A program made the position numbers and the translations under genes. From positions 218,723 to 282,722 of the forward strand of contig NC_011661.1 in NCBI RefSeq assembly GCF_000021645.1: 64,000 nucleotides of DNA, in the 5' to 3' direction. This document shows positions 1 through 64,000 of the stretch, in pieces (position 1 is the stretch's first letter; each line of letters starts with the position of its first letter). The notes beneath the pieces were generated by a model. The model ran no database searches. It had not been told where the DNA came from and worked only from the letters and a program-made list of their open reading frames with translations. Source of the stretch: Dictyoglomus turgidum DSM 6724. GTDB lineage: Bacteria; Dictyoglomota; Dictyoglomia; Dictyoglomales; Dictyoglomaceae.

Positions 1-534
1 TGGATTTGGGTAAAACCTGAGGTATTAAAATACTGGGATAGAGGTTTCAGAATACCTAAGATTGTGAAAGAAGTAGATCATATCATAAATGTAGCAGTAG
101 TAAAGACTCATTCTATAGCAGATTTTACCATGTCCTTAAAAAACTTCGTGGGTTTCATACATAGACAAGATAGGGTAATAATGCACAGTTCAAGATACCT
201 AAAAGAGATGATTGGAGAATTAAATATTGCCTTTAGTCCCTCCCTAAATATACTTGATGCCTCCAAGGTATTTGTAAGAGGAGGACCTGCAAAAGGAGAA
301 GAAAGGGAATTAGGAATGGTTATAGCATCCACTGATAGAATTGCTTGTGATATTACAGGCTTATCCCTATTGAAACTTCTTGGTACTACCCAAGAAATTC
401 AGAATAAAAATATGTGGGAACATCCTCAGATAAAAAGAGCCATAGAACTCGGTATAGGAATAAACAATCCTGATTTAATCAATTTGAAGACTTCTAATGT
501 GGATAGAGAAAAATTACTGATAAGAATAAAATAA
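1..534 (+). CDS. DUF362 domain protein, C-terminal part (5' end outside window)
   Basis: The reading frame is open from base 1 and ends at a TAA at 532-534, so the N-terminus lies upstream of the window. The visible part reads WIWVKPEVL..., then VVKTHSIADFTMSLKNFVG, the conserved block of DUF362 proteins (K-T-H followed by a T-x-S-L-K-N-x-x-G pattern). Many family members carry ferredoxin-like 4Fe-4S motifs, but none is visible in this fragment. The molecular function of the family is not settled. The gene is followed by a 53-base gap and then the GH20 gene on the same strand, so the two could be co-transcribed. Confidence 0.75.
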   Translation, partial: WIWVKPEVLKYWDRGFRIPKIVKEVDHIINVAVVKTHSIADFTMSLKNFVGFIHRQDRVIMHSSRYLKEMIGELNIAFSPSLNILDASKVFVRGGPAKGEERELGMVIASTDRIACDITGLSLLKLLGTTQEIQNKNMWEHPQIKRAIELGIGINNPDLINLKTSNVDREKLLIRIK

Positions 535-587
535 CATGCTATAATAGTAAACTAAGATTACTATTTAAAGGGGGTCTATGGCAGATT

Positions 588-2303
588 ATGGAAAAAATAT
601 TTATTGTTCCGGAGCCAAAAAGGTTAGAATTTATGGGAAAATGGCTTGAGTTTAAGGGCTTTGAAAACTTTCCAGAATTTTTATCTCAAGAATTTCACAT
701 CCCTAAAGGAAGCTTAAGAATAAGAAAAATTGAAAAAAAAGGAAATGGAATAGAAATCAAAGAAGATGAGGTAATAATATGGGGAGACGAAAATATAGCT
801 TATGCTACTATTCTTCAACTTCTAATGCAAAATCCCAACAAGCTTCCTAAGGTAATAATAGAAGAAGAATTTTCCTTTAAATTTCGTGGCTATCATTTAG
901 ATATTGCCAGGGGTGGAGTTCCTCACTTAAGAGAATTCAAAAGAATCTTAAAGTGGCTTTTTATTCTAAAATACAACTACTTCGCCATTTATTTTGAAGA
1001 TCTCTTTCCTTGGAAAAAATATCCTGAGATAGGGGCCCTAAGGGGAAGACTTACAGAAGAGGAAATAAGAGAAATCATTAACTATGGAAGAAGGTTAAAC
1101 ATAGAAGTATTTCCTTCCCTTGAGCTCTGTGGACATATGGAAAATATATTAGTACTCCCTAATTTTATGAAATTTAGTGAATGGCACAGACCCGATGAAG
1201 GCTGTATAGATGTATCCAATGATGAGGCAAGAAAATTTACCTATGAACTCTTAGAAGAAGTAATAAACTTTTTCCCATCAAAATATGTCCATATAGGTGG
1301 CGATGAAACCTGGGCACTTGGAAGAGGAAGAAGTCTTGACAAAGAAGGAATATTCAAGGGACCAGAGCTTTTTGAGATGTATCACAGAAATTTAATCTAT
1401 AAGGTGAAAGAGAGTGGAAAAATCCCTATGGTATGGGGAGATATGCTAACAGGTATGTATTTAAGAGAAGAGGAAAAAGAAAGATGGAGAATTGTTTTAG
1501 AAAGTAATATTTGGGATGAAACGGTAATAGCAAATTGGGATTATACTCACCTTCCTCAAGACCATTTCCAAAATAAAATAAATATGTTTGGAAAGAGAAA
1601 AGAAAAAGAGCTTGCATGTCCAGGACTTTCCAATTGGAATAGATTTTATCCTAACTTTGACATTGCTCTTACCAATATTACTAACTTCTTGATCCCTGCA
1701 AGAAAAGAGAAACTTCTTGGTTTTCTACTTACTTCTTGGGGAGATGATGGAGCAGAATGTTTATACTCCTTCTTAGATCCTCTTATCCTTGCCACCATGG
1801 AGATCGCAGAGGGTAATGGAAATTGGGAAGAAAAATGGCTTGCACTGAAAAGAGAAGATAAAGAAGTTCTTGAAGTAAGAAAAACTTTAGGGCAAAATGA
1901 TATAGCAGAAACCATTAAGCATGTGTTTCTTGGAGATCAAATATATAGATATGCTACTGAAATATTAAAAGACAAAGAAAGAAAATCCACTGGAGATTTT
2001 TGGGCTGACTATTACTTGGGAATAACAAGTCTTCTTTCTAATAAGGAAAAACTAAAGGATAAATATGAAGAGGTTTTGAATGCCGTCTCTCATGTAAATC
2101 TACCTGAAGATTTATCCCTTATAAGAGATATGCTAAAGATCTCCCTAAATAGAGTTAAGGGAAGATTAAAATTTTCTGATTTTATAAGTTTTGGCAATAA
2201 GTATGCAGAGCTTTGGCTTTCTGAAAGAAAGAAGGAGAATCTTGAAAAGGTAATCAATAAAATCTATGGGGCAGGAGGAAGAGCAGACTTAGAAATCTAT
2301 TAA
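588..2303 (+). CDS. Glycoside hydrolase family 20-like beta-N-acetylhexosaminidase
   Basis: A 571-residue protein with a poorly conserved first ~95 residues (the usual N-terminal GH20b-type domain) and a TIM-barrel catalytic domain from about residue 97 (FRGYHLDIARGG). The GH20 catalytic pair is plain: HIGGDETW at residues 235-242, so D239 polarises the substrate acetamido group and E240 is the acid. There is no signal peptide, so it should act on imported oligosaccharides in the cytoplasm. It faces nagA and a SIS gene across a 3-base gap, which fits release of GlcNAc from chitin-like or glycoconjugate substrates. The ATG at 588 is 13 bases after a GGGGG (570-574). An earlier out-of-frame ATG at 578 gives only a ~22-codon ORF. 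The C-terminal ~170 residues are helical and extend past the barrel. Confidence 0.85.
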   Translation: MEKIFIVPEPKRLEFMGKWLEFKGFENFPEFLSQEFHIPKGSLRIRKIEKKGNGIEIKEDEVIIWGDENIAYATILQLLMQNPNKLPKVIIEEEFSFKFRGYHLDIARGGVPHLREFKRILKWLFILKYNYFAIYFEDLFPWKKYPEIGALRGRLTEEEIREIINYGRRLNIEVFPSLELCGHMENILVLPNFMKFSEWHRPDEGCIDVSNDEARKFTYELLEEVINFFPSKYVHIGGDETWALGRGRSLDKEGIFKGPELFEMYHRNLIYKVKESGKIPMVWGDMLTGMYLREEEKERWRIVLESNIWDETVIANWDYTHLPQDHFQNKINMFGKRKEKELACPGLSNWNRFYPNFDIALTNITNFLIPARKEKLLGFLLTSWGDDGAECLYSFLDPLILATMEIAEGNGNWEEKWLALKREDKEVLEVRKTLGQNDIAETIKHVFLGDQIYRYATEILKDKERKSTGDFWADYYLGITSLLSNKEKLKDKYEEVLNAVSHVNLPEDLSLIRDMLKISLNRVKGRLKFSDFISFGNKYAELWLSERKKENLEKVINKIYGAGGRADLEIY

Positions 2304-2306
2304 AAT

Positions 2307-3449
2307 TTAGGGGGAGAAGACCTTCTTCCCCTCCACCATAGTCATTTTTATATTAAAACCTTCATCAAAAACAGTAATATCAGCATCCTTTCCTACCTCT
2401 ATACTACCTTTCCTATTCTCCAATCCAAGAAGCCTTGCAGGAGAATAGGAAGCCATATAAACAGCATCTATAATATTTACTCCAGCCATCTGTATAATAT
2501 TTCTTATCGCTTTATCCATAGTAAGGGTACTTCCCGCAAGAGAACCAGACTCAAGAACTGCCCTTCCATTCTTAACAATCACCCTTTGATTTGAAAGTCT
2601 ATACTCTCCATCTTCAAGTCCTGTGGCCATTATAGCATCTGTAATAAGCAAAACTTTATACCTCGGCTTCAATTTAACTACCATTTTTAAAATCACATCA
2701 GACAAATGATAACCATCAGCAATAACCTCCACGCTCACATGGTCATTAACCAGGGCGTAGCCGACAATTCCAGGTTCCCTATGATGAAGAGGTCTCATAC
2801 CATTAAAAAGATGAGTAATATGAGAAACTCCATTTAAAGCTGCATCTCTCATTAAATCATAGGAGGCATCAGTATGACCTGCAGAAACAATCACATTTCT
2901 TTCTTTAAGATATTTTATTACTTTAAATTCATCATCTATCTCAGGAGCAATGGTCATAACTCTCAAATAAGGAGAGTATAGTTTCTCTAAAATATTAATA
3001 TCGGGCTTTATAATATACTCTTCAGGTTGGGCTCCTTTATATTTAGAGTTCAAAAAAGGACCTTCTAAGTGTATCCCCAAAGCCTTCCCACCATTTTTCT
3101 GATTCCTTATGTACTTCTCTAACTTTTTAACAGCCTCTCTCATATCCTTTATAGGAGCGGTCACTATGGTAGGAAGAAATCCTACCACTCCTTTTGATGC
3201 TAAAAAAATAGCTATTTTTTCTATCTCTTCATACTCACAATCCAAAAAATCTCCTCCAAAAGCTCCATGGATATGAATATCAATAAAACCAGGAGAGATG
3301 TAAAAATCACTAAAGTCATAATCTATATTATCTATCTTACTTTCTTTTTTTTCCCCAATATAAACTATCTTTCCATTTTCAATCTTCAAAACTCCATCTT
3401 CAAAAATTCTATCCTTTAATATTATTTTTCCCAAAATATTTACTCCCAT
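2307..3449 (-). CDS. nagA: N-acetylglucosamine-6-phosphate deacetylase
   Basis: 380 residues, the usual NagA length, in the amidohydrolase superfamily. The metal-binding H-x-H appears as GFIDIHIHGAFGGDF, then HLEGPFLN (the catalytic-site EGP motif), GHTDAS, HITHLFNGM and the catalytic aspartate in LITDAIMATGL. It converts GlcNAc-6-phosphate to glucosamine-6-phosphate and acetate in the cytoplasm. It lies directly downstream of the SIS gene (1-base gap), so the two share a transcript. It converges on the GH20 gene with a 3-base gap. A GC-rich hairpin inside the last codons (about 2310-2334) may help stop transcription from both sides. Confidence 0.92.
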   Translation of the reverse strand: MGVNILGKIILKDRIFEDGVLKIENGKIVYIGEKKESKIDNIDYDFSDFYISPGFIDIHIHGAFGGDFLDCEYEEIEKIAIFLASKGVVGFLPTIVTAPIKDMREAVKKLEKYIRNQKNGGKALGIHLEGPFLNSKYKGAQPEEYIIKPDINILEKLYSPYLRVMTIAPEIDDEFKVIKYLKERNVIVSAGHTDASYDLMRDAALNGVSHITHLFNGMRPLHHREPGIVGYALVNDHVSVEVIADGYHLSDVILKMVVKLKPRYKVLLITDAIMATGLEDGEYRLSNQRVIVKNGRAVLESGSLAGSTLTMDKAIRNIIQMAGVNIIDAVYMASYSPARLLGLENRKGSIEVGKDADITVFDEGFNIKMTMVEGKKVFSP

Positions 3450-4172
3450 TTAAAACCCCCTAATTTTTTCTTTATAAATGTCTATTAACTTCTTATTAAT
3501 CTCCTTATTTTTCTCATTGATAGGAAGCCTAAAAACAGGAGGGATGATACCTATCTCCTCAATTTTGTAAATTACCTCAACAAGAATATCATTGATTACC
3601 AAAAGAGGGAGTAAAACTCCCAAATTCCCCACTCTCACATCCTTATTTTCCTTTAAAGACAGTAAAAGTTCATCGGAAGGACCAGGAAGTAAAACAGCAA
3701 GATCCACAAGATCCTTTAAATTTTTCTTAGAGGAATGCTTTGAAGGTTTTATTGAATTCTCCCTATTAATAAATCCAATAGTAAAAATCCCCTTTTTCTT
3801 TGCCTCAAGACAAGCATCAATGGCAATAAAATCCCTTCCAGTATAAGAAATTATATAGAGAATATCACTTTCCTTTATATTCTCGTTAGATATCAAGTTT
3901 TTTCCATAGTCTTCAATCTTTTCAAGATAATTAGCCTTATAAATATTTTCAGGATATAAAGTGGAAATATCTAAAATAGGATTTATGCAAGATAAAACTC
4001 CAGGTTTAAAAAATAACTCCATAGGTATAGCATTATAGTGTCCATAACCCAAAATATGTATTATTCCTCCATTCCTAATAACATCAACAGTTTTATCTAT
4101 CACCTTATGAAAACTTTCTTCTTCCTTTTCCAGCTCTTCTAAGAGCACTATCATACTCTTTAGGTATCTCAT
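3450..4172 (-). CDS. SIS-domain phosphosugar-binding protein (UPF0309-like)
   Basis: 240 residues. The N-terminal half reads GGIIHILGYGHYNAIPMELFFKPG, the pattern of the UPF0309 branch of SIS (sugar isomerase) proteins, and ILYIISYTGRDFIAIDACLEAKKKG is the second conserved SIS strand-turn-helix. Related proteins bind or isomerise aldose/ketose phosphates. Co-transcription with nagA suggests an amino-sugar phosphate ligand, but the reaction cannot be read from the sequence. The start codon is only 6 bases downstream of an extended -10 box, so the operon mRNA is probably leaderless. Confidence 0.75.
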   Translation of the reverse strand: MRYLKSMIVLLEELEKEEESFHKVIDKTVDVIRNGGIIHILGYGHYNAIPMELFFKPGVLSCINPILDISTLYPENIYKANYLEKIEDYGKNLISNENIKESDILYIISYTGRDFIAIDACLEAKKKGIFTIGFINRENSIKPSKHSSKKNLKDLVDLAVLLPGPSDELLLSLKENKDVRVGNLGVLLPLLVINDILVEVIYKIEEIGIIPPVFRLPINEKNKEINKKLIDIYKEKIRGF

Positions 4173-4178
4173 AGAATT

Positions 4179-4187
4179 ATTATATCA
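4179..4187 (-). promoter_or_regulatory. Extended -10 promoter of the SIS-nagA operon, leaderless
   Basis: On the minus strand the sequence reads TGATATAAT, a perfect extended -10, ending 6 bases before the ATG at 4172. Transcription should start at or within a base or two of the A of the ATG. The box overlaps the stop codon of the upstream gene (ending at 4180), so this operon has its own promoter. Confidence 0.7.
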
Positions 4188-5826
4188 CCATTTGGTCAAG
4201 TAAATTTATTAACTTTCTTCTTTGGAGTCTTTTATCAAAGTAATAGATAGAAAGAATTAAAGGAGTCTTTTTTACACGGTAATACTTTAAAAATTTTTCT
4301 GGAATACACTTAGATTCAGGAGTTGTTTCCCACTTTAAGTCGTACCTTACATAATTTCTTACAAAAACATCTATCATATTTCTTTCTTTCTCCTTTAAAG
4401 AAATGTATTTATTTATAAACTTCATTCTTTTACCTTTAGGAAGAGTATTGATGAATTTAAGAGCCAAACACTTTCTTGCCTCTACCACAGGATCCGATGA
4501 AAAAATTTTATTTATAAAATCCATAAGGTACAAATCTTTATCCACTTTTTTTAAGAATTCATCAAAATCTTCCCTTATAGCTCTTATTAATTTTTCTAAG
4601 TTCTTATCTCTCTTGAAATAATCCCTATTAATAAGGCTCATATAAGTAGTGACAAAGTTAATTATCCTTTCTTCAAGGAAGAGTTTAATAAAATTTTCTC
4701 TATTTTTCTCAAAATACTCTCTTTTTATTTTTTCCTTTAAAAACTCATTTAGTATGGGAAAGGGAGCCTCAAAAGGATCCACCCCCATATATTTATCTAA
4801 AATCTTCCTTATAGTCATACCTTTTACCCTTAGGGTCCATCCCTTAAGAAGGGTTGAAAGATTTGTCTTAGTAATCTTCAATTCTTCAGAAAGCACACTT
4901 AAATTTTTATCTTTAAAGAGTCTTTTCAAATAATCCCTCAGTTCATAATTGTTCTCATAGATATCTAAATCCAAATTTAATTTTCTTTTTTCAAAAAACT
5001 CTTTAAGTTCCTTATAGTGCTCCTTTGTCCCCCATCCCTTTCCTTCAGGAAGTTTTTCATAAAGATGAAGAATAACTTCTCCCATCTCAAAAATATCACT
5101 CTGCCTTAACTTTCTCTGAATATGGAAAAGGGTATCAAGAGCAAAAAAACCACTCTCCAAGTTTTCCCGGAAATATCCCCAATAATAAACTGCGTCTTTT
5201 GCAAGTTTTAAAGCCAATAAAGGATGTTTATCTTTCAAATACCAAGCTGAATTATTCAAACAATAAATCAAACCCGTAGGATGAGGTATATCTTTTGCTA
5301 TCTTTATGCCCTGAAAATACCCTTTGATTGCTCTTTTTAAATTTCCCCTTTTTGCCTCTTCGTTTGCCCTATTAAAAAGTATAAATAAATAGGTGGACTC
5401 ATCTTCTATATAATCTTTACTCCATAATCTTAACTTTGAAACCCCTCTTTGAGAGAATTTAGTTATAAAATAATCCCAAAGAGTAGGTGCAATAATCTTT
5501 CTTGCAAGAAGAGGGATTTTAAAGAAGTCTTTTCTAAGTTCCTCAAAGATTATATCTGCTGATGGTTCTTTGAGGAATTTTAAAAAAGCCAATTTGTCTG
5601 CTAATAATAAAAAATAAAGAGTTAAATTATTTATTTCCCTCTTTTGAATTCTATCAATTATAGCTAACCCTTTCTCCCAGCTTCCCATCCACTTATACCT
5701 TTGAGCAATAAAATAATAATACCATTCCTCTGGTAACTCTTCTTCTAAAATCAGATTCAAAAATGGCTTAGAAAAGTTACCATATTTAAATAAAATATAG
5801 GCAATGACAGGCACCTTTTTATACAT
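4180..5826 (-). CDS. Helical-repeat (TPR-like) protein with internal helix-turn-helix, putative regulator
   Basis: 548 residues, no signal peptide or membrane segment. The first ~280 residues look like degenerate TPR/alpha-solenoid repeats (for example a segment containing RANEEAKRGNLKRAIKGYF, and later NNSAWYLKDKHPLLALKLAKDA). At about residues 306-345 there is an HTH-like stretch: LSVLSEELKITKTNLSTLL followed by a basic linker. The remainder is highly charged and helical. I do not recognise a named family. TPR plus HTH is the architecture of peptide-sensing RRNPP regulators, although there the HTH is N-terminal. The gene is divergent from a gene for a 46-residue secreted peptide (6015-6155). 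Confidence 0.6.
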   Translation of the reverse strand: MYKKVPVIAYILFKYGNFSKPFLNLILEEELPEEWYYYFIAQRYKWMGSWEKGLAIIDRIQKREINNLTLYFLLLADKLAFLKFLKEPSADIIFEELRKDFFKIPLLARKIIAPTLWDYFITKFSQRGVSKLRLWSKDYIEDESTYLFILFNRANEEAKRGNLKRAIKGYFQGIKIAKDIPHPTGLIYCLNNSAWYLKDKHPLLALKLAKDAVYYWGYFRENLESGFFALDTLFHIQRKLRQSDIFEMGEVILHLYEKLPEGKGWGTKEHYKELKEFFEKRKLNLDLDIYENNYELRDYLKRLFKDKNLSVLSEELKITKTNLSTLLKGWTLRVKGMTIRKILDKYMGVDPFEAPFPILNEFLKEKIKREYFEKNRENFIKLFLEERIINFVTTYMSLINRDYFKRDKNLEKLIRAIREDFDEFLKKVDKDLYLMDFINKIFSSDPVVEARKCLALKFINTLPKGKRMKFINKYISLKEKERNMIDVFVRNYVRYDLKWETTPESKCIPEKFLKYYRVKKTPLILSIYYFDKRLQRRKLINLLDQMVI

Positions 5827-5837
5827 AATTTAAATTT

Positions 5838-5843
5838 ATTATA
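5838..5843 (-). promoter_or_regulatory. -10 box of the helical-repeat regulator gene
   Basis: Minus-strand TATAAT ending 11 bases before the ATG at 5826. The expected transcription start is about 5 bases upstream of the start codon, with no room for a Shine-Dalgarno sequence. Confidence 0.5.
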
Positions 5844-5944
5844 TCAGAAATAACTGTAAAAACCTCTAAATCCTAATTTTCTCTTTATAGACATTTTTAG
5901 CTGCTACAAACACTTTAAAAATAAAGATTTTTAAAGACTACATG

Positions 5945-5974
5945 ATTTGATTATCAAATGTAATCTTTTATATT
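5945..5974 (+). promoter_or_regulatory. Promoter with overlapping 15-bp palindrome, small peptide gene
   Basis: TTGATT (5947-5952) and TATATT (5969-5974) are separated by 16 bases, a good vegetative promoter. A perfect palindrome, ATTTGAT-T-ATCAAAT (5945-5959), covers the -35 and the start of the spacer, where a repressor would block polymerase. The palindrome sits in the 188-base divergent intergenic region shared with the helical-repeat regulator gene. Confidence 0.55.
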
Positions 5975-6014
5975 AAAAATCAAAAGAACATTTGGAAGAG
6001 GAGGTAGCTAAAAA

Positions 6015-6155
6015 ATGAAGAAGATAATTGCAATTGTTATAATAGCTCTTTTAACCTTATTAAATATTGTGTTAGCAGATGAAGCTCCTGGTGGAAATCA
6101 GACATTTAGCTCTAAACCCCCAATAGAAGTTGTATTAGAGGTATCTTCCAAGTAA
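6015..6155 (+). CDS. Small secreted peptide, 46 residues
   Basis: ATG at 6015 is preceded by a strong Shine-Dalgarno sequence, GAGGAGG (5998-6004). The product begins with a signal-peptide-like segment (MKKIIAIVIIALL..., cleavage expected after ...NIVLA at residue 21). A mature peptide of about 25 residues follows: DEAPGGNQTFSS then KPPIEVVLEVSSK. The gene has its own promoter upstream and a strong intrinsic terminator 10 bases after its stop, so it is a complete, separately controlled unit. I do not recognise the family. It could be a secreted signal, a small envelope protein or a bacteriocin-like peptide; no cysteines are present. Confidence 0.7.
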   Translation: MKKIIAIVIIALLTLLNIVLADEAPGGNQTFSSKPPIEVVLEVSSK

Positions 6156-6165
6156 GCTTGAGGGG

Positions 6166-6200
6166 GGAGGGGGCCCGAAGAAGGGTTCCTCTCCTTTTTT
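6166..6200 (+). terminator. Intrinsic terminator after the small peptide gene
   Basis: GGAGGGGGCCC (6166-6176) pairs with GGGTTCCTCTCC (6183-6194) through G-C and G-U pairs with one bulge, across a GAAGAA loop, and is followed by T6. It is one of the strongest terminators in the window, and it isolates the peptide gene from the HD-GYP gene downstream. Confidence 0.85.
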
Positions 6201-6205
6201 ATTTT

Positions 6206-6214
6206 TGTTAAAAT
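6206..6214 (+). promoter_or_regulatory. Extended -10 promoter of the SBP/HD-GYP gene, leaderless
   Basis: TGTTAAAAT ends 7 bases before the ATG at 6222. No Shine-Dalgarno sequence is present between them, so the transcript should start at or very near the start codon. Confidence 0.6.
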
Positions 6215-6221
6215 AAAATTC

Positions 6222-8534
6222 ATGAAGAAACTATTTTCAATAATATTAATAATAATTCTAATTACACCCTTCTCCTTAGGTGAAAAGAAAGAAAGCCTTA
6301 CTTTTGCAGGCGATTTTAACTTACCTCCTATAGAGTATTTGGATTCGCAGGGAAATCCTAAAGGTTTTGCAGTGGATATTGTTAATGAACTTTCCAAAAA
6401 AATAAATAAAACCATTGAGATAAAGCTTGTCCCATGGGAAAAAGCAGTAGAGCTCTTAAACACAGGTAAAGTAGACGGAATAGAATTTATGAGAATCACA
6501 GAAGAAAGAAAGAAGAGATATGATTTTGTACCATACTTAGAAAGCTTTAGTGTAATTATCGTACCCATTGGTTCCCCCATAAATAATTTTATGGACCTAA
6601 AGAAGAAAAAAGTAGGAGTATTTAACCTTGATGTGGCCCATATCTTCTTAAAAGATATTACTCAAACTATCCCTTATGAGTCATCAAAAGACGTACTTTT
6701 AGGAATTTTAAGGAAAGATGTAGATGCTGGAGTCATTAACTATTATGCAGCTAAATGGCTTATTACTCAAAATAACTGGAACGATAAACTTAAAATCCTC
6801 CCTGACAAATTATTTACCAATTACTCTGGAATTGCTCTTCCTAAAGGAAGCCCATATTTCCTAACCATTAAAAAGGCAATTGATGAGATAATAAAATCCC
6901 CAAAGTACATTGACCTTTTGCAAAAATGGTTTGGCGAAGAAATTCTTTTAAGACTTGAAATAAAGAAGAAAGAAAGTCAAACTCAAGGGCTTTTAATTCT
7001 TTTTTCTCTTTTAGCTTTTGTCTTCCTTTGGATCCTTGGAAGTAGAAGATATTTAAAGAAAGAGGTTGAAAGACAAACTAAAGAGATAAGAACACTTCTT
7101 GAAGAAAATAAAAGAAAGTATGAAGAATTGATTATAGGGTATGAATTCTTGAGAGATATATCTAACAAGAATATTGAGGATGTAGAGAGAATTTTTTATG
7201 AAAAATTAAAGGATCTTTTTCCTGAAAATGATATAAAAATATTAAAAAGATTAAACAATGAATTTCTGACTTTATACCCTAAGCAAGATTCTCTAAAAAT
7301 AAAAATTGAAGACTTAGAAAAGTCAACTCCAAATAATGTATATACTATTATAGAAAACAAAATTCAATATGCTATCTGTTATGAGAAAGAAATTCCCCAA
7401 GGAATTTTTGACCTCCTCTTAGAAGAGTTTAAGCATACTGTTGAAGATATAAACCTAAAAAAGAGGTTAAAGAAAGAAAAGGAAATATCAGAAATCATTG
7501 ATCTCTTCTCAGAGAAAATTGAAAAAAACCTATTCCTTGAAAGCATATTAAGAAGAACTTTAAACATATTAGATGCTGACGCAGGATCAATTATGGCTTA
7601 TGATGAGGATGAAAATACTCTAAAAATCTTTGCAAGTTGTGGGATTCCTAAGGAAGTAGTAGAAAATACAGTACTAAGAATGGGAGAGGGTATAGCTGGT
7701 TGGGTAGCCCAACATAGAGAGCCTTTAATCCTTGAGGACGCTTACAAAGATAGCAGATTCTTAATAATTGAACCTCGGTTTAATATAAAATCCTCCATAT
7801 GTTATCCATTAATTCACAATGACAAATTGGTAGGAGTTTTAAATATAAACAGTCTAAGAGAATCTAAAAAATTTGATCAAAGGGATTTAGAAATTGTAGA
7901 AAAAATAAGTCCTGTTCTTTCTTCTTTACTTTATAAAGAAGATTTAGAAAACAGAATATATAGATTAAACAGAGAATCATTAATTGTACTTGTAGAGATG
8001 ATTGACGCAAGAGATCCCTACACAGGAGGACATTCCCGAGAAGTGAGAAATATTGCTGTAAACTTTGGGAAATACATAGGTTTAAATGATGAAGAACTAA
8101 GAATATTAGAGTATGCTGGACATCTACATGATATTGGTAAAATAAAAGTTCCTGATTATATTTTGAAAAAACCTGGAAAACTTTCCGATGAAGAGTATAT
8201 GATTATGAAAATGCATCCCGTATGGGGAGAAGAGATTCTTCAAAACGTCTCTGCCTTTAGAGAGATTGGAAAGCTAATAAGACATCACCATGAAAGATGG
8301 GATGGAAAAGGGTATCCTGATGGAATTTCAGGAGAAGATATACCTTTTTATTCCCGAATTCTTACCCTTGCTGATAGTTTTCAAGCTATGACTGCTTATA
8401 GACCTTATAAAAAGAGGTTAACTATTGATGAGGCTATAGAAGAGATAAAAAGATGTAAAGGTTCCCAGTTTGATCCATACCTTTCTGATTATTTTATTGA
8501 GATGATCTTAATGAGCAAAGTAAGATTTAGCTAA
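6222..8534 (+). CDS. Membrane sensor: periplasmic solute-binding domain - GAF - HD-GYP phosphodiesterase
   Basis: 770 residues. A signal segment (residues 1-20) is followed by a family 3 solute-binding domain to about residue 245 (LPPIEYLDSQGNPKGFAVDI, then VDGIEFMRITEERKKRYDF). Next come one transmembrane helix (~256-275), a coiled-coil linker, a GAF domain (~430-565, containing LDADAGSIMAYDED and RMGEGIAGWVAQ) and a C-terminal HD-GYP domain. The HD-GYP metal and signature residues are intact: HLHDIGKIKVPDYIL and HHHERWDGKGYPDG. HD-GYP enzymes hydrolyse cyclic di-GMP. The layout suggests that an external amino-acid-like ligand controls second-messenger breakdown. The start is leaderless, and the last 8 bases overlap the opposing gene. 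Confidence 0.88.
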   Translation: MKKLFSIILIIILITPFSLGEKKESLTFAGDFNLPPIEYLDSQGNPKGFAVDIVNELSKKINKTIEIKLVPWEKAVELLNTGKVDGIEFMRITEERKKRYDFVPYLESFSVIIVPIGSPINNFMDLKKKKVGVFNLDVAHIFLKDITQTIPYESSKDVLLGILRKDVDAGVINYYAAKWLITQNNWNDKLKILPDKLFTNYSGIALPKGSPYFLTIKKAIDEIIKSPKYIDLLQKWFGEEILLRLEIKKKESQTQGLLILFSLLAFVFLWILGSRRYLKKEVERQTKEIRTLLEENKRKYEELIIGYEFLRDISNKNIEDVERIFYEKLKDLFPENDIKILKRLNNEFLTLYPKQDSLKIKIEDLEKSTPNNVYTIIENKIQYAICYEKEIPQGIFDLLLEEFKHTVEDINLKKRLKKEKEISEIIDLFSEKIEKNLFLESILRRTLNILDADAGSIMAYDEDENTLKIFASCGIPKEVVENTVLRMGEGIAGWVAQHREPLILEDAYKDSRFLIIEPRFNIKSSICYPLIHNDKLVGVLNINSLRESKKFDQRDLEIVEKISPVLSSLLYKEDLENRIYRLNRESLIVLVEMIDARDPYTGGHSREVRNIAVNFGKYIGLNDEELRILEYAGHLHDIGKIKVPDYILKKPGKLSDEEYMIMKMHPVWGEEILQNVSAFREIGKLIRHHHERWDGKGYPDGISGEDIPFYSRILTLADSFQAMTAYRPYKKRLTIDEAIEEIKRCKGSQFDPYLSDYFIEMILMSKVRFS

Positions 8535-9840
8535 GATTATTCCACCACTCCTTTATTAAATCTTTTAAAGTCTTCTCTCCATAGTCTTCATACTCATAAA
8601 AAATCCTTATAGTCTTCTTTTTAATATTAATTACCCTTCTCAAATCAATAGGAGTTCCAATTATCACATACTCACCATCAAATTTGTTAATGGTCTCCTC
8701 AAGTTCCTTAAGTTGTTCCTTACTATAACCAAGAGCAGGAAGAACTTCCCTTAGGTGAGTATACTTCTCATAGGCTTCTTTTATACTTCCTACGGCATAA
8801 TCCCTTGGATTCACAATTATAGCTCCCTTCTCCCTTGCAAAGATATAACCCGCTCCAAAAGGCATCTCTCCATGAGTCACCGTAGGTCCATCTTCCACTA
8901 CAAGAACCTTTTTACCTTTAATATCCTCTTCTTTTTCTGCCCTAATAGGTGATTTAGCATAAATTATCTGGCACTTCTTATTTCTTTTTCTTACATTCTC
9001 CACTACTTCTTGAACTTTATTCTTTGGTGCAGTATCAACCTTATTTACCACAACCACATTTGCAAGGATCAAATTTATTTCTCCAGGATAATAAGAAAGT
9101 TCATGTCCAGACCTATAGGGATCCACTACGGTAATATAAAGATCAGGTCTATAAAATGGAAAATCATTATTTCCTCCATCCCAGACAATTACATCAGCTT
9201 CACTTTCAGCCTCCTTTAATATCTCTTTGTAGTCCACTCCTGCATAGACTATAGCTTTTTGCCTTATATGAGGCTCATACTCTTCTCTCTCTTCAATGGT
9301 ACATTCATGAGTATCAAGATCTTCCATTTTCTCAAACCTCTGAACTTTCTGCCTCAAAAAATCCCCATAGGGCATAGGATGTCTAACTACTACAGTTTTA
9401 AGCCCCATATCTCTTAACACTCTCACCACATACCTTGTGGTCTGACTTTTTCCAGAACCTGTTCTCACCGCACATATTGCCACTACAGGTTTTTTGCTTT
9501 TTAACATAGTCTCTGTACCCAACAATCTAAAATCTACTCCCAAAGAGAGTACGAGACTCGCCCTTTGCATCACATAATTATAAGAGACATCGCTATAGGA
9601 AAATACCACTTCATCTACTTCATATCTCTTAATTAATTCGGGAAGCTCTTCCTCAGGAAATATGGGAATTCCATCAGGATAAAGATCTCCCGCAAGATCC
9701 TTTGGGTAAATTCTATTCTCAATACCAGGAATTTGAGTAGCAGTAAAGGCAACCACTTTATATTGAGGATTATCTTTAAAAATCACATTAAAATTATGAA
9801 AATCCCTACCTCCAGCCCCCATAATTATAACCTTTTTCAT
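8527..9840 (-). CDS. Cyclic 2,3-diphosphoglycerate synthetase-like P-loop protein
   Basis: 437 residues. An N-terminal Rossmann-like segment (IMGAGGRDFHNFNV) is followed at about residue 120 by a P-loop, AVRTGSGKSQTTR, and later nucleotide-binding strands (VIVWDGGNNDFPFY, VVVNKVD). This is the pattern of proteins annotated as cyclic 2,3-diphosphoglycerate synthetase-like, which occur in many bacteria that are not known to make that solute. Its gene overlaps the racemase gene by 4 bases (translational coupling) in a three-gene operon with a transporter. That context points to an amino-acid-related role rather than a methanogen-type thermolyte. The true substrate is not evident. Confidence 0.75.
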   Translation of the reverse strand: MKKVIIMGAGGRDFHNFNVIFKDNPQYKVVAFTATQIPGIENRIYPKDLAGDLYPDGIPIFPEEELPELIKRYEVDEVVFSYSDVSYNYVMQRASLVLSLGVDFRLLGTETMLKSKKPVVAICAVRTGSGKSQTTRYVVRVLRDMGLKTVVVRHPMPYGDFLRQKVQRFEKMEDLDTHECTIEEREEYEPHIRQKAIVYAGVDYKEILKEAESEADVIVWDGGNNDFPFYRPDLYITVVDPYRSGHELSYYPGEINLILANVVVVNKVDTAPKNKVQEVVENVRKRNKKCQIIYAKSPIRAEKEEDIKGKKVLVVEDGPTVTHGEMPFGAGYIFAREKGAIIVNPRDYAVGSIKEAYEKYTHLREVLPALGYSKEQLKELEETINKFDGEYVIIGTPIDLRRVINIKKKTIRIFYEYEDYGEKTLKDLIKEWWNNLS

Positions 9841-10922
9841 AAATCTACCTCCTTGTAGATCTTCTTTACAAAGGGAGATGTAAAAGCTTGTAAGAGAGCA
9901 GAATAATTTAAAGAGAAACTTATACTATCACCAACCTTTAAACTATCATTTTCAGAAATATCCACCACTGTATAATCGGAAGTAGCACCTAAAATCTCTA
10001 TTCCAAAAGTCTCTGGAATTAGTCCCTCAGGATCTATATCCTGCCTTCCAAAATTAAGAAGAGCCCTCTTCCTTATTCCCCTTACCTTAAAGGAAGGCTT
10101 ATGCCCAAAAGCATCCTCTCCAATAATTCCCCAAGGGATAGATGGCTTCTCCTTTATCTCTAAAATTTCTCCCACAAATTTAAAAGTATCAGTTCTTGCC
10201 CCTAAAACAGGTTTTCTATACGATGTTTCTCTTCCCAACATGATTCCTTCACCAATTCTCAAATGATTAATTCCAGAAGGAATTTTACCCTCAAAAAGAA
10301 GGGAAATACTACTTGAATTTCCGCCAGAAACCATAGGAAAGGATATATTAAATCTTTTCTCCAAATCTCTAACAATCTCTAAAAAACTTATATACTTCTC
10401 CTCAGTAGGAATGACCCCTCCAAAACAAGTAAAATTAGTGCCAATCCCCCAAAGTTCAAGATTCTCCATCTTTAAAACCTCTCCAATTACAAAATAAAGC
10501 TCCTCTTTATTCCATATACCCTCCCTTATATCCCCCATCTCTACCATGATTATCACTTTATGCTTCTTTTTAAGTCTTTCTCCTGCCTCATTCAAAGCCT
10601 TAAGGGTGATAAATTCTGAATTCAAAGACACATCTGCATATTTTATCTCCTCTTCCACTTGGGAAAGACAAGGAAGCCTTATAAGGGTAAATTGAGTATC
10701 TAAACCATCCTCCTTCATCCTTTTTATACTTTCAATTCGAGAGTCAGAGATTCCAAAAACTCCAGCCTTGACAAGAACTCTTGCAATCTTAGGATCTCCA
10801 AGGGATACCTTGGTAACTCCATCAATTAAAATTCCCTGCTCCTTTCCTTTTTCTACTATAACCTTTGCATTATGATAGATAGCAGGAAGATTTATCTCTA
10901 AGTAGGGAGAGCATATATTCAT
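9837..10922 (-). CDS. PLP-dependent amino-acid racemase (alanine/ornithine racemase family)
   Basis: 361 residues, alanine-racemase N-terminal fold. EINLPAIYHNAKVIVEKGKEQG holds the equivalent of the conserved N-terminal A-x-x-x-N region, with the PLP lysine expected in VTKVSLGDPKIARVLV. MVSGGNSSS and HLRIGEGIMLGRE are the phosphate-binding and later conserved motifs. It most resembles the ornithine-racemase / YhfX branch rather than housekeeping Alr. It sits between an EamA exporter and the P-loop gene with a 3-base gap and a 4-base overlap. A GGAGAT Shine-Dalgarno sequence precedes the ATG. Confidence 0.8.
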   Translation of the reverse strand: MNICSPYLEINLPAIYHNAKVIVEKGKEQGILIDGVTKVSLGDPKIARVLVKAGVFGISDSRIESIKRMKEDGLDTQFTLIRLPCLSQVEEEIKYADVSLNSEFITLKALNEAGERLKKKHKVIIMVEMGDIREGIWNKEELYFVIGEVLKMENLELWGIGTNFTCFGGVIPTEEKYISFLEIVRDLEKRFNISFPMVSGGNSSSISLLFEGKIPSGINHLRIGEGIMLGRETSYRKPVLGARTDTFKFVGEILEIKEKPSIPWGIIGEDAFGHKPSFKVRGIRKRALLNFGRQDIDPEGLIPETFGIEILGATSDYTVVDISENDSLKVGDSISFSLNYSALLQAFTSPFVKKIYKEVDL

Positions 10923-10925
10923 AAC

Positions 10926-11783
10926 TTATCTCCAATTAAGGATCCATGCTCCCAAGATCATAATTAAAACGCCAATAGTCCTCTCTCTTATATTCTCCTT
11001 AAAAATATTTTTGGCAAGGATCAAGGTTATTATCATGCTCAACATAGAAAGAGGCTCAGCAATACTCACATCTATACTTTTAAAAGCAATGAGAAGAAAT
11101 AAATAGGAATAAGCATTAATAGCCCCAGCAATAAAGACAAGAAGAGCCTTTTCTTTAAAAATTTTCAAAACTTCTCCCAATTCTTTCCTAAGGAGAATAT
11201 AGATAAACTGATAAATACTTATTACAAAATAAAGGAAGAAACAATAAAACAAAGGATCCACCTTTCCCACCACAAAACCATCAATGGTCCTTCCTATGGC
11301 TATAAGGAAGGAACTCCCCAACATAAAAAGAGTCTCTTTCTTTTCAAAAAGCACCCTAAGGGATTTAAAAAGATTTTCTTGCTTACTTAAAAAGGAAGCC
11401 CCATAAACTAAAAGTGAAAGTCCAACAATTTTTTGAAGAGTAAAAGGCTCCCTTAGAAATACAGTAGTCAAAATAAGAAGGAAAAAGACATTAAAGTTAT
11501 AAAGAGGACCTACTAAGGATGCTTCTCCCAAAGATAAGGATTTAACATAAAGTACAAAGGATATGGAATAGATAAATCCACTTAGTATCCCATATCTTAA
11601 TCTTCCAAAATCCAAAGACACATTTTTTCCAAAGGCAAAGGGAAGAAGAAACAAAGTAGCGGTTAAGAAAAATAGGAAAGATGTGGCTATGCTATTGCTT
11701 TTATCTCCTACTTTTTTTACCACAATTTTTTCATAGCCAAGAAGTATGATCCTGCCCAGTAAAAATAAATAAGCCATAATCAT
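10926..11783 (-). CDS. EamA/DMT-family transporter
   Basis: 285 residues with about ten hydrophobic helices and the internal duplication typical of EamA-domain drug/metabolite transporters. SLGEASLVGPLYNFNVFFLLIL and SIDVSIAEPLSMLSMIITLIL are the matching repeat motifs in the two halves. Members export or import amino acids, nucleotides and other metabolites. As first gene of the racemase operon it may move the racemase's substrate or product. The ATG at 11783 is 7 bases from a -10 box. A second ATG at 11777 is possible. Confidence 0.8.
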   Translation of the reverse strand: MIMAYLFLLGRIILLGYEKIVVKKVGDKSNSIATSFLFFLTATLFLLPFAFGKNVSLDFGRLRYGILSGFIYSISFVLYVKSLSLGEASLVGPLYNFNVFFLLILTTVFLREPFTLQKIVGLSLLVYGASFLSKQENLFKSLRVLFEKKETLFMLGSSFLIAIGRTIDGFVVGKVDPLFYCFFLYFVISIYQFIYILLRKELGEVLKIFKEKALLVFIAGAINAYSYLFLLIAFKSIDVSIAEPLSMLSMIITLILAKNIFKENIRERTIGVLIMILGAWILNWR

Positions 11784-11790
11784 AGAAATT

Positions 11791-11816
11791 ATTTTATCAC
11801 AAAAAAATTGTATAAT
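11791..11816. promoter_or_regulatory. Back-to-back leaderless promoters in a 39-base intergenic region
   Basis: On the minus strand TGATAAAAT (its -10 hexamer at 11791-11796) ends 7 bases before the EamA ATG. On the plus strand TATAAT (11811-11816) ends 6 bases before the ATG at 11823. Two divergent operons are thus driven from only 39 bases, with no space for Shine-Dalgarno sequences on either side. Confidence 0.65.
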
Positions 11817-11822
11817 TTAAAT

Positions 11823-13334
11823 ATGAAAAAGATAATTTTATTAATTTTTGCATTAATATTTTTAACTTCCATATCTTATTCTCAAGAGCTAATATTTGAT
11901 ATTTCCCTTGGAATAAAATCTGAATGGAAATTGGAAAGATTTTTACCCCTCTTTATAGATATTTATAATCCTGGAAATAGAATAACTCTTAATATAGAGG
12001 CTATATATAACCAAGGATTAAGATACGCAGGATATTGCGAAACCGTTTATCAAGAGAATATAGAAATTCCTCCCCTTTCTAATAAAAAGATAGAATTTTT
12101 AATTCCCCCTATTGACTTTAGATATCCCCTAAGATTAAGGATATGGCACAATAACAAATTAATAAGAGAGGAAAAAATTGATATCTCCCTTGAGAGAATA
12201 GTTCTTCCTCTTATTCTTATTCTTGGAAAAAATATACCCTCTTTACCCTTTTCGGAAAAAGCACGAATCTTAAGAATATATGATGAAAAGTTCCTTCCTT
12301 TAAACTATAAAGCTTATGATAACTTTGATCTTATATTAATTGAGAGAGCCTTTTGGGATAAACTTCCCACAAATTTAAAAAATTCCATTACTATGTATAA
12401 AATCCTTACAGGAAGAGTTTATTTCACGGACGAAGTTAAAAAAATTCCTTTGGAATTACTAAAAATACCACCAGTCAATATCACTATTCCTCACAATACT
12501 ATTCTTTATACCCCTGACATTAGCCTTCTTCAAGGGCAAAAATTCCTATACCCAGACCGATTTATTATTACAGCAGCGTTAATCATTTACTTTATTTCCT
12601 TGTTCTTATGGAAAAATTTCCTTTTTAAAAAGAGATTTTCTTTTATTACTTTTCTTACAATTATTTCCATATTTTCTATCCTTGGATTTCAGGTTAAAAA
12701 TTCCTTTGAAAAAGATGCTCTTGCGGTGGGAGAAAAATCCCTTATATACCTCGATCCAAATACTTTCGTTGGGGAAAATTATTTTAATGTTTCTCTCTTC
12801 TCCCCCTTTAAAAGGGACATCTCCTTTAATTATTCGCCTAATATCTTTCTCCTTTACAACGCTTACTACCAGCCTCAAAAGGGTAAAGTATCCCTTTTTA
12901 TTAATAGGAAAGAAAACAAGGGAAAAATTATCTTAGAAAAAAATAGGGTATATTTTTTAGAAGGACTCTCCTTTCATTTTCTTCCTATAAACATTGATTT
13001 CAAAGAACTCCCCGATCGATTTATTCTTATCATTGAAAATAATTCAAATTTTGAATTAAGAGATTTAGTATTAAAATTAGGAAATGCAGAAAACTACATA
13101 GGAAGTATAACAAAAGGGGAGAGAAAGGACATAACAGTATGGAAAAGTGGGCTTAAAGAACCTTCTCTTCTTAACGAAATTCTAAAAAATTACCGCCTAA
13201 AAACTTCTTTAATTTCTAAAAAAAGAATTCTTCTCTGGGGAAGAATAAAAGAGCCCCTGAATCAATTTAATTTTGATGACATAAAAACGGAGGTTTATAG
13301 AGACAATATCCTAATTATACCCTTAGGAGAATAA
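11823..13334 (+). CDS. Secreted/membrane protein, first gene of the MoxR-VWA operon
   Basis: 503 residues from the ATG at 11823, which fits the -10 box better than the TTG at 11808. A signal peptide (MKKIILLIFALIF...SYSQ) leads into a beta-rich extracytoplasmic domain. A transmembrane segment lies near residues 240-280 (IITAALIIYFISLFLW and a second hydrophobic stretch), followed by another beta-rich region. No named family was recognised. In related operons the corresponding membrane protein precedes an ABC-2-type permease and the MoxR ATPase. The stop is one base from the next ATG. Confidence 0.7.
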   Translation: MKKIILLIFALIFLTSISYSQELIFDISLGIKSEWKLERFLPLFIDIYNPGNRITLNIEAIYNQGLRYAGYCETVYQENIEIPPLSNKKIEFLIPPIDFRYPLRLRIWHNNKLIREEKIDISLERIVLPLILILGKNIPSLPFSEKARILRIYDEKFLPLNYKAYDNFDLILIERAFWDKLPTNLKNSITMYKILTGRVYFTDEVKKIPLELLKIPPVNITIPHNTILYTPDISLLQGQKFLYPDRFIITAALIIYFISLFLWKNFLFKKRFSFITFLTIISIFSILGFQVKNSFEKDALAVGEKSLIYLDPNTFVGENYFNVSLFSPFKRDISFNYSPNIFLLYNAYYQPQKGKVSLFINRKENKGKIILEKNRVYFLEGLSFHFLPINIDFKELPDRFILIIENNSNFELRDLVLKLGNAENYIGSITKGERKDITVWKSGLKEPSLLNEILKNYRLKTSLISKKRILLWGRIKEPLNQFNFDDIKTEVYRDNILIIPLGE

Positions 13335-13335
13335 A

Positions 13336-14076
13336 ATGAGACTTTGGTGGATAACAGAATTTAAATTTAAAATCAATGATAAAAAATATCTTAAGACAGA
13401 GCTCATCTATATATTTATTATTGTTATTCTCACCCTCATACTCTGGCCTTCAAAAACCTTAGATGTGAATAAATACTCCATTCCTGACTTATTTCTCATA
13501 TTTTCCCTATCTCATTTCCTTTTTATAACTTATCTTTCCTCTTTAATATCTTCTGGAAATCTTCTTGCAGAAAGGGAATTCAAAACCCTAAGCCTTGTAA
13601 AATATTCCGATCTCTCCATTCCTAATATCATCTTGGGAAGAGTATTCTCCACGCTTTTGTATATTCTTTACCTTTTTGTAATTCTTTTTCCTTTTAATCT
13701 AATAATAAACTTCTCAGGAGATATTAGCAGAATCTTTATGCTTTATTTCCTCTTAATATTAGATACCATACCTCTTATTGGACTTGGAGCTTTATGGTCT
13801 ACTTTTATAAATCCATCACTAAACTGGCTTTTCCATTGGATCTCTTATTTAGTCTTCATAATAATTCCCTTTATTTTTCCATCTACCTTTTTCCTCTTTC
13901 CTTTAAATAATATCCTCTGGCTTGTAGGGGCAGAAAATATTCTCTATGTAAGCGTAAATTTTGATCCTCCAAAACATATCCCTATAATTATTTTGTTCTA
14001 TTTACTTATTTTTTTAATATCTATACTCATCGCCCAAAAAAGGTTAAAATATTATAAAGGAGAGGAAAAAGAATGA
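13336..14076 (+). CDS. ABC-2-type permease-like integral membrane protein
   Basis: 246 residues with six to seven strongly hydrophobic helices. The segment FLFITYLSSLISSGNLLAERE followed by FKTLSLVKYSDLS resembles the E-R-E-x-x-T-L element after the second helix in ABC-2 exporters. No partner ATPase gene is found in the operon, so transport activity is uncertain. It follows the preceding gene by one base, and its TGA overlaps a candidate ATG (14073) of the next gene in ATGA fashion. Confidence 0.7.
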   Translation: MRLWWITEFKFKINDKKYLKTELIYIFIIVILTLILWPSKTLDVNKYSIPDLFLIFSLSHFLFITYLSSLISSGNLLAEREFKTLSLVKYSDLSIPNIILGRVFSTLLYILYLFVILFPFNLIINFSGDISRIFMLYFLLILDTIPLIGLGALWSTFINPSLNWLFHWISYLVFIIIPFIFPSTFFLFPLNNILWLVGAENILYVSVNFDPPKHIPIIILFYLLIFLISILIAQKRLKYYKGEEKE

Positions 14077-15333
14077 TATTTTTTTGATAACATAGAAAGA
14101 CTTATTAAGAAAGCAAATTTATACTTCCTCCTTGAGGGTTTAGCAATAGCTATTCTTTTTGTTTTAAATATTATTCTTCTTTTAAATCTTTTTTCTTTAA
14201 GGATCAACTCTATCTTAATTCTTCTTCCTATAATTTATTACCTCTATATAAAGCTAAGTAAAAAACCTAATTACTATAAGCTAATTCTAAATGCTGATAA
14301 ACATTATTCCTTAGAAGAAAGATTAATTACCTTTTGGGAGTATAAAAATTTAAATGATCCTTATGGGCTTATAGATAAATTAAAAAAAGATCTTGAAGAA
14401 AAACTTTCCAAGATTGAACTTTCCAAAGCTTATAAATTTAAGCCCTCCAAACTCTTGAAAACTCTATTAATACTCTTTCTATTTCTTCTTTTTTTAAATC
14501 TTGTGTATTCTTTTCCTAAGGACATATCAAAGGCCATAAATAATGCTAATAAGGAAAATAAACAAGAGGTAAAATCTCAAAGAATAATAAATAATAAAAG
14601 CAAAATCCTTGAAGATAACCTTTCAAGTGAAAATCTCAAAAAGGAGAGAATCTCCCAGGAGGAATACAATAAAGAAAGAATAGAAGATCTTGAAAAGCCA
14701 AAATCCTTAGAGGAATTCCTATCCCAGTATAATTTTGACAAAAATACTCTCAAAAATAATAAAGTCAAAACTTCCTCAGAAAAGTCTAATGAGGAAAAGG
14801 AGAGTAATCTAAATAAAAATGAAGAACAAAAGGGAAGCAAAGAAGCTTCTATAGATAGCAGCAACCTTCCTACATCAGCAGGAAGGAATCAGGCTTTTTT
14901 GGACCAAACCTCAAAATCTTCCCTAAAGGAACCAACAGGAGAAAAAGAAGAGGGTTCAACTTTGGAAAATAACAATCCTCCTGAGATGTCATTAAAGGAT
15001 AGAATGCTCCAAAATCCATCTCCTGGTGAAGGATTGCAAGAAAATACAAAACAAACAGGATCTCTTCCTGGAACTGAAGAAAGAGAAACAAAACTTGGAG
15101 AAGCAGAAAGTCAAAGAAGAGTATTTTCAGGAGAAAAAATATATGTACCACCCTCTCTTTCAGAAAAAGAAGGTAAAAATTATCTCTTCCAGGCTCCTAC
15201 CTTGGAAGGAAGAAGAAAAGCTTCAGGAAGCAATATTAACCTAAATCCTTCCTATGAAGAAGAAAATCCAACAGCCTCAAGGATTCTTCCAAAGGAGTTT
15301 CAAGAGATATTAAAACTATACTTTTCTCAATAA
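14073..15333 (+). CDS. Membrane-anchored low-complexity protein; needs a frameshift in a T7 run
   Basis: An uninterrupted frame starting at base 14077 encodes two hydrophobic helices (LYFLLEGLAIAILFVLNII, then INSILILLPIIYYLYI), a cytoplasmic linker and a third helix (TLLILFLFLLFLNLVYSF). A long K/E/S/N-rich tail with no evident fold follows. No good start exists in that frame before the ATG at 14455, which would delete two helices. The ATG overlapping the preceding stop (ATGA, 14073) is in another frame and stops after ATA-TTT-TTT-TGA. Loss of one T from the run at 14079-14085 joins the two and gives MIFFDNIERLIKK. So this is slippage, a mutation or a base-calling error. The next gene follows after a Shine-Dalgarno sequence. 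Confidence 0.65.
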
Positions 15334-15348
15334 AGGAGGTTGTTTAAT

Positions 15349-16326
15349 TTGGCTTTATCCCTTGAAGATTTTACCGATGTGGTAGGAAAGATAAAAAAAG
15401 AAGTCAGTAAGGTAATAGTAGGATATGATGAGATCATTGATCTCACAATTATAGCTCTCCTTTCAGGAGGACATGTGCTCCTTGAAGGTGTCCCCGGTAT
15501 TGGAAAAACTTTACTTGTGAAAACATTAAGTGAGATTTTAAATTTAAAGTTCTCCCGAATCCAATTTACCCCCGATCTCATGCCAGCAGATATCACAGGA
15601 ACCAATATAATTGTTGAAGATGAGAGTGGAAGAAAACACTTTAGATTCCAAGAGGGTCCTATCTTTGCAAACATAATCCTTGCAGATGAGATAAATAGAG
15701 CTACACCTAAAACCCAGTCTGCCCTTTTGGAGGCTATGCAAGAAGGTAGTGTAACTTCTGGTGGAAATATTTATCTTCTACCAAAGCCTTTCTTTGTTAT
15801 GGCAACACAAAATCCCATTGAGATGGAGGGAACCTATCCTCTTCCAGAGGCTCAATTAGATAGGTTTTTCTTTAAACTGATTCTTACACCCCCAGGAGAA
15901 GAGGAGCTCCTTGAGATTATAGAGAGGACTACTAATGTAGAAATACCCAAGGTTGAAAAAGTTGCTGATGGAAATACCATAGAGGCTTTAAAACAATTGG
16001 TAAGAAGTGTGCCTATATCCACGGCAGTAAAAGAGTATGCAGTAAGAATCGTGCTTGCTACCCATCCTGAAAGCAAATATGCTACAGAAAAGGTGAAAAA
16101 ATACGTAAAATATGGATCAAGTCCAAGAGGAGCACAAGCTTTAATATTAGGAGCAAAGGCATTATCCCTTTTTGAAAATCGAGCCAATGTAAGCTTTAAA
16201 GATATAAAAAAAGTAGCCATTCCTTCTCTAAGACATAGAATTATTTTAAGCTTTGAAGGAGAAGCAGAAGGGATAACTCCTGATGAGATAATCCAAAATA
16301 TCCTTGAGGAGATAAAAGAATATTAA
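15349..16326 (+). CDS. moxR: MoxR-family AAA+ ATPase
   Basis: About 325 residues. Walker A is GVPGIGKT, Walker B ILADEINRATPKTQSALLEAM, followed by sensor-1 in FVMATQNPIEMEGTYPLPEAQLDRF; all are intact. MoxR ATPases act as chaperones that assemble or activate complexes with VWA-domain partners, four such neighbours being encoded here. The TTG at 15349 lies 9 bases after AGGAGG (15334-15339), so it is preferred to the TTG at 15340, which overlaps the ribosome-binding site. The stop overlaps the next start. Confidence 0.92.
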   Translation: MALSLEDFTDVVGKIKKEVSKVIVGYDEIIDLTIIALLSGGHVLLEGVPGIGKTLLVKTLSEILNLKFSRIQFTPDLMPADITGTNIIVEDESGRKHFRFQEGPIFANIILADEINRATPKTQSALLEAMQEGSVTSGGNIYLLPKPFFVMATQNPIEMEGTYPLPEAQLDRFFFKLILTPPGEEELLEIIERTTNVEIPKVEKVADGNTIEALKQLVRSVPISTAVKEYAVRIVLATHPESKYATEKVKKYVKYGSSPRGAQALILGAKALSLFENRANVSFKDIKKVAIPSLRHRIILSFEGEAEGITPDEIIQNILEEIKEY

Positions 16327-17204
16327 TGGAAAAGGAAAAATTAGATCTGGAATTTTTAGAAAAACTTGAAAAGCTAAGACTTGCTGTAAAGAGACTAAGA
16401 TTTAGAAGCCATCTTGGGGAAAGAAAGAGCCCTAAGATGGGAAGAGGAACGGAATTTTCTGATTACAGATCTTATCAAGTTGGAGATGAATTAAGGTATT
16501 TAGATTGGAACATATATGCAAGATTTGAAAAATTTCTCGTAAAGCTCTTTGAAGAGGAAGAAGATGTAGAGGTGCACATTCTTCTTGATGCATCCTCTTC
16601 CATGGATTTTGGAAATCCAACAAAATTCTTTTATGGTAAAAAACTTGCCTTAGCTTTTTCCTATCTTAGCCTTTCTTCCTGGGAAAAAACTACCTTTTCC
16701 TACTTCCAAGACAAAATCAAGGAAATTTTGCCTTTAGAAAGAAAAAAAGAAAATATATATAGGCTATTGAATCTTTTGAATGAAATAAAAGCGGAGGGCA
16801 ATACAAACATAACTGAAACCGTCAAAAAATATGCCTCTTCCTTGAAAAGGAAAGGTATTCTCATAATTATTTCTGACCTTCTCTCTTCAGAATTTGAAGA
16901 GGGAATAATTTATGCAAGATATAAGAAAATGCCTGTATATCTTATACATACCATATGTGAAGAAGAAATCTCTCCTTTTTTCTCAGGAAATCTTACCCTC
17001 ATTGATAGTGAAACAGGAGAAAAAATGGACATTCTCCTTGACGAGTATATGATTCAAAAATACCAGAAAGCCCTTGAAAAATTTTTAAACCATATAGAAT
17101 CTTTTACTATGCTCTATAACGTAGAATATTTAAGAAGTATAACAAGTATTCCCATAGAGGATCTTATATTAAAATATCTCCGAGTAGGTGGTTGGATTAA
17201 ATGA
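16326..17204 (+). CDS. DUF58 domain protein (VWA-like), MoxR partner
   Basis: 292 residues. The DUF58 hallmark is clear at residues ~35-75: LGERKSPKMGRGTEFSDYR, then VGDELRYLDWN and ARFEKFLVKLFEEE. A VWA-like half follows, with a D-x-S-x-S metal site in HILLDASSSMDF. Such proteins are encoded next to moxR and are thought to be regulated by the ATPase. No membrane anchor is visible. The start overlaps the MoxR stop and the end overlaps the next gene by 4 bases, showing tight translational coupling. Confidence 0.9.
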   Translation: MEKEKLDLEFLEKLEKLRLAVKRLRFRSHLGERKSPKMGRGTEFSDYRSYQVGDELRYLDWNIYARFEKFLVKLFEEEEDVEVHILLDASSSMDFGNPTKFFYGKKLALAFSYLSLSSWEKTTFSYFQDKIKEILPLERKKENIYRLLNLLNEIKAEGNTNITETVKKYASSLKRKGILIIISDLLSSEFEEGIIYARYKKMPVYLIHTICEEEISPFFSGNLTLIDSETGEKMDILLDEYMIQKYQKALEKFLNHIESFTMLYNVEYLRSITSIPIEDLILKYLRVGGWIK

Positions 17205-18886
17205 GCCTTAAATTTTTAAATCCCCTTTTCTTATCTCTTCTTTCCTTAGAAATATTAGTGATAATCCTATACCTTATAAAACCAAAAAGATTAAGATTAA
17301 AGGTCCCAAGCCTAATTTTATGGGAAAAAGTTTTAAAAGAAGAACCTATTGGAAGATGGTTTAAAAAACTTCCTAAAAATTTAATCCTTCTTTTGCAAAT
17401 TTTAACTCTTCTTTTTATTATTCTTTACCTTTCAAAGCCTATACTCAGTTTTGAGAGAATATTAGGAAGACCTACAATATTTATATTAGACTCATCGGCG
17501 AGTATGACCTCAGAGGATATCTTTCCATCTCGCTTTGAGAGAGCAAAAATAGAGATTATTAATCTTTCTAAAAATATTCATAACAAAATCTCCCTCATTA
17601 TTGCTAAGGATAAACCATATCTTTTAACTTCAGCAGGAAAAAATTCCGATCTTGAAAGGATATTAAGCAGTGAAAAACCCTTCTTAGGAGAGGGAAATAT
17701 AAATTCTGCTATAACCTATGCAGAAAATCTCTTTCCTAAAGAATCTTGCGATATACATATATTCACTGATGGTACTGAAGAGCTCAATATTCCTAAAAAT
17801 TCTCAAAACAATTACTTTATACATGTAATTGGGAAAAAGGGGAGAAATCTTGGAATTATTGATGGAAGAGTATTTCAAAAAAATGAAAGAATCTCTCAGA
17901 TATTTTTGAAAATTGGAAACTTCAGTGATAAGTCAGAAGAGGTTCCAATAACTGTAAAGGAAAGCGGAAAAAACATTATTAAAACTAGAGCTTATTTACA
18001 ACCAAAGGAAATAAAGACCTTAACTTTTGAGATGCCATTGCTAAAAGGTAAAATTGAAGCATCCCTGGATATAAAAGATGATCTTTCAGAAGATAACACA
18101 GCCTACTTTTATATCCCTGACTTTTCCCACAAGATTCTAATGGTGAGTATGGGAAATCCCTTCTTAGAAAAGGCTTTAAGATCTATACCTGATACTAAGG
18201 TGGAGATAAAAAGGGATATTATGAATATAGAGTTTAAAAATTATGACTTTTTTATCTTTGATGGCTTAATTCCCTATTTTCAATTTCCTGGAAAATTCCT
18301 TTTTATAGGAGGATATCCAGGAATAGATCCTAATAAGATAGAGAAGATAGGAAAGGTAAAGATACTTTCCTGGGAAGACCATCCTATTTTAAGATTTGTA
18401 CAGCTTTATGGAATCCAAATAGATAATGCTTACATATTTAAGGACGAAAAATTAAGGCCTATTATATATTCCACAAGGGGTCCTGTAGGATATTATTTAA
18501 AAGAGGACAATATGGAGGGAATTATTCTTTCCTTTGATTTACTTTCTACATCTTGGATTTATCGTGATTCTTTTCCCCTCTTCATATACAATTTATTAAA
18601 ATATATGCTATCTTATGATCCCCAAAAACAAGTACAAGAAAACCTTAACTTTACAGGATTTTATGAAAATCCAGAAGACAAAAAAATCTATGCGATAAAT
18701 CTTTTTTCACAAAAAGAATCTACCATAGAACCCCAAATAACATCTCAAGAGGTTATCCTTGCTAAAAAAAGACCTAAGGAAAAAGCTTATGTTAATCTTG
18801 ATCTTTCCTATATATTCCTTTTCTTTGCTTTAATTGCCATAATTTTTGAGATGTTCCTTTATATGGGAGGAAGGATCTATACATGA
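17201..18886 (+). CDS. BatA-like membrane VWA protein
   Basis: 561 residues. The N-terminus matches the BatA N-terminal domain: FLNPLFLSLLSLEILVIILYL, basic residues, then a second helix LILLLQILTLLFIILYLSKP. A VWA domain follows with the metal-ion site DSSAS (FILDSSASMTSEDIF), then beta-rich modules and a C-terminal helix (VNLDLSYIFLFFALIAIIF). The domain between the helices should be periplasmic. It overlaps both neighbours by 4 bases. Confidence 0.85.
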   Translation: MSLKFLNPLFLSLLSLEILVIILYLIKPKRLRLKVPSLILWEKVLKEEPIGRWFKKLPKNLILLLQILTLLFIILYLSKPILSFERILGRPTIFILDSSASMTSEDIFPSRFERAKIEIINLSKNIHNKISLIIAKDKPYLLTSAGKNSDLERILSSEKPFLGEGNINSAITYAENLFPKESCDIHIFTDGTEELNIPKNSQNNYFIHVIGKKGRNLGIIDGRVFQKNERISQIFLKIGNFSDKSEEVPITVKESGKNIIKTRAYLQPKEIKTLTFEMPLLKGKIEASLDIKDDLSEDNTAYFYIPDFSHKILMVSMGNPFLEKALRSIPDTKVEIKRDIMNIEFKNYDFFIFDGLIPYFQFPGKFLFIGGYPGIDPNKIEKIGKVKILSWEDHPILRFVQLYGIQIDNAYIFKDEKLRPIIYSTRGPVGYYLKEDNMEGIILSFDLLSTSWIYRDSFPLFIYNLLKYMLSYDPQKQVQENLNFTGFYENPEDKKIYAINLFSQKESTIEPQITSQEVILAKKRPKEKAYVNLDLSYIFLFFALIAIIFEMFLYMGGRIYT

Positions 18887-21549
18887 TAAGCTTTGAAAAA
18901 CCCATATTTTTGGTCCTAATCCCTATAATATATTTCCTAATAAAAAGGTATAAGAAAAAAGCAATTTTAAGATCCATTGAGATTTTACTTATTCTCTTTT
19001 CCCTTTCAGGATTGCAAATAATGTCCTATTCTGATAGAGTAAACACTTTCTTTCTATTAGATCAGTCTGCCAGTATTCCTTCTTGGGAAAAAGAGCGAGC
19101 AATAGGTTTTATAAAAGAATCTCTGAATAGTAAAAAGAGCTACGATAGGGTAGGACTTGTGTCTTTTGCTGGAGATGTAAATGTGGAACAAGATCTCTCA
19201 GAAAATACTGATCTTTCTAACCTTTCAGGCATTAAAAATCCATATTTTACCAATATAGAAGAGGCTTTAAATAGAATACTTCTTATTAAACCTCAAGAAA
19301 AACCAGCAAGAGTAATCATCTTTAGTGATCTTCAAGAAAATGCAGGAAGAGTTTTAAACCTTGAAGATAGAATAAAGAGGAAAAAAATACAAATAGATAT
19401 ATTTCCATTAAACACTGCTTTCCATAAAGAGATATCCATAGAAAAAATTCAAAATTCTGATATAGGACATTTGGGACAAGAATTTCCTATCAGTATAAGA
19501 ATTAAAAGTTATGGTATAAAAGAAGCAAAATTAAAGATAAACTTTGACGGAACATCGCAAATACAGGATCTAAAAGATCTTCAAGAAGATAACATAATCT
19601 CTTTATCTCTTAAGGCTAAAAATACAGGACTAAAAGAGATAGAAGCAGAAATATATTCTCCTGAAGATACCTACAAAGAAAATAATATGGCATCATCCTA
19701 TATATACATTCAAGGAAAACCAAAAATTCTATATCTTGCAGGGAAAGATTTTAACCCTACTTTTGCAAAATCCCTTGTGATACAAGGCTGGAATGTGGTG
19801 ATTGACTTCAAACCTTATTCCCAAATTTCGAATCTAAATTCTTACCAAGGGGTAATTATGGATAATATTCCTCAAGAAGATCTACCTTTGGATAAAATGG
19901 AACTTCTTAAAAATTTTGTAATAGACAAAGGAGGTACATTACTAATCTTAGGAGGAGATAAAAGTTTTTCTGCAGGAAACTACCATGGAACTCCCTTAGA
20001 AGAAATATTGCCTTTAACTTTAAAACCAGAACAGATACTTAAAAAGAGTAATGTTGCCATAATTATAGTTCTTGATGCCTCGGGAAGTATGGGGAGTTAT
20101 TCTGGAGGAGACATGAAGATGGAGCTTGCAAAAGAATCGGCTCAGTTGGTCTTGGACCTTTTAGAAGATAAGGATTATTTTGGACTCATTGCCTTTGACC
20201 ATTCCTATCAATGGATTGTACCCTTACAACCCCTCACCAATAAAGAAGAGGCAGCAAGTTTAATATCAAGAATCTCTCCCGGAGGTGGTACCGCTCTATA
20301 TCCTCCTTTAAAATCTGCTGGAGAATCTCTCCTTAAGGTTCCTATAAAAAGTAAGCATATTATCGCTATCACTGATGGTCAAACAGAAGGAGGCGACTTT
20401 TATAACTTAGTAAGAAACTTGGCAAAATATAAAATTACTGTCTCAACCATAGGGATAGGAGAAGATGCCAATATACCCCTCTTAAAGGATATCGCTAATT
20501 GGGGGAATGGTAGATTTTATCACACATGGAATATAAGAAATCTTCCCCAACTCCTCCTCTCAGAAACAAAGGCTCTACTAAGATCTAACATCGTAGAAAA
20601 AAGCTTTATACCAAAATCTTTAGCAGATGAAAAAATAGAATTTCCACCATTAAAAGGATATGTGCTTACATCTTCAAGATACCCTTATCCTACTATACTT
20701 TCCTCTCCTGAGGGAGATCCTATCTTAGCAAAAGGACAATTTGGCCTTGGACAAGTAATAGCTTTCACTTCTGCTTTAAAAAACTACTGGGGAGATGAGT
20801 GGCTTAAGTGGAATAAATTAGGGAAATTTTTCAGTGAAATGTTAAGAGAAGCAATTCCTCATCAGGTATCCGAAATTCAAATTTCCATAAGGGAAGAGGA
20901 GGGGAAAGGTATTTTAAATATAGTTTATGCTGATAAAGATGGAAATTATATAAACTTTGCCAATTTGAAATATACCCTCACTGACATTCAGGGAAGAGAA
21001 ATAAAAGGAAGCTTCTATCAAAAGGCACCTGGGACCTATGAGGCTATATTTCCTATAGAAAAACTTGGGAAATATCAAATTACTATACAAGATAACGATA
21101 AAATCTTAGCTAAAATACCTTGGTCCTTTGGAAACTCAAAGGAGTTTATCCCAAAAACCTTTAATAAAGAATTAGCGCAAAAAATCACTTCTATATCTTC
21201 AGGAAAGATTATATCTTCTCCTTCCGATGTCTTTAGAAGAATGCCTTATTGGGATGCTGATAAAAAGGATCTCTCAACTCCCCTATTAATCTCTTGCGTA
21301 ATTCTCTTCCTCGTAGAACTTATTTCAAGAAGATGGAAAGAAATTCAAGAATTAATATTAAACCTTCTTGGTAAAATAAAAATAGTAGAAGATCAAGAAT
21401 GGTATAAGAAAGTAGAAAGTAAAATGATAGAAGAGTTTAACAAAAAGCCTACTCCCTCCATGCTTGAGACAGTAACCCTTGAACTTAGAGCAAGAATGTT
21501 TATAGCTCATCTTAAAGAGGAAGAAAGAAAAAGAAAGGAAAAGAAATGA
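18883..21549 (+). CDS. Large membrane protein with two VWA domains and a glutamine-amidotransferase-like domain
   Basis: 888 residues. Two N-terminal helices are followed by a first VWA-like domain (FFLLDQSASIPSWEKERA, D-x-S-x-S kept). A class I glutamine-amidotransferase-like domain comes next (KILYLAGKDFNPTFAKSL ... KGGTLLILGGDKSFSAGNY) without the catalytic Cys nucleophile elbow. A second full VWA follows (IIIVLDASGSMGSY; the later T of the metal site in GGGTALYPPL; and AITDGQTEGGDF). A C-terminal helix near residue 795 and a charged tail end the protein. This arrangement is known in uncharacterised proteins of MoxR/BatA operons. It overlaps the truncated kinase ORF by 4 bases. Confidence 0.85.
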   Translation: MISFEKPIFLVLIPIIYFLIKRYKKKAILRSIEILLILFSLSGLQIMSYSDRVNTFFLLDQSASIPSWEKERAIGFIKESLNSKKSYDRVGLVSFAGDVNVEQDLSENTDLSNLSGIKNPYFTNIEEALNRILLIKPQEKPARVIIFSDLQENAGRVLNLEDRIKRKKIQIDIFPLNTAFHKEISIEKIQNSDIGHLGQEFPISIRIKSYGIKEAKLKINFDGTSQIQDLKDLQEDNIISLSLKAKNTGLKEIEAEIYSPEDTYKENNMASSYIYIQGKPKILYLAGKDFNPTFAKSLVIQGWNVVIDFKPYSQISNLNSYQGVIMDNIPQEDLPLDKMELLKNFVIDKGGTLLILGGDKSFSAGNYHGTPLEEILPLTLKPEQILKKSNVAIIIVLDASGSMGSYSGGDMKMELAKESAQLVLDLLEDKDYFGLIAFDHSYQWIVPLQPLTNKEEAASLISRISPGGGTALYPPLKSAGESLLKVPIKSKHIIAITDGQTEGGDFYNLVRNLAKYKITVSTIGIGEDANIPLLKDIANWGNGRFYHTWNIRNLPQLLLSETKALLRSNIVEKSFIPKSLADEKIEFPPLKGYVLTSSRYPYPTILSSPEGDPILAKGQFGLGQVIAFTSALKNYWGDEWLKWNKLGKFFSEMLREAIPHQVSEIQISIREEEGKGILNIVYADKDGNYINFANLKYTLTDIQGREIKGSFYQKAPGTYEAIFPIEKLGKYQITIQDNDKILAKIPWSFGNSKEFIPKTFNKELAQKITSISSGKIISSPSDVFRRMPYWDADKKDLSTPLLISCVILFLVELISRRWKEIQELILNLLGKIKIVEDQEWYKKVESKMIEEFNKKPTPSMLETVTLELRARMFIAHLKEEERKRKEKK

Positions 21550-22013
21550 AGGAGAAAGAAAGCTTAAGTAAATTTTTAATAAAAGCCCAAGAGGATGCAA
21601 TTAATCTCATAAATAAAACCATAGAAGAAGTACGAGATATATCTCTGAATTTAAGACCATCTCTGCTTGACAATTTAGGACTTCTATCTGCCCTAAAATG
21701 GTACATACAAAAGCAGACAGAAAGAGCCAATATAAATATTGAATACAAATTTAATTTTAATGAAGAAAAACTTGAAAAAGACTATGCTATCTCGGTGTTT
21801 CGTATCATACAAGAAGGCATCACAAATGCTATAAGACATGCCAATGCCAAAAACATTTATGTAGAGATAAAAGAAGAAAATAAAATAGTTGAGATAACTA
21901 TAAAAGATGATGGCATAGGCCTTAATGTAGATGAGATATGGAAAGTAAAAGAAAGGGCAGAACTGTTAGGAGGAAAAATAGCTCTCAATAGTGAAATAGG
22001 GAAAGGGACATAG
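21546..22013 (+). pseudogene. Truncated NarL-type sensor histidine kinase (no phospho-accepting His, premature TAG)
   Basis: The product starts in mid-DHp domain (INKTIEEVRDISLNLRPSLL then DNLGLLSALKWYI) and runs through an HATPase_c domain with N box (IQEGITNAIRHA), DDGIGL and a final GKGT. The segment that carries the H box in HisKA_3 kinases and any sensor domain are missing. The start abuts the end of the VWA gene, so the 5' part has been lost. At the other end, GKGT is followed by TAG (22011-22013) and then IKVCFTID and TGA (22038-22040). A single change of AAG to TAG removed the last strand. This is a remnant rather than a working kinase. Confidence 0.8.
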
Positions 22014-22044
22014 ATAAAAGTTTGTTTTACTATAGATTGACCCC

Positions 22045-22617
22045 ATGTCTATTAAAGTCTTAATTGCTGATGACCATACTTTAGTGAGAGAAGGAATTAA
22101 AGCTCTCCTAAAAGAAAGGGGAGAAATTGAGGTCATTGATAGTTGCAAGTACAGGAAACGAAATCATCTCAAAGACAAAAGAATTAAATCCTGATATTAT
22201 TCTCCTTGATATATCTATGCCTGAGGTAGAAAATCTTTCCTTCTGTAAAAAGATCAAAGAAATTTCTCCCAATACTAAAATAATAATTCTTACCATGCAT
22301 TTTTCAGAGGAATATGTAAAAGAGGCTTTCAAAAATGGCGCAGAAGGATACATATTAAAGGACTCATCCTTCTCAGAGCTTGAAATAGCAATTAAGTCAG
22401 TATTTGAAGGACATACCTACATAACCCCTAAGGTGTCCAAGGTAATTATAAAGGACTATCTTCAAAAAGAGCAAAATCCACTAAAACTCTCACCGAAAGA
22501 CAAAAAGAGATCCTAAAACTTATAGCAGAAGGCTACTCCTCAAAAGAAATTGCCTACAAGCTTAATATAAGCATTAAAACTGTAGAAGCTCATAAATCTC
22601 AAATAGAGGAAATAACA
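22045..22617 (+). pseudogene. NarL/LuxR-type response regulator, two frameshifts and truncated HTH
   Basis: ATG at 22045 encodes IKVLIADDHTLVREGIKALL, a normal receiver start. One extra base at about 22141 shifts the frame; deleting it restores EVIDVASTGNEIISKTKELN and the phospho-acceptor block DIILLDISMP. A missing A in the AAAA run at 22483-22486 shifts it again; restoring it gives [20 protein letters not shown]. The LuxR-type HTH then ends early ([10 protein letters not shown]) and runs in frame straight into the next gene's start at 22618, so the last helix has been deleted. With the kinase remnant upstream, this was a NarX/NarL-style pair. Confidence 0.82.
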
Positions 22618-23004
22618 ATGGTTAAAGTCTTTATCATAGATGATAGCAAAGATTTTATAAATTCAGCAATAAAACTCCTTACCGAAGAGGGAATTGAGGT
22701 AATAGGCTATGCCTACTCTGGAAAAGAAGGGATTGAAAGTCTTCAAAACTTAAATCCTGATATTGTATTTGTAGATATAGTAATGCCTGATATGGATGGA
22801 TTCTCAGTAATAAAAGAGCTTAAAAAACTAAACAATCCTTTTAAAACCGTAATTCTGACCTTATATGATAATGACGAATACAGAAAAGTAAGTGAGGAAA
22901 TAGCAGACGGATTTGTCTCTAAATCTGACTTTTTCTCAAAGATAAAAGAAATATTAGAAGGCATCCTAAGAGAAGAGAAAAAGAAAACCATATATAAGAA
23001 ATGA
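22618..23004 (+). CDS. Response-regulator receiver domain (front part of a REC-HEAT-PAS-GGDEF gene)
   Basis: 128 residues. The receiver domain is complete: acidic pair in FIIDDSKDF, phospho-acceptor in [18 protein letters not shown] in KTVILTLYD and K in [13 protein letters not shown] lies 8 bases before the ATG. After residue ~120 the frame runs through GAGAAAAAGAAAACC and stops. Removing one A from this run continues as [16 protein letters not shown], the start of the HEAT repeats downstream. The intact ancestor was therefore one protein of roughly 650 residues ending in GGDEF. Confidence 0.8.
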
Positions 23005-24572
23005 ACTTGTAGAAGTTTTTGTAAAATATGGAAAATCCATAATACCTATCCTTATAGAGAGGCTAAAGGAGGAGGATTTAGAAATAAAATCCTCTACCAT
23101 TATTGCCTTAGGAAGAATAGGAGACAAATCTGTTGTGCCTCATATAGTTGAAGTCTTAAACAATCACGAAGAATTAGCAGTGGTATGTGCTGGAGCTCTT
23201 GCGAAAATAGGGGATAAAAGTGCCTTATGTCAGACAAGCTATAATATCCGCATTAAATTCTATAGGACATCCTTCTATGCCAGAAAGGATAAAAAAGCTT
23301 CTTAAAAGTGAAAATCCTTATGAAAGAGAGTCTGCAGTAAAAATCGCAGGATACTTTGGATATGAAGAATGTAAAGAAGAAATTTTTAATTTGGTAAATG
23401 ACAAAGACGAAGAGGTAAGAAAAGTAGCATACGAGAACATAGTCTTCTTTGAAGATGAGAAAATTTTCGAAATATTAAAAGAAGGTTTAGAAAAAGAAAA
23501 AAGAAAAGTGCGAGAGGTAATAGCAAGATCATTAATTTATTTAGGTAAAGATAAGGCTTTACCTCTCGTTGAAATAGCTCTAAGAGACTCATCTCCATGG
23601 GTAAGATATTACGGAGTTAAATCTCTGATTCATCATAATCCTCCTGATCTTTTAAGTATCCTACAAGATCTTCTTTCTAAAGAAGATACCACTCTTGTAA
23701 AAATAATCATCATAGAGTCTATTGGAAAAACAGGAAATGTAAAGGCTATTGATATCTTAAAAATGTTAATGGACACCAACGACAAGGATTTACTCCTTGC
23801 AGAACAATCTTTAGTAGGACTTAAAACCTTTAATGATTTTCTCAATTATATCTATGAAGAAGATAGAGAAAGATTCAAACAAAGATATCACGAGCTCTTA
23901 GATAAGACTTTTGAATATATTATAGATGAGTTCAAAATTAAAAAGGGAAAGGATATAGCATATATTGAGATGTCTATGGTAGGAATAATGTATAAAGGAA
24001 AGCCTGCCATTTTAGGAACTACCCTTGACATAACTTATAGAAAAAAGATGGAAGAGGAATTAAAAATATTATCCATTACAGATCCTTTAACAGGACTTTA
24101 TAACAGACGTGGCTTTATCACCTTAGCAGATCACACTTTAAATCTTGTAAAAAGATTAAATAAAAAAGCTATAATCTTATTTATAGACCTTGATTATATG
24201 AAATGGATTAATGATAATTTAGGACATAATGTAGGAGATCAAGCATTAATTGATGTTGCTAACATACTTACCTCTACCTTTAGGCAAAACGATCTTATCG
24301 CAAGAATTGGAGGGGACGAATTTGTAGTACTTGGAATTATTGGAGAAGAAAACCATAAGGAGAAGATAATTGAAAGACTGACAGAAAAAGTAAAAGAATT
24401 CAACACCAAAGAAAAAAGACCCTACAAGCTGTCTTTAAGTGTAGGTTATGTAGTATACGATCCTGAAAATCCTAAAACCCTTGAAGAACTTCTCCAGCTC
24501 GCAGACCAATTAATGTACGAAGAGAAAAGACTAAAGAAACAAAACAGCCAATATCCCTTTGGAAGGCGCTAA
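23003..24572 (+). pseudogene. HEAT-repeat - PAS - GGDEF (diguanylate cyclase) segment, frameshifted
   Basis: From 23003 HEAT/PBS-type helical repeats are readable ([41 protein letters not shown]). One extra A in AAAA at 23216-23219 breaks the frame; removing it gives GDKVPYVRQAIISALNS. The second frame starts at a GTG at 23220 and is then open to 24572. It continues the repeats, passes a PAS C-terminal half (YRKKMEEELKILSITD at its border) and ends in a GGDEF domain with an intact active site (ARIGGDEFVV). The cyclase domain could still be made from an internal start, but not linked to the receiver unless ribosomes or polymerase slip. Confidence 0.8.
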
Positions 24573-24578
24573 TAATTC

Positions 24579-25847
24579 TTATCTTTTCCTTTGCTCAAAT
24601 AACCAGTCTATAACTTCTTCATTGTCATAGACTGGTATCCAAGAGGCATGGGGGTGATAACCCATTCTCTCCATCTCTCCCCACAAAAACTCCGTATACT
24701 TTACCTTTCCCCCTATTTCTACAAGCCTTTTTACTACCGATCTTGAAAATTCCACACTTACCAAATTGTCGTCTTCGGCATGAAAGATCCAAAGAGGAAT
24801 GTCTCTTATCCTTTCAAGATTATTTATGTCTGCTCCCCCACATATGGGGATCGCTCCTGCAAAGAGCTCTGGATGTTCTATAAGAAGAGCAAAGGTACCA
24901 AAACCCCCCATAGAAAGTCCTGTTAAATAAATCCTATTAGAATCAATATTTTCCTCACTTATAATCTTCCTAATCAAATTTGCAACAGCAAGAAGAGTTT
25001 TTGTAGGTTTAAAGGGATTACCCCTCATAAGAAGCTCAGTCCAACTACTATCTGCAGGACACTGAGGAGCAAGAACAAAACAAGGGTGCTCTGCTTGCTG
25101 TCCTGGCTCTGCAAAAGTTACCGCACCTCTATACCATGCTATATGTAGAAAATTATCATTTCCCCTTTCTCCTGCACCATGTAAAAATACCACAAGAGGA
25201 TATTTTTTATTTTTATCTATATTTTTAGGCACATAAAATCTATAAGGAAGAATAACTCCCAAATCCTTATCCTCATAAATCAAAGCTTTAAATTCATCTA
25301 TTATAAGATGTCTCTCTTCAGAAGTAATCAATGAAAAGGGCATAATTTCTTTTCCATCTACACTCTTAATACTCACCTTCTGCTCTATTTCGTATTCTAA
25401 CTTTAATCTTTTTGAAAGAAATCTTTGAGGATCAAAAGTAGCAGTAACAGCCGAAGGTTCCTTAGGATTTAATTCTAAAACTAAAAACCTTCCTTGATTA
25501 GTAAAGGGAGCAGGTAACAACTCTCCATTATTGTTAGCATAAACTTTTTTAATACTTCTTTCCACAAATTTCCCCTCAAGTTTTGTCTTTACTGAAAACA
25601 TGTTTAGATTTAAATTTCCAGCATTTATCTCCGCATCATATTCCAAAACTACCGCTACAACCCTCTCCCCTTCAGGCATAACTCTCGTTACTATAGTTGC
25701 CCTTGGTATATTATGAGGAGTTAATACTTCAGACATTTTACCCTCCACAAAAACAGCATAATTTGTGAATATTATACCACCACAAAAGAGAGTAAGAAAG
25801 AAGAGGGCTGGGAGCATAAATCCCAACCCTCCATTACTTCTCATCAT
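24579..25847 (-). CDS. Secreted alpha/beta-hydrolase esterase with N-terminal beta domain (EstA/feruloyl-esterase-like)
   Basis: About 422 residues from the ATG at 25847 or 25844; an upstream ATG at 25889 lies inside xynB. A hydrophobic N-terminal segment (MLPALFFLTLFCGGIIF) leads to an immunoglobulin-like beta domain and then a catalytic domain. The oxyanion region is FLHGAGERG, the nucleophile elbow GLSMGGFG, the acid probably in FHAEDDNLV, and the His in YHPHASW. This matches thermophilic EstA-type carboxylesterases. It is directly downstream of xylanase xynB (9 bases), so the pair probably removes ester side groups and cleaves the xylan backbone outside the cell. Confidence 0.85.
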   Translation of the reverse strand: MMRSNGGLGFMLPALFFLTLFCGGIIFTNYAVFVEGKMSEVLTPHNIPRATIVTRVMPEGERVVAVVLEYDAEINAGNLNLNMFSVKTKLEGKFVERSIKKVYANNNGELLPAPFTNQGRFLVLELNPKEPSAVTATFDPQRFLSKRLKLEYEIEQKVSIKSVDGKEIMPFSLITSEERHLIIDEFKALIYEDKDLGVILPYRFYVPKNIDKNKKYPLVVFLHGAGERGNDNFLHIAWYRGAVTFAEPGQQAEHPCFVLAPQCPADSSWTELLMRGNPFKPTKTLLAVANLIRKIISEENIDSNRIYLTGLSMGGFGTFALLIEHPELFAGAIPICGGADINNLERIRDIPLWIFHAEDDNLVSVEFSRSVVKRLVEIGGKVKYTEFLWGEMERMGYHPHASWIPVYDNEEVIDWLFEQRKR

Positions 25848-25852
25848 CCCAG

Positions 25853-26929
<1,077 letters not shown>

Positions 26930-26943
26930 TTATTTTTTTATTA

Positions 26944-26975
26944 CCCCTTTAAGGGCTACTTAGCCCAATAGGGGG
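26944..26975 (-). promoter_or_regulatory. Nested stem-loop in the xynB 5' leader
   Basis: On the minus strand the leader reads CCCCT-att-GGGCTA-ag-TAGCCC-tta...AGGGG, so an outer 5-bp stem encloses a perfect 6-bp inner stem. It lies about 20-40 nt upstream of the ribosome-binding region and 40-70 nt after the predicted transcription start. It could stabilise the mRNA at high temperature or act as an attenuator. No known riboswitch was recognised. Confidence 0.5.
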
Positions 26976-27021
26976 TCCACTTTTAAAATCGTTTTTACAA
27001 ACCTTTAAATTTTGATTAAAA

Positions 27022-27050
27022 ATTTTATACTAAGAAGAATACCTTGTCAA
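27022..27050 (-). promoter_or_regulatory. Consensus promoter of xynB
   Basis: Minus-strand TTGACA (27050-27045), a 17-base spacer and TAAAAT (27027-27022), preceded by GTA. The predicted start near 27015 gives a leader of about 100 nt, in contrast to the many leaderless genes in the window. Confidence 0.75.
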
Positions 27051-27417
27051 TATACTGAAAAAAATTACACCATGAAATTAATTTTGTAATAAAAGCCTTT
27101 AAAACAATAAAAAAAATTAATGAAACTATTTTTATACTTTTTAAAATATACTATATTTAATTCCTACTTAAAGGGAGCCTGTTTTAAAAAATTTTAGATG
27201 GGTAAAAAAGATAGCCTTAAATGGAATATCATCCAGCAACAAAAGATCTATGTGGCAAAATAAAGGTAAAAAGAATAGAGAATTTTAAAAGTTAACTTAT
27301 TTTAATCTCCTGCAAGGAGCTCATCAGGTATCTAAATAGAGCGGTAGATAGAATAGATACAAAGAAAATCCCTGTAATAGACTTTTGAAAGTTTTCTCTT
27401 TGTGTGTTTAAAAAGTG
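27051..27417. other. Intergenic AT-rich stretch without a supported gene
   Basis: No convincing gene in about 370 bases. Two short coding-like fragments appear on the plus strand. One at ~27198-27263 starts MGKKDSLKWNII. The other, at ~27298-27390, reads KELIRYLNRAVDRIDTKKI and ends at a TGA. They may be remnants of a lost gene at the left edge of the secreted-protein islet, but neither could be assigned to a family. Confidence 0.3.
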
Positions 27418-27426
27418 TGGTATAAT
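27418..27426 (+). promoter_or_regulatory. Extended -10 promoter of the secreted-protein islet
   Basis: TGGTATAAT is a perfect extended -10 element. No good -35 is present at normal spacing. Transcription should start at about 27433, exactly at the left arm of a 16-bp inverted repeat. Confidence 0.6.
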
Positions 27427-27434
27427 TAAAATGG

Positions 27435-27487
27435 AATTTAAGATTTTAAATCATACCCTCAATTAATACTCTTTAAAATCTTAAATT
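27435..27487 (+). repeat. 16-bp perfect inverted repeat at the transcript start (5' hairpin)
   Basis: AATTTAAGATTTTAAA (27435-27450) is repeated in inverse orientation at 27472-27487, separated by 21 bases. It would fold at the extreme 5' end of the mRNA that starts near 27433. It could protect the transcript from decay or serve as a DNA-level operator. The coding start lies 45 bases further on. Confidence 0.6.
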
Positions 27488-27531
27488 TCAAGAGAGAAAA
27501 GTAGGGGAATTTTTTAATTAGGGGGAGGAGA

Positions 27532-28881
27532 ATGAGAAAAATATTAATTAAATTCTTTATTATTCTCATGTTTTTACTAATTATAACTTTTGCTTCAAGC
27601 TTTAAGGGCCAAGATTATAATGGTTTTAACTTCCCATACAAAGGTGCTCTTTTTCTACATGATGGAGATTTTGTTGAATTTTACTGCGACTCTAATCATA
27701 GTGTTTTTTATTATTTAACCTTTAAAAGTGGAAATTGTCCAGTTGAAGTAATGGAAAGGAAGAATGATGGCTCATGGAAATCAATCAAAACTATAATTTT
27801 ACCCCCTAAAATGTATTCTAATAATGTAAATTTAAACAATCTAAGTTTTTTAGGCTTCTTTGATTTAGCAAACGTTCCAGGATGTTTGAACAAAAGAATA
27901 GGTATACATCTTAGAGAGAATAGAACAATTGGTGGAAATTATTATGGAGATAAAGATTTATTTATTATGCTAAAAGATGGGACAAATGTTTATCTTTGGA
28001 AAGGTGTTGATTCATATGAAGCATTTGATCTTGATGGAAGAGCAAGAAAAGAAGATAAATGGATAGAATATGCAAATAGTCTTGTAGATAAAAGAATCGC
28101 TACTATTAATAATATGATAAACACTTTTATTGAGATATCCTCTCTTAATGAGACGTCTGAAGCTATGAAATCGGCCTTAGGAAATCTTCTTAACGGCATA
28201 TCCTCTTCCTATTTTCCTCCAGATCATTTATCTCTTGCAAAAGATTATTGTATAAATATAGCAACAGAGTATTTATCTCTTTATTCCCAATGGGCAATAA
28301 GTATGACAAGATCTCTAAATTATGTGGTTTGCGGAGCTTTAGGGGATGTTTATAGTGGAGCTTTTGAAGGTTTGCAATATGTACAATGGATGCAAAACAT
28401 ATTAAGTAAAACAATCCCACAGTCTATTTTAACAGTGAACGAAGCTTATGATAGGACTTTGAGTTTTAAGAGTTTTGTAGGTAGGATAAGAACTGCTTCT
28501 TCATCTCAGTTGGATAATTTAAAACAATATCTCTTAAAAGAAAAGGAAGCAAGACAAATAAAAAACAAAGAAAATTTAAGAAATACTCTTATTTCTCAAC
28601 TTAGTTTACTTCATTCTTCAAGTTGTGATAATAATCCTCTCTTTACTAATGACCAAGATATATCAAAAGGCGAAGGTTTATCTTTGTGGCATATTTATGC
28701 AAAAGCATGTAGTATAGCAAAAAGCAGAGAAAATGATCCAAATTATCCCAAAGGAGAAAGACAGGCGTATTCAATGTTAAGAATTTTAACAGAGAAACTT
28801 ATGGCTACCATCTTAAATTTATACCTTGAAACATTGTGGGTTAAAAATGCAGAAGAAGTTTCCTATTTATTAAGAGGATAG
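27532..28881 (+). CDS. Secreted protein of unknown function, shares an N-terminal module with 29735-30238
   Basis: 449 residues. A signal peptide (FFIILMFLLIITFASS) is followed by a ~150-residue module: DYNGFNFPYKGALFLHDGD, then a cysteine pair region, HLRENRTI and YGDKDLFIML, ending VDSYEAFDLDGRA. From residue ~185 the protein is alpha-helical with scattered cysteines (YCINIA, SSCDNN, KACSIA). No known family recognised. The N-terminal module recurs in the third gene of the islet, including a 40-base stretch of identical DNA. A purine-rich Shine-Dalgarno sequence (GGGGGAGGAG) sits against the ATG. Confidence 0.75.
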   Translation: MRKILIKFFIILMFLLIITFASSFKGQDYNGFNFPYKGALFLHDGDFVEFYCDSNHSVFYYLTFKSGNCPVEVMERKNDGSWKSIKTIILPPKMYSNNVNLNNLSFLGFFDLANVPGCLNKRIGIHLRENRTIGGNYYGDKDLFIMLKDGTNVYLWKGVDSYEAFDLDGRARKEDKWIEYANSLVDKRIATINNMINTFIEISSLNETSEAMKSALGNLLNGISSSYFPPDHLSLAKDYCINIATEYLSLYSQWAISMTRSLNYVVCGALGDVYSGAFEGLQYVQWMQNILSKTIPQSILTVNEAYDRTLSFKSFVGRIRTASSSQLDNLKQYLLKEKEARQIKNKENLRNTLISQLSLLHSSSCDNNPLFTNDQDISKGEGLSLWHIYAKACSIAKSRENDPNYPKGERQAYSMLRILTEKLMATILNLYLETLWVKNAEEVSYLLRG

Positions 28882-28938
28882 CTGATTTTAGATTATGCGA
28901 AAATTGTGGATAAAAGTGGGGTCTTTAAAAAATAGACA

Positions 28939-28946
28939 GGGGGGGG
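28939..28946 (+). repeat. G8 homopolymer as Shine-Dalgarno
   Basis: Eight consecutive G residues lie 7 bases before the ATG at 28954, where the ribosome-binding site should be. In AT-rich DNA such a tract is unusual, and its length may vary by slippage, tuning translation. Confidence 0.6.
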
Positions 28947-28953
28947 TCCGAAT

Positions 28954-29652
28954 ATGAAAACAAGGTATTTTAAGATTATCTTAATTTTTCTTTCTATGCT
29001 GTTAGTTTTAGGCTTCGCTTTAGCCCAAAGTGATTCTGAAGAATTAGTACAGATAGAAACAGAGGAGTTTGTTGAAGAATTAGAAGAAGTTGAAGTCTTA
29101 AATTTAATTCAAAATGGAGATTTTGAAAGCGGGCAGCTTTCTCCATGGGAGGTAGTATTAATAAATATAAAGGATTTTAATAAATATGAGGCAGAGATTT
29201 TTGTTGATTATTTTATGTGGGCAAGGAAAAACTCAGAAGCAGATGGTGGATATATTGGAATTAAACAATCTTTGGGAAATTACGATGTTAAAGAAAAGAA
29301 GACATTAAAACTATCTTTTGATATATTAGTTTCTTTACAGGAATTAGATTCAGATGGTTGGGCTGGAGGTGAGTATCCTGCAAACGTAGAACTTGTATTT
29401 GTAGATGAAAATAATGAAGAATATGTTTATAAGAAATGTTTCATTCTAAGAGGTAGCAAAATAAATTATCCGGAAAATAATGTGACTGAAATTGACAGTG
29501 GAGACTTTTATCACTTTGAAATAGATTTAATGCAAGATCATGAAATTTTAGAAAATATTTTATCTCATCCATATTTAAAAGAGATAAGAGTTGGGGGAAG
29601 TGGTTGGGATTTTGTAGGTGCGGTGGATAACATATTTTTAACTACTAAGTGA
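28954..29652 (+). CDS. Secreted protein with carbohydrate-binding-like beta domain
   Basis: 232 residues. A signal peptide (IILIFLSMLLVLGFALA) is followed by an acidic stretch rich in Glu and then a domain beginning NLIQNGDFESGQLSPWEVV. That N-G-D-F-E-x-G-x-x-x-x-W start is typical of CBM4/9/22-like jelly-rolls. The end, FVGAVDNIFLTTK, matches the last strand of such domains (x-x-D-N-I-x-L). Ligand unknown. It is flanked on both sides by genes sharing another secreted module, suggesting the three act together at the cell surface. Confidence 0.72.
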   Translation: MKTRYFKIILIFLSMLLVLGFALAQSDSEELVQIETEEFVEELEEVEVLNLIQNGDFESGQLSPWEVVLINIKDFNKYEAEIFVDYFMWARKNSEADGGYIGIKQSLGNYDVKEKKTLKLSFDILVSLQELDSDGWAGGEYPANVELVFVDENNEEYVYKKCFILRGSKINYPENNVTEIDSGDFYHFEIDLMQDHEILENILSHPYLKEIRVGGSGWDFVGAVDNIFLTTK

Positions 29653-29674
29653 CTTGTAAAATAAAGCGAGGAGT

Positions 29675-30277
29675 AAAAATTTTTAGGCGCTTCACTTGAT
29701 GACCTTAATTTATATTATGAGGAGGGTTATAAAAGTGAAAAAAGTTTCTATTGGATTGTTTATTATTTTAATAATTCTTCTTGTGATAGTTTTTGCTTCT
29801 TCCTTTAGAAATAGAGACTATGGACAAGACGACTTCCCATACAAAGGTGCTCTTTTTCTACATGATGGAGACTATGTAATATTTGAATGTACCGAAGGCT
29901 ATAATGGTTTTTATTATATGACAGGAAAAGATTATGAAGTGCCTGTGCAGGTTTTTGATTATAACACAGGGAAAGAGATAGGAGGATACTTATTTTTACC
30001 AGGAAATCCTTATCCAGTAGGTGAAAATTTTAGTTACGCTCCTTTCCGATGGATGGATTTGCAACAGGGATATAAAGGGAGGACACTAAAGATAGTTTTA
30101 AGAGAAAATAGAAAGATTTATAATAAAACTTACGGCGACAGGGATTTGCTTATTAAATTTAAGCCCGGCACAACTGTTTTGTACTGGCATGGGGTTGATT
30201 CAACAGATTGGTGCGATTTGGATTATGTAGCCAAGTAATGTTTTCTCCTTTATAGAAGTGAAGCGCCTAAATTTTTT
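29675..30277. repeat. Inverted repeat pair flanking a single secreted-protein gene
   Basis: TTTAGGCGCTTCACTT ends at 29697 on the plus strand and recurs in inverse orientation at 30256-30271 (AAGTGAAGCGCCTAAA); both arms continue into A/T runs. The arms enclose about 560 bases that hold one gene and nothing else. The arms could be terminal repeats of a small non-autonomous mobile unit, a recombination cassette, or two halves of a long-range RNA hairpin. No target-site duplication was recognised. Confidence 0.6.
29735..30238 (+). CDS. Secreted single-module paralog of the N-terminus of 27532-28881
   Basis: 167 residues from the GTG at 29735, which has GGAGGG (29721-29726) at good spacing; the upstream TTG/ATG at 29696 overlap the inverted repeat. 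The signal peptide (GLFIILIILLVIVFASS) leads into DDFPYKGALFLHDGDYVIF. A Y-x-x-P-V-x-V strand, VLRENRKI, YGDRDLLIKF and a VDSTDWCDLDYVAK ending follow. It aligns over its full length with residues 1-180 of the 27532 gene product but lacks the helical part. Function unknown. Confidence 0.75.
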   Translation: MKKVSIGLFIILIILLVIVFASSFRNRDYGQDDFPYKGALFLHDGDYVIFECTEGYNGFYYMTGKDYEVPVQVFDYNTGKEIGGYLFLPGNPYPVGENFSYAPFRWMDLQQGYKGRTLKIVLRENRKIYNKTYGDRDLLIKFKPGTTVLYWHGVDSTDWCDLDYVAK

Positions 30278-30506
30278 CTTTGATATATATTTACGGAGCA
30301 TGAATGGGGTTAGAGTAAACATTAAAACTTAAGCAGTTTTTAAACTTCGTTAAATTTCTGATCTGTAATCAAAAAAATCACCCTCCTAGGAGCTATTTTA
30401 AATGAGAAGGGTGATAAAATAATTAGAGATTCAGCTCCTTTAAAGTAGACAAACTTTATCTTTTGTATTAAAATAATTTGATAGCTAATTATTGGAGGTG
30501 TTAATT
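30278..30506. other. Intergenic region with an 8-bp inverted repeat
   Basis: No gene seen. ATCACCCT (30377-30384) is repeated inversely at 30418-30425. On the minus strand the structure is followed by seven T residues and could terminate leftward transcription, though no leftward gene ends here. It may separate the islet from the ABC exporter gene. Confidence 0.35.
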
Positions 30507-32267
30507 TTGCGATATCTCATAAAACTTGTCAAAATTGCAAAACCGTATTGGGGGTATCTCATAATATCAGCCATAAGTCTTCTTATTTTAACAGGAATAA
30601 ATCTTCTTGGACCTTGGCTTATAAGAAGCCTTATAGGAATTATCACAAACATTACTCACTACCCCAATGCCAGAGAGGATATAATAAAAATATCTCTTGT
30701 TTTAGTTTTATCCTACATTTTAGGAATAGTTTTTCAATTCTTAAGAAACTATTTTTCCCATTATGCAGCATGGCATTTAGTGGCTGATGTAAGGATGATG
30801 GTATATGATAAACTACAAAATTTATCCTACAGATATTTTGTGGACAAGCAAACAGGACAACTTATGTCAAGGGTAGTAAATGACACTGCAAACCTTGAGA
30901 TGTTAATTGCTCATGCGGTACCAGATCTTATAAGCAACCTATTAATACTTACAGGAATTGCTACAATACTTTTTATAATAAACCCTACCTTAGCCCCCCT
31001 TTCTCTCACCCCTATTCCCTTTTTACTTTTCAGTAGCAGTTTGTTTGCCAAAAAAATTATGCCCATATTTAGAAAAGCTCAAAAAGCTCTTGCAGACCTA
31101 AATGCAGATCTTCAAGATAACCTTTCTGGTATAAGAGAGATTCAGCTTTTTAATAAACAGGAGAAGGAGTATAAGAAAATAAAAGAAAAAGTATATAATC
31201 AAATAAATGCCCTTCTTTCTGCCTTAAAACTTAGCGCCGTATTCCATCCTACGGTTGGATTTTTAAGCTCCCTTGGAAACCTAATTGTGGTCTCTATTGG
31301 AGGAATAATGGCTCTTTCTGGCAAAATACAAGTTCAAGATATTGTAGGATTTTTACTCTACCTTGGAATGTTTTATCAGCCAATAAATGCCCTTGCCCAA
31401 ATTTTGGAGAATGTTCAACAGGCCCTTGCAGGAGCAGAGAGGGTATTTGAAGTACTGGAGACAGAGCCAGAGATAAAGGAAAAGGAAAATGCTATTGAGC
31501 TTAAGGATGTAAAGGGTAAAATTACCTTTGAAAATGTTAATTTCTCCTATAATCCCGGGGTTTACGTATTAAAAAATATCTCCTTTGAAATAAATCCTGG
31601 AGAGATGGTAGCTTTTGTAGGTCCTACAGGAGTAGGAAAAACCACCATAATGTACTTAATAAATCGGTTCTTTGATCCTGACTCTGGATCCATAAAGATA
31701 GATGATATAGATATAAGGGATGTAACTTTAAAATCTCTTCATGAAAATATAAGTATAGTACTTCAAGATGTATTTTTATTTAATGGTACTGTCTTTGAAA
31801 ATATAGCCTATGGAAAGGAGAATGCCACTCTTAAAGAGGTAATAGAGGCTGCAAAAATTGCCCATGCCCATGAATTCATAGAGAGACTTCCAAAGGGCTA
31901 TTTTACTGAAATAGGAGAGAGGGGAATAAAACTTTCTGGAGGACAAAAGCAGAGGCTTGCCATTGCAAGGGCAGTCTTAAAAAATGCCCCTATACTTATC
32001 CTTGATGAAGCTACTTCATCGGTGGATACGGAAACGGAAAGTGAAATTCAGAAAGCTATAAACAATTTGGTAGGGACAAGAACCATTTTAATTATTGCCC
32101 ACAGACTCTCTACGGTAAAAAGAGCAGACAAAATCATAGTATTAAAAGATGGAGAGATTGTGGAGATCGGATCTCACGAAGAACTTATTAAGAAAAAAGG
32201 ACTTTATTACAAGCTTTGTTCGGTACAATTTGCCGAGGATAAAATGGCAGAGATTGTAAGAAATTAA
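30507..32267 (+). CDS. ABC transporter, half-size exporter (membrane domain fused to ATPase)
   Basis: 586 residues from the TTG at 30507, preceded by GGAGGTG (30494-30500). Six transmembrane helices fill residues 15-300, with the type I exporter coupling region (MVYDKLQNLSYRYF). An ATPase follows with Walker A GPTGVGKTT, Q-loop VLQDVFLF, signature LSGGQKQR, Walker B ILILDEATSS and switch His in IAHRLSTV. Such half transporters dimerise and export lipids, peptides or drugs. No second half-transporter is adjacent, so a homodimer is likely. Its position just after the secreted-protein islet could be chance. Confidence 0.9.
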   Translation: MRYLIKLVKIAKPYWGYLIISAISLLILTGINLLGPWLIRSLIGIITNITHYPNAREDIIKISLVLVLSYILGIVFQFLRNYFSHYAAWHLVADVRMMVYDKLQNLSYRYFVDKQTGQLMSRVVNDTANLEMLIAHAVPDLISNLLILTGIATILFIINPTLAPLSLTPIPFLLFSSSLFAKKIMPIFRKAQKALADLNADLQDNLSGIREIQLFNKQEKEYKKIKEKVYNQINALLSALKLSAVFHPTVGFLSSLGNLIVVSIGGIMALSGKIQVQDIVGFLLYLGMFYQPINALAQILENVQQALAGAERVFEVLETEPEIKEKENAIELKDVKGKITFENVNFSYNPGVYVLKNISFEINPGEMVAFVGPTGVGKTTIMYLINRFFDPDSGSIKIDDIDIRDVTLKSLHENISIVLQDVFLFNGTVFENIAYGKENATLKEVIEAAKIAHAHEFIERLPKGYFTEIGERGIKLSGGQKQRLAIARAVLKNAPILILDEATSSVDTETESEIQKAINNLVGTRTILIIAHRLSTVKRADKIIVLKDGEIVEIGSHEELIKKKGLYYKLCSVQFAEDKMAEIVRN

Positions 32268-33199
32268 TCCTTTTCAAAACAGTCCATACAGACAATTTTT
32301 CCTTCTTTAATTCTCATATTTCTTTCCGAAGCCTTTTCCCCACAAATTTCGCATTTTAAAGAGGGATATATCCTTGCTCTTTTAGGAATTTCGTCCCTTG
32401 GAGCTTGAAATTCAAACATGTCTTCCACATTCATTTTTAAAAGTTCTTTAGTCCATTTTTCTCTATCTTCCCTTCGAGGAAGATCCTTTAAGACTATCCT
32501 TACTCCCTCTCCTGTATCTCTTACGAAGAATGTAAAGGCTTGTTTTCCTCTATCTTTGAAGATAAGATTTCCTTTTCCAAAGGTACATCCAAGAATATAT
32601 TGAATAGCATCTACTCCACATGCATTATTTTCTGTAATACAAACTATCTCTTCATCTTCAGAAAAGGAAATCTTAAGTTTTGAAACCACTGCTTCTACTG
32701 CTTTATACCCTATAGCAAGCCCCGGACAGGAATGTCCATGAAAAGAAACACATTCGTCCCATAAAGCAGAATTAAATACTACTTTTTTTCTTGGTCTTTT
32801 TATAGCATCAATATCATAAACATATACTTTTATATCTAAAAGAGGACTCTTATCAATGGCATCAAGCCCTAACACATAAATTTTATTTCCTTCTATCTTT
32901 CTAATTTCGCCAATGGAAAAGGCAATAGGGTTTGGTCTTGAGGGAGACCTAGTGGAAAAAACACCTTTCTCTTCAGGTCCCCAAGGGGTTATGGTCTTAA
33001 GTCTATTCCTATCTGCTCTATCACACCAGTAAAGAACAATTATATGTTTTACATTCTCTAAACCTTGCATTGCATCTCTATATTCCTCAAAAATCTCAAT
33101 AACTGACTCTTTTAAATCCTCTGCCCACCTTCCTTGAAAAGGTGCCTCTTCCTTAGTTTTATATGGACTATGAATGACTCCGATAGGTTTAAGCTCCAT
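32264..33199 (-). CDS. Fusion: TrmO/TsaA-like methyltransferase domain + FmdE domain + zinc finger
   Basis: 311 residues. Residues 1-135 match TsaA/TrmO (IGVIHSPYKTKEEAPFQGR, FSTRSPSRPNPIAFS, VLGLDAIDKSPLLDIKVY), a family that uses S-adenosylmethionine to methylate tRNA N6-threonylcarbamoyladenosine. From ~residue 147 an FmdE domain begins (FHGHSCPGLAIGYKA; NNACGVDAIQYILGC), known from formylmethanofuran dehydrogenase operons and from bacterial metal-related loci. The last ~30 residues carry a Cys4 zinc site (CEICGEKASERN, CMDCF). TsaA-FmdE fusions suggest that the methyl-transfer fold has been recruited for metal handling. The gene precedes the ABC importer operon's last gene by 29 bases reading from the other end, so it is the distal gene of that operon. 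Confidence 0.82.
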   Translation of the reverse strand: MELKPIGVIHSPYKTKEEAPFQGRWAEDLKESVIEIFEEYRDAMQGLENVKHIIVLYWCDRADRNRLKTITPWGPEEKGVFSTRSPSRPNPIAFSIGEIRKIEGNKIYVLGLDAIDKSPLLDIKVYVYDIDAIKRPRKKVVFNSALWDECVSFHGHSCPGLAIGYKAVEAVVSKLKISFSEDEEIVCITENNACGVDAIQYILGCTFGKGNLIFKDRGKQAFTFFVRDTGEGVRIVLKDLPRREDREKWTKELLKMNVEDMFEFQAPRDEIPKRARIYPSLKCEICGEKASERNMRIKEGKIVCMDCFEKD

Positions 33200-33228
33200 A
33201 TAAAATCCTCCTCTTCAGAAAAATATAA

Positions 33229-33987
33229 TTACACTGCTAAAGGTACTACTACTGGTATATTATTTACTTTATCAATAACCACTTTTACTCCATAAACTTC
33301 TTCAATAATTTTTTCATTTATCATCTCTATAGTACCTTGGGCATAAATGGTGTTATTTTTTAGAAAGATAAATTTATCACAAAATCTTAATGCTAAATTC
33401 ACATCATGAAGTACCACAAGAGCTGAGATATTTTTATTAATCACATATTCCTTTATAAATTGCAAAACCTCAATTTGATTTTTTAGATCCAAATTGTTTG
33501 TAGGTTCATCAAGAAGCAAAATTTTAGGTTCTTGAGCTAATGCCCTTCCTATTATCACTTTTTGAAGTTCTCCTCCCGATATCTCATCCACACTCCTTAA
33601 GGCAATATGTTGAAGGTTTAAATCTCTAATTATTCTTTCCACTATCTCAAGATCTTTTAAAGTGGCATCCCATTTAATATGAGGTCTCCTCCCTAAAAGG
33701 ATCACATCAAATACAGTAAGATTATAGTAATCATACTTCTGAGCCACATAGCCTATAAGCTTTGCAACCTCTCTTCTTTTTATATTTCTTATATCTTTCT
33801 TATTCAAATAAATTACTCCTTCTTTTGGTGAGAGAATCTTATTAATGCACTTTATAAGGGTGGACTTTCCAGCTCCATTATTACCAAGAATTCCTACCAT
33901 TTCTCCTTCTCTTACCGAAAAGGTTACATTCTTTAAAACAGGTGTACTTCTATAACTAAAATGTAATCCTTGAATTTCAAGAATCAT
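33229..33987 (-). CDS. Metal-chelate/cobalamin-type ABC importer ATPase
   Basis: 252 residues, FecE/BtuD class. Walker A GNNGAGKST, Q-loop region GYVAQKYDYY, signature ISGGELQK, Walker B ILLLDEPTNNLD and switch His in VLHDVNLAL are intact. It is cytoplasmic and pairs with the permease encoded immediately upstream (4-base overlap). The usual substrates of this class are Fe-siderophores, haem, cobalamin, or molybdate/tungstate. Confidence 0.9.
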   Translation of the reverse strand: MILEIQGLHFSYRSTPVLKNVTFSVREGEMVGILGNNGAGKSTLIKCINKILSPKEGVIYLNKKDIRNIKRREVAKLIGYVAQKYDYYNLTVFDVILLGRRPHIKWDATLKDLEIVERIIRDLNLQHIALRSVDEISGGELQKVIIGRALAQEPKILLLDEPTNNLDLKNQIEVLQFIKEYVINKNISALVVLHDVNLALRFCDKFIFLKNNTIYAQGTIEMINEKIIEEVYGVKVVIDKVNNIPVVVPLAV

Positions 33988-35021
33988 CTTTTAAACCTCA
34001 AAGAAAGAAGGTAGAGAAAGAAAGGAGCCCCAAGAAGAGAAGTTATAGCACCTACAGGAAGTACTATGGGAGAAATTACAGTTCTTGCTAAGGTATCGGA
34101 GACAAGTAAAAGTAGTCCACCAAAAAGGGCAGAGCCAGGAATAAGAAACCTATAATCATTTCCTACAAATCTCCTCATAATATGGGGTGCAATAAGGCCT
34201 ACAAATCCTATAACTCCAACACTCGCAGTTATTACTGCGGAAATCAAAGAGGTTATAAGCATGGAAACAATTCTTTCCCTCTCCACATTAATTCCAAGAC
34301 TTTTTGCCGTTTCATCCCCACCCTCAAGGGAGTTATAATCCCACCTTCTGGAGACAAAATAAAGAGTACCCAAAAGTATCACAATAAATATTATCTTTAT
34401 ATCTTTTAAAGAAATTCTACCTATATCTCCAAAGGTCCAAAAAATCACTGCAGCAATTTTTACCTCGTTAGCAAAGTACTGAATGATGGTGGTCAAAGCA
34501 GAAAAAAGAGAAGACAAAGAAACTCCTGCAAGGATCATAGCCTCAGGCGTTACTTTAAATCTGGAAGAAAGAAGAATAATCAATACAGTAGTCATCATAG
34601 CTCCTAAAAAAGCAAAAAGGGGAGTTAAATAAGGAATATTCTGGTTAAACAACACAATAGACAAGGTAGCTCCCAAGGCTGCTCCTTGAGAAATACCCAA
34701 AGTAAAGGGAGAAGCCATAGGATTTCTTAGAACATTCTGAGATATACAACCTGAAACTCCAAGCCCAATTCCTGCTAAAATAGCCCCAAGTACTCTAGGA
34801 ATCCTTATCTGCCATACAATTAAACCTAATTTACCTTCACCCTTTCCGAGAAAAGCCCTGACAAAATCTAAAAGATTAATCCCAGAGGACCCTACATTCA
34901 AGGCAAATATAGAAAAGATTATTGTGAAAAATCCTAATAAAAAGATAAATAAGATCTTTCTCCCCGTATATTCCTTATACTCTTTTACTGTAATTTTATA
35001 CTCCATAACTTTACTCTTCAA
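33984..35021 (-). CDS. FecCD/BtuC-type ABC importer permease
   Basis: 345 residues, about ten helices, with the FecCD family signatures: RIPRVLGAILAGIGLGVSGCISQNVLRNP, GISQGAALGA, and the coupling region in GVIGFVGLIAPHIMRRFVG. The start overlaps the end of the binding-protein gene by 11 bases. An internal ATG (MEYKITVK, 35006) is an alternative start just downstream. Confidence 0.9.
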   Translation of the reverse strand: MKSKVMEYKITVKEYKEYTGRKILFIFLLGFFTIIFSIFALNVGSSGINLLDFVRAFLGKGEGKLGLIVWQIRIPRVLGAILAGIGLGVSGCISQNVLRNPMASPFTLGISQGAALGATLSIVLFNQNIPYLTPLFAFLGAMMTTVLIILLSSRFKVTPEAMILAGVSLSSLFSALTTIIQYFANEVKIAAVIFWTFGDIGRISLKDIKIIFIVILLGTLYFVSRRWDYNSLEGGDETAKSLGINVERERIVSMLITSLISAVITASVGVIGFVGLIAPHIMRRFVGNDYRFLIPGSALFGGLLLLVSDTLARTVISPIVLPVGAITSLLGAPFFLYLLSLRFKR

Positions 35022-36120
35022 GGTTTACCCTTTTAAGTTCTCCATATGATTTGGCAAGTTCAGAGTAGATATTCTTCCCCCTCTCCCCAAAGAAAAAGGT
35101 ATAAATCTCTTGAGCCTTGTTTCCTATAATTATATCCTTAAATTTATCAGGATATACCACTTTGGCTACCCAAAACATATCTACAAGGGCAGTATCAATA
35201 TTGGTATTGTAATTGTTGTAAGGATATATTCCATAGATATTTTTATTTTTATAAGCTCTCAAGGCTTTATAAAAATCAGGATTTTTACTAAAGTCGTCCT
35301 TTACTAAATTGAGATTTCCAAGATCCAAAAAGATTATATCAGGATCCCAAATCAAAAGCTTCTCCTTCTCTATAAATACGCTACCCTTTTTACCAAGAGA
35401 ATCAGCTACGTTCTTGATATAAAGGGGAGTAAAAATTGGGAAATATCCTTGAGTACTCTCTATACCCCTTGCCCCCTTAAATCCTAAAGCTCCTACGTAA
35501 ACCGATGGTTTATTTTTATCAGCAATATATCTCGTCTTTAAGGAAAAGGCATTCCTTATATTTTTTATATAAGTTATAATGGCAGAAGCCCTTGCTTCCT
35601 TGTTTAGCACCTTACCAACAATCTCCAAAGATTTAAAGAGATCTTCATCAAAGGTGCCAAGAGTACCATAATTTAAAACCACTACAGGAATTTTTGTTTT
35701 CTCATAGAGCTTATCTGCTCCACCCTTGTCCAAAAGTTGAATAACAAAGATTACATCAGGATTTACTGCTATTAGTTTTTCAGGATCCGGAGAAGTATCA
35801 GGTCCTCCCTGACCAATTATGGGAAGTTTCTCTATAATATCAAAAAATGCCATATTATAAGTCCTACCAATGGTGTACCTTTTATCAATATTTTCTACCC
35901 CTACAATTCTACTAAACTGATCTACATAACTTACAATTCTTAAGGCTCCCGGACCAATAGCCACGACCCTTTTTACTGGCTGACTTATCTCAACCTTCCT
36001 TCCTGCAAGATCAATTATTGAAATAGTATTTTTTGTCTGAGAAAAAGATAAAGAGGAATAAAATATTAACAATAGAGGTATTAACAGAGCGAATTTGAAA
36101 ATGTATTTATTTATATTCAT
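35011..36120 (-). CDS. Periplasmic binding protein for a metal-chelate importer
   Basis: 369 residues. A signal peptide (FALLIPLLLIFYSSLSFS) is followed by a class III helical-backbone binding domain: IDLAGRKVEISQPVKRVVAIG, PEKLIAVNPDVIFVIQLL and WDPDIIFLDLGNL are the family's conserved strands. The ligand site cannot be read directly. GAGGAGG precedes the ATG, and TATAAT on the minus strand near 36165 gives a conventional leader. It is the first gene of a four-gene minus-strand operon ending in the TsaA-FmdE fusion. Confidence 0.88.
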   Translation of the reverse strand: MNINKYIFKFALLIPLLLIFYSSLSFSQTKNTISIIDLAGRKVEISQPVKRVVAIGPGALRIVSYVDQFSRIVGVENIDKRYTIGRTYNMAFFDIIEKLPIIGQGGPDTSPDPEKLIAVNPDVIFVIQLLDKGGADKLYEKTKIPVVVLNYGTLGTFDEDLFKSLEIVGKVLNKEARASAIITYIKNIRNAFSLKTRYIADKNKPSVYVGALGFKGARGIESTQGYFPIFTPLYIKNVADSLGKKGSVFIEKEKLLIWDPDIIFLDLGNLNLVKDDFSKNPDFYKALRAYKNKNIYGIYPYNNYNTNIDTALVDMFWVAKVVYPDKFKDIIIGNKAQEIYTFFFGERGKNIYSELAKSYGELKRVNLEE

Positions 36121-36193
36121 ATCTACTTTTCCTCCTCTTAGTGCTACTTTTTACAAAAATTATAACACAAAAAGAAAAGTAAAAAAAGATCTG

Positions 36194-36202
36194 TGATATA
36201 AT
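36194..36202 (+). promoter_or_regulatory. Extended -10 promoter of the receiver-PAS gene, leaderless
   Basis: TGATATAAT ends 8 bases before the ATG at 36211, with only A/T between, so there is no Shine-Dalgarno sequence. Confidence 0.65.
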
Positions 36203-36210
36203 ATAAAAAA

Positions 36211-37131
36211 ATGGTTCCTGAAAATAATAGGGATATATTGATAGTAGAAGATTCACCCACTCAGGCAGAATATTTAAGAAAGATTCTGAGAGATTATAAT
36301 TTTTCCTCTTTTGTTGCTCTTTCAGGAGAAGAAGCTATAGAGATCTTAAAGAGTAAAACCCCTAAATTAATCATATCGGACATTTTGATGCCTGGAATTG
36401 ATGGATTTGAACTCTGTAAGATAGTAAAAAGCAGTGAGAAATGGAAAGATATAATTGTATTATTACTTACTACCTTGTCTGATCCAAAAGATATAATAAA
36501 AGCCTTAGACGTTGACGCAGATGCCTTTATAATAAAACCCTTTAATAAAAAATATCTCATATCTACAGTTCAATTTCTTATATCCCACAGTGAATTAAAA
36601 AAACTTGGCTATACAGAGTCGAACTTAGAGATAAATATTATGGGGAAGAAATATACCCTCAGATCAACTCAGATCCAAATTTTAAATCTTCTCCTATTTT
36701 CCTATGAAAAAACCATTGGAGATATGGAAGAGATTAGGAAATTAAAACAAGAAATCAAGAAACTAAATGAAAAATTAAGAGAAATATATGAAAAGGACAA
36801 AGAATATGATTTTCTTATTGAAGGAATTCCTATTCCCATTCTGGTAATAAAAGATATAAGAGGAGAAATCATAGGTGCTAATTCTTCGGCTCTTTCCTTT
36901 TTCAACATGAAAAAAGAAAAGATCATTGGAAAAAACATCTTTGAGATCCTTCACCTTTCTCCCCTTCATATTACCCAACTTAGGGAAACTCTTACACCAT
37001 CAAAGGATAAAAAAACGGTTAAAATTAAAGCAACTTTGCCCTCTGGAGAGTCAGCAGAGCTTCGAATTATAACCACTCCTATATTTTATAAAGAAGTTCC
37101 TGCCTTCCAAGTCTCTATATTGAAAACTTAA
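36211..37131 (+). CDS. Response regulator: receiver + PAS domain
   Basis: 306 residues. The receiver is complete: acidic residues in ILIVEDSPTQAEY, phospho-acceptor in LIISDILMPGIDGFEL, T in VLLLTTLSD, K in AFIIKPFNK. A coiled-coil linker (~170-195) joins a PAS domain (IEGIPIPILVIKDIRG, ANSSALSFFNMKKEKIIG). No output enzyme or DNA-binding domain is present, so it probably works through a partner. Its 3' end overlaps the HD-GYP gene on the other strand by 17 bases, a natural candidate for that partner. Confidence 0.85.
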   Translation: MVPENNRDILIVEDSPTQAEYLRKILRDYNFSSFVALSGEEAIEILKSKTPKLIISDILMPGIDGFELCKIVKSSEKWKDIIVLLLTTLSDPKDIIKALDVDADAFIIKPFNKKYLISTVQFLISHSELKKLGYTESNLEINIMGKKYTLRSTQIQILNLLLFSYEKTIGDMEEIRKLKQEIKKLNEKLREIYEKDKEYDFLIEGIPIPILVIKDIRGEIIGANSSALSFFNMKKEKIIGKNIFEILHLSPLHITQLRETLTPSKDKKTVKIKATLPSGESAELRIITTPIFYKEVPAFQVSILKT

Positions 37132-38476
37132 AATCCTTCTCTTTAAAAAGCCTTATACAAGCATCAACCACATCAGGATCATATTTTGTTCCTTTGTTTT
37201 TCTCAATTTCTTCCAAAGCCTTATCAATTCCAAAAGGAGGCCTGTAAGGTCTATGAGAGATCATTGCCTCAACCACATCTGCCACCGCTACGATCCTTGC
37301 AGAAAGATTTATCTCCCCATTTTTTAATCCTTCAGGATATCCGGATCCATCAAGCCTTTCGTGATGTTGAAGTACTATATAAAGTACCTCTGGAGGAAAA
37401 TCTATATTCTTAAGCATATTGTATCCCGTTAAAGGATGAGTTTTTACTATCTCCATTTCAATGTTATTTAATTTACCAGGTTTATTTAAAATCTCTCCAG
37501 GAATTGCAATCTTCCCAATATCATGGAGTAACGCTCCTATTCTGATGGCGTCAACTTTATCCTTAGGCAAACCAATCTCTTTTGCGATAGCGTGAGAAAG
37601 TTCTGCAACTCTTTTCTGATGATAAGCAGTATAAGAGTCTTTATGCTCCATTATGGAAGAAAGAGTATTAATCACTTGATTATATAGATTGGTAATTTTA
37701 CTAACACTTCTTCTTAAATCTTCCTCTAATTCTCTCTCCTTAGTTTTATCAAGAATATAGATTAAAACTCTCTCCCTTCCCACAGGGTAAACATATACAT
37801 TTATAAATCTTAATTTCCCAATAGGATCAATGACTTCAACCTCAAAGTTTAAATTCAAATTGCCGTCATAAACTTTTAAGAGTTCATTTTTCAAAGTATT
37901 TAAACCTTCTTCAGTAAAATAATTAAACACGTTTTCTTTAAGGGCGTCAAAACTAAATCCTTTATACTCATTATAAAAGCTTTCATTTATGTAAATAAAT
38001 TTGATTTTACCTATAATCTCATATATAGCCTCAGGATAAATCTCAAGATACTTATCAATTTCATTTCCTGCGATTTTCTTAATAATCCTAAAATAATTAA
38101 ACATTTCAGAAAGATCCACCTCAATGATGGGGAAGGGACTTTGGGATATAAAAGATGCATAGTTTTCATACATATATGTTAAAAAGGAGAAATCATTTAT
38201 AGTTATAATGTTTAAATTGTAATCTGAAAAAGAGAAAAAATTTATAAAAATCTTTATCTTTTCTCCATTACTTTTGGTTAAATAGGTTTCATAACCCCAG
38301 TCCAATTTTTTCCAAGAACTTATGTCCCCAAGGATCTCGTATATGTGTTTCTTATCTTTAACCTCTTCTCTTTTGTATCCTGACTTCTTCTCAAAGTTTG
38401 AATCGCATTCTAATACTAAACCTTGAGAATTTACAATCAAAAAACAAGAACTTATATTTTCAAAAAAATCTTTCAT
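37115..38476 (-). CDS. PAS - HD-GYP cyclic-di-GMP phosphodiesterase
   Basis: 453 residues, no membrane segment. Two PAS-like domains occupy residues 1-110 and ~120-255 (SSCFLIVNSQGLVLECDSNF begins the first). A short coiled coil leads to an HD-GYP domain with intact motifs HDIGKIAIPGEIL and HHERLDGSGYPEG. It hydrolyses cyclic di-GMP in the cytoplasm. A palindrome overlaps its transcription start, so it is probably repressed or activated by a dimeric factor. Confidence 0.87.
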   Translation of the reverse strand: MKDFFENISSCFLIVNSQGLVLECDSNFEKKSGYKREEVKDKKHIYEILGDISSWKKLDWGYETYLTKSNGEKIKIFINFFSFSDYNLNIITINDFSFLTYMYENYASFISQSPFPIIEVDLSEMFNYFRIIKKIAGNEIDKYLEIYPEAIYEIIGKIKFIYINESFYNEYKGFSFDALKENVFNYFTEEGLNTLKNELLKVYDGNLNLNFEVEVIDPIGKLRFINVYVYPVGRERVLIYILDKTKERELEEDLRRSVSKITNLYNQVINTLSSIMEHKDSYTAYHQKRVAELSHAIAKEIGLPKDKVDAIRIGALLHDIGKIAIPGEILNKPGKLNNIEMEIVKTHPLTGYNMLKNIDFPPEVLYIVLQHHERLDGSGYPEGLKNGEINLSARIVAVADVVEAMISHRPYRPPFGIDKALEEIEKNKGTKYDPDVVDACIRLFKEKDFKFSI

Positions 38477-38503
38477 ACAAACTCTTCCTTATATCCCACT
38501 CAC

Positions 38504-38524
38504 CTTACTCTGAGTAAGATTATA
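38504..38524 (-). promoter_or_regulatory. -10 box and 15-bp palindrome at the HD-GYP transcription start
   Basis: Minus-strand TATAAT (38524-38519) is followed directly by the perfect palindrome CTTACTC-A-GAGTAAG (38518-38504), which spans the predicted start of transcription. This is a classic operator position; in RNA it would also be a 5' hairpin. Confidence 0.55.
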
Positions 38525-38660
38525 GCATAGTTTCCTTTGAAACAAAAATATACTAAATTTTTAACTTCTTATTTCAATTTCCAAATCCTAAGATGAGAGT
38601 ACTAAAAGCACTGCTATAAATAAAGCTAAAATGTTAAGGATTTTAAATTTAATATTTCTC

Positions 38661-38708
38661 TACCCCTTAGGTTATATATTAAGTCGCTTAATAATGTGAT
38701 ATGATAAT
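38661..38708 (+). promoter_or_regulatory. Promoter region of the first OMP-like paralog
   Basis: TACCCCTTAG (38661-38670) is followed by the perfect palindrome ATTAAG-TCG-CTTAAT (38678-38692) and a -10 (TATGAT/GATAAT, 38700-38708). The TACCCCTTAG box recurs at almost the same distance from the -10 of the second paralog. Confidence 0.5.
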
Positions 38709-38729
38709 TAAAAAAGTCACGGGGAAAAT

Positions 38730-41129
38730 ATGAAAAGATTAATCTTTACAACTATTTTTATTTTTGTATTTTCTGTAACCTCAGCCCAAACCTTAAGTTT
38801 TAATGGAAACATGAATATAAATTCTTATTATGCCTACTTTTCAGGAGACTCATCCCTAAATTATCTCTCCTCAGAGATTCAAGAAGGAATTTATTTCTAC
38901 CAAAATTCCCAATTTTCCATAGATTACCTCACTAAAAACCTATCTTTAAATTTCAGTTATCAGTCTCAGCCTAAGGAAAGAGTAGATTTATTCCTGAGAT
39001 CGGAAAATTTTTATATGAATTTTAGTAATGAACTTTATCAGAACTTCTCTCCACTTACCTTGTATAATAAGATCCTAAACGGCATCTACAGTTCATATGA
39101 AAGGAAAAAATTAAATATGGCTTTAATCTTTGCAAAGATTGAGGGAAGAAAAAAGATGACAAAATTTAATGGAAACGAGACACAGGGTCCATATTTTATT
39201 GGAGACTTCTTTTTGATACCTTATAAAGAGAGGGCCTATTTAAATGGAAACTTGTTAAAAAGAGATGAGGATTACATAATAGATTATACTTATGGGGTAA
39301 TTTATTTTAACTTTGTGGTGTCCTTCCAAGATGAAGTAATCTTAGAATATGAGATTTCAGGAAATACTGAAATTTACAATGTGGCGGGTTTAGGTATAGG
39401 GTATTCTCCCTTTAAATTAAGTTATATCTCCCTCCAAAGTACATCCACAAATACTCAAAGAAGCTTTATAGAAGGATCTTTTAAAATAAAAAGGGACGAG
39501 AATAACTTTTTAGAAATAAGAAGATCTTATGCCCTCCTTGAAAACAATTACTCGGGATATGCAGACTATTTAAAGCTATCTTTCAAAGGAAAAATTATAA
39601 ACAGTAATCTTGAGATTATAAACTCCACTGAAAATTATCCTTATATTCCAGAAATTCTTGGAAATTTTAATCTCACTCCTGGACTTCGAAACCTTACTTT
39701 AAATCTTAATCTAACCCCTTTAAGTATTATTAATTACTATTTTTCTTATAACTTAAGTGGGGATAATATAAAGTGGCTTCATAATTTAAGCATGAATTCT
39801 ACATCTTTAAAGCTTTCCTTATCATACCGAGAAGAAAACAACAAAAACACTCAAGTCTTAAATTTCACTTATATTCCTATAAATTTATATGGCATGATTC
39901 AGAAGATTAATACAGGTTCTTCAACTATAAACACTTGTACCCTATCTCTATTACCTAAGATTAACAATTTTAACCCTTCTTTTTATTTCTCTCAAAAAGA
40001 GCAATTAATAGGTTCTTCTTATATAAAAGAACAAGAAATAGGAGGAAGCATAAGTTTAATAGGGAAAATTTTTGATTTTTCCATAGGAGGAAACTATAAA
40101 GTAAAAGGGAATTTAGATCCTCAAGCACCTATTCCCATATCCCAAAACTTTATTACCAACGGCGAAACCTATATTTTTGAATTAAATTATACTCCTTTAC
40201 AAGATTCCATAAATTTATACATAAATAATACATATATCAGCAATAATGGAACCTTTACTTATTATCTCCCCGATGGCACTTATAAGACTTATACAGTAAA
40301 TTATTACACTTACAATAATACTATTTTTATATTCTTCATTGATGAAGAAGGAGAAAATCCTCCTCCCGCAGGACTAAACATAACCATCAATTACCAAACA
40401 ATCCTTCCTCAAAGAACTTTTTCTCAAAGCACTTTCTTAAAAATGAGAGTAAAATATTTCAACCTAAACCCATTATTAACTCTGCAAAGAAACAATGATA
40501 ACAACTTCGTATACCACAATATATCTCTCTCCACTTATGGAATGCCTATTCAAAACCTCTGGATAAGCCTTACTGGAAATAAGGATATAGAAAGACCAAG
40601 AGGAAACCTATCCTTAAATGCCAATTACTATCTTAAGTCATCTTCTCTTAATTTTAACTTTTATTACAATGAGACAGAAAATATGGAAACTTTGTCTTCA
40701 AAAACTAACCTAAATCTCTCTTTTAATCCCTATGACTTTATTATTTACCTTGAGTACTATCAGAACTATTATTACCAAAATTTTTATAAAAATCTTTCCC
40801 TCTCTTTTGAACTAAAAAGATCCTTCTCCTTTGGAGATTTTAAAATTAAAATAACCAAAAATAAAAGAGAAGCATCTTATTCCTTGGCTCCTTATAAAAA
40901 GAACCTTCAGAATTTATCTTTTTCCAAAAAATTTAACGAATATACTACTGAACTCTCTTTTTCCCATGAATATTACAGCGATAAAGCAGAAAGGTATATA
41001 ATAGGCTTATTTCTAACTCCTACAAAAACTCTCCCAAATTCCTCTGCTTTTATAAAATATATACTAAACAAAAAAGAAACAAATTTGCATATTTTTCAGA
41101 TAGGAGGCAATATTTCTATAAACTTCTAA
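38730..41129 (+). CDS. Outer-membrane-like beta-barrel/surface protein, paralog 1
   Basis: 799 residues. A signal peptide (FTTIFIFVFSVTSA) is followed by almost continuous beta strands of alternating polar and aromatic residues. Two copies of a small surface module are visible: AYLNGNLLKRDEDYIIDYTYG then VIYF at ~residues 170-195, and INNTYISNNGTFTYYLPDGT at ~residue 500. The Y-x-N-G-x-L-L-x-R-x-x-D-Y motif is shared with several large envelope proteins of other phyla. The C-terminus IGGNISINF ends in Phe like the beta-signal of BAM-inserted barrels. Function unknown; it is tandemly duplicated with the next gene. Confidence 0.7.
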   Translation: MKRLIFTTIFIFVFSVTSAQTLSFNGNMNINSYYAYFSGDSSLNYLSSEIQEGIYFYQNSQFSIDYLTKNLSLNFSYQSQPKERVDLFLRSENFYMNFSNELYQNFSPLTLYNKILNGIYSSYERKKLNMALIFAKIEGRKKMTKFNGNETQGPYFIGDFFLIPYKERAYLNGNLLKRDEDYIIDYTYGVIYFNFVVSFQDEVILEYEISGNTEIYNVAGLGIGYSPFKLSYISLQSTSTNTQRSFIEGSFKIKRDENNFLEIRRSYALLENNYSGYADYLKLSFKGKIINSNLEIINSTENYPYIPEILGNFNLTPGLRNLTLNLNLTPLSIINYYFSYNLSGDNIKWLHNLSMNSTSLKLSLSYREENNKNTQVLNFTYIPINLYGMIQKINTGSSTINTCTLSLLPKINNFNPSFYFSQKEQLIGSSYIKEQEIGGSISLIGKIFDFSIGGNYKVKGNLDPQAPIPISQNFITNGETYIFELNYTPLQDSINLYINNTYISNNGTFTYYLPDGTYKTYTVNYYTYNNTIFIFFIDEEGENPPPAGLNITINYQTILPQRTFSQSTFLKMRVKYFNLNPLLTLQRNNDNNFVYHNISLSTYGMPIQNLWISLTGNKDIERPRGNLSLNANYYLKSSSLNFNFYYNETENMETLSSKTNLNLSFNPYDFIIYLEYYQNYYYQNFYKNLSLSFELKRSFSFGDFKIKITKNKREASYSLAPYKKNLQNLSFSKKFNEYTTELSFSHEYYSDKAERYIIGLFLTPTKTLPNSSAFIKYILNKKETNLHIFQIGGNISINF

Positions 41130-41179
41130 TACCCCTTAGTTTTAACTAATTGCGTAATCTCAAAAATTTGTAATATAAT
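41130..41179 (+). promoter_or_regulatory. Promoter of the second OMP-like paralog, leaderless
   Basis: TACCCCTTAG (41130-41139) is shared with paralog 1 and followed by a degenerate copy of its TAA-TNGCNTAA element. TATAAT (41174-41179) ends 7 bases before the ATG at 41187, so there is no ribosome-binding site. Confidence 0.55.
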
Positions 41180-41186
41180 TCTTTAT

Positions 41187-43616
41187 ATGAAAAACGTTTT
41201 CCTAATAGTATTAATAATCATATTAACATTTTCCATATCCTTTTCACAAAGCCTCAATATAAATGGCAACACCTATATAGATACGTATTTTTCCATATTT
41301 TTTGGGAACCCTTATCTTTTATCTCTTAATCCAAACATTCTCAAAGGAATATACATCTACCAAAATTCCCAGTTTTATTTAAATTACCATATACCTAAAT
41401 TTACCCTTGACTTCTCTTATATTTCCCATCCCACGGACATCATGGAACTTTTCTTAAATTTTTCTGAGTTTAAAATTAGATTTAGTAATCTCCTTAACCT
41501 AAACTTTTCCCCACTCTCCCTATACAATAAAAAGGTTAACGGTATTTATATCACATATGAAAATAATACTCTTTCTCTTAAAGGAATAATATCAAAAATA
41601 GAGGGATTAAAAAAATATAAAAACTTTTATGGAAATGGTACCCCAGGACCTTACTTTCTTGAGGATACCTTTCTAACACCCTTTACAGAAAAAGTATATT
41701 TAAATGGGAATCTTTTGCAAAGGGATTTTGATTACGCTATAGATTACAAGCAAAGAATAATATCATTTAGCTTTGTAATTACAAAGAATGATTATATAGT
41801 CATAGAATATGAATCCCCCTCCAAAGAAATTTATAACCTTTCAGGCTTCTCCTTAAACTTAAGTGCTCTAAATCTTTCTTACCTTAATTTAGAGAAATCT
41901 ATAGAGAACACCCAAAACAGTTTTTGGGAAGTAGGTATAAATATGGAAAAAGACGAAAATAACCTTTTAAATCTCCGAAGATCTTTTTTCTTTGTTAACA
42001 ACATGTATTCTGGGTATGCAGACTACTTAAAATTTGCTCTGAGTAAAGAACTTTTCACTGCATCCTTGGAATACCTGTATGCAGAAAAAGGATACATATA
42101 TTTAACAGAAGTTTTAGGGAACAACAATCTCTTATCTGATTCAAAATATATACATTTTAGCTTGAGTTTACTTCCCTTTTCTTCTTTAAGCTATATTTAT
42201 GACTTTGAAAACAAAATTACCAAAGGAGAAGAGTTCTCAAAACAAAATCATACCCTTATATTGAATACCAACAATTCAAAAGCTGAATTCTCTTATAGCT
42301 ATGAAAAAAGTAAAGAAGAGATTGGAATAACTTACACTTACTATCCTTTATCTTTAAATAGTATGTACAAAAAGACGATTTCTAACTCTTATGTCTCGTC
42401 AACTTATAGTATGTCTCTATCACCCTCTTTAGATTTTCTAAATTCTTACTTTTTAGTTTATTCTAACGATTATTATTCGGATAAAGCTTATTTTAGAGAC
42501 TTCTCCTATACCATAGGAATAAGCATAAAAAGTAAAAGCTTTGAATTAAATATGGGAGAAAAATTTAATAAAAAAGAAAATTTAAATCCAGATACTCCCA
42601 TTTATTTAGCTCAAATCTTTATGACCGACGGAGTAAATTTCTCTTTCCAACTATCTTACCCTACTATTGATATAAATTCAGTTAGTGTCTATATAAATAA
42701 TATTCTTGTTAAAAATAATAGCACTTTTACATATCTTTTTCCTGACGGCTCTTATAAGACTTATACTTTAAATCTATCTATATATGAAAATAGAGTAGAT
42801 CTATTCTTTGTAGACAATAATGGAATTCATCCTCCCCCTCCAGACCTTTCCTTAACCATCTACTACTTAACGATTATTCCTCAAGAAAGCTATTATCAAA
42901 GCCATGATTTACAATTAAAGTTTACAAGTCCAAAGATAAGTTCCTCCGCTTCTCTTCAGAGGATAGAACAGGATTTCATCTATGACTATCTTATTAATTT
43001 CTCAGCCCGAGGAACAATTCTTAAAAACCTATGGATAGATCTCACGAATATTTATAAAATATATGAAAAAAACAACAAGCTTTTACTTAAATCTGTATAT
43101 TTCTTTTTACCTTCATATATTTATTTAGATTTAAACATAAATAGCTTCCCCTATGCAAAAACTATTCTTTTCAAAATTAACCCAGTTCTGACTTTTGGTG
43201 AAGATTTTATAAATTTCTCTTTAGAACATCTTGAAAACACTTATTATGAAGCATACCTTAAATACCTGTCTCTAAACTTAGAATTTAAAAAGAAATTCTC
43301 TCAAAATGAATTTAAAGCACATTTTTACAAAACCTGGAGGACTTATACTTCATCTGTAGATACTGGCACCTATTTACTAAATTCTGAATCTATAAACCTC
43401 TTAAGAGAATTAAATAAATCAAAATATGAGTTATTTATAATCCACGAAAAATATAATACCAACTTAGAAAAATATACTGTAATTTTTACTTATATTCCCA
43501 ACAAATCTGAAAAATTTACCAACAATTGCCTTTATATAAAAGGAATATACAGTGCATTAGAGCAAAACTATTCTTTTATCCTTCAAATAGGAGGTAATAT
43601 TTCTGTGAATTTTTGA
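41187..43616 (+). CDS. Outer-membrane-like beta-barrel/surface protein, paralog 2
   Basis: 809 residues with the same plan as the preceding gene: signal peptide (FLIVLIIILTFSISFS), beta-rich body, the module VYLNGNLLQRDFDYAIDY at ~residue 170, INNILVKNNSTFTYLFPDGS at ~residue 510, and C-terminal IGGNISVNF. Matching landmarks in the same order and similar length show a tandem duplication, but the sequences are well diverged. It is transcribed from its own leaderless promoter, so the two could be expressed under different conditions. Confidence 0.7.
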   Translation: MKNVFLIVLIIILTFSISFSQSLNINGNTYIDTYFSIFFGNPYLLSLNPNILKGIYIYQNSQFYLNYHIPKFTLDFSYISHPTDIMELFLNFSEFKIRFSNLLNLNFSPLSLYNKKVNGIYITYENNTLSLKGIISKIEGLKKYKNFYGNGTPGPYFLEDTFLTPFTEKVYLNGNLLQRDFDYAIDYKQRIISFSFVITKNDYIVIEYESPSKEIYNLSGFSLNLSALNLSYLNLEKSIENTQNSFWEVGINMEKDENNLLNLRRSFFFVNNMYSGYADYLKFALSKELFTASLEYLYAEKGYIYLTEVLGNNNLLSDSKYIHFSLSLLPFSSLSYIYDFENKITKGEEFSKQNHTLILNTNNSKAEFSYSYEKSKEEIGITYTYYPLSLNSMYKKTISNSYVSSTYSMSLSPSLDFLNSYFLVYSNDYYSDKAYFRDFSYTIGISIKSKSFELNMGEKFNKKENLNPDTPIYLAQIFMTDGVNFSFQLSYPTIDINSVSVYINNILVKNNSTFTYLFPDGSYKTYTLNLSIYENRVDLFFVDNNGIHPPPPDLSLTIYYLTIIPQESYYQSHDLQLKFTSPKISSSASLQRIEQDFIYDYLINFSARGTILKNLWIDLTNIYKIYEKNNKLLLKSVYFFLPSYIYLDLNINSFPYAKTILFKINPVLTFGEDFINFSLEHLENTYYEAYLKYLSLNLEFKKKFSQNEFKAHFYKTWRTYTSSVDTGTYLLNSESINLLRELNKSKYELFIIHEKYNTNLEKYTVIFTYIPNKSEKFTNNCLYIKGIYSALEQNYSFILQIGGNISVNF

Positions 43617-43695
43617 AATTAGTATAAATTTGACACATATCTATTTAAGTAGTATTATTATCAAGGAATTTTAGTGTATGAAAGGAGCGAATAAC

Positions 43696-45582
43696 TTGGT
43701 GAGAAACAAATTCTACATAACAACTCCTATATATTATTCAAATTCTGAACCTCATATAGGTACTGTGTATACCACTATTGTTGCTGATACCTTCGCCCGT
43801 TTTTATAGACTTAAGGATTATGACGTGTTTTTCCTTACGGGACTTGATGAACATGGACAAAAATTAGCAAGAACAGCTCAAGAAAGAGGCTATACGCCTC
43901 AAGAATACGTAGATCTGATGGCACAAAAGTTCATAGAAACTTGGGAAAAAATAGGCATAACCAATGATGATTTTATAAGAACCACAGAAAAAAGACATGA
44001 AGAGGTAGTACAAAAAGTATTCCAAAAACTATATGATAAAGGATATCTATATAAGGGAAGCTATGCAGGCTGGTACTGTACCCCATGTGAAACCTTCTGG
44101 CAAAAAGAAGAGCTCCATGATGGGAATTGCCCTGCTTGTGGAAGACCTGTGGAGTGGCTTGAGGAAGAAACTTATTATTTCAAACTTTCTGCCTTTGCAG
44201 AGCCTCTCCTGAAATATATTGAGGAACATCCTGAATTTGTATACCCTGAGACCAGAAGAAATGAAGTTATAAGCTTTATAAAGAGTGGATTAAAGGATAT
44301 AAGCGCTACAAGAACTACTGTAAAATGGGGGATTCCTGTCCCCTTTGATCCGAAGCACACAGTATATGTATGGTTTGATGCTTTAGTAAACTACATAAGT
44401 GCATTGGGATACTTGACAGATGACGACTCTAAATTTAAAAGATATTGGCCTGCAGACGTGCACTTAATTGGAAAGGATATCCTTAGATTCCATGCCATCA
44501 TATGGCCTGCCATCCTTATGGCATTAAATATTCCTTTGCCAAAGACTGTTCTTGCCCATGGATTCTGGACTATAAAAGGTGGTAAGATATCTAAATCCAA
44601 AGGAAATAGAGTAGATCCTCATGAATTGATAAATCTTTATGGAGTAGACGCCCTTAGGTACTTCCTTTTAAGAGAAGTTCCTTTAGGACTTGATGGAGAG
44701 TACAGTGATGAAGCCTTTCATAGAAGATATCATTCGGATCTTGCCAATGATTTAGGAAACTTATTAAATAGAGTTCTTACAGTGGCAGAAAAATATACTG
44801 AGGGAAAAGTTCCAGAGCCAAAAGAATTCCAAGAGGAAGACAAATTCCTCCTTCAAAAAGGAGATGACATGGCAAACAAGGTAGAAGAAGCAATGGCAAA
44901 TTTCAATCCTGCTAATGCCTTAACCTATATCTGGGAAGTCGTACAAGAGGCAAATAGATACATAGATCAACAAGCACCTTGGAACTTAGCCTCTTCTGGA
45001 AACAAAGATAGATTAAATACAGTTATTTATACCCTATTAGAGGCTTTAAGAAAAATTTCTATTATGCTTTATGCTTTTATGCCAAACATTGCAGAAGAAA
45101 TCCAAAGACAACTTGGATATAAAGATGTGCAATTTGCTTGGGACTTAATAAAAGATGTTAAAATACCTGTGGGACAAAAATTAAATAAAGGAAAGATTTT
45201 ATTCCCAAGAGTGGAAAGAAAGGAAGAAAAAGAAGTGGAAGAAAAGAAAGAGGAGCAAAAAATAAGTATTGATGAGTTTAAAAAGATAGACCTTAGAATA
45301 GCAAAGGTAATTTCTGCGAGAAGAGTGGAAAATAGCGACAAGTTATTACTTCTTGAAATTGATCTTGGAGAGGAAAAGAGACAAATTGTGGCTGGAATAG
45401 CAGAATATTATAAACCCGAGGAGCTTATAGGCAAAGAAATAGTAGTAGTTTATAACTTACAACCTGCAAAGATAAGAGGCTATGAATCTCAAGGTATGCT
45501 CCTTGCTGCCAAAGATAGCAAAGGAAGACTTGCCATTTTAACTCCTGAAAAAGAGGTGGATCCTGGATCGAAGGTGAGCTAA
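43696..45582 (+). CDS. metG: Methionyl-tRNA synthetase
   Basis: About 628 residues. The class I signatures are both clear: HIGT-type HIGH box (NSEPHIGTVYTT) and KISKSKGNR as KMSKS. A zinc knuckle with four Cys (CTPCE...CPACG) lies in the connective domain. The C-terminal ~110 residues are a tRNA-binding OB-fold domain (FKKIDLRIAKVISARRVENS, GYESQGMLLAA) after a charged Glu/Lys linker. Start: AAAGGAG (43682-43688) fits TTG 43696 or GTG 43699 (MRNKFYITT), whereas the ATG at 43678 lies upstream of the ribosome-binding site. dnaX begins directly after the stop. Confidence 0.95.
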   Translation: MVRNKFYITTPIYYSNSEPHIGTVYTTIVADTFARFYRLKDYDVFFLTGLDEHGQKLARTAQERGYTPQEYVDLMAQKFIETWEKIGITNDDFIRTTEKRHEEVVQKVFQKLYDKGYLYKGSYAGWYCTPCETFWQKEELHDGNCPACGRPVEWLEEETYYFKLSAFAEPLLKYIEEHPEFVYPETRRNEVISFIKSGLKDISATRTTVKWGIPVPFDPKHTVYVWFDALVNYISALGYLTDDDSKFKRYWPADVHLIGKDILRFHAIIWPAILMALNIPLPKTVLAHGFWTIKGGKISKSKGNRVDPHELINLYGVDALRYFLLREVPLGLDGEYSDEAFHRRYHSDLANDLGNLLNRVLTVAEKYTEGKVPEPKEFQEEDKFLLQKGDDMANKVEEAMANFNPANALTYIWEVVQEANRYIDQQAPWNLASSGNKDRLNTVIYTLLEALRKISIMLYAFMPNIAEEIQRQLGYKDVQFAWDLIKDVKIPVGQKLNKGKILFPRVERKEEKEVEEKKEEQKISIDEFKKIDLRIAKVISARRVENSDKLLLLEIDLGEEKRQIVAGIAEYYKPEELIGKEIVVVYNLQPAKIRGYESQGMLLAAKDSKGRLAILTPEKEVDPGSKVS

Positions 45583-47139
45583 ATGCCTGTAGCCCTTTAT
45601 AGAAAATGGAGACCACAAACCTTCGAAGAAGTTGTAGGACAAGAGCACATAGTAATTACCCTACAAAATAGTCTTAAATATGCCCATATTGGTCATGCAT
45701 ACCTTTTTGCAGGACCAAGAGGTACAGGAAAAACTACCGTTGCAAGAATTCTTGCAAAAGCTCTAAATTGTGCTAAAGGTCCCACTCCTACTCCCTGCCT
45801 AAAATGTGAGTCTTGTGTTGAAATTGCAGAAGGAAGAAGCATTGATGTTATTGAGATAGATGCTGCATCTAATCGTGGTATAGATGAAATAAGAGATATT
45901 AGGGAAAAAGCAAGACTTCTTCCTGTAAGAGATAGATACAAAGTTTATATTATAGATGAAGTCCATATGTTAACTAACGAAGCCTTTAATGCCCTTTTAA
46001 AAATCCTTGAAGAACCACCAGAGCATGTAATATTTATTATGGCAACTACAGAACCTCAAAAGGTACCCTTAACTATTCTATCAAGATGTCAAAGATTTGA
46101 TTTTAGAAGACTTACAAGGGATGAGATTATAAAACAGCTTGCAAAAATTGCAGAAAGCGAAGGAGCAAAAATCTCTGAAGGTGCTCTCAGGCTTATTGCC
46201 ATACAGTCTCAGGGATCTATGAGAGATGCCATAAGTCTTTTAGAGCAACTATTAGTTTACTCTGATCAAGAAATCACCGAAGACTTCGCAAGAAATCTTC
46301 TTGGGCTTCCTACCTATGAATTTACCTATAAATTTGCAAAAGCTCTGGGAGAATATAATATCCTTGAAGGATATAGCCTCCTTCAACAGGTATTTCAGAT
46401 GGGCAAAAACCCACAACAATTTGCAAGAGAACTTTTGCAACACTTTAGAAATTTACTTTTATTAAAAGCTGACGAAAGAATAGGAAATCTCCTTTCTATT
46501 ACCCAAGAAGAGTTTGAAGAACTTATGGAAGAAACAAAACTCTACACTATGCAAAGACTTCAAGACATTATTGATCAACTTCTTATCCTTGAAAACAGGC
46601 TTAGAGATCTCACTAACGCCCCATTAGTTATGGAGATGATTCTTCTGCCCTTATTCATGAAAGAGGAAACAGTAGAAGCTCAGATAATTCAAACCCCGAC
46701 TCAGCCTACTACTCCTATAAAAACTGAAGAAAAAGAAGAAAAAGAGAAGAGAGGAGAAAGTACCCCAGGAACACTAAATATAGATGAGCTTCTAGATAAA
46801 TGGCCTCAACTCCTAGCAAAGATTAAAAAGAGAAAAATTTCCTTAGAAGCCATGTTAAGAGAGGCAAGAATCATAGAGATAGATCAGGAAGGAAAGTTAG
46901 TTCTTGGACTTCCAAAAAATTTCTCCTTCCTAAAAGAAAGACTTGAAGAAAAACCCAATAGAGCATTAATCGAAGAAGAATTTAAAAAACTCTATGGTGT
47001 TCCTATACAGGTAAAGTTTATAACCGTTGAAGAAAATCCTATTTTGAAAAATCCTGAAAAAGAGGATCCCAAAAAAGAAGAGAAGAAATTGTCCACGGAC
47101 GATGTCAAAAATATGTTTAAGGGTAAACTAATAGAATAG
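45583..47139 (+). CDS. dnaX: DNA polymerase III subunit gamma/tau
   Basis: 518 residues. The N-terminus VALYRKWRPQTFEEVVGQEHI is diagnostic. Walker A is FAGPRGTGKTT, the zinc module CLKCESCVEI is complete, Walker B is VYIIDEVHML and sensor-1 lies in IFIMATTEPQKV. A Glu/Lys-rich linker at ~365-395 precedes a tau-type C-terminal domain. No obvious A-run slippage site was identified, so whether a short gamma form is made is unclear. It is the second gene of metG-dnaX-ybaB-recR and is transcribed head-on to replication if the origin is at 58.2 kb. Confidence 0.95.
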   Translation: MPVALYRKWRPQTFEEVVGQEHIVITLQNSLKYAHIGHAYLFAGPRGTGKTTVARILAKALNCAKGPTPTPCLKCESCVEIAEGRSIDVIEIDAASNRGIDEIRDIREKARLLPVRDRYKVYIIDEVHMLTNEAFNALLKILEEPPEHVIFIMATTEPQKVPLTILSRCQRFDFRRLTRDEIIKQLAKIAESEGAKISEGALRLIAIQSQGSMRDAISLLEQLLVYSDQEITEDFARNLLGLPTYEFTYKFAKALGEYNILEGYSLLQQVFQMGKNPQQFARELLQHFRNLLLLKADERIGNLLSITQEEFEELMEETKLYTMQRLQDIIDQLLILENRLRDLTNAPLVMEMILLPLFMKEETVEAQIIQTPTQPTTPIKTEEKEEKEKRGESTPGTLNIDELLDKWPQLLAKIKKRKISLEAMLREARIIEIDQEGKLVLGLPKNFSFLKERLEEKPNRALIEEEFKKLYGVPIQVKFITVEENPILKNPEKEDPKKEEKKLSTDDVKNMFKGKLIE

Positions 47140-47149
47140 GAGGGATAAT

Positions 47150-47464
47150 GTGAAAAATCCATTTGAGGCGATGAAACAACTTAAGAAGCTTCAGGAGAAA
47201 ATGGCAAAAATAGAGGAAGAATTAGAACAAACCCTCGTAGAAGGAACCGCAGGAGGAGGAGTTGTGAAGATAGTTATGACAGCCAAAGAAGAGGTAAAGG
47301 AGGTAAAAATAGATCCTGAGGTGGTAAACAAGGATGAGGTAGACATATTAGAAGATCTTATTGCAGCTGCACTAAGAGACGCCCTTACAAAGGCAAAAGA
47401 AAAGTCAGCTGAGAAGATGGGAAGTCTCACCGATGGGCTTCCCTTACCACCCGGACTCTTTTAA
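47150..47464 (+). CDS. YbaB/EbfC nucleoid-associated protein
   Basis: 104 residues from a GTG at 47150 after GGAGGG. The family pattern is clear: MKQLKKLQEKMAKIEEELEQ, then VKIVMTAKEEV, VKIDPEVV and a helix ending in the Pro/Gly-rich GLPLPPGLF. These dimeric DNA-binding proteins are nearly always encoded between dnaX and recR, as here (10-base and 3-base gaps). Confidence 0.93.
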   Translation: MKNPFEAMKQLKKLQEKMAKIEEELEQTLVEGTAGGGVVKIVMTAKEEVKEVKIDPEVVNKDEVDILEDLIAAALRDALTKAKEKSAEKMGSLTDGLPLPPGLF

Positions 47465-47467
47465 CAG

Positions 47468-48070
47468 ATGGCAGAAAAAAGTATTTTTGAGAAGCTCATT
47501 GATGAGCTAACAAAACTTCCTGGAATTGGGCCCAAATTAGCCCAAAGAATTGCTTTTTACCTCTTGAAACAACCACAGGAAAGTGTGGAAGTTCTTGCAA
47601 ACACCATCTTAAAGGTCAAAAAAGAGATTAAATATTGTTCTATTTGCTTTAACCTTACTGAAAAAGATCCCTGTGAAATCTGTACGAACCCTGAAAGGGA
47701 TAAATCCATAATTTGTGTAGTTGCAGAGCCAAAAGATCTTTGGGCAATAGAAAAAACCTCTAAGTTTCATGGAGTTTACCATGTCCTCGGAGGATTAATT
47801 TCTCCTTTAGATGGAGTATTTCCAGAGGATCTTAGAATAAAAGAGCTTATGGAAAGGGTTAAAAAAGGAAATATAAAAGAAGTTATTCTTGCCACCGACT
47901 CTACTCCAGAAGGAGAAGCAACTGCTATGTATATTGCAAGACTTCTTATGGAATATCCAGTAAAAGTTACCCGTCTTGCCCATGGACTTCCTGCAGGTAC
48001 AGAACTTGATTTTGCCGATGAAATGACCCTTATTCATGCCTTAGAAGGAAGAAAGGAGTTAATATTATAA
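47468..48070 (+). CDS. recR: Recombination mediator protein RecR
   Basis: 200 residues, normal length. A helix-hairpin-helix (LTKLPGIGPKLAQRIAFYLL), a four-Cys zinc finger (CSICFNLTEKDPCEIC) and a Toprim domain (ICVVAEPKDLWAIE, ATDSTPEGEATAMYI) occur in the standard order, with the conserved GTELDFADEMTL Walker-B-like end. It works with RecF/RecO in loading RecA onto gaps. Confidence 0.95.
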   Translation: MAEKSIFEKLIDELTKLPGIGPKLAQRIAFYLLKQPQESVEVLANTILKVKKEIKYCSICFNLTEKDPCEICTNPERDKSIICVVAEPKDLWAIEKTSKFHGVYHVLGGLISPLDGVFPEDLRIKELMERVKKGNIKEVILATDSTPEGEATAMYIARLLMEYPVKVTRLAHGLPAGTELDFADEMTLIHALEGRKELIL

Positions 48071-48095
48071 TAAATATAAAGAAGGAGGTTATAGT

Positions 48096-48668
48096 ATGAA
48101 AGATATGCTGGAAATTCGCTGGCATGCAAGGGCAGGGCAAGGAGCAAAGACTGCTTCTTATCTCCTTGCTGAAACAGCCATGGAGGCTGGAAAGTATATT
48201 CAAGCCTTTCCGGAATATGGCCCAGAAAGAACAGGAGCACCTATGAAAGCATATACCAGGATCAGCGACAAACCTATAAGGATCCACAGCCAAATATATA
48301 ATCCCGATGTTGTAGTAGTACTTGACAAAACTCTCATCGGTAAAGTGAATATTTTAGAAGGACTTCCATCGGATGGAATACTCATAGTAAACACTACCCA
48401 ATCTCCAAAAGAGATAAGAGAACAGCTTGGAATCTCGGACAGAAAAATCTATACTGTGGATGCCACCGGAATAGCTCTTGAAACCATTGGAAGACCTATC
48501 CCAAATACTCCCATGCTGGGAGCCTTGATTCGTGTAGTCCCAATAATAAGTTTAGATGAGGTACTTAACCAGTTTAGAAAGAAATTTGAAGGAAGGTTTA
48601 GACCCGAAGTTGTGGAGGGTAACCTTCAAGCTATAAAAAGAGCTTACGAGGAGGTAAAGGGAGAATGA
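48096..48668 (+). CDS. porC: 2-oxoacid:ferredoxin oxidoreductase, gamma subunit
   Basis: 190 residues. WHARAGQGAKTASYLLAETAM is the gamma-subunit hallmark (G-x-G-Q-G). FPEYGPERTGAPMKAYTRIS is the second conserved motif. AAGGAGG precedes the ATG. Subunit order gamma-delta-alpha-beta is that of four-subunit pyruvate (or 2-oxoisovalerate) ferredoxin oxidoreductases in Thermotoga and archaea. The operon makes acetyl-CoA, CO2 and reduced ferredoxin from the 2-oxoacid and CoA. Confidence 0.92.
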   Translation: MKDMLEIRWHARAGQGAKTASYLLAETAMEAGKYIQAFPEYGPERTGAPMKAYTRISDKPIRIHSQIYNPDVVVVLDKTLIGKVNILEGLPSDGILIVNTTQSPKEIREQLGISDRKIYTVDATGIALETIGRPIPNTPMLGALIRVVPIISLDEVLNQFRKKFEGRFRPEVVEGNLQAIKRAYEEVKGE

Positions 48669-48943
48669 AATTACCAGGATGGAAAGAATTAGTAAATATA
48701 GGTCCTATTTTACCTGCACAGACTTCTAAAGAGTATAAGACGGGGGACTGGAGAACCTTTAGGCCTGAAATTGACTATAACAAATGTACTACTTGTATGT
48801 TTTGCTGGCTCTTCTGTCCTGATTCTGCAGTAAAATTTGATGGTCAAAAGGTTTATATTGACTATGATTACTGCAAAGGTTGTGGTGTTTGCGCAGCAGA
48901 ATGTCCTGTCAAAGCAATAACCATGAAAGAAGAAGAAAAATAA
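48665..48943 (+). CDS. porD: 2-oxoacid:ferredoxin oxidoreductase, delta subunit (2x[4Fe-4S])
   Basis: 92 residues with two ferredoxin cluster motifs: CTTCMFCWLFCP and CKGCGVCAAECP, both C-x2-C-x2-C-x3-C-P. It passes electrons from the catalytic beta/alpha subunits to ferredoxin. It overlaps porC by 4 bases. Confidence 0.93.
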   Translation: MKLPGWKELVNIGPILPAQTSKEYKTGDWRTFRPEIDYNKCTTCMFCWLFCPDSAVKFDGQKVYIDYDYCKGCGVCAAECPVKAITMKEEEK

Positions 48944-48958
48944 AGGAGGGAAGAAAAA

Positions 48959-50146
48959 ATGAAGACTCAAGTCAAAAGAATCGCTATTGAGGGTAATGAG
49001 GCAGCAGCCTTAGCTTTTAAGCAGGTAAATCCTGATGTGGTTGCTGCCTATCCTATAACCCCTTCCACCGAGGTGGTACAAAAATTCTCTGAATATGTGG
49101 CAAACGGAGAAGTAGATACCGAATTTGTGCCTGTAGAAAGTGAGCACAGTGCCATGAGTGCATGTATTGGTGCCGCTGCTGCAGGTGCAAGGGTAATGAC
49201 TTCTACTGCATCCCAAGGACTTGCTCTCATGTGGGAGATGCTTTACATTGCATCTGCTTTAAGACTTCCCATTGTAATGACTGTGGCAAACAGAGCCCTC
49301 TCTGCCCCAATAAATATCCATGGAGATCATAGTGATGCTATGGGAGCAAGAGATTCTGGTTGGATACAAATTTTCTCTGAGAACGTGCAAGAAATATATG
49401 ACAATATCTTTCAAGCAGTTAAGATTGCAGAACATCCCGACGTAAGACTCCCTGTAATGGTAGGGTATGATGGTTTTATTACTAGCCACTCCGAAGAGAT
49501 GATAGAAGTTCTTGACGATGAAGTAGTAAGAAACTTTATAGGAAAATATAAGCCCCAATATACCTTGCTTGATGTGGATAATCCTATAGCGGTAGGTCCC
49601 CTCGCTCTAACGGACTCTTACTTTGAGTTCAAAGTAGCCCAAGCCTATGCCCTTGAAAACTCTCTTCCCATTATAAAGCATGTAGGAAAAGAATATGGGG
49701 ATATTACAGGAAGATACTATGATGTAATAGAGAAGTATAAAACCGAGGGTGCAGAATATATAATCGTGGCTATGAGCTCTACTGTAGGAACCGCAAGAGA
49801 AGTAGTAGATGCTCTAAGAGAAAAGGGACTTCCTGTGGGACTTTTGAAGATCAGAGTATTCAGACCATTCCCCACCGAGGATATTATAAATGCTCTTAAA
49901 GATGCAAAAGTAATAGGAATTCTTGACAGAAGTATGGTTCCTGGATCCTTTGGTGGTCCTCTTTACCATGAGATAACTTCTGCCTTCTACCATTATGATA
50001 AAAGACCAATTGCTCAAGCATATGTATATGGTCTTGGAGGCAGAGATATCACTACTCAACACATAGAGAAAGTCTTTGAAGAGCTCATGGATATAGGTAA
50101 GAAAGGAAAACCAAATCCTCTCACCTATATTGGAGTAAGAGAATAG
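48959..50146 (+). CDS. porA: 2-oxoacid:ferredoxin oxidoreductase, alpha subunit
   Basis: 395 residues. AYPITPSTEVVQKFSEYVANG is the pyrimidine-binding domain signature with the conserved Y-P-I-T-P-S, and VPVESEHSAMSACIGAAAAG follows with the E-x-E-H motif. The transketolase-C-like domain lies after residue 250. Pyruvate is the more likely substrate, but the subfamily cannot be proved by eye. It is preceded by AAAGGAGG. Confidence 0.9.
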   Translation: MKTQVKRIAIEGNEAAALAFKQVNPDVVAAYPITPSTEVVQKFSEYVANGEVDTEFVPVESEHSAMSACIGAAAAGARVMTSTASQGLALMWEMLYIASALRLPIVMTVANRALSAPINIHGDHSDAMGARDSGWIQIFSENVQEIYDNIFQAVKIAEHPDVRLPVMVGYDGFITSHSEEMIEVLDDEVVRNFIGKYKPQYTLLDVDNPIAVGPLALTDSYFEFKVAQAYALENSLPIIKHVGKEYGDITGRYYDVIEKYKTEGAEYIIVAMSSTVGTAREVVDALREKGLPVGLLKIRVFRPFPTEDIINALKDAKVIGILDRSMVPGSFGGPLYHEITSAFYHYDKRPIAQAYVYGLGGRDITTQHIEKVFEELMDIGKKGKPNPLTYIGVRE

Positions 50147-50158
50147 GAGGTGCTAAAA

Positions 50159-51094
50159 ATGGCAATTAACTTAAGAGAATTAGCGTTAAAAGAGGAAAGA
50201 TTAGTTAGTGGACATAGATTGTGTGCAGGATGTGGAGCAAGTATTGTTGTAAGAATGGTTCTAAACGCCATAGATGAACCAGTAGTAGTGGCCAATGCTA
50301 CAGGATGCCTTGAAGTTGCCACCACCATATTTCCTTTTAACTCTTGGAATGTGCCATGGATCCATTCTGCCTTTGAAAATGCAGCAGCAACCATAGCAGG
50401 AGTGGAAGCCGCATATAGAGCTTTAAAGAAAAAGGGAGAAATTGATAGAGAGATAAGATTTATAAGCTTTTCTGGGGATGGTGGTACCTACGATATTGGA
50501 CTTCAGGCCCTCTCAGGAGCAGTAGAAAGAGGACATAGGGCAGTCTTTATTTGCTATAACAATGAGGCATATATGAATACGGGAATTCAAAGATCAAGCG
50601 CAACTCCAAGAGGTGCCTTTACTACTACCTCTCCAGCAGGAAAGGTAGTTCCTGGAAAGCCTCAAAGGAGAAAGAATTTAACAGAAATGATGGTAGCAAA
50701 TGGAGCAAGATATGTAGCTCAAGCATCACCAAGCCACTGGAGAGATCTCATGGAAAAGGTTAGAAAAGCAGTAAATACTGATGGACCTGCCTTTCTAAAT
50801 ATATACTCTACCTGTCCAAGGGGCTGGAGAACACCCGATAACTCAGCTATAAACATTGCAAGGCTTGCAGTAGAGACCGGTGTATGGCCCCTCTACGAAG
50901 TGGAAGATGGAAAGTATAAGATAAACTATAAACCTCCAAAGGGATTTAAACCAGTAGAGGAGTTCCTAAAAGTTCAAGGAAGATTTGCTCACCTTCTTAA
51001 GCCAGAAAATACCCATATATTAGAAGAAATCAAAAAAGATATAGAAGCTGAATGGAAAAGACTTCTTAGTATGGAGGAAGCCACAAACAAATAA
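50159..51094 (+). CDS. porB: 2-oxoacid:ferredoxin oxidoreductase, beta subunit (TPP-binding)
   Basis: 311 residues from the ATG at 50159 (GGAGG at 50146-50150). The cluster-binding cysteines appear in HRLCAGCGAS and GCLEVAT. The thiamine diphosphate motif is SGDGGTYDIGLQALSGAVERG followed by YNNEAYMNTGIQRSSATP. A further Cys (YSTCPRGW) completes the usual set for this subunit. It is the last gene of the operon, and an intrinsic terminator lies 18 bases beyond its stop. Confidence 0.93.
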   Translation: MAINLRELALKEERLVSGHRLCAGCGASIVVRMVLNAIDEPVVVANATGCLEVATTIFPFNSWNVPWIHSAFENAAATIAGVEAAYRALKKKGEIDREIRFISFSGDGGTYDIGLQALSGAVERGHRAVFICYNNEAYMNTGIQRSSATPRGAFTTTSPAGKVVPGKPQRRKNLTEMMVANGARYVAQASPSHWRDLMEKVRKAVNTDGPAFLNIYSTCPRGWRTPDNSAINIARLAVETGVWPLYEVEDGKYKINYKPPKGFKPVEEFLKVQGRFAHLLKPENTHILEEIKKDIEAEWKRLLSMEEATNK

Positions 51095-51112
51095 AAGCCA
51101 TGGAATACAAAA

Positions 51113-51144
51113 GGCTCCCCCTTTATGGGGGAGCTTCTCTTTTT
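51113..51144 (+). terminator. Intrinsic terminator after the por operon, abutting the nfo start
   Basis: GCTCCCCC (51114-51121) pairs perfectly with GGGGGAGC (51127-51134) around a TTTAT loop, followed by TTCTCTTTT. The next gene's ATG is at 51148, only 3 bases beyond the T-run, so the structure occupies the whole leader of that gene. Confidence 0.85.
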
Positions 51145-51147
51145 AAA

Positions 51148-51963
51148 ATGAATAAGAATAGCTATAAACTTGGAGTTCATCTTTTTAGAGGTGGAAGATC
51201 TATACTCGAAGATATAAAGCTTCTTCGAATAAATACTGCACAGCTTTTTTCAGGAAGTCCCAGAAGCTATAGACCTACCAATGAGAAACTCCCAGTTTTT
51301 CCCTTCAACTCTGTTTTCATTCATGCTCCTTATGTGGTAAATATAGCATCTCCTGACGAAAAAGTATTCAACTTGTCTATTAAAAAAGTAATAGAGGAAT
51401 TGAAACTTGCAGAAGAACTAGAATGGGAAGGATTGATAATTCATCCTGGAAGTAGCAAAAAGATGGGAAAGGAAGTGGCAAAGAGAAATTTTTTTAAAGC
51501 TCTTGAAAAAATTCTTGAAGAAGACATAAAGGCAAAACTTATAGTAGAAAATAGTGCAGGGGAAGGAGATGGATGGGGTTCAACCTTAGAGGACTTCTAC
51601 TCCATACATGAGGAATTTCCATCGATATACTTTTGTATTGATACCTGTCATCTTTTTGCTGCAGGATATAATTTAAAAAATCCAAGGGTATGTAAAGAAA
51701 CTTTTTATTCTTTTTTCGAAAGAATCCCTGTGGAAAAGTTAGTATTAATTCATATAAATGACTCTCATTTTCCCCTTGGATCTCACAGAGACCAACACGC
51801 CCACATAGGTAAGGGGGCTATCGGGATAGGAGGATTTAAAAATCTATTAAGTATTCCTGAAATAAGAAAAATTCCTCTTATCCTTGAAACCCCCAAAGAC
51901 AGTCCTATGGCAGACCTCTATAACCTACATACCATAAGAAAGATCTTAGAAAATTCTGATTAA
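51148..51963 (+). CDS. nfo: Endonuclease IV-like AP endonuclease
   Basis: About 271 residues from the ATG at 51148; the in-frame ATG at 51100 would place the por terminator inside the coding sequence. The family's zinc-site motifs are recognisable: [72 protein letters not shown] and a final LILETPKD. The enzyme cleaves abasic sites in DNA repair with three metal ions. No ribosome-binding site is possible within the terminator T-run. Its tail overlaps the opposing esterase gene by 4 bases. Confidence 0.9.
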
Positions 51964-52946
51964 CCCTTCAAATACTTCTTTGCAAACTTCATTTTTTCGT
52001 AAGTATGGAAAGTGCCTCCGCCTTCATGTCCATTAAAAGGATAAATCTTTATTTCTTTCTCTCCTTGATAGTAATTATATGCAGCAAAAACTGTTGAAGG
52101 TGGACATATATTATCCATGAGGGCTACAGAAAATAGTGCCTTTGCTTTTGCCCTTACTGCAAAATTTACTCCATCAAAATAGGATAGAGTCTTAAAAACT
52201 CTATCTACATGATCTCTATGGGATTTTAAATATTGCACTATTTCCTGATAGGGATATCCATCGGTTATCTCTACAGCCCTTCTATAATGGCATAAAAACG
52301 GGACATCAGGCATTACAATCTTTACGTCTATTCCTATATAAGGAACAAGACCTGCAACTGCTATAGTAATACCCCCACCTTGACTTCCACCTGTTATACC
52401 AATTCTCTCCTTATCCACATCAGGAAATGCCATAATAGTTTCTACAGCTCTTACTGCATCGGTAAAAACTCTTCTATAATAATATTTCTTAGGATGAAGA
52501 ATTCCTCTGGTCATAAATCCAGAATACTGAGGATCAAAAGGTTCATCATCATAATCAGGAGTGTCCCCAGGACTCCAAGAGCTTCCTTGTCCTCTTGTAT
52601 CCATTATAAGGTGAATAAACCCCATATTTGCCCACAAAAGAAAATCATAAGCAAAACTTCTTCCTCCACCATACCCAATATATTCTACAATTCCGGGAAG
52701 TTTTCCTGACCTATTTTTAGGCACTATAAGCCATCCCTTAATTCTCTGTCCTTTATAACCCGAAAAGGTCACATCATAGGTATCCACAAGCTCAAGTCCA
52801 AAATCTACCTTCTCAAAAATAGGATCCAAAGGATATTTTCTTGACTCTTCTAAAGTTTCCTTCCAAAAGAAATCAAAATCTTCAGGCTCCTCTCTTTCAG
52901 GAAAATACTTCCAAAGTTCCAATAAAGGTAGATCAAAAAAAGCCAT
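51960..52946 (-). CDS. Acetyl xylan esterase / cephalosporin-C deacetylase, CE7 (AXE1) family
   Basis: 328 residues from the ATG at 52946, preceded by GGGAGGTG; the longer frame to 53033 has no ribosome-binding site. The start [16 protein letters not shown] and the RGQGSS and GGSQGGG motifs identify CE7. Nucleophile Ser lies in the latter, the acid in LMDNICPPS and the His in NGHEGGG. CE7 enzymes are cytoplasmic hexamers that deacetylate short xylo-oligosaccharides, complementing the secreted xylanase and esterase at 24.6-26.9 kb. No signal peptide is present. Confidence 0.93.
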
Positions 52947-53055
52947 AATACACCTCCCATAACCGTTTTTGAATATTATACTACTTGTAATTAGCTTCAA
53001 AATTAATATAAAATGAAATAATTTCAAAATCATAGGTAAAAGGAGGAAGAATATT

Positions 53056-54180
53056 ATGTCAGAAATTAAAACCTACGAAATTGAAAAGGGGTTATACCTT
53101 TTTAAAGATCCAGAACCTTTCTTTAATTTTAATAGCTATTTATTAACTTGCTCTATGGATGATAAAGTAAGCATTAATATCTTATTTGACCCCTTACCGC
53201 TAAAGTATTTTAGAGCTTTTATTAAAACCCTTAATGAACTTGTAGGTGTTGAAAATATTGACATAATTTATACAAACCACCAAGACCCTGACTTAACTTC
53301 ATCGGTGCCTGCCCTCCTTGATTTAGCACCGAGGGCCATATATATTACATCTCAAGACACATGGAGATTAGTAAGTGGATACAACATTGATCCTAAAAAG
53401 TTTCAACCTGTAGAATTTATCCCCAACAGAAAGTTAAAACTTAATAAAGAAGGAGATATGTGTTTAGAATTCATACCTACCCCTTTCTGTCATTTTAGAG
53501 GCGCCACTGCAGTATATTATCCTAAATTAAAGGCATTGTTTTCTGGAGACCTTTTAGGAGGTGCCTCCACAAAAGACACTGAAGGTATATATGCAACCGA
53601 AGAATCTTGGCTTGGAATAAAACTATTTCACGAAGTGTATATGCCTACAAAGGAAGCCTTAAAACTTGCTGTAGACAAGATAGGACGTCTTAATCCCCTT
53701 CCTGAATTAATCCTTCCACAGCATGGAGATATAATTAAGGGTAGCCTGATAATAGAATTCTTAAGTAGATTAAATGACTTAGAGGTAGGACTTGATTATA
53801 TTCATACTAAGGAAAAAGAAGAGGAATTTTATATAAGAGTTTTCAATGATATGCTTGATTTTGCTAAAAAGAAGTATGGAGAAGAAAATGTATACAATAA
53901 ATTAAATAGAATAAGCACCCAGACTAGTAATTTCCCTGAAATAGTAAAAATAGAAAATGGAGTAATATCAGAAGTCTATATACCAGCTCCCACAGCCTTT
54001 GTCTTTGTATACGATGTTTTTTGTGAAGATTTACCCGAAAGCGAAAAGGAAGAGCTGAGATTAAAATCAATTGAAACCCTTAAAAAATACAATTTAGAGG
54101 TTCCAGAGGAACTTCTATATAAAAAATCCACATCCATCATGGATACCTTTAAAAGAGTCTTTGACATCTTTAGAAGATGA
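53056..54180 (+). CDS. ODP-type metallo-beta-lactamase-fold diiron protein (no flavodoxin domain)
   Basis: 374 residues. The beta-lactamase fold covers about residues 1-235. Its metal motif is [13 protein letters not shown], with a Gln where flavodiiron proteins have Glu, followed by [22 protein letters not shown] and LPQHGD. These correspond to the diiron ligands of flavodiiron and ODP oxygen sensors. The C-terminal part has no FMN-binding flavodoxin domain and is helical. ODP-like proteins bind or reduce O2, a plausible role in an anaerobe. Confidence 0.8.
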
Positions 54181-54187
54181 AGATAAA

Positions 54188-54211
54188 GGGCCCTCCAAAA
54201 ACAGAGGGCCC
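54188..54211. terminator. Bidirectional hairpin between convergent genes
   Basis: GGGCCCTC (54188-54195) and GAGGGCCC (54204-54211) form a perfect 8-bp stem with an 8-base loop between the ends of two converging genes. The T-tracts on both sides are weak, so termination may be partial. Confidence 0.6.
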
Positions 54212-54218
54212 AACAAAT

Positions 54219-54920
54219 TTATGTCCTACTTAAAAATTTACTAATATCCTCAAAAGTTCCAATAATATAAAGGATGTCTCCTCTTTGAATTCTCTCAAAA
54301 GGATTAATATTTCCGATTACCTCTGAACCTCTCTGAATAGCAATTATAGAAAGATTGTAATTCTTACGAAGATCAAGTTCTTGTATAGTCTTACCAATTA
54401 TGGGCTCAGGTGGCTCAACCTCAAAAATCTTAATATTTGCAGAAAACTCCATATAATCTATTACATTAGGGACTACCAACCTTTGAGCGAGTCTTACTCC
54501 CATATCCCTCTCAGGATATACTACAAGATCTACTCCAATCCTCTCAAGAATTTTTTCATGAGGTTCACTTATAGCTCTTGAAATAACAAATTTCACTCCC
54601 AGCTCTTTTACAAGCAATGCAGTAAGCACACTTGCTTCCACATCATGAGCAATGGAAACTATAGCCACATCCACATTTTGTACCCCTGCCTCTCTTAATG
54701 CATTTATATTTGTAGAATCTAAAACCTTTGCATAAGAGACATAATCTTTAATCTCCTCCACTTTAGTCTCATCCTTATCAATGGCAATAACAGAAAAACC
54801 CATCCTTTCAAGAGTAGTTGCCACCGCTACTCCAAACCTTCCAAGCCCTATCACCGCAAAACTATTTAATTTTGTCTTATCAAGTCCTGCCCTTTTTAGC
54901 CTATAAGATAGAGATTTCAT
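54219..54920 (-). CDS. trkA: Trk potassium uptake regulatory protein TrkA
   Basis: 233 residues: RCK-N domain with the dinucleotide-binding motif VIGLGRFGVAVATTLERMG and the acidic end of strand 2 (IAIDKDE). A RCK-C domain (IKIFEVEPPEPIIGKTIQEL) ends the protein. One RCK pair, as in KtrA/short TrkA. It gates the TrkH channel encoded 3 bases upstream, probably in response to NAD(H)/ATP. Confidence 0.92.
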   Translation of the reverse strand: MKSLSYRLKRAGLDKTKLNSFAVIGLGRFGVAVATTLERMGFSVIAIDKDETKVEEIKDYVSYAKVLDSTNINALREAGVQNVDVAIVSIAHDVEASVLTALLVKELGVKFVISRAISEPHEKILERIGVDLVVYPERDMGVRLAQRLVVPNVIDYMEFSANIKIFEVEPPEPIIGKTIQELDLRKNYNLSIIAIQRGSEVIGNINPFERIQRGDILYIIGTFEDISKFLSRT

Positions 54921-54923
54921 AAA

Positions 54924-56300
54924 TTAGCCTATACTCACCTCCTCAGAAGGATATTCCACTTGAGATCTCTTAGAAACAGGTATTAAAATCGCCATTCCTG
55001 CTGTAACAGTACCAACTCTACCAAGAAACATGGTCAAAATAATTACCAACCTTGCAAAAGGAGAAAGATAAGGAGTAATTCCTGTAGAAAGTCCTACAGT
55101 GCCAAAAGCAGAAACTACCTCAAATAGTATATTCAAAGGTGGAAAAGGCTCAGTAATAAGCAATAAAAACCAACTAATTATTACAAGAGTTAAAGAAAGA
55201 AGAAATACAATATATGCCCTCTTCACATTTTCCCAGGGGATAGTCCTATCCTTAAAATGTACATTTTTTCTTTCAAGAATAATTGTAGAAACGCTTAACC
55301 ATAAAACGAGAAAAGTTACTGTTTTAATTCCACCTCCAGTCCCTCCTGGAGATGCACCAATAAACATTAAAACTATGATAAAAAGTAATGTAGAAGGATT
55401 CATCTTACCAATATCAAGGGTATTAAATCCAGCAGTTCTGGGAGTCACAGACTGAAAATAGGCTCCTAAAAATTTGCCCCAAAAATTCAATGGTTTTAAT
55501 GTATTTGGATTGTTATACTCAAGGATAAAGATCACAATAGTACCAATTAAAATCAAAAACAATGTAGTAAATAAAGCCATCTTACTATGTAAAGAAAGAT
55601 GTATTCTCTTCCCCATAAAACGTTGAATTATGTCATGGATCACAATAAAACCAATCCCACCCACTATAATAAGGGTAGTTATAGTAAAAACAAGATGCGG
55701 ATCAGAAACATAATCGGTAAAACTCCTAAAGCCTCCTATCAAGTCTAAACCAGCATTACAAAAAGCAGAAACAGAATGAAAAATTGCAAATTTTATACTT
55801 CTTAATAGAGGATATCTTTTTATAAAAACAAAAAATAGAGAAAGAGCACCAATACTCTCAAAAATAAAAACCGTTATCAAGACGTTTTTTAAAAAAGAAA
55901 CAATACCTCTTAAAGATGTGGTATTCAAAGAATACTGTAAAATTAACCTTTCCCTAAGCTGGAGTCTTCTATTTAAAAGAAGCATCATGCCCGTAGAAAT
56001 TACTGCATAACTTAATCCTCCAATCTGTATAAGAAGAAGAATTACTAAATGACCAAAATGAGACCAATAGGTTCCTGTATCCACCACCACAAGTCCTGTC
56101 ACACAAGTTGCCGATGTCGCAGTAAAAAGGGCTGTAAGAAAGTTGGTAAATTCTCCTTTAGCAGAAGATATAGGAAGAGATAACAGGATAGCTCCAGTAA
56201 GTATGACAATAGCAAAACTTATAATAAAAAATACAGCAGGATTGAACCCCCTCTTCTTAGAGATTAACTCTTTTTCAAACATAAAAAGATTCAAAAACAC
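54924..56300 (-). CDS. trkH: Trk/Ktr potassium transporter membrane subunit
   Basis: About 456-458 residues. Four M1-P-M2 repeats are visible, with selectivity-filter loops such as TATSATCVTGLVVVDTGTY, SAFCNAGLDLIGG, VTPRTAGFNTLD and SAFGTVGLSTGI. Length and TrkA partner fit a KtrB/TrkH channel. The start is uncertain: GTG 56300, TTG 56294 (best spaced from AGAGG) or ATG 56282. Confidence 0.92.
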   Translation of the reverse strand: MFLNLFMFEKELISKKRGFNPAVFFIISFAIVILTGAILLSLPISSAKGEFTNFLTALFTATSATCVTGLVVVDTGTYWSHFGHLVILLLIQIGGLSYAVISTGMMLLLNRRLQLRERLILQYSLNTTSLRGIVSFLKNVLITVFIFESIGALSLFFVFIKRYPLLRSIKFAIFHSVSAFCNAGLDLIGGFRSFTDYVSDPHLVFTITTLIIVGGIGFIVIHDIIQRFMGKRIHLSLHSKMALFTTLFLILIGTIVIFILEYNNPNTLKPLNFWGKFLGAYFQSVTPRTAGFNTLDIGKMNPSTLLFIIVLMFIGASPGGTGGGIKTVTFLVLWLSVSTIILERKNVHFKDRTIPWENVKRAYIVFLLSLTLVIISWFLLLITEPFPPLNILFEVVSAFGTVGLSTGITPYLSPFARLVIILTMFLGRVGTVTAGMAILIPVSKRSQVEYPSEEVSIG

Positions 56301-56551
56301 CTCTTTTCTTCTAATGTCTTACTAAGACACATTTGAATATTTTATCTCAAAGGGTAGTGATAGTCAAACTCACAAAAAATTTTTACTTTTGTTAAAATAA
56401 AAGGCTCAAGGTTTAAATACATGTCAATATTTTTCTCTCCAGTTATAGCTTTTTACGTCTAATGTGAAGTTACTATTTAATACCATATACTTTTTAGCTA
56501 ACATGTTAATATTTAAACTTTCCTTAATTGAATAGCCCAAAGAGAATTTTT

Positions 56552-56557
56552 TATAAT
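56552..56557 (+). promoter_or_regulatory. -10 box of the purEC operon
   Basis: TATAAT, 30 bases before the purE ATG, followed by AAAGGAGG (56571-56579 region). This is a conventional leader; no purine riboswitch was recognised in it. Confidence 0.5.
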
Positions 56558-56586
56558 TAGTTAAACTATAAAAGGAGGTATCCTCA

Positions 56587-57060
56587 ATGTTAGTTGTGAT
56601 CCTAATGGGCTCAAAGGGAGATTTGGATCATGCTAAAAAAATAGCCCATACCTTGGAAAAATTTGAAGTTCCATATGTGATGAGAGTAGCTTCTGCCCAC
56701 AAAATTCCTCTAAAAGTATTAGAAATTATAAAAGAATATGAGGAAAAAGACGTTGTATATATCACAATAGCAGGAAGAAGTAATGCCCTTTCAGGTTTTA
56801 CTGATGCTAACACAACAAAACCAGTTATTGCTTGTCCTCCCTATAGCGAGAGATTTGGAGGAGTAGATATATTTTCTACATTAAGGATGCCATCAGGAGT
56901 CGCTCCTTTAACCATTTTAGAACCAGAAGAAGCTGCACTTGCTGCTGTAAAGATATTGGCTATGAAATATGAAAATTTAAAAGAAAAAATCAAAAAATAT
57001 CATGAAGAAAAAAGAAAAGAGATAGAAAAGGCTGACGAAGAGGTGAGAAGTAATGGGTAG
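56587..57060 (+). CDS. purE: AIR carboxylase, class II-type PurE
   Basis: 157 residues. The N-terminus VVILMGSKGDLDHAKKIAHTL and VASAHKIP are PurE motifs. The CO2/AIR-site loop reads IAGRSNALSGFTDANTTKP and then PVIACPP, where class I enzymes have AGGAAHLPGM. AGRSN is the class II sequence seen in animal PAICS. Class II enzymes carboxylate AIR directly with CO2, so no purK is needed, and none is present next to it. The C-terminal ~30 residues form a charged helix. It overlaps purC by 8 bases. Confidence 0.88.
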   Translation: MLVVILMGSKGDLDHAKKIAHTLEKFEVPYVMRVASAHKIPLKVLEIIKEYEEKDVVYITIAGRSNALSGFTDANTTKPVIACPPYSERFGGVDIFSTLRMPSGVAPLTILEPEEAALAAVKILAMKYENLKEKIKKYHEEKRKEIEKADEEVRSNG

Positions 57061-58069
57061 TGTAAAAGACCTAATAATAATAGAAAGTCCTACAGAAAAA
57101 TCTCTTGGAAGAGGAAGATTTGTATTTTCTGATAGATATTCTGTATTTGATTATGGAGAAATGCCTGATCATATAGATGATAAAGGAAAAGCCATATGTA
57201 TAGCTACGGCTTATTTCTTTGAAAAATTAGAAAACTTAGGAATTAAAACCCACTACGTAGGGCTTGTAGAAGATGATAAAATTAAAACCCTTTATGAATT
57301 AAAAAAACCCACAAATGTTATGGAATTCAAAATGGTAAGAGTAATAAAGCCAGATCTTAAGGATAACATTTATGACTATTCTGTATTTAAAAAAGAAAAA
57401 TCAAATTTCCTAATACCTTTAGAAGTTATTTATAGAAATTCCCTTCCCGAAGGATCCTCCATATTTAAGAGGCTAAAGGAAGGAAGTTTAACTCTCCAGG
57501 ACATAGGTCTTGAAGAGATGCCAGAGCCGGGACAAAAATTAGAAAAGCCTATTGTGGATTTCTCTACAAAATTAGAAGTAAATGATAGATATTTATCTCG
57601 AAAAGAAGCTTTAGAAATTAGCGGACTTTATGAGTCAGAATTTGAAAAGCTAATAAATCTCACCTTATTCATAGACGATCTAATCACAGAGGAAACCCGA
57701 AAAATAAACCTAAACAATGAGGACGGAAAAGTAGAATATGCTCTTGACTTGGAACGTAACATAATGCTCGTAGATGCTCTTGGAACTCTTGATGAATGTA
57801 GATTTACCTTTGAAGGAATACCGGTAAGCAAAGAAATTGCAAGAATCTATTACCGAAAAACCGATTGGTATAAAGAAATAGAAGAGGCAAAAAAGAAAGA
57901 TCGTTTTCATTGGAAAGACTATGTAAGCTCTCCTCCTCAACTTCCAAAGCAAATAAGAGAGTTGATATCCTTAATTTATAAAGCATATGCCAATGAACTT
58001 ACAGGAATAGAATGGTTTGAAACTTCCCCTCTGAAAGATCTACTCTACAGAGTAAAGGAATTAATTTAA
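57053..58069 (+). CDS. purC: Phosphoribosylaminoimidazole-succinocarboxamide (SAICAR) synthase
   Basis: 338 residues, longer than the ~240-residue enterobacterial enzyme and like archaeal/long forms. IIIESPTEKSLGRGRFVFSDRYSVFDYGEMPD corresponds to the nucleotide-binding entry (in two pieces: IIIESPTEKSLGRGRF and SDRYSVFDYGEMP). RVIKPD, PLEVIYRNSLPEGSS and LVDALGTLDECRF are the later conserved blocks. It follows purE in the next pathway step. A GC-rich hairpin follows the stop. Confidence 0.9.
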   Translation: MGSVKDLIIIESPTEKSLGRGRFVFSDRYSVFDYGEMPDHIDDKGKAICIATAYFFEKLENLGIKTHYVGLVEDDKIKTLYELKKPTNVMEFKMVRVIKPDLKDNIYDYSVFKKEKSNFLIPLEVIYRNSLPEGSSIFKRLKEGSLTLQDIGLEEMPEPGQKLEKPIVDFSTKLEVNDRYLSRKEALEISGLYESEFEKLINLTLFIDDLITEETRKINLNNEDGKVEYALDLERNIMLVDALGTLDECRFTFEGIPVSKEIARIYYRKTDWYKEIEEAKKKDRFHWKDYVSSPPQLPKQIRELISLIYKAYANELTGIEWFETSPLKDLLYRVKELI

Positions 58070-58086
58070 AAATAAATTTAAATTCT

Positions 58087-58112
58087 AAGGGGGGCAAAAA
58101 CTGCCCCTCCTT
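58087..58112 (+). terminator. Hairpin after purC
   Basis: AAGGGGGGCA pairs with TGCCCCTCCTT with one bulge around an AAAAC loop; only a short T stretch follows. It separates the pur operon from the origin region. Confidence 0.55.
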
Positions 58113-58186
58113 AAAAAACCCCTTATCCCTTATGAAACCTTTTCTTGCCTCATTTTTAAAACTTTCTCACAAGTAAGTGCTTAACT

Positions 58187-58444
58187 TTATCCACAATTGT
58201 GGATAACTTTGTGGACAGGTTGTGGATAACTCTGTGGATAACTTTAGCAAATTGTGGATAACTTTGTGAATAAGTTGTGAATTGTGGATAATGTGGAAAA
58301 GTTTGGAAAACTTATCCACAATTATAAACCTTTTAAAAAGTAATTTTTCTCCTTTTATCCACAATGTCCACAGTCCCTACTACTACAACAAGTTTTTGTT
58401 TTTATAAGCATATATTTGTAGTTTTTATAGAAAACTGTGGATAA
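58187..58444. other. Replication origin: DnaA-box cluster
   Basis: Nine perfect copies of the DnaA box TTATCCACA lie within 258 bases. Plus orientation: 58187, 58312 and 58355. Minus orientation (TGTGGATAA): 58198, 58221, 58233, 58253, 58283 and 58436. Near matches lie at 58210 (TGTGGACAG) and 58265 (TGTGAATAA). The boxes at 58187/58198 face each other. An AT-rich stretch follows at 58500-58676. Plus-strand composition flips from C-rich to G-rich here. No dnaA or dnaN gene is within the window; the flanking genes are purC and an mgtC-like gene. Confidence 0.93.
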
Positions 58445-58458
58445 TTTTTGAAGATGAA

Positions 58459-58478
58459 GAGCCCCTTGGCAGGGGCTC
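58459..58478. repeat. Perfect 8-bp hairpin beside the origin
   Basis: GAGCCCCT (58459-58466) and AGGGGCTC (58471-58478) with a 4-base loop lie 15 bases after the last DnaA box, at the junction with the AT-rich stretch. No T-run follows on the plus strand. It may be a terminator-like barrier or an element of the origin. Confidence 0.5.
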
Positions 58479-58499
58479 CCTTTGAGAAAAGAAATTCTG

Positions 58500-58676
58500 A
58501 CTGGGATGGAGTTTATTCTTTGATTAAAATTATATATTTTATTAATTAATTTTGCAATACTTTTCGTAAGAAATTTAATGACCTCAAATAAAAACGTGTT
58601 AGCTAAAACTAAATTCTTTTTATATTTATTTTTTGAAGTGTAAAAATAATACTCTCAGAAAATTGAATAAAAATTT
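58500..58676. other. AT-rich stretch, candidate DNA-unwinding element
   Basis: About 175 bases with very few G/C pairs (for example ATTATATATTTTATTAATTAA around 58529-58549), directly beside the DnaA-box cluster. No gene is seen. The position and composition fit the duplex-unwinding element of a bacterial origin. Confidence 0.6.
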
Positions 58677-58685
58677 TGATATAAT
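58677..58685 (+). promoter_or_regulatory. Extended -10 promoter of the mgtC-like gene, leaderless
   Basis: TGATATAAT ends 7 bases before the ATG at 58693, with no Shine-Dalgarno sequence. Confidence 0.65.
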
Positions 58686-58692
58686 CTAAACT

Positions 58693-59340
58693 ATGATAAA
58701 TGTATGGGATGTATTATTAAGATTTATTCTATCTACATTATTCTCTGGAGTTATAGGCTGGGAGAGGGAAAAAGAGGAAAAACCAGCTGGGCTTAGAACT
58801 CATATATTGGTTTCCTTAGGTTCTACTCTCTTTATGATTGTATCCGCCTATGCCTTTCCAGGAAATGGTGATCCTGGAAGGATAGCAGCTCAAGTTGTGA
58901 CAGGTATAGGCTTTATAGGAGCGGGTACAATTTTAAGAACAGGATTTACTGTAAAGGGGTTGACTACGGCAGCAAGTATATGGGCAGTCTCTGGAATTGG
59001 ACTTTCGGTGGGAGCTGGACTATATTTTCCAGCTTTTATAGCTACTATTTTTATTATAGTAGTACTTGTTTTAGCAACAAAACTTGAAAAGATTTTTTTA
59101 GGTACTCATCAAGATGTGGGATTAAATTTGATAATAGAAGATAGGCCTGGGGCTATAGGAGAGATAGGGACTCTTCTTGGAGAATTAAATGTGGACATAA
59201 AACAGATAGAACTTGGAAATTCCTGGGAAGGAAAAATTTCTTTAAAAATATTAGTTAGGATTCCTCAAAAGTTGACAAAAAATGAATTACTTTTAAGGCT
59301 TTCAGATCTTCCTTCTGTTGTTGATGTGGAATTGATTTAG
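58693..59340 (+). CDS. MgtC/SapB-family membrane protein with C-terminal ACT-like domain
   Basis: 215 residues. The MgtC/SapB signature is clear: FSGVIGWEREKEEKPAGLRTH, then QVVTGIGFIGAGTI and VKGLTTAASIWAVSGIGL, with four membrane helices. The C-terminal ~75 residues (LNLIIEDRPGAIGEIGTLLG) are an ACT-like domain. Members are linked to Mg2+ homeostasis or growth at low Mg2+. First rightward gene after the origin. Confidence 0.9.
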   Translation: MINVWDVLLRFILSTLFSGVIGWEREKEEKPAGLRTHILVSLGSTLFMIVSAYAFPGNGDPGRIAAQVVTGIGFIGAGTILRTGFTVKGLTTAASIWAVSGIGLSVGAGLYFPAFIATIFIIVVLVLATKLEKIFLGTHQDVGLNLIIEDRPGAIGEIGTLLGELNVDIKQIELGNSWEGKISLKILVRIPQKLTKNELLLRLSDLPSVVDVELI

Positions 59341-59361
59341 AAATTTTAAAGGAGGGAGGTT

Positions 59362-60099
59362 ATGGAAACTGATAAATATATTTCAAGATTAGTTGAGGAA
59401 AATGTTTATCATATTTCTGATTATAGGGATGATAGCTTTTATTTAATAATTGGAGAAAATAAAGCAATACTTTTTGATACAGGAATGGGGACAGGAGATC
59501 TTAAGAAGTACATAGGGAGTCTTACTAATAAAGATGTAGAAGTGGTGATTTCTCATGCTCATTGGGATCATATAATGCAGGTGAACCAGTTTGAGAAGGT
59601 GTATATGAATCATAAAGATATAGAGATTATAAAAATTTTTAAGATGGATATTAAATATGACCATTTTTTAGATATTAAAGATGGGGATATTTTGGATATA
59701 GGGGGAAGGAAATTAGAAGTTATAGAGGTACCAGGACATACTCCTGGTTCTATTGTTCTTTTGGATAACAAGTATAAACTTCTATTTAGTGGTGATGCTA
59801 TAGGAGCTGGACATACATGGATGCAACTTCCAGGATGCCTTCCGTTAAGTAGTTATTTGGAGAGTCTGCACAAACTTGCAAAGAGAAGTAATGAATTTGA
59901 GAAAATCTATAACGGCCATTTGGCTCAAAGAAATGGTATTCCTGTGCCAAGGGAATATTTATTTGATCTTATAAAAGCTGTAGAAAAAGTGATCTCTGGT
60001 GAACTTATGGGAGAACCTTATCCTTATGGTAATTTTGGAGGATTATATGTGAATTATGGTATGGCTACGCTTGTTTATAATCCTCAAAACATTAAATAA
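59362..60099 (+). CDS. Metallo-beta-lactamase-fold hydrolase
   Basis: 245 residues. The metal motif is intact, VVISHAHWDHIMQV (H-x-H-x-D-H), with GHTPGSIVLLD and LFSGDAIGAGH supplying the further ligands and NGHLAQ the last His. Substrate not evident; glyoxalase-II-like, lactonase-like or other hydrolases share this pattern. GGAGGGAGG precedes the ATG. Cytoplasmic, no signal peptide. Confidence 0.85.
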   Translation: METDKYISRLVEENVYHISDYRDDSFYLIIGENKAILFDTGMGTGDLKKYIGSLTNKDVEVVISHAHWDHIMQVNQFEKVYMNHKDIEIIKIFKMDIKYDHFLDIKDGDILDIGGRKLEVIEVPGHTPGSIVLLDNKYKLLFSGDAIGAGHTWMQLPGCLPLSSYLESLHKLAKRSNEFEKIYNGHLAQRNGIPVPREYLFDLIKAVEKVISGELMGEPYPYGNFGGLYVNYGMATLVYNPQNIK

Positions 60100-60119
60100 A
60101 AATTTTATTAAAATAGTTA

Positions 60120-60166
60120 TTGACAAAAAGAATTTTTTGTTATAAATTCATAATAAACGATTTCGT
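60120..60166 (+). promoter_or_regulatory. Promoter and operator-like palindrome of the solute-binding protein gene
   Basis: TTGACA (60120-60125) is followed by TATAAA (60141-60146) or TAAATT (60143-60148). The 10-bp palindrome ACGATTTCGT (60157-60166) lies at the expected transcription start. An A-rich CG-centred palindrome there resembles sugar-responsive LacI-type operators, but the regulator is not in view. A leader of ~100 bases precedes the ATG. Confidence 0.5.
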
Positions 60167-60267
60167 AAATGATTTTATAAGGAGGTGGTATAGAAAAATT
60201 TAATCCTCTTTTTTGAAAGGATCATTCTGGATTAAACCAAGTTTTTAAGTTAAAAGGGGGATTTTTT

Positions 60268-62160
60268 ATGAAAAAGGTATTGTTATTTGTTATCTTGTTA
60301 TTACTATCCTTAATCAGTTTTTCTCAGATGGGACTCTCTCAACTTGCTGTTAATGTTCCAAGAAACGAGACTATTATTGCAAATATTTTAAGTGGAAGAA
60401 TTGGATCACCTGATAACTTTAATGTATGGCCTGCTACATGGAGATCTCCTGATAGAGGAATTCAACAATTAATGCTTGAGCCTCTTTGGATTGTGGATCC
60501 TGCAACAGGTAAAGTGATTAATGCTTTAGCAAAGGATAAACCTATTTATAATAGTGATTTTACAAAGATGATTGTAAAAATAAGAGAGGGTTGCTATTGG
60601 AGTGATGGGGTAGAATTTACTGCTGACGATGTGGTGTACACTGTGGAATTAATTATGAAGTATAAAGAAATGGGATATAATGCAAGTTTTAATGAGTATG
60701 TAAAAAGGGTATACAAAACTGATAAATACACGGTAGTATTTGAACTAAAAAAACCTAATGCAAGATTCCATACTTATTTCTTAGATAGATGGGGTGCTTG
60801 TAGACCTCTTCCAAAACATGTATTTGAAAAAGTAAAAGATCCAATTGCCTTTGATTTTAAACCTCCAATTAGTTCTGGTCCTTATGTACTTAATAGCTAT
60901 GATCCAGGTGGATACTGGGTACTTTGGGAAAGAAGAGAAGATTGGCAGAGGACTCCGACAGGAAAGCTCTTTGGAATGCCTCAACCCAAATATGTATTGT
61001 TCTACTACTATGGACCAACAGAAAAGCAGGTTCTTGCTCAGAATAATCATCAACTTGATATGGCAGATCTAACCATGGAAGGATTGAGATCTGTTCTTCA
61101 AACTAATAAATATGCAAGGGCATATAGAAAAGAATTCCCATACATTGTTAACGTAGATCCTTGTGTAAGTGGTGTAATATTCAACAATGCAAAGGCTCCA
61201 TGGAATAATAAAGAAATAAGATGGGCTTTAACCCTTGCAATAGATATTGTTGATTATGTAGGTCTTGCTTATGACTATGCGGTAACTGTTTCACCTCTTC
61301 ATATACCTGCAACTCCTGCATATATGGAGTGGTACTTCAAGCCCTTAGAGCCATGGTTAAAGAACTTGACAATCACTGTTGATGGAAAACCATTTAAAGT
61401 ATATGATCCTGATGTACCTATGAGAATAGCGGAGAATGCTAGAAAAAGAGGATACAATGTACCTACTGATCCTAATGAAATAAGAAAGATTTTTGGAATT
61501 GGATGGTATAAATATGCACCTGATATAGCAGAAAAATTACTTATGAAGAATGGATTTAAGAGAGATAAAGATGGTAAGTGGTTGACTCCTGATGGTAAGC
61601 CTTGGAAGATTACAATTCTTACTCCACCGAATCCTGCTTCTGTGAACTATAGAAATGCCTTTGCATTATCTCAGGTTTGGAAAAAGTTTGGAATTGAGAC
61701 CGAAGTATATGCTACAGAGAATGATGGTACATTAATGAATGTAGGAGATTTTGAGGTATCAACTTCTGGGCAATGGCCTGCAAGGGAGCCATGGGGTGGA
61801 CATCCAGACTTATATAGAACTATGGAACAATTCAACTCATCTTATTATAGACCTCTCGGCGAGTACTATCCAGGGCATCAGTGCAGATGGACCAATCCTC
61901 AAATGGATAAAGTGATAGCAGAGATGCAGAAAATCAGTTGGGATTCACCGAAGAATAAGACCCTTGGTATGGAAGGATTAAAGATATTAGCCCAAGAAAT
62001 GCCAACAATTCCAACCTTTACTTATCCAGGAGTGATAGGATACGATGAATACTACTGGACCAATTATCCAACAGCAGAAAATCCATATTGTATACCATAT
62101 CATCATTGGCCCAACTTTAAGTATATGTTACCATTCTTAAAGCCAACAGGAAGAAAGTAA
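60268..62160 (+). CDS. ABC transporter family 5 solute-binding protein (oligosaccharide/oligopeptide type)
   Basis: 630 residues. A signal peptide (VLLFVILLLLSLISFS) precedes an SBP_bac_5 fold: QLMLEPLWIVDPATGKVI, then the family signature CYWSDGVEFTADDVVYTVE, ELKKPNARFHTYFL, and WALTLAIDIVDYV. In thermophiles of this kind many family 5 proteins bind cello-, manno- or xylo-oligosaccharides rather than peptides. The nearby GH5 gene favours a sugar ligand here (inference). No permease or ATPase gene follows; the gene is closed by its own terminator. Confidence 0.88.
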   Translation: MKKVLLFVILLLLSLISFSQMGLSQLAVNVPRNETIIANILSGRIGSPDNFNVWPATWRSPDRGIQQLMLEPLWIVDPATGKVINALAKDKPIYNSDFTKMIVKIREGCYWSDGVEFTADDVVYTVELIMKYKEMGYNASFNEYVKRVYKTDKYTVVFELKKPNARFHTYFLDRWGACRPLPKHVFEKVKDPIAFDFKPPISSGPYVLNSYDPGGYWVLWERREDWQRTPTGKLFGMPQPKYVLFYYYGPTEKQVLAQNNHQLDMADLTMEGLRSVLQTNKYARAYRKEFPYIVNVDPCVSGVIFNNAKAPWNNKEIRWALTLAIDIVDYVGLAYDYAVTVSPLHIPATPAYMEWYFKPLEPWLKNLTITVDGKPFKVYDPDVPMRIAENARKRGYNVPTDPNEIRKIFGIGWYKYAPDIAEKLLMKNGFKRDKDGKWLTPDGKPWKITILTPPNPASVNYRNAFALSQVWKKFGIETEVYATENDGTLMNVGDFEVSTSGQWPAREPWGGHPDLYRTMEQFNSSYYRPLGEYYPGHQCRWTNPQMDKVIAEMQKISWDSPKNKTLGMEGLKILAQEMPTIPTFTYPGVIGYDEYYWTNYPTAENPYCIPYHHWPNFKYMLPFLKPTGRK

Positions 62161-62187
62161 AAGTAAATTTAGCAACAAAATATATGG

Positions 62188-62214
62188 AAAAGGGGACCGA
62201 AAGGTCCCCTTTTT
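62188..62214 (+). terminator. Intrinsic terminator after the solute-binding protein gene
   Basis: AAAAGGGGACC and GGTCCCCTTTTT form a perfect stem capped by a GAAA tetraloop (62199-62202), followed by a T-run. Confidence 0.93.
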
Positions 62215-62232
62215 ATTTTGTATTTGTGATTG

Positions 62233-62238
62233 TATAAT
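62233..62238 (+). promoter_or_regulatory. -10 box of the methyltransferase gene
   Basis: TATAAT, preceded by TG. It gives a ~35-nt leader with GGAGG (about 62267-62271) before the ATG at 62281. Confidence 0.55.
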
Positions 62239-62280
62239 TTTACTAAAAATTGGTCTTAATCAACTTGGAGGATTTTTGCT

Positions 62281-63033
62281 ATGGAAGGAAGATTTGAATC
62301 AAATTGGGAAGCAGTTTTCGAACCCGAAGATTATCTCTATTTTTATGAAGATATGTTAACCGATGAGCAAACCCAGATTGAAGTGGATTTTATTAGAAGA
62401 GAACTTGACTTGAAGGATCCTAAAAAAATTCTTGATATGGCATGTGGTTATGGAAGACATGCAAATAGGCTTGCTCTTTATGGACATGAAGTGGTGGGAG
62501 TAGATATAAGTGAAAAGTTTTTAGAAATGGCAATGAAAGAGGCAGAGAAGTTAAATGTTAATGTGAGATATGTTTTAAAAGATATTAGAGAAATAGATTT
62601 TGAAGAGGAGTTTGATGTAGTTATATCTATGTTCACGTCCTTTGGGTATTATGAAGACGAGGATAACTTGAAGATATTAAAAAATGTTGCTAAAGCCCTA
62701 AAAAGGGGTGGTAAATTTTTATTAGACTTAAGCAATAGAGATTTTATATTAAGAAATTTTCTACCTTATGTAGTTATTGAGAGAGAGGGTAATTATATGA
62801 TTGATTTTAATATTGTAGATATAACTGAGGGGCGTATATATAACAAGAGGGTAGTAATAAGAGATGGGGTAAAAAAGGAAAAGCCTTTTTTTATAAGGCT
62901 CTATGCTCCTACCGAGATAAAGTTTATTCTTGAAAGTTTAGGATTGAAGGTTATAAAGTTTTTTGGAGGATATGATAGTAGCCCATTAAGTATTTACTCA
63001 AGAAGAATGATTATAATTTCCGAAAAGGTATAA
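62281..63033 (+). CDS. SAM-dependent class I methyltransferase
   Basis: 250 residues. Motif I is ILDMACGYGRHANRLA and motif II VVGVDISEKFLEMA, followed by DVVISMFTSFGYY and LKRGGKFLLDLSNRDF. These mark a Rossmann methyltransferase acting on a small molecule or protein; the substrate is not evident. The gene is 10 bases upstream of a TPR lipoprotein-like gene in a new transcription unit. Confidence 0.85.
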   Translation: MEGRFESNWEAVFEPEDYLYFYEDMLTDEQTQIEVDFIRRELDLKDPKKILDMACGYGRHANRLALYGHEVVGVDISEKFLEMAMKEAEKLNVNVRYVLKDIREIDFEEEFDVVISMFTSFGYYEDEDNLKILKNVAKALKRGGKFLLDLSNRDFILRNFLPYVVIEREGNYMIDFNIVDITEGRIYNKRVVIRDGVKKEKPFFIRLYAPTEIKFILESLGLKVIKFFGGYDSSPLSIYSRRMIIISEKV

Positions 63034-63043
63034 GGGGGTTAAT

Positions 63044-63781
63044 ATGAAAAATCTATTTTTAATTTTGTTTCTTTCCGTTTTTGTTATTTCAAATCTTTTT
63101 GCCATAGATTTTGATACTGCCAATAAGATCTTTTTTGAAGCAAGAAGAGATAGAGACGTAGAAAAGATTAAGGCTTTAATAAGTACTTTAGAAGGTGATA
63201 AGGATCTCCTGACAAGCTCTCAACTTTTAACTGTTCTTGCGGACTCTTATCTGGAATATGGGCTTTGGGGGGTAGAAGGTAAGGAAAAAGAAAAGATCTA
63301 TGAAAAGGCAAGAAGTTATGCGGAAAAAGCCATAAAGCTTGATCCTAACAATGGAAGGGCATGGTATATAGCAGGGGCTTCCATTGGAAGACTTGCTCAA
63401 TATAGGGGAATAGTTCAAAGCTTATTTATGCTTAAGGATTTTGATAGGTATATAAGTAAAGCTATAGAGATTTTAAATGATCCTCTTTATAGGACTTTTG
63501 CTCTTCTGGCTATGGGTATGAGATATAGGGATGTTCCATGGCCTCTTTATAACTACGAAAAAGCAGAAAGTTATATGAAAGAAGCTTTAAAGTATACTCC
63601 AATCTATCCTAATATATATCTTGAACTTGGATATTTATATTTGAAAATGGGAAAGAAAGATCTTGCTAAGGAGATGTTTATTAGAGTGGTAAAATCCGAT
63701 CCTCATCCATGGTTGATAAAAACTCATGAGGAATCGGTCAATCTTGCTAAGAAGGAATTAGAAAAGTTAGGGGGGATTTAG
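63044..63781 (+). CDS. Secreted TPR-repeat protein
   Basis: 245 residues. A signal peptide (FLILFLSVFVISNLFA) is followed by helical repeats. The best TPR unit is YEKARSYAEKAIKLDPNNGRAWYIAGASIG (two parts: YEKARSYAEKAIKLDP and NNGRAWYIAGASIG), with another near the end (YPNIYLELGYLYLKMG). It is likely a periplasmic scaffold. It lies between the methyltransferase and the GH5 lipoprotein with tight spacing. Confidence 0.8.
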   Translation: MKNLFLILFLSVFVISNLFAIDFDTANKIFFEARRDRDVEKIKALISTLEGDKDLLTSSQLLTVLADSYLEYGLWGVEGKEKEKIYEKARSYAEKAIKLDPNNGRAWYIAGASIGRLAQYRGIVQSLFMLKDFDRYISKAIEILNDPLYRTFALLAMGMRYRDVPWPLYNYEKAESYMKEALKYTPIYPNIYLELGYLYLKMGKKDLAKEMFIRVVKSDPHPWLIKTHEESVNLAKKELEKLGGI

Positions 63782-63783
63782 GA

Positions 63784-64000
63784 ATGAAATTGAAAGTATT
63801 CTTGTTATTGGCTTTGCTTTTGTTTGTGGCAGGCTGTACCTCCTATGAACTTAAATTGGAGATGCTACCTCTCCTTAGAGGTATAAACATGGGAAATGCT
63901 CTTGAAGCCCCAAGAGAGGGGGAGTGGGGTGTAGTTATAAAAGATGAATATTTTAAGATCATCAAAAATGCAGGTTTTTCACATGTTAGAATTCCCATAA
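63784..64000 (+). CDS. GH5-type endoglucanase lipoprotein, N-terminal part (3' end outside window)
   Basis: 72 codons are visible before the window ends. A lipoprotein signal with lipobox (LLLFVAGC, Cys at residue 18) is followed by LLRGINMGNALEAPREGEW and then YFKIIKNAGFSHVRIPI. R-G-x-N-x-G-N-A-L-E-A-P and F-x-x-V-R-I-P are the first two conserved blocks of GH5 cellulases/mannanases. The catalytic glutamates would lie downstream. It should be anchored in the membrane, facing outward. Confidence 0.88.
   Translation, partial: MKLKVFLLLALLLFVAGCTSYELKLEMLPLLRGINMGNALEAPREGEWGVVIKDEYFKIIKNAGFSHVRIPI

Follow-up and report, generated by a model that had tools for sequence, protein, structure and literature searches.

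The window, by which we mean the whole 64,000-nucleotide stretch of Dictyoglomus turgidum DSM 6724 that was analysed, genome bases 218723-282722, carries between positions 4180 and 6155 a divergent gene pair, in which a helical-repeat regulator on the minus strand faces a 46-residue peptide with a predicted signal sequence on the plus strand. A preliminary description had read the two as a possible peptide-signalling module, and both reading frames are present as it gave them (4180-5826, minus; 6015-6155, plus). The features of the locus, with the evidence for each, are as follows.

2307-3449, minus: amidohydrolase, NagA-like by context, next in the run after the SIS gene (Pfam; kept in genomes G003, G005 and G001)
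3450-4172, minus: SIS-domain sugar isomerase, 7 bp after the regulator gene and probably co-transcribed with it (ORF, Pfam; order kept in G003)
4180-5826, minus: TPR and central Cro/C1-HTH regulator of 548 aa, putative peptide receptor (ORF, AlphaFold2 model, family search, Pfam on the family)
4183-4761, minus: C-terminal all-helical domain of the regulator, residues 356-548 (model; conserved in the family)
4789-4947, minus: central helix-turn-helix of Cro/C1 type, residues 294-346 (model helices, family-level HTH_26/HTH_3 matches, alignment)
4963-5826, minus: N-terminal TPR-like helical-repeat domain, residues 1-288, with a putative peptide groove (model, VIA)
5838-5843, minus: conserved -10-like TATAAT of the regulator gene (kept in four Dictyoglomota intergenic regions)
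5945-5959, no strand assigned: palindrome resembling an operator, ATTTGATTATCAAAT, one form of the family box TTGANNN[TC]CA, over the -35 (conservation, family box)
5947-5974, plus: peptide promoter, -35 TTGATT, 16-nt spacer, -10 TATATT (promoter reading; 16-nt spacing in most loci)
5998-6004, plus: ribosome-binding site GAGGAGG (direct reading)
6015-6155, plus: gene of the 46-aa propeptide (ORF, orthologues, association test, pN/pS)
6015-6077, plus: predicted Sec signal peptide, residues 1-21, cleavage between LA and DEAP (hydrophobicity rule; conserved site between FA and D in the family)
6078-6152, plus: predicted secreted part DEAPGGNQTFSSKPPIEVVLEVSSK with the family core GNQTxS (propeptide comparison)
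about 6159-6200, plus: intrinsic terminator between the peptide and HD-GYP genes, a possible attenuator (folding energy; four Dictyoglomota loci)
6222-8534, plus: SBP_bac_3-GAF-HD-GYP protein of c-di-GMP phosphodiesterase type, probable output gene (Pfam; gene order in 8 loci)

On the regulator side, the stretch 588-4172 adds a GH20 hexosaminidase to the NagA-like amidohydrolase and the SIS isomerase, an order that is also kept in G003.

The propeptide gene and its control region

The propeptide gene has the -35/-10 pair and the GAGGAGG ribosome-binding site that had been claimed for it, and on the evidence of a pooled pN/pS of about 0.46 between orthologues its frame is coding and under purifying selection, and the ratio exceeds 1 in two close pairs of propeptides. 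The claimed signal peptide is likewise upheld by a rule-based reading, made without SignalP, that combines hydrophobicity with a conserved cleavage site; export and cleavage themselves are inferred, without data. Propeptides of the family (35-90 aa) have a K/R n-region and a hydrophobic core, and share a signal-peptidase I site, mostly between FA and D, and after it a core near D-x4-[DG]N[QEK]T-x-S, as in DEAPGGNQTFSS (window), DPAPDDNKTNS (G197) and DKVKTDNETHSW (Thermotoga maritima). This pattern is far from random, as 26 of 46 distinct mature parts have [ND]xT where it is expected, while shuffling gives 6.8, with 0 of 2000 shuffles as high. Three propeptides (L077, L112 and L124) hold the putative pheromone twice, as DPPDGEVVDGV or DPPD(I/V)DNLES, and their receptors form one clade in the tree. 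Tandem pheromone copies are known in RRNPPA systems of Bacillota (PMC11343458).

The terminator behind the peptide gene is as strong as had been proposed (hairpin of -25.4 kcal/mol, a stability reached by 5 of 200 shuffles), and it is kept after the peptide in the four intact Dictyoglomota loci and lost in G004; Rfam gave no match at window positions 3000-9000. Such a terminator 3' of the peptide would allow a surplus of peptide over the downstream enzyme. The SBP-GAF-HD-GYP gene begins without a clear ribosome-binding site, only about 20 bases past the terminator's T-run (window 6190-6225), and its expression may therefore depend on terminator read-through.

The perfect 15-bp palindrome over the -35 (ATTTGAT-T-ATCAAAT, two 7-bp arms flanking one base) requires more care. 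Taken alone it was rejected as evidence, as 62 of 500 shuffles of the AT-rich intergenic region give a 7-bp arm with a gap of 0-1. That the palindrome is real follows instead from conservation, because it lies at the same position in all four Dictyoglomota loci and is an instance of a box, TTGA-NNN-[TC]CA, common to Thermotogota; the full form is found in each of the four Dictyoglomota loci and, among Thermotogota, in G197. In the peptide promoter this box makes up the -35 region, and in most loci the -10 is set off by a 16-nt spacer. Of 48 loci, 32 have the box no more than 140 nt from the peptide start, whereas 200 shuffles gave a mean of 0.72 and a maximum of 4. A genome-wide search for a regulon with the exact palindrome gave 10 matches against 2 for the reversed control, and among the plus-orientation sites inspected none but the window's own was intergenic. 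A divergent Cro/C1 regulator with a dyad on the -35 of its partner's promoter is the usual layout of direct control. By analogy with this layout, the regulator may be supposed to control the peptide promoter directly through the box; the sign of that regulation is inferred, and there are no binding data.

Architecture of the regulator

TPR-like repeats and an internal HTH had been ascribed to the regulator, and both are borne out by prediction. In the AlphaFold2 model (pLDDT 86) the whole structure is helical, and the HTH, at about residues 294-346, separates the N-terminal repeats from a helical domain at the C-terminus. In Pfam the window protein itself reaches TPR only at E=0.12, and its relatives are more informative, with TPR_12 matched by 10 of 26 members (9.8e-10) and the Cro/C1 domain HTH_26 by 14 of 26 (4.5e-7). 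Residues N191 and W195 of the N-terminal domain are invariant across the family alignment.

How far this fold points to known peptide receptors is less certain. In VIA, the N-terminal part is best matched by Rap with its peptide (Z 14.8) and then by NprR with NprX (Z 13.4), and other TPR proteins are close behind; because these score nearly as high, kinship with RRNPP receptors is compatible with the matches and is not proven by them. Values of Z near 14 are attainable by unrelated helical repeats, and the Rap and NprR rows are suggestive, not decisive. Foldseek of the model against PDB and viral models found nothing at E < 0.001 (best PDB match E 0.03), phmmer of the window regulator against PDB gave no match, and a PDB sequence search of the family returned no RRNPP chain. 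None of the RRNPP family models, nor any Rgg model, was matched by the 26 family members in Pfam and NCBIfam, which supports the earlier suggestion that the family is a separate one, its HTH being central.

Several family members have little or no HTH in the alignment listing, as does Rap of Bacillota. Three Dictyoglomus paralogues (L022:7778-9229, L023:7209-8732 and L024:10613-12124) lack the central HTH and keep both helical parts, and two of these still have the TTGANNNTCA box upstream. By analogy with Rap, such paralogues may act without DNA binding.

Conservation, loss and spread of the pair

The pair is conserved beyond the species. Orthologues in G003 (which we take to be D. thermophilum), G002 and G005, the last of another genus, are 68, 63 and 45% identical for the regulator and 70, 55 and 44% for the peptide, and the order of regulator, divergent peptide and SBP-GAF-HD-GYP gene behind it is the same in these three genomes and in the window genome (G000). 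Loss of the regulator goes with a broken or missing peptide gene. A search of the whole G004 genome found no regulator, and there the peptide persists as a relic (L027:7495-7627), an open frame containing ALADPSNSDNQISSLQPPVVVEKTIE that lacks a start codon, a ribosome-binding site and a terminator; the HD-GYP gene next to it is intact. G006 retains the regulator only as fragments, the peptide gene was not found there and the HD-GYP gene is N-terminally short. The two genes have decayed together in both genomes.

Beyond Dictyoglomota, a profile built from eight regulators and searched against about 90 other genera found relatives in one of them; a second, weak match, in G036, proved to be large TPR-type proteins. 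The family is present in 60 of 103 Thermotogota genomes, among them that of T. maritima (G187, identified as strain MSB8 because its ThyX is identical to the PDB entries named TM0449). Members mostly measure 480-600 aa, and with up to 18 matches per genome the family is a large one in these anaerobic thermophiles. Thermotogota supplied the only matches at 1e-8 outside Dictyoglomota among 386 genomes, in which no third phylum was found at that threshold and other phyla were thinly sampled. A further scan of a sequence collection with the family alignment matched only two Dictyoglomus MAG contigs.

Association with a small secreted ORF was scored by a strict filter (a divergent ORF of 28-90 aa, starting within 500 bp, with a ribosome-binding site and a signal-peptide-like N-terminus) on 75 regulators that had 250 bp or more of sequence before them and on 435 other genes of the same contigs. 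Such an ORF faces 48 of the 75 regulators and 10 of the 435 control genes, none of the latter ORFs being family-like, and 16 of 29 regulators after thinning to receptors less than 50% identical (p about 1e-15). The 27 regulators without a peptide under this filter count against a signalling reading; 17 of them have the box upstream, the HTH-less Dictyoglomus paralogues included, and some, such as L094 and L124, do have a peptide that the filter missed. Homologues that never adjoin a small ORF, a predicted structure without TPR fold or HTH, and a peptide not conserved in the sister species had each been named as observations that would refute the module. None of the three was made, and we regard the gene pair and its family as real, conserved and apparently undescribed.

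The evolution of peptide and receptor can also be compared. Divergence of the receptors correlates with that of the mature peptides (Mantel r=0.20, 10/2000), though only among close relatives, and no covariation was found at long distance (r=0.05 for pairs below 50% identity). The case for receptor-peptide co-evolution is therefore limited, since divergences are uncorrelated across distant pairs.

In Dictyoglomota the regulator lies in a run with the SIS and NagA-like genes, as if tied to amino-sugar metabolism. From this one might suspect a Cro/C1 stress or growth-phase regulator whose TPR repeats serve protein interaction, with the small ORF encoding a housekeeping membrane or periplasmic protein. 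We hold this to be most improbable, as the SIS and NagA neighbours are not a recurrent feature in Thermotogota, where peptide and box recur, and the mature parts vary too much to suit a fixed structural role.

Adjoining operons and the case for peptide signalling

What stands behind the peptide gene differs between the phyla. At the window locus there is no radical-SAM RiPP operon, and an HD-GYP gene follows instead, an arrangement seen in 8 of 63 loci (three Dictyoglomota, five Thermotogota). In Thermotogota, RiPP and exporter operons lie on the peptide side with the peptide at the operon head; over the family, 26 of 63 loci have radical SAM/SPASM RiPP maturases there, compared with 9 of 67 for the opposite side.

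In Dictyoglomota the SBP-GAF-HD-GYP gene always comes immediately after the peptide, and periplasmic SBP_bac_3 domains are known as a family to bind small ligands. The SBP_bac_3 domain could thus sense the peptide outside the membrane and change c-di-GMP levels, with the regulator merely setting the expression of both. This seems to us very unlikely: most Thermotogota pairs do not adjoin an HD-GYP gene, the SBP-HD-GYP gene of G004 is intact despite a broken peptide gene and no regulator, and proteins of the SBP_bac_3 family usually bind single amino acids.

The RiPP operons raise a further alternative, namely that the regulator does control the peptide, which is an effector (a bacteriocin or an envelope peptide) and not a ligand, while the TPR part senses a partner protein or metabolite. 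The peptide is indeed co-oriented with RiPP and exporter operons, the diversification of close pairs would suit bacteriocins as well, and receptor-peptide covariation is weak at distance. Yet the RiPP operons have a precursor of their own beside the peptide (T. maritima 1335354-1335449), the peptide also occurs without RiPP genes after it, at the HD-GYP loci, and both the tandem-repeat propeptides and the common acidic/NxT core resemble signals. An effector role is unlikely, in our judgement.

We postulate instead, and think it probable, that the secreted peptide and the cytoplasmic TPR/HTH receptor form a pair that works like RRNPP quorum sensing, as the preliminary description had proposed; a signalling function is likely but unproven, and binding, re-import and response to density are inferred, without data. 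On this hypothesis the 46-aa propeptide would be exported by Sec and cut after LA, leaving a fragment that starts DEAPGGNQTFSS and might be trimmed further. The fragment or trimmed piece would re-enter through an oligopeptide ABC importer (SBP_bac_5 system; Pfam finds 11 SBP_bac_5 importer proteins in the D. turgidum genome, their import function being inferred) and bind in the TPR groove of the divergently encoded regulator. The central Cro/C1 HTH of this protein would occupy the TTGANNNTCA box, which lies over the -35 of the peptide gene. Peptide binding would change this occupancy and switch the peptide gene and the operon downstream, the peptide amplifying its own gene together with what lies behind it: the c-di-GMP phosphodiesterase gene in Dictyoglomus and mostly radical-SAM RiPP operons with exporters in Thermotogota.

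The likeness to RRNPP systems (Rap-Phr, NprR-NprX, PlcR-PapR, Rgg-SHP, AimR) lies in a small secreted propeptide beside a TPR receptor, a Cro/C1-type HTH, a Sec-type signal, neighbouring genes that are often divergent, propeptides that in some cases hold the pheromone in tandem, and links to biosynthetic gene clusters (PMC10075063, PMC11343458). Of the published five-part signature, which includes a propeptide of 10-100 aa (PMC10075063), propeptide size (46 aa), Sec signal (rule-based) and gene adjacency (48/75 against 10/435) are met, and a TPR fold is supported in the window regulator and its relatives, peptide binding being inferred. The receptor is slightly too long for the signature, with 548 aa (family mostly 480-600 aa) and not about 250-500. 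Its HTH lies at residues 294-346, between the TPR-like part and the helical domain, whereas RRNPPA receptors have theirs at the N-terminus (PMC12700828). The hosts, moreover, are diderm and not Bacillota. Because the HTH is central and no RRNPP model is matched, we describe the pair as working like RRNPP systems and do not count it as a member. Rgg/SHP RaS-RiPP loci of streptococci are comparable in placing a peptide-receptor pair beside a radical-SAM RiPP operon (PMC13361665, PMC8092268), and a pair divergent to such an operon is met in the family (26/63), not at the window locus. They differ in receptor architecture (our receptors are not of the Rgg family), in having an SHP and not a Sec-type propeptide, and in phylum.

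The loci of T. maritima bring the RiPP connection into focus. In its genome, 1333310-1340379 holds, in order, regulator, propeptide, a 31-aa Cys peptide, radical SAM and ABC transporter genes, and the genome has a second and a third pair.

1333310-1334917, minus: regulator of the first pair (gene order reading)
1335104-1335277, plus: propeptide of the first pair, MKIVRRIILT..PSPSDDYQTTV.. (gene order reading)
1335354-1335449: 31-aa ORF MQKMPKPVVPNDYLNPGKGCGGAGLVCGWCG, after the propeptide and before the radical SAM gene
1340873-1342829: second regulator-peptide pair
1350943-1352857: third regulator-peptide pair

The 31-aa gene is very probably TM1316, since position, length and neighbours agree, and the whole locus very probably the TM1316 locus. 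TM1316 is among the most highly transcribed T. maritima genes in stationary phase. Stationary phase and nutrient levels are reported to trigger the locus (Frock et al., 2013, doi 10.1128/AEM.01627-13); that work appears to concern the Cys-rich RiPP-like peptide, and the propeptide/TPR-HTH pair is a separate element upstream. Density-dependent EPS with a short peptide candidate is an earlier peptide-signalling proposal in the same organism (Johnson et al., 2005, cited in PMC4187201), with no TPR/HTH receptor family proposed as far as that indirect account goes. The surveys of RRNPP-type signalling that we consulted cover Gram-positive bacteria only (PMC10075063, PMC9765709, PMC12700828), and in the open-licence literature we found no paper linking RRNPP with Thermotoga, or Thermotogae with a pheromone and TPR, and no Dictyoglomus paper on a peptide/TPR-HTH pair.

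The recurrence of the same pairing and the same DNA switch in many thermophilic bacteria suggests that cells communicate by a kind of peptide system so far described only in Gram-positive bacteria. With some reserve, we lean towards the wider view that quorum sensing by cytoplasmic peptide receptors is not confined to Bacillota and is found in two diderm thermophile phyla, Dictyoglomota and Thermotogota, with a TPR - HTH - helical receptor, a single conserved operator over the -35, pheromones specific to each paralogue (some in tandem), and RiPP synthesis and c-di-GMP turnover as outputs, control of the TM1316 locus included. If true, this would extend peptide-receptor signalling to diderm phyla, bear on the origin of such signalling, and provide a testable regulator for RiPP clusters with unknown products, the stationary-phase locus of T. 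maritima among them. The conserved box and the predicted pheromones make bench tests possible at once.

Several smaller observations concern these neighbourhoods. In D. thermophilum (L024), a secreted 43-aa peptide (2209-2340, minus) facing a regulator fragment (2560-2970, plus) is followed by a Cys-rich RiPP-like precursor, MPEPQIIGVEKNWCAGCTGCGFCRWCPGK.. (1985-2122, minus), and a radical SAM/PqqD-like protein (519-1916, minus). The third T. maritima pair (1350943-1356951, L085) faces a B12-binding radical SAM protein (TIGR03960-like) and a 655-aa protein without family matches. HicA/HicB-like ORFs stand directly behind two T. maritima regulators (1332391-1332998 and 1340463-1340860, both in L084), and a HicAB pair has been ascribed to the TM1316 paper (listed in PMC11594946). 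Finally, three more Cys-rich ORFs of MEFLN type with strong ribosome-binding sites (1342934-1346273, L084) surround two radical SAM genes that follow the second pair in tandem, and these ORFs are likely undescribed RiPP precursors.

Follow-up and report, generated by a model that had tools for sequence, protein, structure and literature searches.

The window analysed here, a stretch of 64,000 nucleotides, covers bases 218,723-282,722 of the Dictyoglomus turgidum genome, which forms one contig of 1,855,560 bp. It contains the plus-strand genes purE (AIR carboxylase, 56587-57060; Pfam PF00731, E=6e-44), purC (SAICAR synthetase, 57053-58069; PF01259, E=6e-23) and mgtC (MgtC family with a C-terminal ACT domain, 58693-59340; PF02308, E=2e-41). 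The 623 bp between purC and mgtC contain an array of DnaA boxes, described in an initial sequence-only reading as a replication origin flanked by purE-purC and mgtC and lacking dnaA and dnaN as neighbours. The Pfam assignments agree with these flanks, and both dnaA and dnaN are located elsewhere. No published Dictyoglomus origin was found in the open literature, and DoriC may already list a prediction. The closed-genome paper of D. turgidum DSM 6724 gives Dtur_0001 as DnaA and draws a GC-skew ring, while a term search returned no mention of a replication origin (PMC5167688).

The array occupies 58187-58444 and is composed of nine perfect and four near-consensus DnaA boxes at conserved positions. 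Perfect copies of TTATCCACA start at 58187+, 58198-, 58221-, 58233-, 58253-, 58283-, 58312+, 58355+ and 58436-, so that the earlier count of nine within 258 bp, six on the minus and three on the plus strand, stands at every coordinate. Near-consensus boxes at 58210-, 58265-, 58292- and 58364+ also belong to the array, bringing the numbering to 13. Box 1 (58187-58195) is conserved with at most one mismatch in the five genomes compared, while boxes 2 (58198-58206), 4 (58221-58229), 5 (58233-58241) and 6 (58253-58261) are perfect in all five. Box 3 (58210-58218) is weak, reading CTGTCCACA with two mismatches, and appears as a one-mismatch box in the three sister-genus genomes. Box 7 (58265-58273) reads TTATTCACA, which fits TTATNCACA, and box 8 (58283-58291) is perfect and specific to the genus Dictyoglomus. 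Box 9 (58292-58300; TTTTCCACA) is perfect in the sister genus, as is box 12 (58364-58372; ATGTCCACA, two mismatches), which stands in tandem with box 11 (58355-58363), the upstream box of a putative basal unwinding module. Box 10 (58312-58320) lies to their left, and box 13 (58436-58444) faces an AT-rich stretch from the opposite side.

Such a concentration is far above chance. Shuffling gives an expectation of 0.57 perfect boxes across the entire window, and at the genome-wide density (57 perfect boxes) the Poisson chance of nine per 258 bp is approximately 3e-25. Elsewhere in the genome almost all perfect boxes are single and no second cluster occurs, which makes the intergenic array the only one of its kind. 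The only other close pair of exact boxes, 67 bp apart, is found at G000:C1:1132534-1132609, within the right arm and in the direction of the terminus.

Box 12 is followed by a GC-rich spacer, GTCC (58373-58376; GCCC or GCTC in the relatives), and then by CTACTACTACAACAA on the top strand (58377-58391), whose lower strand reads 3'-GATGATGAT-5' and thereby provides three candidate DnaA-trios, within a full series of 3'-GAT-GAT-GAT-GTT-GTT-5'. The five in-phase CWA triplets of this stretch were equalled in none of 5000 shuffles. A basal unwinding system (BUS) has been defined by a minimum of three trios no more than 16 bp from a DnaA box, with the nearest trio mostly 3'-GAT-5', a peak in spacer length at 10-13 bp and a common occurrence of tandem boxes (PMC8287927). 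In D. turgidum, box 11 is followed by a 13-bp gap, which includes the weak box 12, and then by the trio run, a layout in agreement with the published descriptions (PMC8287927, PMC10316083). The tandem boxes of a BUS are co-oriented, and the upstream member tends to match the consensus better; in D. turgidum the pair shares one orientation, the box at 58355 being perfect and that at 58364 carrying its two mismatches. The sister genus has its perfect copy at box 12, and box 11 of G005 has one mismatch. The trio runs of D. thermophilum and G004 open with TTA, not CTA, which counts against a reading as trios. When tandem boxes followed by TACTAC were searched for in the named genomes, a set from which Dictyoglomus records may be absent, a single match was returned, in a Burkholderiaceae MAG (L097, 3133-3162); this is compatible with chance, or the contig is possibly mis-binned.

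From the trios to box 13 extends a putative DNA unwinding element of about 80% A+T (58392-58435), which ranks within the least stable 6% when the window is scored in 50-bp stretches and adjoins the boxes directly. The array is bounded on its right by a GC-rich inverted repeat, GAGCCCC-TTGGCA-GGGGCTC (58459-58478), of which a similar copy was seen in D. thermophilum only. The sequence-only reading had the boxes followed by AT-rich DNA. Very AT-rich DNA is indeed present at 58510-58680, and stability in the region is lowest at 58510-58579, but the AT-rich DNA relevant for opening is probably the stretch inside the array; 58510-58680 lies on the far side of the inverted repeat, and the sister genus does not conserve it. 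Inward of box 13, further in-phase CWA triplets may form a mirror-image module (e.g. CTACAATAACAA in G005); as their shuffle p ranges from about 0.003 to 0.13 per genome and the sequences are non-independent, this module is offered as a suggestion. That two facing unwinding modules, a clear one at box 12 and a degenerate one at box 13, flank the AT-rich stretch is unlikely; if true, such a layout could allow a separate DnaA filament to engage each strand and the helicases to be loaded symmetrically.

The array was compared across five genomes of two genera, namely D. turgidum, D. thermophilum and the sister-genus genomes G004, G005 and G006; the drafts G001 and G003 have no contig with the array and are neutral. 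In D. thermophilum (1,959,987 bp) it lies at 1644-1904 of the record, again between purC and mgtC and with the same change of skew sign across it, while dnaA is near 1,663.6 kb. The zero points of the two records differ, that of D. turgidum being set at dnaA and that of D. thermophilum (L086, G002:C1:1-12000) just ahead of purE, 47 bp before the gene and about 1.6 kb before the array. Given this starting point, the depositors of D. thermophilum had probably already placed their zero near the origin.

In G004, G005 and G006 the array was recovered by DNA similarity (E 4e-43 to 3e-33), although none of fourteen neighbouring window proteins has a counterpart near it and purC and mgtC are on other contigs. 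Its right neighbour in G005 and G006 is an M1-type peptidase; on the left stands a short-chain dehydrogenase in G006, with a homologous ORF in G005, and in G004 the neighbours are a YdjC-like protein and a methyltransferase. The geometry of the boxes is nonetheless retained near-exactly: the 13 positions are spaced by 11, 12, 11, 12, 20, 12, 18, 9, 20, 43 and 9 bp and then by 72-84 bp in all five genomes, the sole deviation before the final interval being 1 bp at the 43-bp interval of G004. This list places box 3 at 58210, one base to the right of the position scored in the five-genome alignment. Invariant columns make up 85% of the boxes and 74% of the spacer and trios (14 of 19), compared with 27% of the linkers and 13% of the sequence outside.

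The initiator gene is remote from the array. The solitary dnaA (G000:C1:60-1406) is the first gene of the deposited sequence, about 277 kb away, and dnaN (1562565-1562918) lies at 1,562.6 kb, some 294 kb from dnaA across the zero of the record; the usual arrangement of an origin next to dnaA and dnaN is therefore absent in D. turgidum, and the earlier placement of the origin away from dnaA agrees with these positions. The exact boxes nearest to dnaA are 7.2 and 8.0 kb from it, with no cluster there. The genome encodes one copy of the DnaA box-binding domain (PF08299, E=4e-33), in a full-length DnaA whose best match among solved structures is B. subtilis DnaA (8btg, E=2e-162); the cryo-EM paper on the BUS names this entry (PMC10721633). 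For ParB the genome has one perfect site, TGTTTCACGTGAAACA, at G000:C1:203132-203147, 74 kb from the array and 203 kb from dnaA, and no further exact copies.

Strand composition was assessed by counting G and C at third codon positions, read on the plus strand, for plus and minus genes separately, because gene direction confounds the raw skew. A two-breakpoint model was fitted to 605 ORFs spanning 610 kb, in sampled stretches amounting to about one third of the genome. Its best origin is genome 276,789-277,412, the purC-mgtC intergene; the next-best gene boundary loses 7.3 log-likelihood units against it, and a breakpoint at dnaA loses 635. The opposite switch, expected of a terminus, falls near 1.227 Mb and divides the chromosome into arms some 950 and 906 kb long, so that the lagging-to-leading change at the array has its counterpart. 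In stretches sampled around the chromosome, third-position skew rises from -0.08 on the left arm to +0.31 on the right arm in plus genes, and from -0.36 to +0.09 in minus genes. At the boundary itself, purC, the last gene of the left replichore, has a GC3 skew of -0.12 and mgtC, the first of the right, of +0.52. Starting at about 1.25 Mb, the sign remains constant past dnaA and up to 277 kb. Genes read in the direction of replication account for 65-74% of coding bases. No match to an E. coli-like motif was found for a dif site. Among the relatives, G004 switches its third-position skew at the array despite its other neighbours; in G006 the array intergene trails the best breakpoint by no more than 0.4 log units, and a second breakpoint 13 kb away fits equally well.

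Raw skew behaves differently. Under coarse sampling of the genome its cumulative curve has a shallow minimum near 184 kb, and the local minimum within the window is at 43584 (genome 262,306). The sequence-only reading had expected a cumulative minimum near 58.3 kb; the strand-corrected GC3 curve does reach its minimum at 58048 (genome 276,770), whereas the raw minimum is 15 kb off, displaced by gene direction and by a block of plus-strand genes at 44001-51000 whose G+C is raised (up to 41%) and whose raw skew is positive although they lie on the lagging side. Raw cumulative skew was consequently rejected as a sole test for the origin, as it misplaces it by about 15 kb. That reading had also based the switch on three sampled lines, whose counts are exact (5 G and 14 C at 51841-51900, 15 and 2 at 59341-59400, 14 and 5 at 62941-63000), but three lines cannot carry a claim on skew. 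They do not all lie in plus-strand genes either, since 59341-59400 is only partly coding, mgtC ending at 59340 and the next ORF starting at 59362. The raw skew is irregular, and the switch becomes clear only with gene direction corrected for, when it is very strong.

Taken together, the unique box cluster, the strand-corrected breakpoint in the same intergene, the opposite switch roughly halfway round the chromosome and the conservation of the array in two genera uphold the origin reading: the purC-mgtC intergene is almost certainly oriC, the single bidirectional, DnaA-type origin of the D. turgidum chromosome. The array is unique, its spacing is conserved and a mutational strand switch coincides with it; by analogy with known origins, DnaA would bind and the helicase be loaded there. 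Opening probably proceeds through the trio (BUS) mechanism. DnaA made from the gene 277 kb away would bind the boxes, and a DnaA-ATP filament would grow from tandem boxes 11 and 12 (58355-58372) across GTCC onto the lower-strand trios (58377-58391). This filament would then open the AT-rich 58392-58435, where the helicase would be loaded and from which two forks would depart, with boxes 1-10 acting as a DnaA-collecting, regulatory arm. If the trio mechanism operates, opening should depend on an intact CTACTACTA.

Intergenic clusters of high-affinity DnaA boxes are also characteristic of datA and other DnaA-titration loci, and the array resembles them in being such a cluster. It could be a titrating or regulatory locus, with the true origin beside dnaA at position 1, since many boxes can also titrate, the deposited sequence starts with dnaA and oriC adjoins dnaA in most bacteria (PMC10225481). 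Yet no box cluster exists near dnaA, a skew break there is disfavoured by the 635 log units given above, and the third-position skew passes through dnaA without changing sign; datA loci, moreover, are not at a replichore boundary and lack an unwinding module, whereas the array bears one of that type. This makes a titration locus very improbable. Still harder to credit is a recent inversion or a bias in gene direction as the source of the skew break, with the box cluster there by coincidence. The raw skew is irregular nearby, with blocks of opposite sign at 44-51 kb, but plus and minus genes both shift their third-position skew in the same way at the same intergene, and the shift recurs in D. 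thermophilum and, next to other neighbours, in G004.

A further possibility accepts oriC at the array and moves the opening to 58510-58680, where single strands would be engaged by loop-back and not on the trios. The low stability of 58510-58579 speaks for it, as does the recruitment of single strands through bending at E. coli-type origins (PMC10316083). It is nevertheless an unlikely arrangement, as this DNA is beyond the inverted repeat and lacks conservation in the sister genus; G005 has a gene there (L100:1389-4199) whose end is no more than about 15 bp from the array. The trio module and its spacing, by contrast, are conserved. Opening on the trios remains the preferred account.

Among characterised origins, that of B. 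subtilis offers the closest parallel to the proposed module, with tandem co-oriented boxes (6 and 7 in its BUS), a short GC-rich spacer, trios of the TAG type in one of the strands and AT-rich DNA after them, and the DnaA proteins are closely related. Unlike the B. subtilis oriC, which is split around dnaA, the D. turgidum origin has its dnaA 277 kb off and dnaN elsewhere, and its later triplets are 3'-GTT-5', not NAN. The E. coli oriC, between mnmG/gidA and mioC, is likewise a DnaA-box origin apart from dnaA with unrelated flanking genes, but it relies on weak boxes, two opposed arms and bending by IHF, whereas the D. turgidum boxes are mostly perfect. Thermotoga maritima is also a thermophile, and its tma-oriC combines mixed box orientation with an unwinding element whose three TAG repeats are required (PMC10316083); it has five boxes against about thirteen in D. 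turgidum, and its essential repeats lie farther from the box (eTrio), while those of D. turgidum come directly after the spacer. In a distant relative (G016; L098, G016:C1:1-6000, 2463-2700), dnaA and dnaN enclose ten perfect boxes in mixed orientation, and a TACTACTACTA run immediately ahead of dnaN is another candidate trio module. Its origin is at the usual place and that of D. turgidum is not, which argues that the Dictyoglomota origin differs in location and not in kind. Separation from dnaA is itself not new, as E. coli demonstrates; in general terms, origins away from the gene have been described in the literature (PMC10225481).

The D. turgidum origin is an ordinary one of the DnaA type, and its informative feature is a geometry that is conserved amid changed neighbours. 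For a thermophilic phylum of its own, the origin is placed to within a few hundred bases, and it provides a clear case in which the internal geometry of the boxes has been preserved while the initiator gene is elsewhere and the neighbours have changed. It also provides, in a lineage remote from the Bacillus and Helicobacter models, a strong candidate for a DnaA-trio module; with a thermostable DnaA, the claimed antiquity of the trio mechanism becomes directly testable.
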